DNA from: a virus
Length of the DNA stretch: 31,246 bases
Reading direction: 5' to 3' (one strand)
IMG/VR virus record: IMGVR_UViG_3300033153_005453
Coordinates: 1 to 31,246 of that record
Below the pieces are notes generated by a model. That model ran no database searches. It worked only from the letters and a program-made list of their open reading frames with translations, and had not been told where the DNA came from. Numbering within the stretch: position 1 is the stretch's first letter; every line of letters starts with the position of its first letter. Position numbers and translations under genes: made by a program. Of this stretch, positions 1 through 31,246 are shown piece after piece.

Positions 1-434
1 TATATCTGAGATTGAAATATCTTTAAACCGATTGTAAGAATCTTTGTTTACAATAAACATAGCACGTTTATCACTTATCACGACAGGAAACACACTCTTA
101 ACAAAAGGTAATACAAAGTTTACATCTTCTTCATATTTTGTTACGTGTATAGGTTCTAACATGTGTGAACCTTCGGTCAATTCATTTGAAAATGTGTATG
201 CGTCAAAGTCTCTACCCATAATTTCTTCTGGTGTAATGCAATCAAAACCAGAATCATAATCACCAATCACAATATAGTAATTATAAGGTATAGTTACTGA
301 ACCCTTACCATTTGCCAAAGCAAACATGACTTTAAAAAGAAATCACAGGCATCCATGTCGAATGTCCAGAAAAGTTTTGCTTTGTTATTATCGAATGTTT
401 CTATTCTTTTATAGTTCTCGTCCAGTAGGTGCAT
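1..434 (-). CDS. Hypothetical early protein, 3' end beyond window, apparent frameshift
   Basis: The gene begins with ATG at 434, four bases after the UvsW stop, and runs off the left edge. The opening frame encodes MHLLDENYKRIETF and continues to DACDFF at about 337, then would stop near 295. A second frame, -1 relative to the first, is open from there to position 1 (from an ATG at 325-327, MFALANGKGSV, to the edge). The frames meet at the run CTTTTTAAAG on the minus strand, around 331-340. One extra T would give one continuous protein of at least 145 residues. This could be a sequencing or assembly error, a real mutation, or programmed -1 slippage. I do not recognise the family. The spacing suggests co-transcription with UvsW. 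Confidence 0.55.
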
Positions 435-438
435 TTAT

Positions 439-1893
439 TCAACTTATAATTGTATTACTTACTTCCTTATAAGGGTAATGTAATTTCTTGTATTGTCGAA
501 TACGTTCTTTTACATGTTTCGTCCCTGAGAAACTGAAGTCTACCCACTTACCAGATGTACTATTATAAATGCACATCTTAGTATAGATATCAATTACTTT
601 TAGATGATTTTGATTACCATCTTTTCTTAGTCCACGTCCTATACTTTGTACTATTCTGGTTTCGTTCTTACCAATATCAACAGTAACAACACACGTGATT
701 GGATCAATACTTGTTCCTGTTCCAACTGTATCATAAGTTGCAATTAATTGGTAGTCTTTTTCGTGTTCCAACTTGTAATAATATTCTTCACGTTCTTTCT
801 CTGGTGTATCACCTGTTATAACATCATAACCAGTAAGAGACTTTAACTTGTTGGCAAATTCTTTGAAACAAAGTATCAGTGTTGTTTCTTTTTTTAGATT
901 GAGAACAAAGTCTGCTATTTCTGAAGCACGTTGATTATTAGACAACAAATATCTATCTTCGTCTGACCATTCCCATTCACTAATATCAAATATTTCTAAA
1001 CGATGTTCAATAGAATACATTTCTATATCACACGTTGATATGTATCCTTCATCTTGAAGTTGTTTAGGTGCAATCTTAATAAGAACATCACCACCAATAT
1101 GACATAATATTTTTTCTCGTTTATGTTTATCTTTTGGTACTGTACCTGTCATACCTAACCTGACCACAGCATGACATAACTCAGTTTCAAGTATATTAAA
1201 CATAACATCACCCATAACATGCATTTCATCATAGATAAGTCCTCCGAAACGCTCAAGACGATGTTTGTTGTTCTTAAGTAATTGCCATGTACATACAACA
1301 TGTTTTTTAGACCATTCAACTTCACGTTGCTTCTTAGACATCTTCTTGGTGATGTGACCTATATCTAAACCAACCATATCACAATCAGCGTAAACCTGTT
1401 TCACTAACTTTTCAGTTGGAACAATAGTAATGAATTCTAACTGGTCTTCATATACTTTAGTGACAATAGCAGACAACAAACCTTTACCTGCACTGGTAGG
1501 TAATTCAAACACACCACGTTCAGTATCAATCAGTTTGTTAATGGATTCGACTTGATACCAATACAACTCTAATCCGGTGTATGCAATGAAATCTTTATCA
1601 ATGTGTTTGGGTGTTGTGATAGACTCACGGTAGTCTTCTATAGCTATATCATAACCAAATGATTCTACCATAGGTAAAACTTTATCAAGCATATAGAAAT
1701 ATGTTCTGCCTGAACTGAAGAATTGAGATTCCATCCCATCAGTTATTTTCATTTTGTATTCGGCAGTATGGAATGCACCTTTTATCATTAGCTTAGTAGC
1801 TTTAATGATTTTGTTGATGTGGTGTTTTTCTAATCCTTCAAATGCAACGTTAACTTCGTCAAACAGGTGTAATGTTGTTTTTCTTTTTATCAT
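439..1893 (-). CDS. uvsW: UvsW-like superfamily 2 helicase
   Basis: This 484-residue protein is close to T4 UvsW (503). T4 UvsW unwinds R-loops and branched DNA and moves Holliday and fork junctions, ending origin-dependent replication. Visible motifs are the YQ pair (about 113), motif I PTSAGKG (132-138), motif II DEMH (222-225), motif III GMTGT (247-251) and motif VI QSIGRGLR (416-423). Motif I has Gly after the lysine instead of Ser/Thr. T4 UvsW also departs from the classical Walker A, so activity is still likely. The start is two bases after the stop of the preceding small gene, so translation is probably coupled. The UvsY-like gene lies about 1.3 kb upstream on the same strand, as expected for a T4-type recombination block. 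Confidence 0.9.
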   Translation of the reverse strand: MIKRKTTLHLFDEVNVAFEGLEKHHINKIIKATKLMIKGAFHTAEYKMKITDGMESQFFSSGRTYFYMLDKVLPMVESFGYDIAIEDYRESITTPKHIDKDFIAYTGLELYWYQVESINKLIDTERGVFELPTSAGKGLLSAIVTKVYEDQLEFITIVPTEKLVKQVYADCDMVGLDIGHITKKMSKKQREVEWSKKHVVCTWQLLKNNKHRLERFGGLIYDEMHVMGDVMFNILETELCHAVVRLGMTGTVPKDKHKREKILCHIGGDVLIKIAPKQLQDEGYISTCDIEMYSIEHRLEIFDISEWEWSDEDRYLLSNNQRASEIADFVLNLKKETTLILCFKEFANKLKSLTGYDVITGDTPEKEREEYYYKLEHEKDYQLIATYDTVGTGTSIDPITCVVTVDIGKNETRIVQSIGRGLRKDGNQNHLKVIDIYTKMCIYNSTSGKWVDFSFSGTKHVKERIRQYKKLHYPYKEVSNTIIS

Positions 1894-1895
1894 TA

Positions 1896-2177
1896 TTATA
1901 ACATTAAGTACTCTAAGTAAAGTAATCCTTCCTCTGTTGGTGTTACTTCATATACATATACATATGTTTTAGAATTACACATGTATTGCTTTTCTGCCAA
2001 AGATGTATTTACCACAGTTAAAAATCCACATTCAACTGCTCTATCAATGGTTTCCTTAAATGATGATTTTTTTGTACATGTTCTTGACAATGTAGGATTG
2101 TTTGTTGCCCGTAATGCTCTTATCATATCATGTTTTATTTGATGACTAACGTGATCTCCTTGGTCAAAATTTTTCAT
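1896..2177 (-). CDS. Small winged-helix-like protein, array member 1
   Basis: This 93-residue protein has no recognised function. It ends YEVTPTEEGLLYLEYLML, which matches the C-terminal signature of three genes upstream (hydrophobic-E-hydrophobic-T-E-x-G-x-x-Y-hydrophobic-x-[FY]-x-L-L). It also shares the preceding helix and strand pattern (FKETIDRAVECGFLTVV). The order helix, G-F/Y-I/L strand, then T-x-x-G helix resembles the end of a winged-helix domain, so a DNA-binding or regulatory role is inferred. The N-terminal 30 residues are not shared and carry several His and basic residues. It is the last member of the array, just ahead of UvsW, after a 96-bp gap. The ribosome-binding site is weak. 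Confidence 0.7.
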   Translation of the reverse strand: MKNFDQGDHVSHQIKHDMIRALRATNNPTLSRTCTKKSSFKETIDRAVECGFLTVVNTSLAEKQYMCNSKTYVYVYEVTPTEEGLLYLEYLML

Positions 2178-2273
2178 AACATATCAAAATCTATTCTCAA
2201 TAAAAACTTATCAGTTAATCTAAAATCATACACAAACGTTAATGAAACTTTATTATAACTTGGTATAAATGGT

Positions 2274-2462
2274 TCATTCAATATATTCAATTATTATATC
2301 ACCATTAGCTATAAGTTTAAGTATGTCTTTTTTATAACGAGAATTATCAGTACATGTAAATCTGTGAAATTTACTTCCTATCTCATTATACTCACCAATA
2401 AGTCTTATTATAAAATCTTGATCAATATCATTTTCTTTTTCAATATCCAATATATACGTCAT
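2274..2462 (-). CDS. Short array member lacking the C-terminal signature
   Basis: This 62-residue protein overlaps the upstream gene by four bases (ATGA). Its C-terminal part, YKKDILKLIANGDIIIEYIE, aligns by eye with the helix and Gly-strand segment of the neighbours (FKETIDRAVECGFLTVV; WVNWGIECGYIIIV) but stops before the T-E-x-G helix. It therefore looks like a truncated or diverged paralogue. It is followed by 96 bp without a gene (2178-2273). That gap holds an AT-rich TATAAT-like element on the minus strand with no good -35, and nothing else I can support. The length and overlap favour a real gene, but the function is unknown. Confidence 0.6.
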   Translation of the reverse strand: MTYILDIEKENDIDQDFIIRLIGEYNEIGSKFHRFTCTDNSRYKKDILKLIANGDIIIEYIE

Positions 2463-2710
2463 AACAAATTAAACCTTATCCACGCATCACCTTCATCAGT
2501 AAGTTTAAATTCATAATCTTGATTGTTGTTGTGAGTTCTTACTAATTCAACAAAACCACATGTATGTGCGATACAATACGCTTGAAGTACATCACCAAAC
2601 GAATTCACACTATCATCTACATGAATGATGACAGCTTCACATTTTTCGTATTTATACATACGTGTGAATCTGTCTATGATCATTCTATCAACCCAATTGA
2701 AGTGTTTCAT
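2459..2710 (-). CDS. Small winged-helix-like protein, array member 3
   Basis: This 83-residue protein ends YEFKLTDEGDAWIRFNLL, a clear version of the array signature. The segment VLQAYCIAHTCGFVELVR corresponds to the helix and Gly-strand of the other members. The N-terminus (MKHFNWVDRMIIDRFTRMYKY) has no match in its neighbours. It overlaps both flanking genes by four bases, so the set is probably translated in a coupled series. The function is unknown; the winged-helix-like reading is inference from residue pattern only. Confidence 0.7.
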   Translation of the reverse strand: MKHFNWVDRMIIDRFTRMYKYEKCEAVIIHVDDSVNSFGDVLQAYCIAHTCGFVELVRTHNNNQDYEFKLTDEGDAWIRFNLL

Positions 2711-2955
2711 AATAATGTAAAGGTAACATATTCTTTACCAGCTTCAGTTAATTCCAAAGTGTAATAAATCCTATTAAGCGTGGTATCGTGCTCACATGGT
2801 TCACGATTTACTATAATGATATATCCACATTCAATCCCCCAATTTACCCAATAATACATAGGTGAATGTGGTTCATATGCTATTTTGTTTTCATATATCA
2901 GATCCTGATAAAATCTGTTACGTTGTTTTGGATCTACTATATACTCATGAATCAT
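2707..2955 (-). CDS. Small winged-helix-like protein, array member 4
   Basis: This 82-residue protein has the best array consensus: YYWVNWGIECGYIIIV followed by YTLELTEAGKEYVTFTLL. The LTEAGKEYV ending is typical of the last helix in MarR/PadR-like winged-helix proteins, which is family knowledge and not proof here. The N-terminal half (MIHEYIVDPKQRNRFYQDL) parallels the next member (SRDGFFKKLL), which suggests recent duplication between these two. It overlaps both neighbours by four bases. There is no catalytic motif, no transmembrane segment and no signal peptide. Confidence 0.72.
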   Translation of the reverse strand: MIHEYIVDPKQRNRFYQDLIYENKIAYEPHSPMYYWVNWGIECGYIIIVNREPCEHDTTLNRIYYTLELTEAGKEYVTFTLL

Positions 2956-3185
2956 AATAACAAAAACTCTACGTATGCTTTACCTTCTTCAGTAAATTCA
3001 ATGGTGCATGTTACTTGGTATTCGGTATGTTCTACTTCGCATTCAAACGCCTTGATATAATTTAACCTCTCACCCCACTCAACCCACTTAGCTATTTCTG
3101 AACCACAGTCATATTCAATCATATTATCATTCAATAATTTTTTAAAAAAACCATCACGACTTGTTATACCGAATGATGTCATCAT
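2952..3185 (-). CDS. Small winged-helix-like protein, array member 5
   Basis: This 77-residue protein contains IAKWVEWGERLNYIKAFE and ends CTIEFTEEGKAYVEFLLL, closely matching array member 4. It starts at the ATG sharing one base with the UvsY-like stop (TAATG); a second in-frame ATG follows immediately. It is the first array member in the direction of transcription. The protein is acidic and has no known motif. Its position between a recombination mediator and a helicase may reflect operon convenience and not a shared function. Confidence 0.72.
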   Translation of the reverse strand: MMTSFGITSRDGFFKKLLNDNMIEYDCGSEIAKWVEWGERLNYIKAFECEVEHTEYQVTCTIEFTEEGKAYVEFLLL

Positions 3186-3613
3186 TAGATTAATTTCGTG
3201 TTGTTAACTTGGTTAATGATACTTGCGGTCAAATCTTTCAGTACATATTTACGACTTTCAATAACATCACAGACTGAATCAATCTGTTTTTTCAATCTAT
3301 AAATTTTGTTCTTCTTACGAATTGCATCATTGTAAGCAGGATCTTGATCAACAAAATGTTTTGCATCAGTTGAATTGCGTGATTTGTAATTATCACTTTG
3401 GGCAGCAACATAAGCATGTCCAGCAGCTTCATCAACTTCTCTTTCTACATCTTTGTACAAAACTGCAACATTAGCAGCTAATATACCCCATACACGTTGT
3501 AAGCTAGGTTGGGAGGTTAATGCAGGTTCGAGTTTATCACCTTTGAGATTAATATCATCTTCAATGGTTTTTTCGAGTTTATCATATTCTTTTTGACAGT
3601 CTTCAAGGTTCAT
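3185..3613 (-). CDS. uvsY: UvsY-like recombination mediator
   Basis: This is a 142-residue, helix-rich, charged protein, the same size as T4 UvsY (137). T4 UvsY helps UvsX displace Gp32 from single-stranded DNA. The layout matches UvsY by eye: a W-containing helix (about 42-54, WGILAANVAVLYKDVE), a small-residue stretch with Tyr, an acidic linker, then a C-terminal helix ending in VIESRKYVLKDL, like the I-x-SRG-x-A-IK segment of UvsY. The call also rests on context, since it heads the operon that ends in UvsW. The start codon has AAGAGAATG ahead of it. No catalytic motif is expected. A generic small coiled-coil protein is the alternative. Confidence 0.55.
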   Translation of the reverse strand: MNLEDCQKEYDKLEKTIEDDINLKGDKLEPALTSQPSLQRVWGILAANVAVLYKDVEREVDEAAGHAYVAAQSDNYKSRNSTDAKHFVDQDPAYNDAIRKKNKIYRLKKQIDSVCDVIESRKYVLKDLTASIINQVNNTKLI

Positions 3614-3638
3614 TTTAGCATTCTCTTAATATTATTTT

Positions 3639-3646
3639 TATAAATA
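3639..3646 (+). promoter_or_regulatory. T4-type late promoter
   Basis: A perfect TATAAATA octamer followed by C, 24 bases before the start at 3671. T4 late genes use this -10 element with the phage sigma factor gp55. It overlaps the upstream region of the divergent UvsY-like gene. Confidence 0.75.
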
Positions 3647-3670
3647 CAATAACAGTATGGAGTTTTTTGA

Positions 3671-3943
3671 ATGATAAGTAAAGATATTTTTAACACAGAC
3701 GAAGATGAATTTGATTTCACTAATATAGATTTTGAATCGTATGAAGATTTTTTGTATAACCCTGTGGGTGTCCATATTGATCCAGAAACCAGAGTAGATG
3801 TTATTCAAAATGCCCAAGTAATTAAAACTGATTCATGGGAAAATATTGTCGCATGGATAAACGACAATTTCAATAAATTATCTGGTAAATTTGATATATC
3901 ACATCAAGGTGCGGTATTGCACACCATAACATTATCAAGTTAA
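3671..3943 (+). CDS. Small acidic late protein, unknown
   Basis: This 90-residue protein is very acidic in its first half (NTDEDEFDFTNIDFESYEDF). It has no transmembrane segment or known motif. GGAG at 3659-3662 precedes the ATG, and a perfect late promoter lies just upstream, so expression with virion genes is likely. Its 3' end overlaps the oppositely oriented homing endonuclease by nine bases, so the HEN has settled directly behind it. The function is not recognised; acidic late proteins of this size can be minor virion or assembly factors. Confidence 0.65.
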   Translation: MISKDIFNTDEDEFDFTNIDFESYEDFLYNPVGVHIDPETRVDVIQNAQVIKTDSWENIVAWINDNFNKLSGKFDISHQGAVLHTITLSS

Positions 3944-4882
3944 CGTGTTGATAATTTGTTGATATTGTTCCTCTGTAAAATCTGACTTGTATCGCCACAA
4001 TCTATTATGAGCTAAATTAAGACCTGATTTCTTTTTTAATGCTCTTATTAAAGTAGTTCTAGGAATTTTACCACATTTAACTGCTTCTGTTATAGATTTA
4101 TATTCGTGTATTAATACACCAGTTATATTCAACTCTAATACCTTTTTACATAACGAATTATTTCTTAATTTTTCTTTAGTTTCTTCTGAAACTATCCGTC
4201 CTTTTAAAGATTCTGAAATTTTAAGTTTAGTTTCATCGGATATAACCAAATTCCTCATTTTTTCTTTAGTTTCATCTGAATGTTTTTTACCAAGATTAGC
4301 TTGTCTCAGTTTTTCTTTAGTTTCGTCTGAACGTGGTTTACCATAAAGTGGGTGATTTGACCCACTCATACGTTCACTCATTTTTTTCTTCCATTCTTCT
4401 GAATGTGTTTTACCATAATTATGGTGGTTCTCCCCACTCATTTTTTTAATACTTTCTTCAGTGTGTTTCATGCCAAGAGTAGCTTGTCTCATTTTTTCTT
4501 TAGTTTCATCAGAGAATTTTTTACCATAAAAGTGATGTTTTTCTCCTTTAAGTGCTTCTGATATTTTATTCCTTGTTTCTTCGGAACGGATATAATTATC
4601 ACCACCAGAAGTCATATTATACCCAACACCATCATACGTGTCATAATAAGCTATCCATTTAATTTCAGATTCATTGAGTTGATCTATGTTTTCATTCGTA
4701 TCATCAATAACTTCAAATTGAAAATTTTCAACACCATACTTCCGCAAAGCGTTATTAATAGCAAAATCAGAACCACTTTTAGTCTTTGATTTATGTGCTG
4801 TCCACCTTTTGAGTGGATCATTTATAGTTTGTCCAACATACTTCTTGTTATTAACTAAATTTGTTATTAAATAAATGTACAT
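3935..4882 (-). CDS. GIY-YIG homing endonuclease with NUMOD3 repeats (HEN1)
   Basis: A 315-residue free-standing homing endonuclease that would cut a homologous HEN-free site and copy itself in. The N-terminus MYIYLITNLVNNKKYVGQT carries both halves of the GIY-YIG motif. RW follows at about 27, and a conserved Glu lies in NESEIKWIAYYDT. After that come many copies of a short NUMOD3 DNA-binding motif (DETKEKMRQ type, about 110-250). The tail is a NUMOD1/HTH-like segment (KKVLELNITGVLIHEYKSIT). The start is chosen at ATG 4882 because AGGAGG lies at 4887-4892; the frame opens upstream with TTG at 4918. It is transcribed against both neighbours and has its own late promoter. Confidence 0.92.
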   Translation of the reverse strand: MYIYLITNLVNNKKYVGQTINDPLKRWTAHKSKTKSGSDFAINNALRKYGVENFQFEVIDDTNENIDQLNESEIKWIAYYDTYDGVGYNMTSGGDNYIRSEETRNKISEALKGEKHHFYGKKFSDETKEKMRQATLGMKHTEESIKKMSGENHHNYGKTHSEEWKKKMSERMSGSNHPLYGKPRSDETKEKLRQANLGKKHSDETKEKMRNLVISDETKLKISESLKGRIVSEETKEKLRNNSLCKKVLELNITGVLIHEYKSITEAVKCGKIPRTTLIRALKKKSGLNLAHNRLWRYKSDFTEEQYQQIINTLT

Positions 4883-4908
4883 TAATCCTCCTGTCATGTA
4901 TATACCAT

Positions 4909-4916
4909 TATTTATC
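4909..4916 (-). promoter_or_regulatory. Late promoter of HEN1 (GATAAATA)
   Basis: GATAAATA on the minus strand, differing from the T4 octamer only in the first base. If transcription starts six bases beyond it, the leader is about 21 bases and includes the strong AGGAGG site of HEN1. It stands back to back with the plus-strand late promoter at 4934. Confidence 0.6.
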
Positions 4917-4933
4917 AATTTTATTTACATTTG

Positions 4934-4941
4934 TATAAATA
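4934..4941 (+). promoter_or_regulatory. T4-type late promoter
   Basis: A perfect TATAAATA followed by C, 40 bases before the structural gene at 4982. Confidence 0.8.
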
Positions 4942-4981
4942 CATACATAAACAAAATTATTCAAATATAGGAGAAATAATA

Positions 4982-5713
4982 ATGTCTACAACTATAAATT
5001 CAATTTCGTGCTATGCCACCAAAACTCGCGGTACTGCACAATCTTTCATTCGTGTTGCTGTCGTAAATGCTGCTGACGTAGCTAATATGGACACAGACGA
5101 AACTGCTGGTGGTTCTGCTGCTGGTGTACAAACTGTCGATTTTGACGCAAGTGCTGTTGGTGGTAATGATGCAGGTTTAGTAACTGCTACATATACTGCT
5201 TCAATTAATCTTGATGGTACTGCTTATCCAATCTCTGTTGATGTAACTACTGCTGATACTTTCACTACTGTTATCGGTCTTATCAATGCTGATTTACCGG
5301 GTACTGAACTTGCAATTTCTGGTGGTAATTTAGTAGTAACAAGTCCTACAACTGGTCTTGCTTCTTACGTGGCAATTACTGATGTTGATTTGTTTGTTGG
5401 TATGTCTGGTTATGCTGGTTTACTTGGTGCGGTTGACGGTGGTTTACTTGGTCAATTATCAACACGTACTTTAGCTAATGGTTCAAACGCTTTATCTGCA
5501 TATTCACCTGCTGAGGAAGTTTATGATGCAAGTGCTGATAAGGAAGAAATTGCAGCAAATGTGACTGATAATACTGGTGGTACTGCTGGTTCTACTATTG
5601 AAGATGTTACTGCTACACCAACACAAACATTAGTCAATAACAACTTTGCTACTTTAGCAGACAAAATTGATGCGTTACAAAATGTTGTGGAAAAAGCTGA
5701 ATTAGCTAAGTAA
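4982..5713 (+). CDS. Probable virion structural protein, Ala/Gly/Thr-rich
   Basis: This 243-residue protein is dominated by Ala, Gly, Thr, Val and Asp. It contains beta-rich segments such as YTASINLDGTAYPISVDV and ELAISGGNLVVTS, a pattern common in phage decoration, fibre and tail proteins. A short helical tail follows (ATLADKIDALQNVVEKAELAK). The start is ATG 4982, with AGGAGA at 4969-4974; an upstream in-frame TTG is disfavoured because it lies inside the late promoter. The gene is a single transcription unit: late promoter upstream, intrinsic terminator downstream. That suggests high, isolated expression. The exact virion location is unknown. Confidence 0.75.
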   Translation: MSTTINSISCYATKTRGTAQSFIRVAVVNAADVANMDTDETAGGSAAGVQTVDFDASAVGGNDAGLVTATYTASINLDGTAYPISVDVTTADTFTTVIGLINADLPGTELAISGGNLVVTSPTTGLASYVAITDVDLFVGMSGYAGLLGAVDGGLLGQLSTRTLANGSNALSAYSPAEEVYDASADKEEIAANVTDNTGGTAGSTIEDVTATPTQTLVNNNFATLADKIDALQNVVEKAELAK

Positions 5714-5732
5714 TATTAATTCATAAGATAAG

Positions 5733-5763
5733 AAAAAGGGATACTTTTATAGTATCCCTTTTT
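5733..5763. terminator. Bidirectional intrinsic terminator
   Basis: A 13-bp perfect stem (5733-5745 pairing with 5751-5763) with a five-base loop. It is flanked by A-runs on one side and T-runs on the other, so it can act on both strands. It separates the plus-strand structural gene from the minus-strand gene ending at 5770. Confidence 0.93.
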
Positions 5764-5769
5764 TATTAC

Positions 5770-5997
5770 CTATAATACCTTAAAACTTATTACATCAATA
5801 AGATCACCGTCATAACTATTGACAAAATCATTCATATTGATTCCATCTTTAATTTCCAGACGATAATACTTACCACCTACTAATGCGAATATAGAACCAC
5901 TGATATAATACAGAGTCCCATCAGAAAATTTATATTCAGTTCTCATACCCTGAATATAATATTTTTCAACTTCTTCTGTTATTTCAAAATGGATCAC
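5770..5997 (-). CDS. Small hypothetical protein behind uvsX
   Basis: A 75-residue acidic protein with a beta-rich pattern (TEYKFSDGTLYYISG, KYYRLEIKDG). The start is a GTG at 5997, 16 bases after the uvsX stop; an ATG at residue 18 is an alternative. There is no clear ribosome-binding site, so it may rely on coupling to uvsX. The family is not recognised. The bidirectional terminator follows. Confidence 0.55.
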   Translation of the reverse strand: MIHFEITEEVEKYYIQGMRTEYKFSDGTLYYISGSIFALVGGKYYRLEIKDGINMNDFVNSYDGDLIDVISFKVL

Positions 5998-6013
5998 AAA
6001 ATATAATTAACTG

Positions 6014-7024
6014 TTAATCTTCTGGGCGTAGTTCACCATCATTAACTTCTATGATGTCATTAACTGCATCAAAATCAAAAAGTTTAAGGTAGTGATCTTT
6101 GAAAGTTGATTTCTGGAATTTAACTAACCCCCCATCATCATCTTCATAACTATACCAAGAACTTCCTTTGGAATGTGCTACTAGTTCAGCTTTTTCTGCA
6201 AGTTCAAGTAATCCATCAATAGGATCGACACCTTTATCATAAGGAACTTCTAAACGAATTTTACGACCAAGTTGTGTGTATCTTGATTTAGTAGTTTCGG
6301 CAGTAATTTTGACTCCGACCACATCAGTATCTTCTTTCAATTTTAACTTAGATAATGCAACTATTAATGATGGAAAAAAAATCATACCTTCACCACCACT
6401 AGGAATGATAGTACCAAGACCATTTTTCAAATCTTGATTTTTGTATGCATGTGAAGTCATGATGCAAAAATTATCACGTTCACTAATCTTGTGATTAATG
6501 TTCTTTGCAAATTGTTTAATACGTTTTGCAAAAAGTCCCATATCAGTAGTCACTTTACCTTTATTGAAATTTTCCATTTCAGCTTCAGTTTCCATACCAG
6601 ACAATGAATCAATTACATAACATACCTTATCATCATCACCAAAACTATTAAAAATGGCCGACATATTAGCAGTTGCTTCTTCAATTGTTTTCACATTGAC
6701 TGTGGTAAATTTATCTTCGGACATATCAATACCAATCTTTTCCATATATTTTTTATGGATAGACCGTTCTGAATCAAGATATACTATATGATATCCTTTG
6801 TCTTGTGCTTGTTTTGCAATCATGGATGCAATAAATGTCTTACCTGAACCTTGTAGTCCAAATAACAATACAGTACGTCTGTTTGGTATACCACGATTAA
6901 AATCACCAGTAAGATTAAAATTCAATGCGTGATTACCTGATGATAACCATACATCAGATTCAGCACTACCAGTAGACGCTTTAACTTTTTCCAGTGCTTT
7001 TTTCATTTTGGTTATGTCAACCAT
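6014..7024 (-). CDS. uvsX: UvsX/RecA-family strand-exchange recombinase
   Basis: This 336-residue recombinase forms filaments on single-stranded DNA and drives strand exchange and recombination-dependent replication in T4-type phages. It has Walker A GLQGSGKT (56-63), a probable catalytic Glu in YLDSERS (about 83-89), and Walker B YVID (136-139) followed by SLSGME. It is shorter than T4 UvsX (391), and its Walker A is closer to the RecA form than to the T4 form. The ribosome-binding site AAGGGG is at 7034-7039, nine bases before ATG. It is preceded by an unusual leader with promoter, hairpins and terminator (7070-7193). The UvsY-like and UvsW proteins are encoded in the other early block. Confidence 0.92.
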   Translation of the reverse strand: MVDITKMKKALEKVKASTGSAESDVWLSSGNHALNFNLTGDFNRGIPNRRTVLLFGLQGSGKTFIASMIAKQAQDKGYHIVYLDSERSIHKKYMEKIGIDMSEDKFTTVNVKTIEEATANMSAIFNSFGDDDKVCYVIDSLSGMETEAEMENFNKGKVTTDMGLFAKRIKQFAKNINHKISERDNFCIMTSHAYKNQDLKNGLGTIIPSGGEGMIFFPSLIVALSKLKLKEDTDVVGVKITAETTKSRYTQLGRKIRLEVPYDKGVDPIDGLLELAEKAELVAHSKGSSWYSYEDDDGGLVKFQKSTFKDHYLKLFDFDAVNDIIEVNDGELRPED

Positions 7025-7069
7025 TATATATTTCCCCTTTTATTCTTATTATTTTCTTGGAGTGTACAA

Positions 7070-7158
7070 CAAAAAAAAGGGCAACACAATAATTATGTTG
7101 CCCTTTTGTCCAAATGGACTAAAGTTTTTGCGTGAACTAAGGGGTTCACGGCTTTGAG
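7070..7158 (-). ncRNA. Putative phage small RNA or uvsX leader attenuator
   Basis: From the promoter at 7165-7193 a transcript would begin near 7158 and reach the terminator at 7075-7107, giving about 90 nt. Three hairpins are visible: CGTGAAC/GTTCACG (7131-7150, six-base loop reading CCCUUA in the RNA), GTCC/GGAC (7108-7119), and the GC-rich terminator stem followed by eight U. With its adjacent base the first loop offers CCCCUU, complementary to the AAGGGG site of uvsX downstream. It could therefore be a stand-alone RNA acting on SD sequences, or a leader that controls uvsX by termination and SD pairing. I saw no reading frame or tRNA fold. Function is inference. Confidence 0.6.
7075..7107 (-). 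terminator. Intrinsic terminator upstream of uvsX
   Basis: A 12-bp perfect stem (7075-7086 with 7096-7107) with a nine-base loop, followed on the minus strand by a run of eight T (7071-7078, partly in the stem). On the plus strand only four T follow, so it mainly acts on minus-strand transcripts. It sits between a strong promoter and uvsX. Confidence 0.9.
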
Positions 7159-7164
7159 GAATTC

Positions 7165-7193
7165 ATCTTACCTAACTGTAATAATGTTGTCAA
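7165..7193 (-). promoter_or_regulatory. Sigma70-type early promoter for the leader/sRNA
   Basis: TTGACA (7188-7193), 17-base spacer, TAAGAT (7165-7170) on the minus strand. It lies immediately after the stop of the upstream gene at 7200. The -35 is perfect and the -10 matches four of six. Confidence 0.75.
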
Positions 7194-7199
7194 CTAATA

Positions 7200-7550
7200 T
7201 TATAAATCTAAAAAAGCTATTGCGTCGAATGCTGTTATTTTTTTTGTGAAAACTTTTTCAAACAATTCGTCTTTAGCAATATTATTATGTATATCACCCC
7301 AATAACAGGCCAAATAAAGTACACCATCTTTTTTCACAAATATAGGCGAACCTTTATCTTTTTCAGTTGTACTAGTATAATAAATTAAATATTCATCAAG
7401 TAAAGTCACGTCCACATTATGTCCTAATAACATCTTACGATTATTATCAGTATAAACGTGTATGCCACCATTAGACGAAGACTTAAATTTATAAAAAGCA
7501 GCAGGTTTACCACTCCTTTTTGAATATTCATAATTCGTTATTTTTTTCAT
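7200..7550 (-). CDS. Hypothetical early protein
   Basis: This 116-residue protein has a basic N-terminus (MKKITNYEYSKRSGK). The middle is beta-rich (FYKFKSSSNGGIHVYTD, YLIYYTSTT, VLYLACYWGD) and the C-terminus helical (KKITAFDAIAFLDL). There are no transmembrane segments and no catalytic motif that I can name. It overlaps the upstream gene by four bases, so the pair is translationally coupled under the consensus promoter at 7925-7953. The family is not recognised. Confidence 0.65.
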   Translation of the reverse strand: MKKITNYEYSKRSGKPAAFYKFKSSSNGGIHVYTDNNRKMLLGHNVDVTLLDEYLIYYTSTTEKDKGSPIFVKKDGVLYLACYWGDIHNNIAKDELFEKVFTKKITAFDAIAFLDL

Positions 7551-7900
7551 GCTACTTTATCAAAATAATTATAAGGAAGACCGTAAGTGTAACAGAAGAA
7601 ACCATCGGTCATACCATCATCTTCTTCTGCGTCCTTCAACCACTTAATAGCATTAACGCGGGTGTTAGCACCACTAGCAATAGTGTCTGAAATAATCTGT
7701 TCGAAGTCCTGAATACATGATTGCTCACGTTCTTCAATTTCTTTATTAACCTGTTCTAATTCAGGTATAAGACGTTTAATTTCATCTTCAATATCACTAA
7801 CAGACATTTCTTTAAAATTGTATACATCACGTGGTCTAAACCCATAAACATCTTTATGTAAGTCAGACAATGTACCCCAAGCTAAATCATGTTCAGTCAT
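7547..7900 (-). CDS. Conserved phage protein of unknown function
   Basis: This 117-residue protein opens with AWGTLSDLHKDVYGFRPRD, a segment I know from small hypothetical proteins of many unrelated tailed phages. An acidic coiled-coil follows (about 35-75), then a C-terminal part with aromatic residues (GFFCYTYGLPYNYFD). A role is not established for this family. GGGAG (7907-7911) precedes the ATG and a perfect consensus promoter lies 25 bases upstream, so it should be expressed early and strongly. Confidence 0.75.
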   Translation of the reverse strand: MTEHDLAWGTLSDLHKDVYGFRPRDVYNFKEMSVSDIEDEIKRLIPELEQVNKEIEEREQSCIQDFEQIISDTIASGANTRVNAIKWLKDAEEDDGMTDGFFCYTYGLPYNYFDKVA

Positions 7901-7924
7901 AATGTTCTCCCAGTTGATAGAGTA

Positions 7925-7953
7925 ATTATAGATTGAAAACTTTACCTTGTCAA
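7925..7953 (-). promoter_or_regulatory. Perfect-consensus sigma70 early promoter
   Basis: TTGACA (7948-7953), 17-base spacer, TATAAT (7925-7930) on the minus strand. The predicted start near 7918 leaves an 18-base leader containing GGGAG before the gene at 7900. It lies in the 81-bp gap after phoH. Confidence 0.88.
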
Positions 7954-7981
7954 ATTTATTTTCTCCTTTTAAATCAACAAC

Positions 7982-8734
7982 TTACTTATTTTCATATTTT
8001 TCTTTTGCAATAATATAACGTTTTACAAGGGAAGAACGGACAATATCATCTGTGGTGAATGGTATCATGGCGAATTCATCTAATGTTTTGATGATATTGA
8101 TGAAGTCACCCATACCCGATTTATCTCTGTTCGTCTTCATCAGATCTGATTGAGCTAAATCACCACTAAAGATAATTTTAGATTGATAACCTATACGAGT
8201 CATTACTGTATTTAATTCATCTGCGTTAAAATTTTGTACTTCATCAACCAGTACAATTGAATGGTCGAATGTTATCCCACGCAGATATGAACTACTGACA
8301 AACTCAACATAATTCAACTTCTTCAAATTCTCATATGACTTACCAAAATTAAACAATTCATTACAAATAGATATGTATGGTTGTTCAAAGATTGCTAATT
8401 TTTCTTCTTCAGTGCCTGGCAAAAAACCAATGTCTCTGGTAGCAACAGCACTTCTGACAATGATAAGTTTATGGTATTCAGTACGTTCGTCCAGAATGTC
8501 ATTAAGTGCAAGGTACATCCCTAAGAAGGTCTTACCACACCCTGCTGAACCATGCATGAACATGTTATCCCCTTTCTTATAACAGTCCATAGCGGTTCTC
8601 TGTGTGTTTGTAATAGGTGTTATGAATTTAACGTCTTTTTTGTGAAATGTTTTTTTATGTTCAGCACCGTGAAAGGATGCTTGGTTGTCATTCATTACTA
8701 CAGTTAATTTGTTGCGTTTGTTTTTCTTTGACAT
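7982..8734 (-). CDS. phoH: PhoH-like P-loop ATPase
   Basis: This 250-residue PhoH-family ATPase is related to the ATPase half of superfamily 1 helicases and is common in large phages. Visible motifs are Walker A GSAGCGKT (62-69), the PhoH-typical RSAVATRDIGFLPGT (94-108), Walker B VLVDE followed by VQNF (161-169), and a sensor SGDLAQSD (190-197). The N-terminal 30 residues are basic and probably disordered. The role in phage is unsettled; RNA handling or nucleotide and phosphate stress responses have been proposed. AAGGAA precedes the start. It heads the second early block and is divergent from the late gene at 8856. Confidence 0.92.
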   Translation of the reverse strand: MSKKNKRNKLTVVMNDNQASFHGAEHKKTFHKKDVKFITPITNTQRTAMDCYKKGDNMFMHGSAGCGKTFLGMYLALNDILDERTEYHKLIIVRSAVATRDIGFLPGTEEEKLAIFEQPYISICNELFNFGKSYENLKKLNYVEFVSSSYLRGITFDHSIVLVDEVQNFNADELNTVMTRIGYQSKIIFSGDLAQSDLMKTNRDKSGMGDFINIIKTLDEFAMIPFTTDDIVRSSLVKRYIIAKEKYENK

Positions 8735-8814
8735 TATGTTTCCTTATTGGTTGTTCATATAATTATTTACTATTTTTAACAGACATATGAGACTGTCATA
8801 CTCATTTTAAAAAC

Positions 8815-8822
8815 GATAAATA
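8815..8822 (+). promoter_or_regulatory. Late promoter (GATAAATA)
   Basis: GATAAATA 33 bases before the start at 8856, with the first-base G variant seen at several other sites in this window. It lies in the divergent region 8735-8855, where no convincing early promoter for phoH was found. Confidence 0.6.
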
Positions 8823-8855
8823 ACACTAAATAGAACACTAAAAGGAGTGTACCAA

Positions 8856-9323
8856 ATGATTAACCCAAACAACCTTTCGGATATTGTCAAAAGAACTTTG
8901 TCGATAATGGACGTGAACGAACCAGCAATGGTTAAACTAATCAAAGCAACTTTTGCCGTTGAATCTTACCTTACTGATTTATATGATGGTAATCGTCATG
9001 GATTCATGATGATGGATGAAGACCGTATTGATTATGTAACAAAAGAATATATCAGATTCAAACCAAATCTTAAAGAATCAATTCATACTGCAACGGGTAT
9101 AGATGTATCTTCGGAAACTTTCCATACAATTGTAGAAGAACTTGATCATAATATCGCTTTTATGGTTGCTGTATGTTACGCCTTTTATGATAGTAAAGGT
9201 GAAGATGTTACCAGTGATGACTTAGTGGATCTTGCCAGAATTTATAAGAATTATTATAACGAAAAAAGTAACATTACTATTGATGATTTTTCTGGTACAT
9301 ATGTTGACGTTTTCATACATTAA
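8856..9323 (+). CDS. Lysozyme/transglycosylase-like phage protein
   Basis: This 155-residue protein resembles, by eye, a phage family with a lytic-transglycosylase-like layout. A helix ending in AVES provides the putative catalytic Glu (about 33). Next comes HGFMMMDED where relatives have a G-x-x-Q-M-E-P motif, then YIRFKPNL. After that comes NIAFMVAVCYAFY, and finally LVDLARIYKNYYNEKSN where relatives have LA-x-YWK-x-YYNT. The Gln and Pro of the middle motif are replaced, so catalysis is uncertain. The start is ATG 8856 with AAAGGAG at 8841-8847; an in-frame GTG at 8847 overlaps that site and is rejected. The late promoter suggests a virion or lysis role. An uncharacterised structural protein is the alternative. 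Confidence 0.5.
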   Translation: MINPNNLSDIVKRTLSIMDVNEPAMVKLIKATFAVESYLTDLYDGNRHGFMMMDEDRIDYVTKEYIRFKPNLKESIHTATGIDVSSETFHTIVEELDHNIAFMVAVCYAFYDSKGEDVTSDDLVDLARIYKNYYNEKSNITIDDFSGTYVDVFIH

Positions 9324-9345
9324 CTATGTCTTGTATAAAAACGTC
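9306..9345 (+). other. Inverted repeat spanning the stop of the lysozyme-like gene
   Basis: GACGTTTT (9306-9313) pairs with AAAACGTC (9338-9345). The stem extends to 13 bp with one mismatch and a 14-base loop. The stop codon lies in the loop. No T-run follows, so it is not a standard terminator; it may protect or process the mRNA 3' end. Confidence 0.45.
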
Positions 9346-9397
9346 ATAAGTGTGGAGAATATAAAACAGAATTCGCACAGCATTAGATGATTAAATT

Positions 9398-9405
9398 AAT
9401 AAATA
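9398..9405 (+). promoter_or_regulatory. Late promoter (AATAAATA)
   Basis: AATAAATA followed by C, 26 bases before the start at 9432. It differs from TATAAATA only in the first base. Confidence 0.55.
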
Positions 9406-9431
9406 CACTTATAATTCGGAGATTTATATAA

Positions 9432-9956
9432 ATGACTACAATTAGAGAATATCTTAACACTGAAACTTTCGTTGTTAAGACACCACAAGATGTTACTTAC
9501 ATTATCAAATGTGGTGGAACTGCAACCATTGACGTTGGTATTACTTTGAAAGAACAAGTTATTGGTGCGTATGTTGGTAATAACGTTACTTTAGAATTTG
9601 TTGATGGTGCTGGTGGTGATGATTCATTGACTCGTAATAGAGGTAGTTGGATTGATGACGGTTTTGGGGTAGGCATGACATTAACGATTGCTAACACCGT
9701 AAGTAATGATGGTTCAGCTTATGTTATTACTGCTGTAGACACTGATACTTTAACATTCGCCACTGCTACTGTAACTGCTGAAACTATTACATTAGATACC
9801 GTAACGATTGATGGTACTATTGCTGTAACTGATTTCATAGCATACGAATCAATTGGTGCTGGACTTAGTAAGTTCACATTTTTAGAGGCTTCAGGTACAG
9901 GTCTACGCTTTGTTAAGGGCGGATCTGGTGTTGTGGATATCTGGGTACAAAGTTAA
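9432..9956 (+). CDS. Virion structural protein with fibre-type beta module
   Basis: This 174-residue Thr/Val/Gly-rich protein has, at about 52-128, a module with LTRNRGSWIDDGFGVGMTL, then SNDG and TDTLTF. The same module occurs in two tail proteins here (20820-21047 and 21746-21979) and is seen in many phage virion proteins. The C-terminal part (TVTIDGTIAVTDFIAYESIG, SGTGLRFVKGGSGVVDIWVQ) is beta-rich, as in capsid-decoration or fibre folds. It has its own late promoter and sits just before the probable small terminase, so it may be a head decoration or neck component. No closer assignment is possible. Confidence 0.7.
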   Translation: MTTIREYLNTETFVVKTPQDVTYIIKCGGTATIDVGITLKEQVIGAYVGNNVTLEFVDGAGGDDSLTRNRGSWIDDGFGVGMTLTIANTVSNDGSAYVITAVDTDTLTFATATVTAETITLDTVTIDGTIAVTDFIAYESIGAGLSKFTFLEASGTGLRFVKGGSGVVDIWVQS

Positions 9957-9960
9957 TAGT

Positions 9961-10338
9961 ATGAGTTCTAAACTTGAAGACACCTTTGGACTTAATGCTT
10001 CTGATGATCCTTTGTTAAAGGAACTTGAAGAACGTTATAACTTTTCAGAAAATCCTAATCTGAACGAAGTTGCACAACTTGCGCTTAAAGCATACAAAGA
10101 GCAAATGTTAGATGTTTCAAACTTTGATCCAAAATATCGTGCTCGTAATATCGAAGTTGCACAAACATTTCTGTTACTTGCAAAAGATGCTCTTGCTAAA
10201 GAAGAAGATTTACGTCTTAAAGAAGAAAAACAAAACGAAGGTAAGAAAGATAGTGATGATGAATCTAAAGATAAAAAAGAAACATTTGACCGTGATGAAT
10301 TCCTTGTTGAATTAAAAAACGCAGGTAAGAAAGCATAA
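9961..10338 (+). CDS. Probable small terminase subunit (T4 gp16-like)
   Basis: This 125-residue helical protein begins MSSKLEDTFGLN at an ATG four bases after the previous stop; a longer upstream frame overlaps that gene and is not used. The core reads ALKAYKEQMLDVSNFDPKYR then EVAQTFLLLAKDALAKEEDL. This matches my memory of myovirus small terminases (Y-x-x-L-M-D-hydrophobic...R...EVA...L-x-x-A). A highly charged tail follows. In T4 the small subunit recognises DNA and stimulates the gp17 motor. Here terL lies 5.4 kb downstream on the same strand with lysis genes and HENs between, so synteny gives only partial support. Confidence 0.55.
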   Translation: MSSKLEDTFGLNASDDPLLKELEERYNFSENPNLNEVAQLALKAYKEQMLDVSNFDPKYRARNIEVAQTFLLLAKDALAKEEDLRLKEEKQNEGKKDSDDESKDKKETFDRDEFLVELKNAGKKA

Positions 10339-10988
10339 TGTACATATATTGTATTACAAATTTAGTTAATAACAAAAAATATGTTGGACAGACCATTAAT
10401 GATCCCGAAGATAGATGGAAACAGCATGTAAATTATTCAAGAAGAAGTAAATTTGCAATACATAATGCATTTACTAAATATGGTATTGATAGTTTCAATT
10501 TCGAAGTAATAGATGAATCAGCTAACAACATTGATGAACTCAATGATTTAGAGGAATTCTATATCTCATTCTATGATACATTTTATGGACATGGTTATAA
10601 CATGACATCTGGTGGTGATAATGCTTTACATACTGAAGAAACTAAGAAAAAAATTAGTGAAGGTAACAAAAGTAAAAAACTTTCAGAAGAAGCTAAAAAG
10701 AAAATAGGTGATGCTAATAGAGGTAATACTTATTGGGTAGGTAAATCTCATTCAGAAGAATCCAAACAAAAAATGTCAATAACTCGTAAAGATAGAAATG
10801 GCATTCAATCTCATTCATCCAAAAAAGTAGTACAAATAGATAAAGATACTGGTGAAGAAATAGCTTGTTGGTTTTCTATGAATGAAGTACAAAGAGAAAT
10901 AGGAATTATGCAACAAAATATATCAAAATGTTGTTTAAATAGAAAATATTTTAAAACTGCTGGTGGATTTATGTGGAGATACTTATGA
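10338..10988 (+). CDS. GIY-YIG homing endonuclease (HEN2)
   Basis: This 216-residue protein opens MYIYCITNLVNNKKYVGQT, almost identical to HEN1, then DRWKQH and a Glu-containing segment (DLEEFYISFYDT). Two or three NUMOD3 motifs (TEETKKKISEGNKSKK, SEEAKKKIGDANRG, SEESKQKMS) follow. The C-terminal NUMOD1-like domain is KKVVQIDKDTGEEIACWFSM with a final GGFMWRYL. Its start shares one base with the small terminase stop (TAATG) and its end overlaps the next gene by four bases (ATGA). It thus fits the operon without adding a promoter. It probably moves into the terS region by double-strand-break repair. Confidence 0.92.
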   Translation: MYIYCITNLVNNKKYVGQTINDPEDRWKQHVNYSRRSKFAIHNAFTKYGIDSFNFEVIDESANNIDELNDLEEFYISFYDTFYGHGYNMTSGGDNALHTEETKKKISEGNKSKKLSEEAKKKIGDANRGNTYWVGKSHSEESKQKMSITRKDRNGIQSHSSKKVVQIDKDTGEEIACWFSMNEVQREIGIMQQNISKCCLNRKYFKTAGGFMWRYL

Positions 10989-11326
10989 AATTAAATGATA
11001 TATTTGAAAATGCATCATCAGGAGTTACTTCTGTGTCATCTATTGGTCAGGTGTTCTATAACGCTTTCCCTGACAGAGTAGAATTATATAAACGATCAGA
11101 TCTTGGTTGTATTAAATGTATTGCAAAAATTAAACGTAAGAAAAAAGATGGATGGAGATTCATAACAACCTCTGATTGGAAAGGTCAGGGATTAGATCAC
11201 TTCGGACATTTAACTGATATCAAATCACCAGTAAACGGTGAGAAAACAGTATCACAGAACATTAATTCATTGCTTAAGCAGTGGGGTATAACAAATGATG
11301 GGGTTATACCATTAGTTAGGAAATAA
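10985..11326 (+). CDS. Hypothetical late protein
   Basis: This 113-residue protein starts at ATG 10985, inside the HEN2 stop; an upstream in-frame ATG at 10973 is inside HEN2 and unlikely to be native. The N-terminus MKLNDIFENASSGVTSVSSI resembles the N-termini of several T4-like phage hypothetical proteins. A basic patch follows (KIKRKKKDGWRF). The C-terminus is helical (VSQNINSLLKQWG). Function is unknown. Before HEN2 entered, it would have been directly behind the small terminase gene. Confidence 0.65.
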   Translation: MKLNDIFENASSGVTSVSSIGQVFYNAFPDRVELYKRSDLGCIKCIAKIKRKKKDGWRFITTSDWKGQGLDHFGHLTDIKSPVNGEKTVSQNINSLLKQWGITNDGVIPLVRK

Positions 11327-11330
11327 TAAA

Positions 11331-11384
11331 GGGTAAGTAAAGAATCGCGTAAAAGGAGGAAAACACGAAACTTTAAACTTACCC
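11331..11384 (+). promoter_or_regulatory. Long inverted repeat with an orphan Shine-Dalgarno in its loop
   Basis: GGGTAAGT (11331-11338) pairs with ACTTACCC (11377-11384), with further AAAG/CTTT pairing inside. The loop carries AAGGAGG at 11353-11359, a strong ribosome-binding site, but no start codon follows at usable distance. It lies in the 91-bp gap before the gene at 11418. It may be a mRNA stability or control element, or a relic of a lost small gene. Confidence 0.45.
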
Positions 11385-11417
11385 TCAAGTAAGTATTTAT
11401 GAAAACTAGGATAAAAA

Positions 11418-11675
11418 ATGACAACGGTAGAAATATTAAATTGGGTACTAGCATTATCTGGGATTATCCTCAGTGGATTCATAAGAATTATCCTTGGGAG
11501 GATAAAAGAAATGAGCGATAAGTTGGAAAAAATAAAAGAAGAACATTATAAAGCAATGTCACGCTTTCCAATAGACTACGTTGGGAAAATGGATTTTCAA
11601 TATGTACTTGACAATTTATTCAGTCAATTATCACGTATCGAAGATAAAATTGATAATAAATTAGATAAGAAGTAA
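11418..11675 (+). CDS. Small membrane protein of the lysis region
   Basis: This 85-residue protein has one N-terminal hydrophobic segment (about 6-26, WVLALSGIILSGFIRIIL). A basic and coiled-coil region follows (IKEMSDKLEKIKEEHYKAMS), then an amphipathic C-terminal helix (LFSQLSRIEDKIDNKLDKK). AGGA at 11408-11411 precedes the ATG. Small proteins of this layout are frequent beside phage endolysins; an accessory holin or antiholin role is possible but not shown. Between its stop and the amidase lies a short remnant of a GIY-YIG gene. Confidence 0.65.
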   Translation: MTTVEILNWVLALSGIILSGFIRIILGRIKEMSDKLEKIKEEHYKAMSRFPIDYVGKMDFQYVLDNLFSQLSRIEDKIDNKLDKK

Positions 11676-11684
11676 ACTATTAAT

Positions 11685-11723
11685 ATGGTTATATACTGTA
11701 TAACAAATCTGATGGAGATATAA
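11685..11723 (+). pseudogene. Remnant of a GIY-YIG homing endonuclease start
   Basis: ATG at 11685 opens a 12-codon frame, MVIYCITNLMEI, then stop. IYCITNL is identical to residues 3-9 of HEN2 (MYIYCITNL), and the DNA matches closely there too. The frame then runs into the GGAG site and start of the amidase. The simplest reading is that a HEN once lay between the 85-residue membrane gene and the amidase and was lost by a deletion that kept only its first codons. The match is short, so chance is not excluded. Confidence 0.5.
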
Positions 11724-12290
11724 ATGATCATTATATCTGCTGGACACAAACTCATATCAAAAGGTGCGTGTAATGGTGATGTATGTGAGTATGATCTTGC
11801 TATAGAGTGGATTGATATCATAAGTAGTATATTAGAAACAGCATTAGTACCACACCAAGTTGTTCCTACAGGAAGTCTCACAAGTAAAGTGGAATTCATT
11901 AATAATCATAATGCAATTGCTGCTATGGAATTACATTTTAACAGTAACGTGAATGCTAAAGGTTCTGAAACATTATACTACCCCAAATCAACTAAAGGAA
12001 AAGAACTTTCTGATATGGTTCAGACGGGTTTTGAAAATGCTGATATATTTCAACCTAACAGGGGAAGTAAAGAAGCATGGTACAAAATGGATCAACCGGG
12101 CGTTGTTGATTATGTAGGTGATGTAGAAGGTGATGAAAAAATTGATTACTTCGTTCGAAAAACTAACTGTACTGCTGTTATTGTTGAACCTGATTTCATA
12201 AGCAATCTTGATAATATTGACCAACACCAATTTGAAGGTTGTCTTACAATTGCTAATGCACTAACAATATTCTACTACAAATATAAATAA
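11724..12290 (+). CDS. Endolysin: N-acetylmuramoyl-L-alanine amidase (Amidase_3)
   Basis: This 188-residue, single-domain enzyme would cut the bond between N-acetylmuramic acid and L-alanine of peptidoglycan at lysis. The zinc-ligand pattern of Amidase_3 is visible: H8 in ISAGH, E22 in CEYDL, H71 in ELHFNS, and the catalytic E155 in VEPDFISN. There is no signal peptide and no cell-wall-binding domain, which fits a holin-dependent endolysin of a Gram-negative phage. GGAG at 11714-11717 sets the start. A holin-like gene and the spanins follow directly. Functionally equivalent to T4 gpe but from a different enzyme family. Confidence 0.9.
   Translation: MIIISAGHKLISKGACNGDVCEYDLAIEWIDIISSILETALVPHQVVPTGSLTSKVEFINNHNAIAAMELHFNSNVNAKGSETLYYPKSTKGKELSDMVQTGFENADIFQPNRGSKEAWYKMDQPGVVDYVGDVEGDEKIDYFVRKTNCTAVIVEPDFISNLDNIDQHQFEGCLTIANALTIFYYKYK
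12282..12289 (+). promoter_or_regulatory. Late promoter octamer five bases before the holin start
   Basis: A perfect TATAAATA inside the last codons of the amidase, followed by exactly five bases and then the ATG at 12295. In T4 the octamer covers about -13 to -6, so the predicted first base of the RNA is the A of ATG. The same N5 spacing recurs at 21281 and 26552. It could also be a chance result of Tyr-Lys codons. Confidence 0.4.
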
Positions 12291-12294
12291 TAGT

Positions 12295-12570
12295 ATGGAA
12301 AATTTAACTTACTTACAATACGGATTATTCTTTGTCACTATGCTAATGGGTGTTATCGCTCATATGGTTAAGAAACTTGCTGATTTGAATAAACAAGGAA
12401 CATTATTATCCCCCAAAGATTACTTCATGAAATTCCCATATCAAACCACTTTATCATTATTAGGTGGTATTGCAGGTTATTTTTTGATGATTTCAACAGG
12501 TGATATATCTTATATTGCAGCATTACTTGCTGGATATACTGCTGATAGTGTGTTTACTCGGAAGATTTAA
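12295..12570 (+). CDS. Holin-like membrane protein
   Basis: This 91-residue protein has two or three hydrophobic segments (about 9-25, 53-66 and 70-82). They are separated by a polar loop, KKLADLNKQGTLLSPKDYFM, and the C-terminus is short and basic. Placement between the amidase and an i-spanin strongly suggests a holin that opens the inner membrane for the endolysin. The layout resembles a holin-like family frequent in myoviruses (G-x-x-AH...LSPKDY...P...GG-x-AGY). Only four bases separate it from the amidase stop and there is no obvious ribosome-binding site; it relies on coupling or on a leaderless transcript. Confidence 0.7.
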   Translation: MENLTYLQYGLFFVTMLMGVIAHMVKKLADLNKQGTLLSPKDYFMKFPYQTTLSLLGGIAGYFLMISTGDISYIAALLAGYTADSVFTRKI

Positions 12571-12574
12571 CCTC

Positions 12575-12582
12575 CATAAATA
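12575..12582 (+). promoter_or_regulatory. Late promoter (CATAAATA)
   Basis: CATAAATA followed by C, 19 bases before the i-spanin start at 12602. Its downstream end overlaps the hairpin that contains the ribosome-binding site of that gene. Confidence 0.5.
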
Positions 12583-12599
12583 CTCTTAAAGGGAGTATT
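12579..12599 (+). promoter_or_regulatory. Hairpin enclosing the i-spanin ribosome-binding site
   Basis: AATACTC (12579-12585) pairs with GAGTATT (12593-12599). The Shine-Dalgarno AAAGGGAG (12588-12595) lies in the loop and right arm. In a transcript coming from upstream the site would be partly hidden. RNA started at the promoter at 12575 would lack the left arm (+1 near 12588) and expose it. Confidence 0.45.
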
Positions 12600-12601
12600 T
12601 T

Positions 12602-12976
12602 ATGTACGCAAAACTTTTAGGTGGTGCAGCAGTTGCACTCATTATATATTTTGGATACCTCTATGTGTCCAATCTTCAAGAAAAAAACTCAATCCTTCAT
12701 GCTGATGTTGCAAAACTTCAACTTGCTAATGATGCATTAGTTGCTGAGAAGAAACAATTCAAAGAAAATCTTGCTAAGACTGAATCACTTAACAAAGAAC
12801 TCAACATCGAATTTAAAAAAGCAGTTGAATCTAAGAATGCAGTAATCAGATTATTCTCAGACCATAACTTCACCAAGATTTTTAATAAGCGTCCAACTTG
12901 GATTATCAAGAAAATGAACGCTGCTACAGTAAAGATTTTTAATGCTATAGAACAGGCATCTAAAAATGAAGAATGA
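12602..12976 (+). CDS. Putative inner-membrane spanin (Rz-like)
   Basis: This 124-residue protein has an N-terminal transmembrane anchor (about 6-24, LLGGAAVALIIYFGYLYV). A long periplasmic coiled coil follows (about 27-80), then a C-terminal part, LFSDHNFTKIFNKRPTWI with MNAATVKIFNAIE. N-in/C-out topology with a coiled coil is the i-spanin design, which together with an outer-membrane lipoprotein fuses the two membranes in the last step of lysis. The lipoprotein gene follows, but a GIY-YIG gene has inserted between them and overlaps the last 11 bases. The ribosome-binding site is in a hairpin. Confidence 0.7.
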   Translation: MYAKLLGGAAVALIIYFGYLYVSNLQEKNSILHADVAKLQLANDALVAEKKQFKENLAKTESLNKELNIEFKKAVESKNAVIRLFSDHNFTKIFNKRPTWIIKKMNAATVKIFNAIEQASKNEE

Positions 12977-13781
12977 ATTCTATGTATACGAACTACAATA
13001 TCCAGATAGCACTCCTTTTTGTGTCGGGAAGGGTAAAGGTTCACGAATTGATAAGCATTTTATGAATTCTAATAATCAGAACGCATTAAAACAAAACATT
13101 ATCAATAAAATAAGACGAAACGGTGATGAACCTATATCAGTAATCAAAGAATCAAATCTCAGTGAAGAAGCAGCATTTGAAGTTGAAAAATCCTTAATAG
13201 ATTATTATGGTAGACGAGATATAGGTACTGACATTCTATCAAACATGACTGATGGTGGTGAAGGAGTTAGTGGTAGAATATGTTCAGAAAAAACCAAGAA
13301 AAAAATAAGTAAGGGTAATACGGGAAAAGTGCGTTCTGATGAATTTATACAAATGTGTAAATCTAATTATTTAAAAAGAAAAACAGAAATAATAGAGTCA
13401 GTTTCAAAATCGCGTTTGGGGTCGAAACTCTCAGATGAAACTAAAAAGAAGATGTCTGATTCTGCTAAAGGTAAACCCAAATCAGAAAAACATAAACAAA
13501 ACATATCTAACGCGCGTAAGGGTAAGAAACTCTCAGAAGAACACAAACAAAAAATATCAGATTCAAAAAAAGGAACTACCGCATGGAACAAGGGTCAAAC
13601 AGGATTTCAATCAAAAAGTTCTAAAAAAGTTATTCAGATAGATAAGGTTACTGGTGAAGAAATAGCTTGTTGGGGATCATCAATGGATGTTAAACGTGAA
13701 TTAAACATAACATCTTCAAGTATATTGAAAGTTTGTTACGGTGACTTAAATCTGCTGGTGGATTCAAATGGAATTTTGTAA
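12966..13781 (+). CDS. GIY-YIG homing endonuclease with frameshifted C-terminus (HEN3)
   Basis: A 271-residue protein of a different GIY-YIG subtype from HEN1 and HEN2. Its nuclease motif is FYVYELQYPDSTPFCVGKGK, then SRIDKHF and a Glu in FEVEKSLIDYYG. NUMOD3 repeats (SDETKKKMSDSAKGK and others) and a NUMOD1-like tail (KKVIQIDKVTGEEIACWGSS) follow. The last 13 or so residues (LNLLVDSNGIL) do not match HEN2, but the +1 frame there reads SAGGFKWNF, matching HEN2 TAGGFMWRYL. One base has been lost near 13743-13750, or is missing from the sequence. It separates the two spanin genes. Confidence 0.88.
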   Translation: MKNEFYVYELQYPDSTPFCVGKGKGSRIDKHFMNSNNQNALKQNIINKIRRNGDEPISVIKESNLSEEAAFEVEKSLIDYYGRRDIGTDILSNMTDGGEGVSGRICSEKTKKKISKGNTGKVRSDEFIQMCKSNYLKRKTEIIESVSKSRLGSKLSDETKKKMSDSAKGKPKSEKHKQNISNARKGKKLSEEHKQKISDSKKGTTAWNKGQTGFQSKSSKKVIQIDKVTGEEIACWGSSMDVKRELNITSSSILKVCYGDLNLLVDSNGIL

Positions 13782-13799
13782 ATATAATAGGAGAAAATC

Positions 13800-14150
13800 A
13801 TGCAAAATAAGCGAACAATCACACAACACTATAAGCGAATATTAATTACACTATTCGTGGGTCTGACTCTGAACGGTTGTACTGGACTTAAACCCAAAGA
13901 TGTAATAACGACAACTGAACACATTAACACGTGTTTAACGCCTCCTGATGCAGCAACAATCGTTATGCGTACACCTACGTTCTATGTAACAAAGGATGTT
14001 AATGGTGTGTTGTGGATATCCATTTCACCTCAAGATTATCAAAAAATGTCTGAGAATACTGCTGAGATACTTACCCACCTTAAACAAAAGAATGCTGTTG
14101 TAAAATATTATAAAAAATGTGTTGAATCAAATGACAAAGATACAAAGTAG
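13800..14150 (+). CDS. Putative outer-membrane spanin lipoprotein
   Basis: This 116-residue protein has a lipoprotein signal: basic N-terminus (KRTITQHYKR), hydrophobic stretch (ILITLFVGLTL) and lipobox LNGC with the lipidated Cys at 27. The mature part has CLTPPDAATIVMRTP and ends with a helix (ENTAEILTHLKQK, VVKYYKKCVES). Following an i-spanin and endolysin, an o-spanin is the natural reading. It is longer and less Pro-rich than the classic Rz1, so another lysis-region lipoprotein is possible. AGGAGA at 13789-13794 sets the start. It overlaps the ClpP-like gene. Confidence 0.62.
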   Translation: MQNKRTITQHYKRILITLFVGLTLNGCTGLKPKDVITTTEHINTCLTPPDAATIVMRTPTFYVTKDVNGVLWISISPQDYQKMSENTAEILTHLKQKNAVVKYYKKCVESNDKDTK

Positions 14151-14778
14151 TGATGTTATACATGACATACATGTTAACGGATTAGATATTATTCATAATG
14201 AAATATACCTGATAGGTGAAGAAACTTATATAGCAGGAATGGGTGTTGAGGAAACTGAAGAACCCGGTGTGGAATTCGTAATGGTAAATAGATTCATCAA
14301 GAATCTAAACATACTCGCTAACAATTCTGATAATCCAATCACCATACATATGAAATCGTGTGGTGGTGATTGGATGGAAGGTATGGCAATTTATGATGCA
14401 ATCAAAGCATGTAAGAATACTATAAGCATCATTAACTACACTCATGCACGAAGTATGACTTCTATGATATACCTTGCTGCTGATAAACGTATCATGATGC
14501 CTCACAGCACTTACATGATACATGAAGGAACTATTCATACTGGTGGAACAATAAAACAATTCAGAACAGAAGCAATACAAAATGAAAAAGCAATGGAACA
14601 AATGATGAAACTTTATGTTAATCATCTATTTGGTAAAACTTATTGGAAAAGTAAAACTAAATTACAAATTAAGAATTGGTTAATTAAACAAATGAAAGAT
14701 AAAGAAGAATTTTATATGTCAGCAGAAGAAGCTGTTGAATATGGATTCGCAGATGAAGTAATGTATGGGTATGAGTAA
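14119..14778 (+). CDS. ClpP-like serine protease
   Basis: This 219-residue protein has the ClpP/crotonase fold landmarks. IHMKSCGGDWMEGMAIYDAI corresponds to the N-S-P-G-G-x-V-x-x-G-x-x-I-Y-D region. HARSMTSM gives the probable nucleophile S112, and YMIHEGTI the His H135. SAEEAVEYGFADEV matches the C-terminal SA-x-EAV-x-YG-hydrophobic-x-D region. The catalytic Asp expected just before this region appears as Glu (EEF), so the triad may be altered. In siphophages such enzymes mature capsids; T4 uses the unrelated gp21. Its place between lysis genes and terminase fits a head role only loosely. The start is 14119, or ATG 14131, both inside the spanin gene. Confidence 0.82.
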   Translation: MLNQMTKIQSSDVIHDIHVNGLDIIHNEIYLIGEETYIAGMGVEETEEPGVEFVMVNRFIKNLNILANNSDNPITIHMKSCGGDWMEGMAIYDAIKACKNTISIINYTHARSMTSMIYLAADKRIMMPHSTYMIHEGTIHTGGTIKQFRTEAIQNEKAMEQMMKLYVNHLFGKTYWKSKTKLQIKNWLIKQMKDKEEFYMSAEEAVEYGFADEVMYGYE

Positions 14779-14794
14779 GCTATTTCGTCTAAAT

Positions 14795-14802
14795 AATAAA
14801 TA
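14795..14802 (+). promoter_or_regulatory. Late promoter (AATAAATA)
   Basis: AATAAATA followed by C, 32 bases before HEN4. It may drive HEN4 and the terminase behind it. Confidence 0.5.
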
Positions 14803-14834
14803 CAATCATAAATAAAGAAAAGAGGTAAATTATT

Positions 14835-15767
14835 ATGTTTGGTTATGTTTATTTGATTACGAATTTGATTAACAAAAAGAAATATATAGGAATGCATCAA
14901 TCTGAAGAATTTGATGAAAAATATTATGGTTCTGGGGTATTGATAAAAGAAGCTGTCAAAGAATATGGTAAAGAAATTTTCAAAGTAGAAGTACTTCATT
15001 GGTGTGAAACAGCAGAGGATCTATTACTAACAGAAGTCATGGAACTAAAAGTAAACAACGTGGTTGAAAGTGATGAGTATTACAATATGATTGACAACAT
15101 ATCTCCTATATTATTTGGGAAAGATAATGGATTCTATGGCAGAAAACATACTGATGAAACTAAACACAAAATATCAAAAGCAAACTTAGGACGTTCTATA
15201 TCAGACGAACACTATACAAAATTGATGGATTATGTGTGCTCTGAAGAAGGGATAGCTCATTACGAAAGATTAAGTGAAATGAAACTTGGTGTTCCTTTAT
15301 CAGAAGAACACAAACAAAAAATTATAGACACTACCACTACTGATGAATTTAAAACTAAACATTCAGAAATATTATTAGAATATTGGGATAATGAAGAAAA
15401 CTATAACAGAGTTTACACTGATGAACATAGAGCATTGATTTCAAAACGTTTCAAAGACATACCTAAATCAGAAATCCACCGTAAGAAGATAGGTGATAGT
15501 CACAGAGGAACAATTAAACCTTGGGTATCTGAAATTATAAATAAAGATCCAGATAAAATTAGAAAAACTGCCGAAAAACACAGAGGAATGAAACGTAGTA
15601 TAGAAACATGTATGAAAATATCAGAATCCAGAAAAGGAAAACCGGCTAATAACAAAGGTAAGATGTGGATTCATAACCCAGAATTAAAAATAAGAAAATT
15701 TATAAGTAAAAACGAAAGTATACCAAATGGATGGTATAGGGGATTAGGGAAGTTTAAAAACATATGA
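14835..15767 (+). CDS. GIY-YIG homing endonuclease upstream of terL (HEN4)
   Basis: This 310-residue protein opens FGYVYLITNLINKKKYIGMH, then YYGSG and a Glu-containing segment near 68. Several NUMOD3 motifs follow (DETKHKISKANLGR, SEEHKQKI, IETCMKISESRKGK). The last 35 residues have KMWIHNPELKIRKFISKNE and IPNGWYRG, a C-terminal motif I know from phage homing endonucleases (W-x-x-N ... P-x-GW-x-x-G). AGAGG at 14821-14825 precedes the ATG. The stop overlaps the terminase start in ATGA, so terminase translation is probably coupled to this selfish gene. The target is likely the terL start region of HEN-free relatives. Confidence 0.92.
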   Translation: MFGYVYLITNLINKKKYIGMHQSEEFDEKYYGSGVLIKEAVKEYGKEIFKVEVLHWCETAEDLLLTEVMELKVNNVVESDEYYNMIDNISPILFGKDNGFYGRKHTDETKHKISKANLGRSISDEHYTKLMDYVCSEEGIAHYERLSEMKLGVPLSEEHKQKIIDTTTTDEFKTKHSEILLEYWDNEENYNRVYTDEHRALISKRFKDIPKSEIHRKKIGDSHRGTIKPWVSEIINKDPDKIRKTAEKHRGMKRSIETCMKISESRKGKPANNKGKMWIHNPELKIRKFISKNESIPNGWYRGLGKFKNI

Positions 15768-17266
15768 GTTCTCTAGGTGTTAAGACTCCTGCTGACAATA
15801 ACAGCATAACCAAAAAACAAGCAATAGAAATTGCTAAATGTGCCAATGATGTTATTTATTTCATCGAAAATTATTGTATGATACAACACCCGACCAAAGG
15901 AGCAATGTTATTCGAATTACGTGATTATCAAAAAGAAGTAATCAATGCAATGTATAATCATGACAAAATCATTCTTAACTTTGGACGACAACTGGGCAAA
16001 ACTTCTACACTTACAGCATATCTTTTACATCAGGCTATTTTTACTCCTGACTTTATAATAGGTGTAGTGGCTCATAAAATGAGTGGCGCGAAGGAGGTAC
16101 TATCACGTTTAAGATACGCATATGAAAATTTGCCTATGTTCATCAAACCATCCGTACAGAGCTACAATGTATTTGACATAGTATTCAGCAACGGTTCAAA
16201 GATTATGTCTCAGGCAACAACAGAAAACACCTATCGCGGAATTTCACTCAGCGCACTATATGCCGACGAAATGGCTTTCATAAAACCAAACATAATGGAC
16301 GAGTGGTGGAAATCAATTTTACCAACTCTCTCAGCAAAAGGAACTAAATTTTTAATTTCTTCAACGCCTAATGGCAGCGAAAACAAGTTTGCAGAGATTT
16401 GGTTTAAAGCTATGCAGGGGCAAAACGAGTATCACCCTATACAAGTGACTAATGAGGATTTCCCAGAAGAACGTGGTGAAGAATTCAAACAATCTATGTT
16501 GCAGGACATGACTATAGAACAATATAACCAAGAATTCCTATGTCATTTTATTTCTTCATCAGGAACATTAATCTATTCACCTATACTTGAAGCACTTAAA
16601 CCTAATGATATCATTAATACATTTGGTGATTTACGATTCTTCAAAACAGTACGTGGTAGAAAACTTGGAGTAAGTGTTGATGTGGGTACAGGTACTGGAC
16701 AAGATTATACAACAGTACAAGTATTCGATTTAGAAACACTTGAACAACTTGCTGAGTTCAGAAATAACTTATTAAACATTACTGACTTCACAAAAGTATT
16801 CATACAAATTATTAAAGAACTTTATAACCGTGATTGTAAATCAATCTATTATACGATTGAAGCGAACAGTATTGGTATGGGTGTTACTCAATTATTACGT
16901 AATGCAACTGATAAGATTTTAGATAAAGCTGAAATGATTAGTGTAGGAAAACATGATGGTATATTAACAACTAATAAATCTAAAATGAAGGGATGTACTC
17001 GATTGAAAGATTTGGTTGAATCTGGTCGTATGGTGTTGAACAGTAAGTTCCTGATAAGTGAATTAAAATTCTTTATTAAGAAAGGTGCAAGTTTTGCTGC
17101 TGAATCAGGTAAGACAGATGATCTTGTTATGAGTGTTGTTCTGTTTTGTAATATGATTGAGGAACTTGCTCAATGGGAAGAAGAAGTTTACGATGCTTTG
17201 AATAGTGTTGATATGGTAGGAAATCTGGACGATACTGATTTTGATCCCCTACCTGTTGTATTCTAA
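15764..17266 (+). CDS. terL: Terminase large subunit (T4 gp17-type)
   Basis: This 500-residue packaging motor and nuclease is shorter than T4 gp17 (610). ATPase motifs are Walker A GRQLGKTS (74-81), Walker B LYADE (165-169) and coupling motif ISSTPNG (198-204). The RNase H-like nuclease has D306 in VDVGTGTGQDYTT, E366 in YTIEANS and D452/D453 in GKTDDLVMS. All are intact, so the protein should translocate DNA into proheads and cut concatemers. It starts inside the HEN4 stop. Codons in about 16060-16450 are richer in AGC, GGC and CGC than the rest, hinting at a recombined segment. Its stop abuts the stop of the oppositely oriented gene with no gap. Confidence 0.95.
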   Translation: MSSLGVKTPADNNSITKKQAIEIAKCANDVIYFIENYCMIQHPTKGAMLFELRDYQKEVINAMYNHDKIILNFGRQLGKTSTLTAYLLHQAIFTPDFIIGVVAHKMSGAKEVLSRLRYAYENLPMFIKPSVQSYNVFDIVFSNGSKIMSQATTENTYRGISLSALYADEMAFIKPNIMDEWWKSILPTLSAKGTKFLISSTPNGSENKFAEIWFKAMQGQNEYHPIQVTNEDFPEERGEEFKQSMLQDMTIEQYNQEFLCHFISSSGTLIYSPILEALKPNDIINTFGDLRFFKTVRGRKLGVSVDVGTGTGQDYTTVQVFDLETLEQLAEFRNNLLNITDFTKVFIQIIKELYNRDCKSIYYTIEANSIGMGVTQLLRNATDKILDKAEMISVGKHDGILTTNKSKMKGCTRLKDLVESGRMVLNSKFLISELKFFIKKGASFAAESGKTDDLVMSVVLFCNMIEELAQWEEEVYDALNSVDMVGNLDDTDFDPLPVVF

Positions 17267-17563
17267 TTACTTATGATAATCATCCATTTTTTTCTCGAAC
17301 TCATTTAATCTTTTTTGTAATTCTTTAATACGTTTATCTGGTATCACCTGATGCACTTTTGGTGCAGGTGTAGATTCATGTTCAGCTAACATATCTTGAA
17401 ATGCTTTAGTAACTTCTTTGACAACCACTTCCTGTTTATCAAAGTATTGATAAATTCCAGTACCACCACCACCAAACGCAGCAATTATCATAGGAATTAA
17501 TACCCACCAACTCTTTATCAATTCAGGAATAACTTTTAATTTATCGTAAATATCCTTCGCCAT
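17267..17563 (-). CDS. Small membrane protein with coiled coil
   Basis: This 98-residue protein has one transmembrane segment (about 19-40, WWVLIPMIIAAFGGGGTGIY). A Pro-containing linker (STPAPKVHQVIP) and a C-terminal charged coiled coil (KRIKELQKRLNEFEKKMDD) follow. It lies two bases after the secreted protein gene and ends back to back with terL. Topology alone would allow a spanin-like, holin-like or virion-membrane role; none is supported by motif. It may share the late promoter at 17948-17955 with its upstream partner. Confidence 0.65.
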   Translation of the reverse strand: MAKDIYDKLKVIPELIKSWWVLIPMIIAAFGGGGTGIYQYFDKQEVVVKEVTKAFQDMLAEHESTPAPKVHQVIPDKRIKELQKRLNEFEKKMDDYHK

Positions 17564-17565
17564 GA

Positions 17566-17919
17566 TTAGAACCTGAAGTGGAAAGCACCACTTACCATTG
17601 GATCACTTTCACCTTCTACTTGTGAAATAGAACCACTGACCATTACTCGTTTATATCGTTGACATAATCCAAATGAAGCTGCCTGAGTACCTTTGTAAGT
17701 ACTGAATCCTACAGAACCTTGTAGACTATATGTACCAAAATCACACGTAGCAGCATGTGCTGTAGCACCCGCTAACGCCATTTGACCATTATAGTTGTAA
17801 CTGTATTTGTTTGTAACTTCTGTTGGTGTAGTATTATAGTGATTGTGGTGATTGTTATCTGCCATTGCATAATAACAAATCCCTAAAAACAATACCAAAC
17901 CTAGTGAAACTTTTAACAT
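17566..17919 (-). CDS. Secreted YadA-anchor-like small protein
   Basis: This 117-residue protein has a signal peptide (KVSLGLVLFLGICYY, predicted cleavage AMA|D at 20/21). A His/Asn/Tyr-rich linker (21-43) follows. Then comes a segment like the YadA C-terminal anchor: QMALAGATAHAA, GSVGFSTYKGTQAASFGL, VMVSGSISQ and a final GAFHFRF with terminal Phe. The YadA anchor is a trimeric four-strand outer-membrane barrel, with one helix inside each chain. Here that domain stands alone without a long adhesin. Two Cys in the barrel part (59, 86) are unusual for YadA. It may coat the host outer membrane or modify receptors; that is inference. A late promoter precedes it. Confidence 0.55.
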   Translation of the reverse strand: MLKVSLGLVLFLGICYYAMADNNHHNHYNTTPTEVTNKYSYNYNGQMALAGATAHAATCDFGTYSLQGSVGFSTYKGTQAASFGLCQRYKRVMVSGSISQVEGESDPMVSGAFHFRF

Positions 17920-17940
17920 CCGTGATATCTCCTATCATCC

Positions 17941-17957
17941 GTGATAGTATTTATCAC
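17941..17957 (-). promoter_or_regulatory. Late promoter GATAAATA within an inverted repeat
   Basis: GATAAATA then C on the minus strand (17948-17955), 29 bases before the start at 17919. It overlaps the inverted repeat GTGATA/TATCAC (17941-17946 and 17952-17957). An additional direct copy of CCGTGATA lies nearer the gene. Confidence 0.6.
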
Positions 17958-18013
17958 AAATCAAAAATTATATCCCACCACAATGTTTGGGATCACTCCA
18001 ATTAAGAACAGTG

Positions 18014-18107
18014 CATAATACTTTTGCGAATCCATATCGCCATTTGTCTATTAATCGGTTCATAATACTTTTGCGAATCCATATCGCCATTTGTCTATTA
18101 ATCGGTT
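18014..18107. repeat. Perfect 47-bp tandem direct repeat
   Basis: Positions 18014-18060 and 18061-18107 are identical and adjacent. They lie in the 224-bp gap 17920-18143, between the secreted protein and the tail fibre gene. The unit contains GCGA/TCGC arms and no reading frame. A short hairpin, ACTGT/ACAGT (18108-18120), follows. Nothing else is evident in the gap apart from the late promoter at its left end. Confidence 0.95.
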
Positions 18108-18143
18108 ACTGTCCTACAGTACACTCGTCCTATTTAGTTATAC

Positions 18144-20120
18144 TCATAATGTGTTCTTCCATTTAAAGGAAGGAATAAGAATTCCTTCCGGGCCAGAACG
18201 CTCTAATCCTTCATTAGATATTTTTAAATAACCTTCATGCAATAATTTGTTTAAATCAAATTCATCATGTGCTACGCACATTTCACTAAGTTTATGGTTT
18301 AAATCACATACGGGGTCTAACATAACTATTGTTTTATCCGTTAAATCATTACCTAAAAATGGGTGTGGAATATCTATCATATCTCTTTGACAAAGTTCTT
18401 GAGTAATTAATTCTTTTGTTATTTTCGCGCCATAGAAAGCATCTACATATTCTTGCATCTTAACTGCATCACTTAATGCAGATTCCAAAGTAAAAGGTAT
18501 ATCGCTCATATCTTTACGTAATCGATACTTTTTACCATCCTTACCTAATTTACCGCGTATGTCCGTTTTACCGTTATAATGCCAAGGGGCTTCTTCAGCC
18601 TGATAAACACTTTCAACCTTACCTGTCCCATTATCAATAACTGCAAAAATAAAACGACCTACTTCCCCATCGTCAGGATTTAGCACATACGGTTTAGATG
18701 CTGTAATATATCTTTGTTGTGCGTAGGCCGTACCGGTTGTGTTGGCTCTAATAGCTATATTAGTTATGTAGGTAGCCCCTACCTCAGTACCTAGTATTGC
18801 AACATTTGCCCCAAGACCATCACCCGATTCTTTAACTTGAGGATAAAATCCGTAAGTACCGCCCGCCAGAGTTAAATTAGTGTATATAGTTGCAGTGGTA
18901 GATACTTCTCCTGTTGTTGTTTTTAATTCTGCCTGACCAATACTGTTGGCTCCCGCATTTGCTAATGCAAAAGCAGTAGTTGCTAATCGAGTAGAGTTAT
19001 TACCAGCGGCTTGAGTAGGTGCAGTAGGATTTTCTGTTAATGCAGGTGACGCACTTCTAACAGTATTACCTGTCCCTGTACTTGAAGTTACTCCTGTCCC
19101 ACCTCGCGCAACATCCAATGTACCAGTAGTGATAGTCGTTGCGCTTTGATTATGACTTGTAGTAGCCGCACCAATGTCAGCTGGTGTTAATTCTCTCGTA
19201 CCCATTGAAGTAATAACACCATCAGTAACAAAGATATTATCTATGATAGTAGCTCCTGAAGTATCAATGTCTGAGTCAGTCCCGATTATAGTATTGTAAG
19301 TTCCTGCAACTTGAGCACCAATGTCAGCTGGTGTTAATTCTCTTGTTGTTAAGTTAGTAACAATACCATTAGTAACATCCAAGTCAGAAAGAACAGTTGC
19401 TCCTGCTGCAAGTGCAGTAGAATTATAATCAAATGCTGTGTGTTGATGTGTTGCTGTTGCGTAGTAAGCACCTGATTGACCATCAAGTAAATCAGCATTT
19501 AAGTTTGATACCACAAAAGTACTATCAACAGTAAATGGTGAAGTTGATCCAGATGTACCACCGTTAAACGCTGGTCGTACATTATGGGTCATTATCCCAG
19601 ATATAGTTGAAGTACTACTGAATATAACATTATTACTAAATGTAGTATTAGTATTATCAACAGTTATTTGTGTTGATGTAGCTTGATCATCTATACCTAA
19701 TGTATTTCGTACACCGAAAGATGTACGTCTGTCAATTACATCAGTGATACTACTACCATCAGTAGTCACTTCCCATAAAGGAATATTCTTAGAAACAAAA
19801 CCAGTAGAATTATGTCCTATAACACCACTAGTGGCATTTATATATATATAACTTGTTACAGAAGCAGTTAATGAACGTGAACCTGATGCAATAATATAAG
19901 ATACATTTCTATTTTGATATGTACCACTTTCATAATCAAAATTTAATCCAGTACTGGTAACACTATCATATTCAAACGCTCCAACAGAACTATTCTTAAG
20001 ATACGTTATTATATTATCCACATTAGTTTCTAATTCACTATGAGGTAAATTAGCAATTGTTGGATCAACTGAGTCCCCAAGTAGTATCGAAGTTATTGCT
20101 GTTTTTGTTAGTATTGCCAT
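18144..20120 (-). CDS. Tail fibre protein
   Basis: This 658-residue Thr/Ser/Asn/Gly-rich protein carries standard tail-fibre motifs. These are NADLLDGQSGAYY (about 208-220), two copies of a TRELTPADIGA repeat (about 260-325), ARGGTGVTS, and APTQAAGNNSTRLATTAF, a repeat typical of P2/lambda-type fibres. The N-terminus MAILTKTAITSILLGDSV should dock to the baseplate. The C-terminal 270 residues (from about 388) change character, with more charged residues and Cys and a GC-richer DNA composition. That suggests an exchanged receptor-binding tip (VYQAEEAPWHYNGKTDIRG region). AGGGA precedes the start. It is the last gene of the tail operon. Confidence 0.9.
   Translation of the reverse strand: MAILTKTAITSILLGDSVDPTIANLPHSELETNVDNIITYLKNSSVGAFEYDSVTSTGLNFDYESGTYQNRNVSYIIASGSRSLTASVTSYIYINATSGVIGHNSTGFVSKNIPLWEVTTDGSSITDVIDRRTSFGVRNTLGIDDQATSTQITVDNTNTTFSNNVIFSSTSTISGIMTHNVRPAFNGGTSGSTSPFTVDSTFVVSNLNADLLDGQSGAYYATATHQHTAFDYNSTALAAGATVLSDLDVTNGIVTNLTTRELTPADIGAQVAGTYNTIIGTDSDIDTSGATIIDNIFVTDGVITSMGTRELTPADIGAATTSHNQSATTITTGTLDVARGGTGVTSSTGTGNTVRSASPALTENPTAPTQAAGNNSTRLATTAFALANAGANSIGQAELKTTTGEVSTTATIYTNLTLAGGTYGFYPQVKESGDGLGANVAILGTEVGATYITNIAIRANTTGTAYAQQRYITASKPYVLNPDDGEVGRFIFAVIDNGTGKVESVYQAEEAPWHYNGKTDIRGKLGKDGKKYRLRKDMSDIPFTLESALSDAVKMQEYVDAFYGAKITKELITQELCQRDMIDIPHPFLGNDLTDKTIVMLDPVCDLNHKLSEMCVAHDEFDLNKLLHEGYLKISNEGLERSGPEGILIPSFKWKNTL
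19168..19343 (-). repeat. Two 29-bp direct repeats in the fibre gene
   Basis: Positions 19168-19196 and 19315-19343 are identical and encode the duplicated ELTPADIGA part of the fibre shaft. They may allow shaft length change by recombination. Confidence 0.85.
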
Positions 20121-20135
20121 TTGTAATCCCTGTTA

Positions 20136-20495
20136 TTAAAATTCGATCAACCAATCTAAAGACATTAATGTTGATGTCTTCATATTGATGTCACTTAAAT
20201 TTGAAACATTAATTTGTTCAAATTCAATATCAATTTCTTCTTCTTTTAATACGTCAAATTCTTTATTGAATGTTTCTAAATTTTCATCAAGAATTTTCAT
20301 TGAACCATTCTCAATTTCTTCACCGTACTTTATGTAAAGTTCGTTTCTTTTAGTATCATAAACTTCTAAAACTTCATTAAGTTCTTTAATGATTTTTACC
20401 AACTTAACACTAATGTTAATTGATAAATCCTTATTAGATAATTCTTTTAATGCTTCTACACTACTTAGTACTACACTTACTGTTAATTCACTCAT
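20136..20495 (-). CDS. Helical tail-region protein, DUF1617-like
   Basis: This 119-residue, highly helical protein has a layout I associate with DUF1617 tail-region proteins. It has a long N-terminal helix (KLVKIIKELNEVLEVYDTKR), NELYIKYGEE, an acidic middle (FNKEFDVLKEEEIDIEFEQI), and an ending LMSLDWLIEF. That family is found near tail genes of many phages with no known function. AAGGGG lies close upstream of the ATG. It sits between the fibre and a baseplate-associated gene, so a fibre-attachment or assembly role is possible. Confidence 0.5.
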   Translation of the reverse strand: MSELTVSVVLSSVEALKELSNKDLSINISVKLVKIIKELNEVLEVYDTKRNELYIKYGEEIENGSMKILDENLETFNKEFDVLKEEEIDIEFEQINVSNLSDINMKTSTLMSLDWLIEF

Positions 20496-20516
20496 TTTTG
20501 ATTCCCCTTTATATTA

Positions 20517-21275
20517 TTAATCAAATTTTATTGTCCAGTTAATCAAAATATCAACTAATGCTGAAACTGATTTTTGTGGAAATCTTTTATAGGCAAATAC
20601 CTTAGTATTACCTGTATGTAATGCTGCACTTGTTATAGTCTTTGTTATATCTAATGGATAATAAGTCATCACATCTGCACCATCAATCGTCACACTAAAT
20701 GTGACTGATGTTGAATTAGAATAACCAAGAATAAAAGTGTCTGGTGATGTATATATAAGTGACATTGAACTGCTGTTAAATGTGTCTAATGGTGGTATTG
20801 GATTATTCAATGAAGGTGTTCCAATTACTGATACACCTGAAGTACCACTTTCATCAACTAGTGAATCTGTTGCAATTAACGTAAGAGTTGATGTAGTTAC
20901 AGCATCAACGGTAAATGTTCCATTATTACTAACAGAACTGGTTATAGTTAATGTCATTTCATCAATGAACCCGTCATCAATCCAACTACCAGCAGTTCGT
21001 GTGATAGTATCAGGATCAAGATCTGCGAAATTAAGATTTGGTGAACCTTGCATTGATACTGGATCACCAACATCACCACCAATTTTCAATACTTCGATAA
21101 CACCATCATTTGTTAATGTTGATATAGCGTTTATGATTGCTTCTTTTGAATCAATAACAATGACGTTTTTTTCTTCGTATTCATCAATAATTTTACCTGT
21201 TAATTTGTCAATTGTTTTGATTTCAAATAAACCAGACATTTCAGGTAAAACGTTATCTATAAAATTACTATTCAT
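20517..21275 (-). CDS. Baseplate- or fibre-associated structural protein
   Basis: This 252-residue protein has an N-terminal part, IKTIDKLTGKIIDEYEEKN then VIVIDSKEAI and IGGDVG. It resembles a family of phage tail proteins with KN-x-I-V...I-G-D-x-G. The fibre-type beta module sits at about 77-152 (DPDTITRTAGSWIDDGF, VSNNGTF, TSTLTL). A beta-rich C-terminus follows (YKRFPQKSVSALVDILINW). Start: ATG 21275 is preferred; an in-frame TTG at 21290 overlaps the upstream stop. There is no ribosome-binding site, but GATAAATA lies exactly five bases before the ATG. Its position between tail-I and the fibre suggests a connector. Confidence 0.7.
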   Translation of the reverse strand: MNSNFIDNVLPEMSGLFEIKTIDKLTGKIIDEYEEKNVIVIDSKEAIINAISTLTNDGVIEVLKIGGDVGDPVSMQGSPNLNFADLDPDTITRTAGSWIDDGFIDEMTLTITSSVSNNGTFTVDAVTTSTLTLIATDSLVDESGTSGVSVIGTPSLNNPIPPLDTFNSSSMSLIYTSPDTFILGYSNSTSVTFSVTIDGADVMTYYPLDITKTITSAALHTGNTKVFAYKRFPQKSVSALVDILINWTIKFD

Positions 21276-21280
21276 GTTTT

Positions 21281-21288
21281 TATTTATC
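21281..21288 (-). promoter_or_regulatory. Late promoter octamer five bases before an ATG
   Basis: GATAAATA on the minus strand, overlapping the TGA stop of the upstream gene. Exactly five bases separate it from the ATG at 21275. The predicted transcript would start at the A of ATG. Confidence 0.42.
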
Positions 21289-22786
21289 AATATAGATTTA
21301 CGGTAACGTCTATTGTTGTTGAAGATGCTGTGTCAACCTTGATAAAAGTTGAGAAATAATCAGCCAGAACATGTGTTTGACTTACAACATTTGTTACACC
21401 TGTTGCTATAATAACCCAAGTAGGACTACCAGTAAGTACTGTATTATGAGAATCCTTTGTTGCATAAATTGTGATAGATGCATCTGCTGGTACGGTAACA
21501 ACAATATCAGAATTCTTACGTAATGGAATTCTATTTTGATTACCAGAAGTCCCAATTGTATAACTACGTGGGACTGATTCATCAGGTGCGTCTTCCCTTA
21601 CTCCATAATAGTCCATAGTGTTATTTCCGTATTGAAAATTACCCATAGTCTCACCTAAAATATATCGATCAATTAATACACCATATGCAAGTGTCCCATC
21701 ATACTGAGCACCAGTATTTTGTGTTGTTAATGTTTGTCCTTCATCTGTAATAGAAACACCAGCAACAGTTAATTCAGTTACTAAAGGATTTTCATAATAG
21801 AGTGTTAATATGGTAGCTCCAACTAATCTAATTTTAAATCTGTCATTATTGCTAATAGATCCTGTAATATTGATGTAGGATTCTGGTAAGAACCCATCAG
21901 TGCTGAAATCACCAGCATCCCTTGTGATTGTGTAAGGATCAGCATTATTAAATGATATGTTTGGTGTACCTGATAGACTCGCACCGCCAGTATCAGAATG
22001 AACAAAGAATACAAATGAGTCTGATAATTGGAATGGTGTTGATATTTCAAGAATTGCCACATTTGCAGGACGAATTCTATCTAAGAAATATTCGCGTATG
22101 TAAGTAAGTATTTCAAATTCTTCAGTATTATCATACGAATATGCATTACCATCTTCAACATATGGTGCAGTGAATAAATCAAAATCTTCGGATGTTACTG
22201 AAATTTTTACATAAGGAACTTTAATAAAATTTACAAGATCAATTACTTTATATGAAGATCCATATATTTGTCTTTGTGGGTATATGTTACCTTGAAGATC
22301 AACTAAATCAATATAAATTTTATCATTTCGGTAATATTCATTATCACCATTAATAGTATCATATAAACCTAAATCAAATGTTGCTCCTAATTCATTGGTA
22401 AGTGTATATATAGAAGAAGGGGAAGCATACCAATCTGGATTAACAATCCAATATTCTTTAATTTCAACTTCCCAACCAATTAATCTAAACACACGTTCTA
22501 ATGATTTCTTAGTACCTTTAGAACGATAAAGAGTTACCACATCTCTTAAATAATGTCTTTTTCTTTCATCAGACATATTACGTGGGAATTCTACATCAAA
22601 CTGTTTAGCTAAATTATCTAATTGTGATTCTTTGATTAATGCAAAATCATTGTATGTTTGAAAATCATCAATAGCTGTTTTAAAATTATCAAGAAGTTCA
22701 CCAATACTATCCATAAATTCATCTAAAGACAAATTACCTTGTTGTGATTGAGGTAAATATTTTTTTAAGTTATCTTGTAAAGACAT
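21287..22786 (-). CDS. Baseplate wedge protein, tail protein I-like with inserted modules
   Basis: This is a 499-residue protein. Residues 1-250 match the P2 gpI/Phage_tail_I pattern. LDNLAKQFDVEFPRNMSDER then RHYLRDVVTLYRSKGTKKSL and VFRLIGWEVEI are the hallmark segments, and LDRIRPANVAILEI closes the domain. In P2-type tails gpI bridges gpJ and the fibre. Residues about 270-347 carry the fibre-type beta module (DPYTITRDAGDFSTDGF, ISNNDRF), and a further beta domain follows (NRIPLRKNSDIVVTVPADAS). It starts with a TAATG overlap from the gp6/J-like gene. The order J, I, accessory, fibre matches P2-like tail logic inside a T4-like genome. Confidence 0.75.
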   Translation of the reverse strand: MSLQDNLKKYLPQSQQGNLSLDEFMDSIGELLDNFKTAIDDFQTYNDFALIKESQLDNLAKQFDVEFPRNMSDERKRHYLRDVVTLYRSKGTKKSLERVFRLIGWEVEIKEYWIVNPDWYASPSSIYTLTNELGATFDLGLYDTINGDNEYYRNDKIYIDLVDLQGNIYPQRQIYGSSYKVIDLVNFIKVPYVKISVTSEDFDLFTAPYVEDGNAYSYDNTEEFEILTYIREYFLDRIRPANVAILEISTPFQLSDSFVFFVHSDTGGASLSGTPNISFNNADPYTITRDAGDFSTDGFLPESYINITGSISNNDRFKIRLVGATILTLYYENPLVTELTVAGVSITDEGQTLTTQNTGAQYDGTLAYGVLIDRYILGETMGNFQYGNNTMDYYGVREDAPDESVPRSYTIGTSGNQNRIPLRKNSDIVVTVPADASITIYATKDSHNTVLTGSPTWVIIATGVTNVVSQTHVLADYFSTFIKVDTASSTTIDVTVNLY

Positions 22787-25700
22787 TAATTAATAATCTC
22801 AATAGTCGATAAAAGTTCAGTGACATCAACATAATTAGTTTTTGGTAAAGAATATGAGAATGCTTGTCTTTCATTAGAAGTAAAGTTTTGTTCAACGTTC
22901 TGTTGATATCTTATATAATAATCATCATCTGCTAAAAGTGGAATTGTTACTACACCTGTTATGTAATCAACTGTACCACCATAAATATTTCCTGCACCAT
23001 CATCTGTTGCAATAATAGTTCCATCTGTTTCAATAATTTCTATACTACTTGGATAGAATAATTGATTACTTTCTGGATTATTAAGAACAGATAATGGTAA
23101 TTGTACTGGTATATTAATTGCAGCATTAGCAAGAATTGTTGTTCCTGTGTTTGTAATGAAGAATCCTTCATCATAATAAAATGATTGTTTTTCATGACTT
23201 TGTATATAATCGTTTGAATTGGCAGTTATTCTTAAATGGGATTGCCCAACATAAACTGTCCCTGCGGTATTATCTTTGTATACAGGATGAATTCTGATAG
23301 AAGTACATGTTTCTGGTACAACGAATGATTCTTCATATAAATCTAAAGTAGCAGTATATGTTTTTATGGTAGTTGCTGGATCAACAATCCATGCAGCATT
23401 TGTGACATCATATGCTCCAAACCCCGCTGTGCTTAATGACCCTTCTTGTGCTCTCCAACCAAAAGTATAGGCAGTACCACTATGTATATTGTTTATTGTT
23501 TGTGATACCGTTTCTCCTGCGGCAGAACCAGCAAATGTAACTGTATCAACAGTTAAAAAACCATCAGAGTCATTAAGAGAATCTGGTGTTATTGTAGTAC
23601 CTGTTTTAATCCATACAGTATTATTTAATTCTTCGTTATATAGTAATCTGTTTTCAATAGCACGTTCGCCGTATGTTAATAATAATGGTTTTGAAGTTGT
23701 TCTTATATATTTTCCAACAGCACCTTTGTTCTCAGCTTGTAAACCAAATGCTGTTATAGTCCCTGTTAATGTACCGTCAGCAGCACCACCTAATGTACTT
23801 GAATAAGCAGGATATAAACCCATTTCAACCACATTGTTAGTTATGTTATTTTGTAACGTGACACTAATTCTCCAATAATCAATAAAATCATCAGTGACAA
23901 TAGTTGGGACTGAACCAGAAATCCATGCAGTTGCACCTGTTTGTGTGTTTATTGAAACGAAAGATTGTATTGAACTACCACCACTTTGTTTTATATATAA
24001 AGCAGGGAATCTTGACGTGTCAGAATCTTTTTTAATAAACACCGAAACGGTTTTATAATTATTATCTAACGTCATTGATGCTGTTTGTAAAATATTAGAT
24101 GTGATTACTGCATCAGTATCATTCAATGTTGTTGCAACAGTTAATCCATTAGGTGCAACATCAGCATCAGGTGTTATAGTCATAGTACCAGTAAGTGACC
24201 ATACAGCATCATCTAATTCTTCACTATGAATTAATAAATTTTCAGCAGTACTATTGTCTCTTGCTAACGTAATGACGTTAGACACAACAGAAGGAATAAC
24301 ATTCAAATCTAACCTAATATATTGTAATAATTTACCAACAACTTCTGTTACAGTATCACCACCTTGCGCTGTATATGAATATGGAACATCATTAAGAAGA
24401 ATAGTATAAACATTACCATCTGCACCATAAGTAAAGGTGATATCAATATCATTTACTGATTCCCAAGGAGTAGAAAAAGCGTATAATGCTTTGATATCAA
24501 TATTGATATAATCAGAAATTAATCTTGTTATACCATTTTTTACAATTGTTAAAAGATGGAAGTGATCGACTACTTCAGAATGATTGGTATTTTTACCTAA
24601 AGTACCTTCGGCAAATTCAAAATAATCTACCATATCATTCTTAAGGACATCATAAATTTCACTGCTTGACGCGGTTAATGTAGGACTACGTTTTATTTTC
24701 AATTCAATTTGTAATGGTATTACTGTTGCTGCTTCGTATATTGTTTGTGATGTAACAATTTTATAGTTATCAACATAGTTGTCTAATATTGATAACTCAT
24801 TAGAAGACAATGCTAATCCATCATTAGTTAAATATATAATATAAACATTATTAGCATTAATGACAGATATACCAATTTCTTCTTCACCATAAACATTAGA
24901 ATCAACAATACCACCAATACCAGATCTGTTCACCCAAAAAATATAATCATTTTTAGATGCTGCTCTATTAGCTGTCCTGACATACGAAGGTGCGTTTTTC
25001 TTAACTTCATCAATTGTTTCTTCATTTAACCCACTATCAATCGTAGTTGTGTTAGTTAAAGTATATTTGTATGTATCTGATGAAGCATCAATTAGCTCTG
25101 TGGCATAATCATCAAATACAAAATTATTATCAGTAGTTAGAACTTCAACAGAATTACCAGAAGATTCTATGTATTTTACAGTTAATATACCCGTTGGCTT
25201 TTCACCAGAAGTACCATCACCAAATAACAATCTTAATCCATTATTGGTATTATTAAGATCATATACTTCATCAGTTGCCTCTGCGAAACTTAAAGAATCA
25301 ATAGGTGCTTCATCACCAACCCGTTCTATAACATCTGTGAATGTTTGAGTGGCTGTATAAATGTAAAAACTTGTATTCTCTATATTCAAATAATCTTCAA
25401 TTTCTATATAGTCATTCAGATACAAAGAACCAGTAATATCAGAAGGATCATAAGTTAATGAAACTAAAGTGCCTTCCTTTATGGTAAATGTGTATGGGTA
25501 TACTTGTGTTGAGAGCAATGTAATATCATCAGTATTAACAAAAACATCATCACCAAAAGTTAATTTTGAATATTTTGGTATAGTGATAGTGTCTGTGTTT
25601 TGTACCGGAATACCATTACCATCAACTAATGTTAACGAAAGTGTACCTGATGCAGACACTTTTCTTCGTGGTCTATAACCAATAGAATTTACGATAGCAT

Positions 25701-25920
25701 TAACAGATGTTTCTAATTTTGCAGTAGGTAAGAAATTTTCCTGACTTCTGCGTTCAAGCATATACATCATCTGATCTGTAATAGCAGCAACAACTTGAAT
25801 CAATACTTGACCAGTGGAACTCATATAAGCATCTTTCCACTCATCTTTCGCTGATACCAATCTGGTAACTTCTTGTACTAATTCATCGTATGAATATTTT
25901 GTGTAGTCAAAATTAGCCAT
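22786..25920 (-). CDS. Baseplate wedge protein, gp6/J-like, with two inserted lectin-like modules
   Basis: This 1044-residue protein is much longer than T4 gp6 (660). The N-terminal part (MANFDYTKYSYDELVQEVTR, VVAAITDQMMYMLERRSQEN, VNAIVNSIGYRPRR) and LRLLFGDGTSGEKPTG are typical of gp6/Mu gp47/gpJ proteins that form the baseplate wedge ring. Residues about 559-745 and 754-910 are two related modules (NLLIHSEELDDAVWSLTG; NRLLYNEELNNTVWIKTG). Each has a Pro-Asp-x-Gly-hydrophobic-T pattern, and the first ends QAENKGAVGKYIRTTS, resembling phage spike or concanavalin-like domains. Start ATG 25920 follows GGAG and shares one base with the HEN5 stop; the longer frame enters HEN5. Confidence 0.82.
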   Translation of the reverse strand: MANFDYTKYSYDELVQEVTRLVSAKDEWKDAYMSSTGQVLIQVVAAITDQMMYMLERRSQENFLPTAKLETSVNAIVNSIGYRPRRKVSASGTLSLTLVDGNGIPVQNTDTITIPKYSKLTFGDDVFVNTDDITLLSTQVYPYTFTIKEGTLVSLTYDPSDITGSLYLNDYIEIEDYLNIENTSFYIYTATQTFTDVIERVGDEAPIDSLSFAEATDEVYDLNNTNNGLRLLFGDGTSGEKPTGILTVKYIESSGNSVEVLTTDNNFVFDDYATELIDASSDTYKYTLTNTTTIDSGLNEETIDEVKKNAPSYVRTANRAASKNDYIFWVNRSGIGGIVDSNVYGEEEIGISVINANNVYIIYLTNDGLALSSNELSILDNYVDNYKIVTSQTIYEAATVIPLQIELKIKRSPTLTASSSEIYDVLKNDMVDYFEFAEGTLGKNTNHSEVVDHFHLLTIVKNGITRLISDYINIDIKALYAFSTPWESVNDIDITFTYGADGNVYTILLNDVPYSYTAQGGDTVTEVVGKLLQYIRLDLNVIPSVVSNVITLARDNSTAENLLIHSEELDDAVWSLTGTMTITPDADVAPNGLTVATTLNDTDAVITSNILQTASMTLDNNYKTVSVFIKKDSDTSRFPALYIKQSGGSSIQSFVSINTQTGATAWISGSVPTIVTDDFIDYWRISVTLQNNITNNVVEMGLYPAYSSTLGGAADGTLTGTITAFGLQAENKGAVGKYIRTTSKPLLLTYGERAIENRLLYNEELNNTVWIKTGTTITPDSLNDSDGFLTVDTVTFAGSAAGETVSQTINNIHSGTAYTFGWRAQEGSLSTAGFGAYDVTNAAWIVDPATTIKTYTATLDLYEESFVVPETCTSIRIHPVYKDNTAGTVYVGQSHLRITANSNDYIQSHEKQSFYYDEGFFITNTGTTILANAAINIPVQLPLSVLNNPESNQLFYPSSIEIIETDGTIIATDDGAGNIYGGTVDYITGVVTIPLLADDDYYIRYQQNVEQNFTSNERQAFSYSLPKTNYVDVTELLSTIEIIN

Positions 25921-26546
25921 TATACATATCTCCAATAATAACCACATGAGCAAAAATTATTTACTACTGCTTTTTGTATAGTTGTTTTATTTACTTTCAT
26001 TTCTTTTGCCGCTTCTTTTGCACTAAAATATATAGCTATTTCTTCACCATTATTCTTATCTATCTGTATTACTTTTTTACATCGTTTATTTAAAATTCCA
26101 ATTTTACCAAACATTGAATTTTTGTTGCCTGTTCTTCTTGATGCACTTTTACTTAATTTGCTTTTAGTTTCAGATGAAACTAATTTACCTTTATGAGCTA
26201 ATCCGATCTTTCTTTTATGTTCTTCTGATTTAGGAGCAAGTGTACGTATTCCATACGTTCCGTCACCACCCAATGTTGAATTATAACCATTTTTAAATGT
26301 ATCTAACTCAGAAATATAATATTTTTCTAATTCTTTACCTTCACTCGGATTTACACATGTATCTATAACTCTAAACGAAAAAGTGTCTCTCCCATATTTT
26401 GCTATAGCTTGATGAATTTTGAATTTTGAATTACCAATCTTGTTAGCTGACATCATGTGTTCTTTCCATCTAATAATTGGATCACGCTTGGTATATCCAA
26501 CATACTTCTTAAAATTCGTCAAATTTGTTATCAAATATATATACAT
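25920..26546 (-). CDS. GIY-YIG homing endonuclease between spike and wedge genes (HEN5)
   Basis: This 208-residue protein opens MYIYLITNLTNFKKYVGYT, then RWKEH and a Glu in GKELEKYYISELDT. NUMOD3-type segments are KSEEHKRKIGLAHKGK and SSETKSKLSKSASRR. The tail is a NUMOD1-like domain, KKVIQIDKNNGEEIAIYFSA, closing GYYWRYV. It is a paralogue of HEN1 and HEN2. Start ATG 26546 is chosen because it begins the nuclease domain; the frame is open further upstream inside the spike gene. The stop overlaps the wedge gene start (TAATG). A GATAAATA octamer lies five bases before the ATG and no ribosome-binding site is visible. Confidence 0.92.
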   Translation of the reverse strand: MYIYLITNLTNFKKYVGYTKRDPIIRWKEHMMSANKIGNSKFKIHQAIAKYGRDTFSFRVIDTCVNPSEGKELEKYYISELDTFKNGYNSTLGGDGTYGIRTLAPKSEEHKRKIGLAHKGKLVSSETKSKLSKSASRRTGNKNSMFGKIGILNKRCKKVIQIDKNNGEEIAIYFSAKEAAKEMKVNKTTIQKAVVNNFCSCGYYWRYV

Positions 26547-26551
26547 ATGTC

Positions 26552-26559
26552 TATTTATC
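26552..26559 (-). promoter_or_regulatory. Late promoter octamer five bases before HEN5
   Basis: GATAAATA on the minus strand, overlapping the TGA stop of the spike gene and separated from the HEN5 ATG by exactly five bases. Same geometry as at 21281 and 12282. Confidence 0.42.
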
Positions 26560-27379
26560 AATTTAGATTTATGGTTGGTGCTGTAACTGTAACTGCACCA
26601 CCAGCAGAAATCGTTACTGTTCCACCTGTTGTGATAGAGCAATTGTTACCAACATTAATGTCATAATTACTACCGACATCAATTTTTCCATTAGTTCCAA
26701 CCTTCACTCCATGTTCTCCACTAGTAGTTGTATTCTGATTTCCTTTCACTTCAATGTTATCATCACCAATAATTACTGTAGTTTTCGTAGCTGCTACGTG
26801 TTCTACAACATTACCATTATTGTCAGTTTCGATTCGTGTTCCACTAGGATGGTATACATGGAATCTGACATTATCAGGAGTATCATCTATTTCAATGACA
26901 ATCCCTGTTTCAGATCTGAATACTTTATTCTTTGGATAGACAGAAGCATACGCACTATTAGGTTCATCCCATGACCCACCAAATGCTGTTGAAACTCCCT
27001 TAGAAGTTGCTGCATTAATCGCAGCTACAGTCCCATCATCCTTCCTTGATAACGTAGGGATGTCTGGTACATCGTTTTGTATTGCAGGAGCAGAAGCAAA
27101 ATATACAGGATAACGAAAGTCACCATTCTCAAAGAAACAAAAAACATGACTATCCACAATAGGTACTGCGGCACTTCCTACATTCGCTGCACCACCAAAT
27201 GTTGAATCAGCAGGAATAGCCCAAGGAAGAACATTGTCATCAACATGCTCAAACATAGGATAAACCTTAATGCGAATGCGACCACTTTCTGTAGGATCAC
27301 TGACATCAATTACTACTCCCCTATAAAAACCATCAAATATATCAGTAGATTTTTCAATATCAAATGCACGATTAAACAT
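26558..27379 (-). CDS. Baseplate central spike (gp5/gpV-like)
   Basis: This 273-residue protein has an N-terminal OB-fold-like domain (about 13-100: FDGFYRGVVIDVSDPTESGR, PWAIPADST, HVFCFFENGDFRYPVYF). The C-terminal beta-helix (about 155-273) has short repeats such as VKGNQNTTT, KIDVGSNYDINVG and GGTVTISAGGAVTV. This is the membrane-piercing spike below the hub. The lysozyme domain found in T4 gp5 is absent, as in P2 gpV, so cell-wall cutting must come from elsewhere. It starts where gp25 stops. The predicted order spike, HEN5, wedge shows the HEN breaking a tight operon. Confidence 0.85.
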   Translation of the reverse strand: MFNRAFDIEKSTDIFDGFYRGVVIDVSDPTESGRIRIKVYPMFEHVDDNVLPWAIPADSTFGGAANVGSAAVPIVDSHVFCFFENGDFRYPVYFASAPAIQNDVPDIPTLSRKDDGTVAAINAATSKGVSTAFGGSWDEPNSAYASVYPKNKVFRSETGIVIEIDDTPDNVRFHVYHPSGTRIETDNNGNVVEHVAATKTTVIIGDDNIEVKGNQNTTTSGEHGVKVGTNGKIDVGSNYDINVGNNCSITTGGTVTISAGGAVTVTAPTINLN

Positions 27380-27753
27380 TATTTAGCTTTTAATCCTAAC
27401 GAAAATTCAGAATGCTCACTTGTTTCTTTAACAACATATTGTACAGTAACAGAATAAACATTTAAGTCATATAATGATTCTACCACAACATCAATTATAG
27501 AAATTCGATCTTCCCATAAATTTATTGCATCTTGAATCTCAGTTGCAATTAAATTTTCAGTAATATGATCCATTGGATCAAAAAGTACATATTTCAAATT
27601 TGATCCAAATTCAGGAAACATTATACGTTCGCCTGGAGTTGTTGATAATATTGTCTTAATAGATTGAACTATAGCAGCATTATCATTTTTTATATGAATG
27701 TTACCAGACGCTGTTATTAATAATCCAAAATCTAAATCTCTATAAACAGTCAT
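27379..27753 (-). CDS. Baseplate wedge protein gp25/GpW family
   Basis: This 124-residue protein has the gp25 pattern: DLDFGLLITASGNIHIKND, then AIVQSIKTILSTTPGERIMF with PEFGSNLKYVLFDP, where the E-R and P-x-x-G positions are strongly conserved. LWEDRISIIDVVVES follows. gp25 links wedge and sheath in contractile tails and is one of the best markers of such machines. It overlaps neighbours by one base at each end. AAGGA lies upstream of the ATG in the tail of the hub gene. Confidence 0.93.
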   Translation of the reverse strand: MTVYRDLDFGLLITASGNIHIKNDNAAIVQSIKTILSTTPGERIMFPEFGSNLKYVLFDPMDHITENLIATEIQDAINLWEDRISIIDVVVESLYDLNVYSVTVQYVVKETSEHSEFSLGLKAK

Positions 27754-28961
27754 TATTTTATATCCTTGCCTTTATTGGTTTTAACTAATCCTTTAACTTC
27801 TTTACTATTAATGCCGTTTCTGGTTAAGAATAAATGTGTTTGGAAATTATCATCACCAATACTAAACAAGTGTGCTACTTTCCATACTAACCAATACCCA
27901 GAATATGTTTCGTTTATAATTTCACCACTACGCACCCTTTTTGCAATTGGTATTTTCAAATTTATCAAATTACCAATATGTATATCAGTGTCACCATTAA
28001 TATATAGATCAATTTTCTGAACTGAATTAGCAGTAGTTAGTAAACGGTTTTCAATAACCGTTTCCGTATTTGTATTTCTACCACCATAGTACTGTTTTGA
28101 TGGTTTCATATGAGTTTCAGACATATAATACCAATCAGATAATTGGCGTTCATTTATATCAGTCAGTATTTTAGTAGCATTAACATACTTTTTTGTATTG
28201 TAATCAAAATATGTATACTTCGTACCAAATCCACTATCTAATAATGTTGGTATGTAATTATTATCAATTTTAAGAAAATTGTATCCATCTGATTCTTTAG
28301 TAAGTGTTAAATGCGTTATCTCTTTAACTGGTTTTTGATTGTAAAGACTATCAAATGTAGAAAACACAAAACGATTATCTAATGTTAAGAAATACACATA
28401 TCCACCAATATTAGTGATATTGGTGGAATTTTTAGTTAACCATCCAATCATGGTAGAATTAGTCCAACTTGGTTGTATTACATCATAAGATTTATTAGTT
28501 TCTTCTATATCTGTTTCGTCAAATTCCATTTCACTTATAATGTCTGCTAATACCACTGACATTTTATTATCTTTCCATGATTTGGAATGAGTTTCTTTTA
28601 TCATTTCTTCCCATTTATAATGAATCAGATCCACATTAAACAGAAGACTTTCTGTGTCAGCACCACTCAAACTATCAATTTTCATCGAAGCTAATTTGAA
28701 TTTACTAACAATACTCGATTCTTTTGTTAAACCGTAAGTTAAAGTAAACACATTATCAGGTACTATGGGATGCGAATTTATAAGAACTCCTACAGCATCA
28801 ATAAATTTAACATTAAGATATGTAGAATTCCCTATCATGTTTTCTATGATACTAACCGAACTAATTTCAAAAGAACTAATACGAGCATCAGGTCTTCCAT
28901 CATCTATTTCAAGCTTGATATAATAACGTTCTGATACACCCTTTTCAAATATAACAAGCAT
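27753..28961 (-). CDS. Baseplate hub protein (gp27/gpD-like)
   Basis: This 402-residue protein lies directly upstream of gp25 and the spike. The composition and order are those of hub proteins that form the trimeric platform for the spike: an early barrel (KLEIDDGRPDARISSFEISS, FTLTYGLTKESSIVSKFKLA), a middle helical part with SVVLADIISEMEFDE, and a late barrel (LYINGDTDIHIGNLINLKIP, GYWLVWKVAHLFSIGDDNFQ). The DIHIGNLINL-P then W-x-V-x-x-H pattern is typical of gp27/VgrG-type second barrels. No lysozyme or peptidase motif is visible. Evidence is layout plus operon position. Confidence 0.72.
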   Translation of the reverse strand: MLVIFEKGVSERYYIKLEIDDGRPDARISSFEISSVSIIENMIGNSTYLNVKFIDAVGVLINSHPIVPDNVFTLTYGLTKESSIVSKFKLASMKIDSLSGADTESLLFNVDLIHYKWEEMIKETHSKSWKDNKMSVVLADIISEMEFDETDIEETNKSYDVIQPSWTNSTMIGWLTKNSTNITNIGGYVYFLTLDNRFVFSTFDSLYNQKPVKEITHLTLTKESDGYNFLKIDNNYIPTLLDSGFGTKYTYFDYNTKKYVNATKILTDINERQLSDWYYMSETHMKPSKQYYGGRNTNTETVIENRLLTTANSVQKIDLYINGDTDIHIGNLINLKIPIAKRVRSGEIINETYSGYWLVWKVAHLFSIGDDNFQTHLFLTRNGINSKEVKGLVKTNKGKDIK

Positions 28962-29323
28962 TAAACTATTGTTCTCTCGTCAAACACATTTTCAACGTTT
29001 CCTTTTACTTTTATGTTTTTGTTATAAAAATCAAAATAATCAGACAAAGATGGAATATATAAAATTTGACCAATATATAATTCAATAGTAACGTCAATGA
29101 TGTTGTTTCTGTCAGCAATCAACCACCAATAATATGGTGTTCCATATACTTCATATGATAACGTGTCTAATCTTGTTAGGTGGTGTTGTTTGACAACTGC
29201 TGTAGTTTCAAATGTCGGAAATGTATTATAATTGATATTAACTCTATCAAGAATATCAAATTCAAGATTATAATCTATTAAAATTTCGGTAAACAATAGT
29301 GTTCTGTTTTTAAGATTTTTCAT
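28961..29323 (-). CDS. LysM-like baseplate protein (gp53-type)
   Basis: This 120-residue protein contains HHLTRLDTLSYEVYGTPYYW then WLIADRNNIID and IGQILYIPS, the fold signature of LysM-like tail proteins (P2 gpX, T4 gp53). In T4, gp53 helps close the wedge ring around the hub. The N-terminal part (ILIDYNLEFDILDRVNINYN) is less conserved. AGAGGA precedes the start, two bases after the upstream gene. It shares one base with the hub start. Confidence 0.75.
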   Translation of the reverse strand: MKNLKNRTLLFTEILIDYNLEFDILDRVNINYNTFPTFETTAVVKQHHLTRLDTLSYEVYGTPYYWWLIADRNNIIDVTIELYIGQILYIPSLSDYFDFYNKNIKVKGNVENVFDERTIV

Positions 29324-29325
29324 CT

Positions 29326-30003
29326 TTATCCTCTAGTGCGTCCTACGGTAGTACCAAATCCACTATTACTACCACCAGCACCACGTATCCCCGCATACCC
29401 GATAGGATTTGCGGGTATGTAAGTCATAGTAACAGTAGCAGACATTGGATCAAAATTGGCATCAAGTTTATTACTGAATGCTACATTTACACTTTTGATA
29501 ATGACATCAGTAAAATATAATATTCTACCAAACGTAATTGTTACTTTTGGTGGAGCATTCCACCCCCATGCAGATGTTACATTCCCCGATGTTGCAGACC
29601 CTAATGTTTCTACTGGTGCTGCAAGTAACATAAGATTTTGAACAGGTTCAACTACATCAAGTTTACCAGAGTAATATGCATTAAATTCTAACTCAACGGT
29701 CAATTCTTGATTTTGTAATGATCTCCAATAACTTCTTTCTGAAAATCCCCTATCATAGTTTGCTTCCACTAAACCACTAAATTGTAAAATTTTGCCTTTG
29801 AATTTAAAGATATCAAATAACTCATTAACTTCATTGGCAGTACCAAATCCAAATGTTTCTGGTAAAACTGCACGTACACCGTTTGATATTAGTGGTTGCA
29901 TAATGTTTTTGTATTCTTCGCTACTATCGTTTAAGTTTTTTGCACTGGTTCTAATAGTAACAACTTGTTCTTCTGGTAATTTATGAACGTGGGGGATTGC
30001 CAT
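29326..30003 (-). CDS. Baseplate tail-tube junction protein (gp48/gp54-like)
   Basis: This 225-residue protein sits between the tape measure and LysM-like genes. It has LQFSGLVEANYDRGFSERSY, EFNAYYSGK, and a C-terminal segment WNAPPKVTITFGRILYFTDV, VNVAFSNKLDANFDPMSATV, TMTYIPANP. This PP-x-V-x-hydrophobic-x-F-G ... P-M-x-A-x-V-x-M-T pattern is found in tube-initiator and tube-like baseplate proteins. The tail is Gly-rich and flexible (GAGGSNSGFGTTVGRTRG). GGGAGG lies just ahead of the ATG. The precise equivalent in T4 (gp48 or gp54) cannot be decided from sequence alone. Confidence 0.55.
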   Translation of the reverse strand: MAIPHVHKLPEEQVVTIRTSAKNLNDSSEEYKNIMQPLISNGVRAVLPETFGFGTANEVNELFDIFKFKGKILQFSGLVEANYDRGFSERSYWRSLQNQELTVELEFNAYYSGKLDVVEPVQNLMLLAAPVETLGSATSGNVTSAWGWNAPPKVTITFGRILYFTDVIIKSVNVAFSNKLDANFDPMSATVTMTYIPANPIGYAGIRGAGGSNSGFGTTVGRTRG

Positions 30004-30007
30004 ATTA

Positions 30008-31246
30008 TTAACCTCCCAACGTAACTAAGTATGTACCTAAATCATCTAAATTTGATTGTGGTACAGGTGTTACTGGTTGTTGTTGTCTGTTTATATTCAC
30101 AGAAAGTTCATCTAATGTTTTATTTAATTTTTTCATTGCTTTCTTGTCTTCTTCGTTATTTTCTTTGATTATTGTTCTTTCTTTAATCATTTCGGGTGAT
30201 GATATTAATGTTTGTGATTTATCAGAACTTTCTACTGGTGCTTTCTCACCAAATAAAGATGATGCTAATTTTTCACCATAAGGCAAAACTTCAATGGCAC
30301 TTCTTGCGCCTGATATGATACTATCAAAGAATCCACTAACAGCATTAGTTATAGTTTCTTTTAAACTTTTAAACTTATCAACAGCACTAATCATAAAATC
30401 TACAATAGGTTGAACTATGTATTCGTTCCATGATTCTTTTATAGTGCTCCATTGCTTGTAAATGTAATAACCAATACCAACTATACCAGCAACGATTAAC
30501 CCACCAACAATAAAAGGCCAAGCAGCAATAACTGTAGCAACAATTCCTGCCCATAAAGCAGATGCTGTAACCATAACAGTACCCATAATACCTAACATCT
30601 TAGCACCAAGAGCACCCATGATTACTCCTGTTATAATGAATTTTTTACCCATAAACTTTGTAAATTTACTTAGCATATTACCAACACCTTTTTTTAAACC
30701 TTTTGTGGTGTCTGTTATTTTGTCACGCATCATTCCAAACGCATCACCCAACGATGGTAATTCTTTTGTAAGAGGTCTTATAATTTTTGATAGTGGTAAC
30801 AACACTGTAGCTATAACACCACCAAACGCACCAAAGGTTGATGTAGCTAACGCTATACCTTGTAATAATGGTCTGTCCACTAACAAACCTAATGATTTCT
30901 TAAATCCAACATAAGCAAGTTTGAATGTTTTTAATGGATTAAGAATAGCAGTACTTAAAGCAAAATCAGTACTGCTGCCAAACAATGCTACTGCTCCCAA
31001 GAATCCTGATTTCTTATTAAGTAGACTAGACCCCAATATACCAGTAATACCTTTATCTAACATATCCACGAATCCTTCAGCAATATTTGTTGAGGCTTTT
31101 TCTGATGATTTTTTTACTTTAGGATCTTTACTTGATGTTTCGAACTGATCCATTATAGAATTAATGAATCCACTAATTACAGAATTGCTCGTTCCAGTAC
31201 CAGCAGTAGGTGATGTTGGTGTAATTTTTTCAGCAACAGTACCAGC
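30008..31246 (-). CDS. Tail tape measure protein, C-terminal part (partial)
   Basis: The frame is open to the right edge, so the start lies outside the window and the ATG at 31153 is internal. The visible 412 residues contain several hydrophobic helices (about 30-70 of the region near 30850-31060; 30450-30620 with ITGVIMGALGAKMLGIMG and WAGIVATVIAAWPFIVGGLI). Amphipathic segments follow (WNEYIVQPIVDFMISAVDKF), then a charged Gln/Pro-rich end (NINRQQQPVTPVPQ). This is the usual build of a tape measure protein, which sets tail length and is ejected through the membrane. It lies upstream of the baseplate tube-junction gene, the standard order. Confidence 0.82.
   Translation of the reverse strand, partial: AGTVAEKITPTSPTAGTGTSNSVISGFINSIMDQFETSSKDPKVKKSSEKASTNIAEGFVDMLDKGITGILGSSLLNKKSGFLGAVALFGSSTDFALSTAILNPLKTFKLAYVGFKKSLGLLVDRPLLQGIALATSTFGAFGGVIATVLLPLSKIIRPLTKELPSLGDAFGMMRDKITDTTKGLKKGVGNMLSKFTKFMGKKFIITGVIMGALGAKMLGIMGTVMVTASALWAGIVATVIAAWPFIVGGLIVAGIVGIGYYIYKQWSTIKESWNEYIVQPIVDFMISAVDKFKSLKETITNAVSGFFDSIISGARSAIEVLPYGEKLASSLFGEKAPVESSDKSQTLISSPEMIKERTIIKENNEEDKKAMKKLNKTLDELSVNINRQQQPVTPVPQSNLDDLGTYLVTLGG

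Follow-up and report, generated by a model that had tools for sequence, protein, structure and literature searches.

A conserved promoter-hairpins-terminator unit ahead of the uvsX-like gene of an uncultured T4-like phage, a candidate small RNA

Genomic context of the RNA element

The window analysed in this study is the entire IMG/VR virus record IMGVR_UViG_3300033153_005453, with a length of 31,246 bases. Its gene set is T4-like yet distant from T4 and includes a UvsX-like recombinase, a UvsW/DNA-helicase-like protein, a UvsY-like protein and PhoH. The closest cultured relatives found were the Alishewanella phages Slicko01 and Slickus01, whose UvsX proteins showed about 44-45% identity. The RNA element is placed within the gene row phoH-117aa-116aa-uvsX, on the same strand as uvsX, and no gene is annotated opposite to it (Table 1).

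Relatives were gathered through UvsX, PhoH and terminase. Two contigs represent a near-identical phage and, as they carry zero differences within the element, are uninformative on its conservation. The element is retained in a single diverged contig, L013, a 75-kb IMG/VR contig with matching gene order that was found via the PhoH search. Five ORFs of the window encode GIY-YIG/NUMOD3 homing endonucleases (3935-4918(-), 10338-10988(+), 12966-13781(+), 14835-15767(+) and 25920-26642(-)). The first four are located in gaps of the L013 alignment and therefore look like recent insertions in the lineage of the window.

Table 1. Features of the window at and around the RNA element.
Feature	Position	Strand	Remarks
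uvsX-like recombinase gene	6014..7024	-	phrog_97 UvsX-like recombinase, E 2e-53; 53% aa identity in L013
uvsX ribosome-binding site AAGGGG	7034..7039	-	complementary to loop 1 in the window phage only
Predicted ~90-nt structured RNA	7069..7158	-	putative 5' end about 7 nt past the -10
Hairpin 3, intrinsic terminator with 8 U	7071..7107	-	best terminator in the scan
Hairpin 2, GTCC-ATTT-GGAC	7108..7119	-	RNA form GUCC-AUUU-GGAC
Hairpin 1, 7-bp stem, CGTGAAC-CCCTTA-GTTCACG	7131..7150	-	loop CCCUUA
C-rich loop 1, candidate seed for purine-rich targets	7138..7143	-	predicted unpaired probability about 0.8 (window leader), 1.0 (L013)
Sigma-70-like promoter of the RNA unit, TTGACA-N17-TAAGAT	7165..7193	-	TTGACA 7193-7188, TAAGAT 7170-7165; 10/12 consensus bases
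116-aa upstream ORF, function unknown	7200..7550	-	ends 7 nt before the -35
Consensus promoter TTGACA-17-TATAAT, operon head	7925..7953	-	12/12 bases; conserved in L013/G001

Structure of the RNA element

A TTGACA-N17-TAAGAT promoter followed by three hairpins within about 90 nt was found on the minus strand, as the original prediction had claimed. The terminator had been described there as a 12-bp stem plus eight T. The eight T are present, all of them on the 3' side, while the stem of hairpin 3 actually comprises 15 pairs (7107-7075, minus strand; AAAAGGGCAACATAA-TTA-TTGTGTTGCCCTTTT). A promoter of its own and an intrinsic terminator bound a short non-coding stretch, which at the level of sequence is the layout of an sRNA gene.

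The promoter hexamers by themselves are unexceptional in such AT-rich DNA, 78 being found versus 90 expected. The combination of a strong terminator with a promoter of at least 10/12 consensus bases located 30-160 bp upstream occurred at one terminator in the window and did not arise in any of 15 first-order Markov simulations, and each of the two phages carries one promoter-hairpins-terminator unit ahead of uvsX. A fold of -33.8 kcal/mol was predicted for the 90-nt RNA of the window, against -14.4 +/- 2.5 kcal/mol for shuffled sequences (z -7.7), and hairpins 1 and 2 still reached a z of -3.5 after removal of the terminator.

Two further observations concern the promoters. A second promoter-like match, TCGACG-18-TATAAT (7199-7228(-)), is situated just upstream of the main promoter, where it shares bases with the upstream stop codon. 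Members of one promoter class, TTGAC[AT]-17-TATAAT with TTTTCAATC ahead of the -10, are found in both phages: at the operon head of the window and at 59972(+), 23756(-) and 5087(-) of the L013/G001 contig.

Conservation in a diverged phage

Between the upstream ORF and uvsX, L013 carries the series GTGAAC-CCTTTA-GTTCAC, GCCC-ATTT-GGGC and a terminator with GGTAACA...TGTTACC. Identity between the two elements is about 80-81% (90-column windows), compared with an average of 52% for the adjoining ORF, 60% for uvsX, 71% for the 117-aa gene and 84% for PhoH. At the equivalent position of the promoter, L013 has a promoter-like TTGACT-N18-TATAGT which overlaps the upstream ORF at its stop codon; the position of this site is kept in surrounding DNA that is merely about 30-50% identical. 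The conserved block stops at the terminator; past that point the leader and the uvsX SD have diverged.

Absence of the hairpins and the loop from relatives had been named in advance as evidence against the unit. In L013 the hairpins are kept: the stem of hairpin 1 is unchanged, hairpin 2 carries a compensatory change from U-A to C-G, and hairpin 3 a compensatory change from C-G to U-A together with a change from A-U to G-U. Loop 1 has changed from CCCUUA to CCUUUA by a C-to-U substitution. Standard pairing is kept at 24 of the 25 pairs for which both sequences have letters, two of them changed on both sides and one from A-U to G-U. Random placement of the six stem substitutions yielded two or more compensated pairs, together with 24 or more retained pairs, in about 0.3% of trials (0.003), and sliding the partner columns by 1-3 destroyed the pairing. 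The RNA of L013 folds with a z of -6.4. Structure conserved with compensatory change, as looked for in sRNA genes, is hence seen in two sequences and at two compensatory pairs.

Column shuffles reached the observed values in 117 of 500 cases, with two distinct sequences and covariation on two pairs. As this control is weak with two sequences, most weight is carried by the conservation of the stretch and by the fold in both phages. A covariance model matched L013 at E 2e-23, a match which is given by construction because the model was built from both sequences.

The same gene order, an identity higher than that of the flanks, the compensatory changes and the promoter-like site together indicate that the element, judged by sequence comparison, is a conserved and self-contained RNA unit. 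The discrete unit of promoter, hairpins and terminator that had been postulated is thus borne out in one relative, L013.

Distribution and comparison with known RNAs

No Rfam family matched the element at the gathering threshold, and the weak sub-threshold matches were far below it and different in the two phages. Searches with the covariance model did not find the element in the full records of Slicko01 and Slickus01 or in more distant relatives; a weak match to the terminator alone was all that these searches gave. BLAST against phage and plasmid collections returned only fragments with chance E-values and no homologue in a cultured phage. Among viral contigs, an exact match to the hairpin-1 pattern was located inside a helicase-like gene and was therefore taken as a chance match; three matches to the hairpin-2 pattern were in coding-like DNA without the three-hairpin fold and were likewise attributed to chance. 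A relaxed hairpin-1 pattern run over 85,000 bacterial and archaeal genomes gave one match, ahead of a thioredoxin-like start in an Acidobacteria MAG; the other hairpins were lacking there, and the match was also judged to be due to chance. Since these searches were negative beyond the window phage and L013, the element is known from two lineages only. No paper linking uvsX, a terminator and a small RNA was found in the open-licence literature.

Small RNAs of temperate phages are well studied, while to our knowledge few are known from T4-like lytic phages. The part of a 2025 review that is used here describes PreS (~88 nt), VpdS, OOP (77 nt) and sar as phage sRNAs, and that part mentions no uvsX-linked RNA (PMC12197685). 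PreS of lambda and VpdS of VP882 are short phage RNAs, PreS being similar to the element in length; they belong to temperate phages and have validated partners, whereas the present element was predicted from the sequence of an uncultured T4-like phage and is compared with them by description (PMC12197685). Lambda OOP resembles it in being a short independent transcript, made from the pO promoter, that adjoins a DNA-metabolism gene, but OOP is antisense to cII while the present unit has the strand of uvsX and no annotated gene opposite (PMC12197685). An RNA unit that is absent from Rfam, lies beside a recombinase gene and is better conserved than the genes adjoining it is a concrete and testable candidate for control of recombination or of host take-over at the RNA level.

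Small RNA or leader of uvsX

We lean towards reading the element as a small RNA of the phage, with a terminator that at the same time limits readthrough into uvsX. RNA polymerase would initiate near 7158 from the unit's own promoter, transcribe hairpins 1 and 2 and for the most part halt at hairpin 3. The freed RNA of about 90 nt would expose a C-rich loop (CCCUUA in the window phage, CCUUUA in L013) and carry a conserved unpaired linker, GCAA...UUUAG; its U-rich 3' end would be of the Hfq-bound kind, and Hfq is a presumed partner. Its most likely action would be in trans, by base pairing with mRNAs of the phage or the host at purine-rich ribosome-binding sites, and termination at hairpin 3, if efficient, would have the additional effect of reducing readthrough into uvsX. 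A conserved block that ends at the terminator, followed by a divergent leader, suits a released RNA. It seems rather improbable that the element is, beyond this, a dedicated trans-acting sRNA in the recombination operon of a T4-like lytic phage, with a loop that serves as a general anti-SD seed and a production mechanically tied to uvsX supply via the shared terminator.

The main rival is a pure leader or attenuator. Transcription attenuators and leader terminators consist of a promoter, hairpins and an intrinsic terminator followed by the regulated gene, and the element shares this layout. The unit would then be a cis-acting leader in which hairpin 3, by premature termination of a regulated or a constitutive kind, determines the readthrough into uvsX, with the short RNA as a by-product; we regard this as possible but doubtful. 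In both phages uvsX starts about 45 nt past the end of the terminator, and consensus scans found no promoter between the two in either of them. Therefore, uvsX probably relies on polymerases that read through from either or both of the upstream promoters, which speaks for the terminator having some part in uvsX supply. Before the 3' arm of the terminator is made, a longer form of hairpin 2 can also borrow the terminator's A-rich base, at -18.2 versus -12.9 kcal/mol for hairpins 1 and 2. However, the completed terminator is more stable than this alternative by about 13-16 kcal/mol and each phage has a different alternative, no strong conserved antiterminator fold having been found in the window and L013. 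Moreover, the part conserved best, hairpin 1 with its loop, would be dispensable for simple leaky termination. A 2-nt deletion in L013 interrupts the sole reading frame through the hairpins (GTG AAC CCC TTA ...), and no obvious SD lies ahead of this frame; a leader-peptide attenuator was accordingly rejected as a candidate, and peptide-coupled attenuation is unlikely.

The broken reading frame, the inconsistent alternative fold and the end of conservation at the terminator led us to rank the small RNA first and the leader second. The two readings are not mutually exclusive.

Predicted pairing of loop 1 with ribosome-binding sites

RNAIII and RsaE of Staphylococcus are sRNAs with C-rich loops that pair with ribosome-binding sites. 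The element resembles them in its exposed C-rich hairpin loop able to pair with SDs. No sequence or family match was obtained for it.

The original prediction further held that loop 1 is complementary to the uvsX ribosome-binding site, and offered SD masking within a leader as one of two possible roles. The complementarity is real: CCCTTA with the flanking C is exactly complementary to the AAGGGG (7039-7034) located about 100 nt downstream. CCCCTTA and AAGGGG each occur alone at chance level. Blocking of uvsX translation by binding of CCCCUU to this site, in cis or in trans, would draw on a perfect 6-bp complementarity of -10.4 kcal/mol, which ties uvsX, at rank 3 of the 44 predicted starts of the window, for the best value with two others, including an alternative start that lies within phoH downstream of its first one. 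Against this, the complementarity is not kept by co-variation in L013, where the loop CCUUUA and the uvsX SD GAAGGAG pair at -5.5 kcal/mol and uvsX ranks 39th of 135. Any AAGG-type SD pairs with a C-rich loop, and loop 1 also pairs with the 5' arm of the terminator. In a joint ranking of 37 orthologous starts, the best match across both phages was a different gene, that of a 119-aa protein, with uvsX fourth. Masking of the uvsX SD did not hold up on this evidence and is quite unlikely. Matched combinations of loop and SD are slightly better than swapped ones (-10.4 versus -8.5 and -5.5 versus -4.3 kcal/mol), a hint that is too weak to build on.

Near-consensus SDs match loop 1 easily. As the C-rich loop suits SDs in general, the best joint match does not identify the 119-aa gene as the target of the candidate small RNA. 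The 119-aa ORF (20136-20495(-)) has the SD AAAGGGGA in both phages, and its orthologue is located at 46290(+) of G001. An ACTCC upstream of the uvsX SD (7056-7060(-)) is conserved in L013. A hairpin sequestering the SD through the corresponding ACUCC was considered and rejected: the two pair in both minimum-energy folds, with a stability no greater than that of shuffled sequences.

A possible replication origin

The T4 uvsY origin is a transcript-primed origin next to recombination genes, and by analogy the unit could be such an origin, or another DNA or RNA site beside these genes. A promoter and a putative short transcript do adjoin recombination genes, and at about 8 to 9 kb the GC skew switches sign, but this flip coincides with the divergent switch of gene direction and the compensatory changes indicate RNA structure rather than a DNA element, which makes an origin very improbable.

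As a separate observation, L013 also keeps the sequence TTTAAAAACGATAAATAACACTAAATAG that the window has at 8803-8832(+), between divergently oriented genes; this sequence is similar in appearance to a late promoter of T4.
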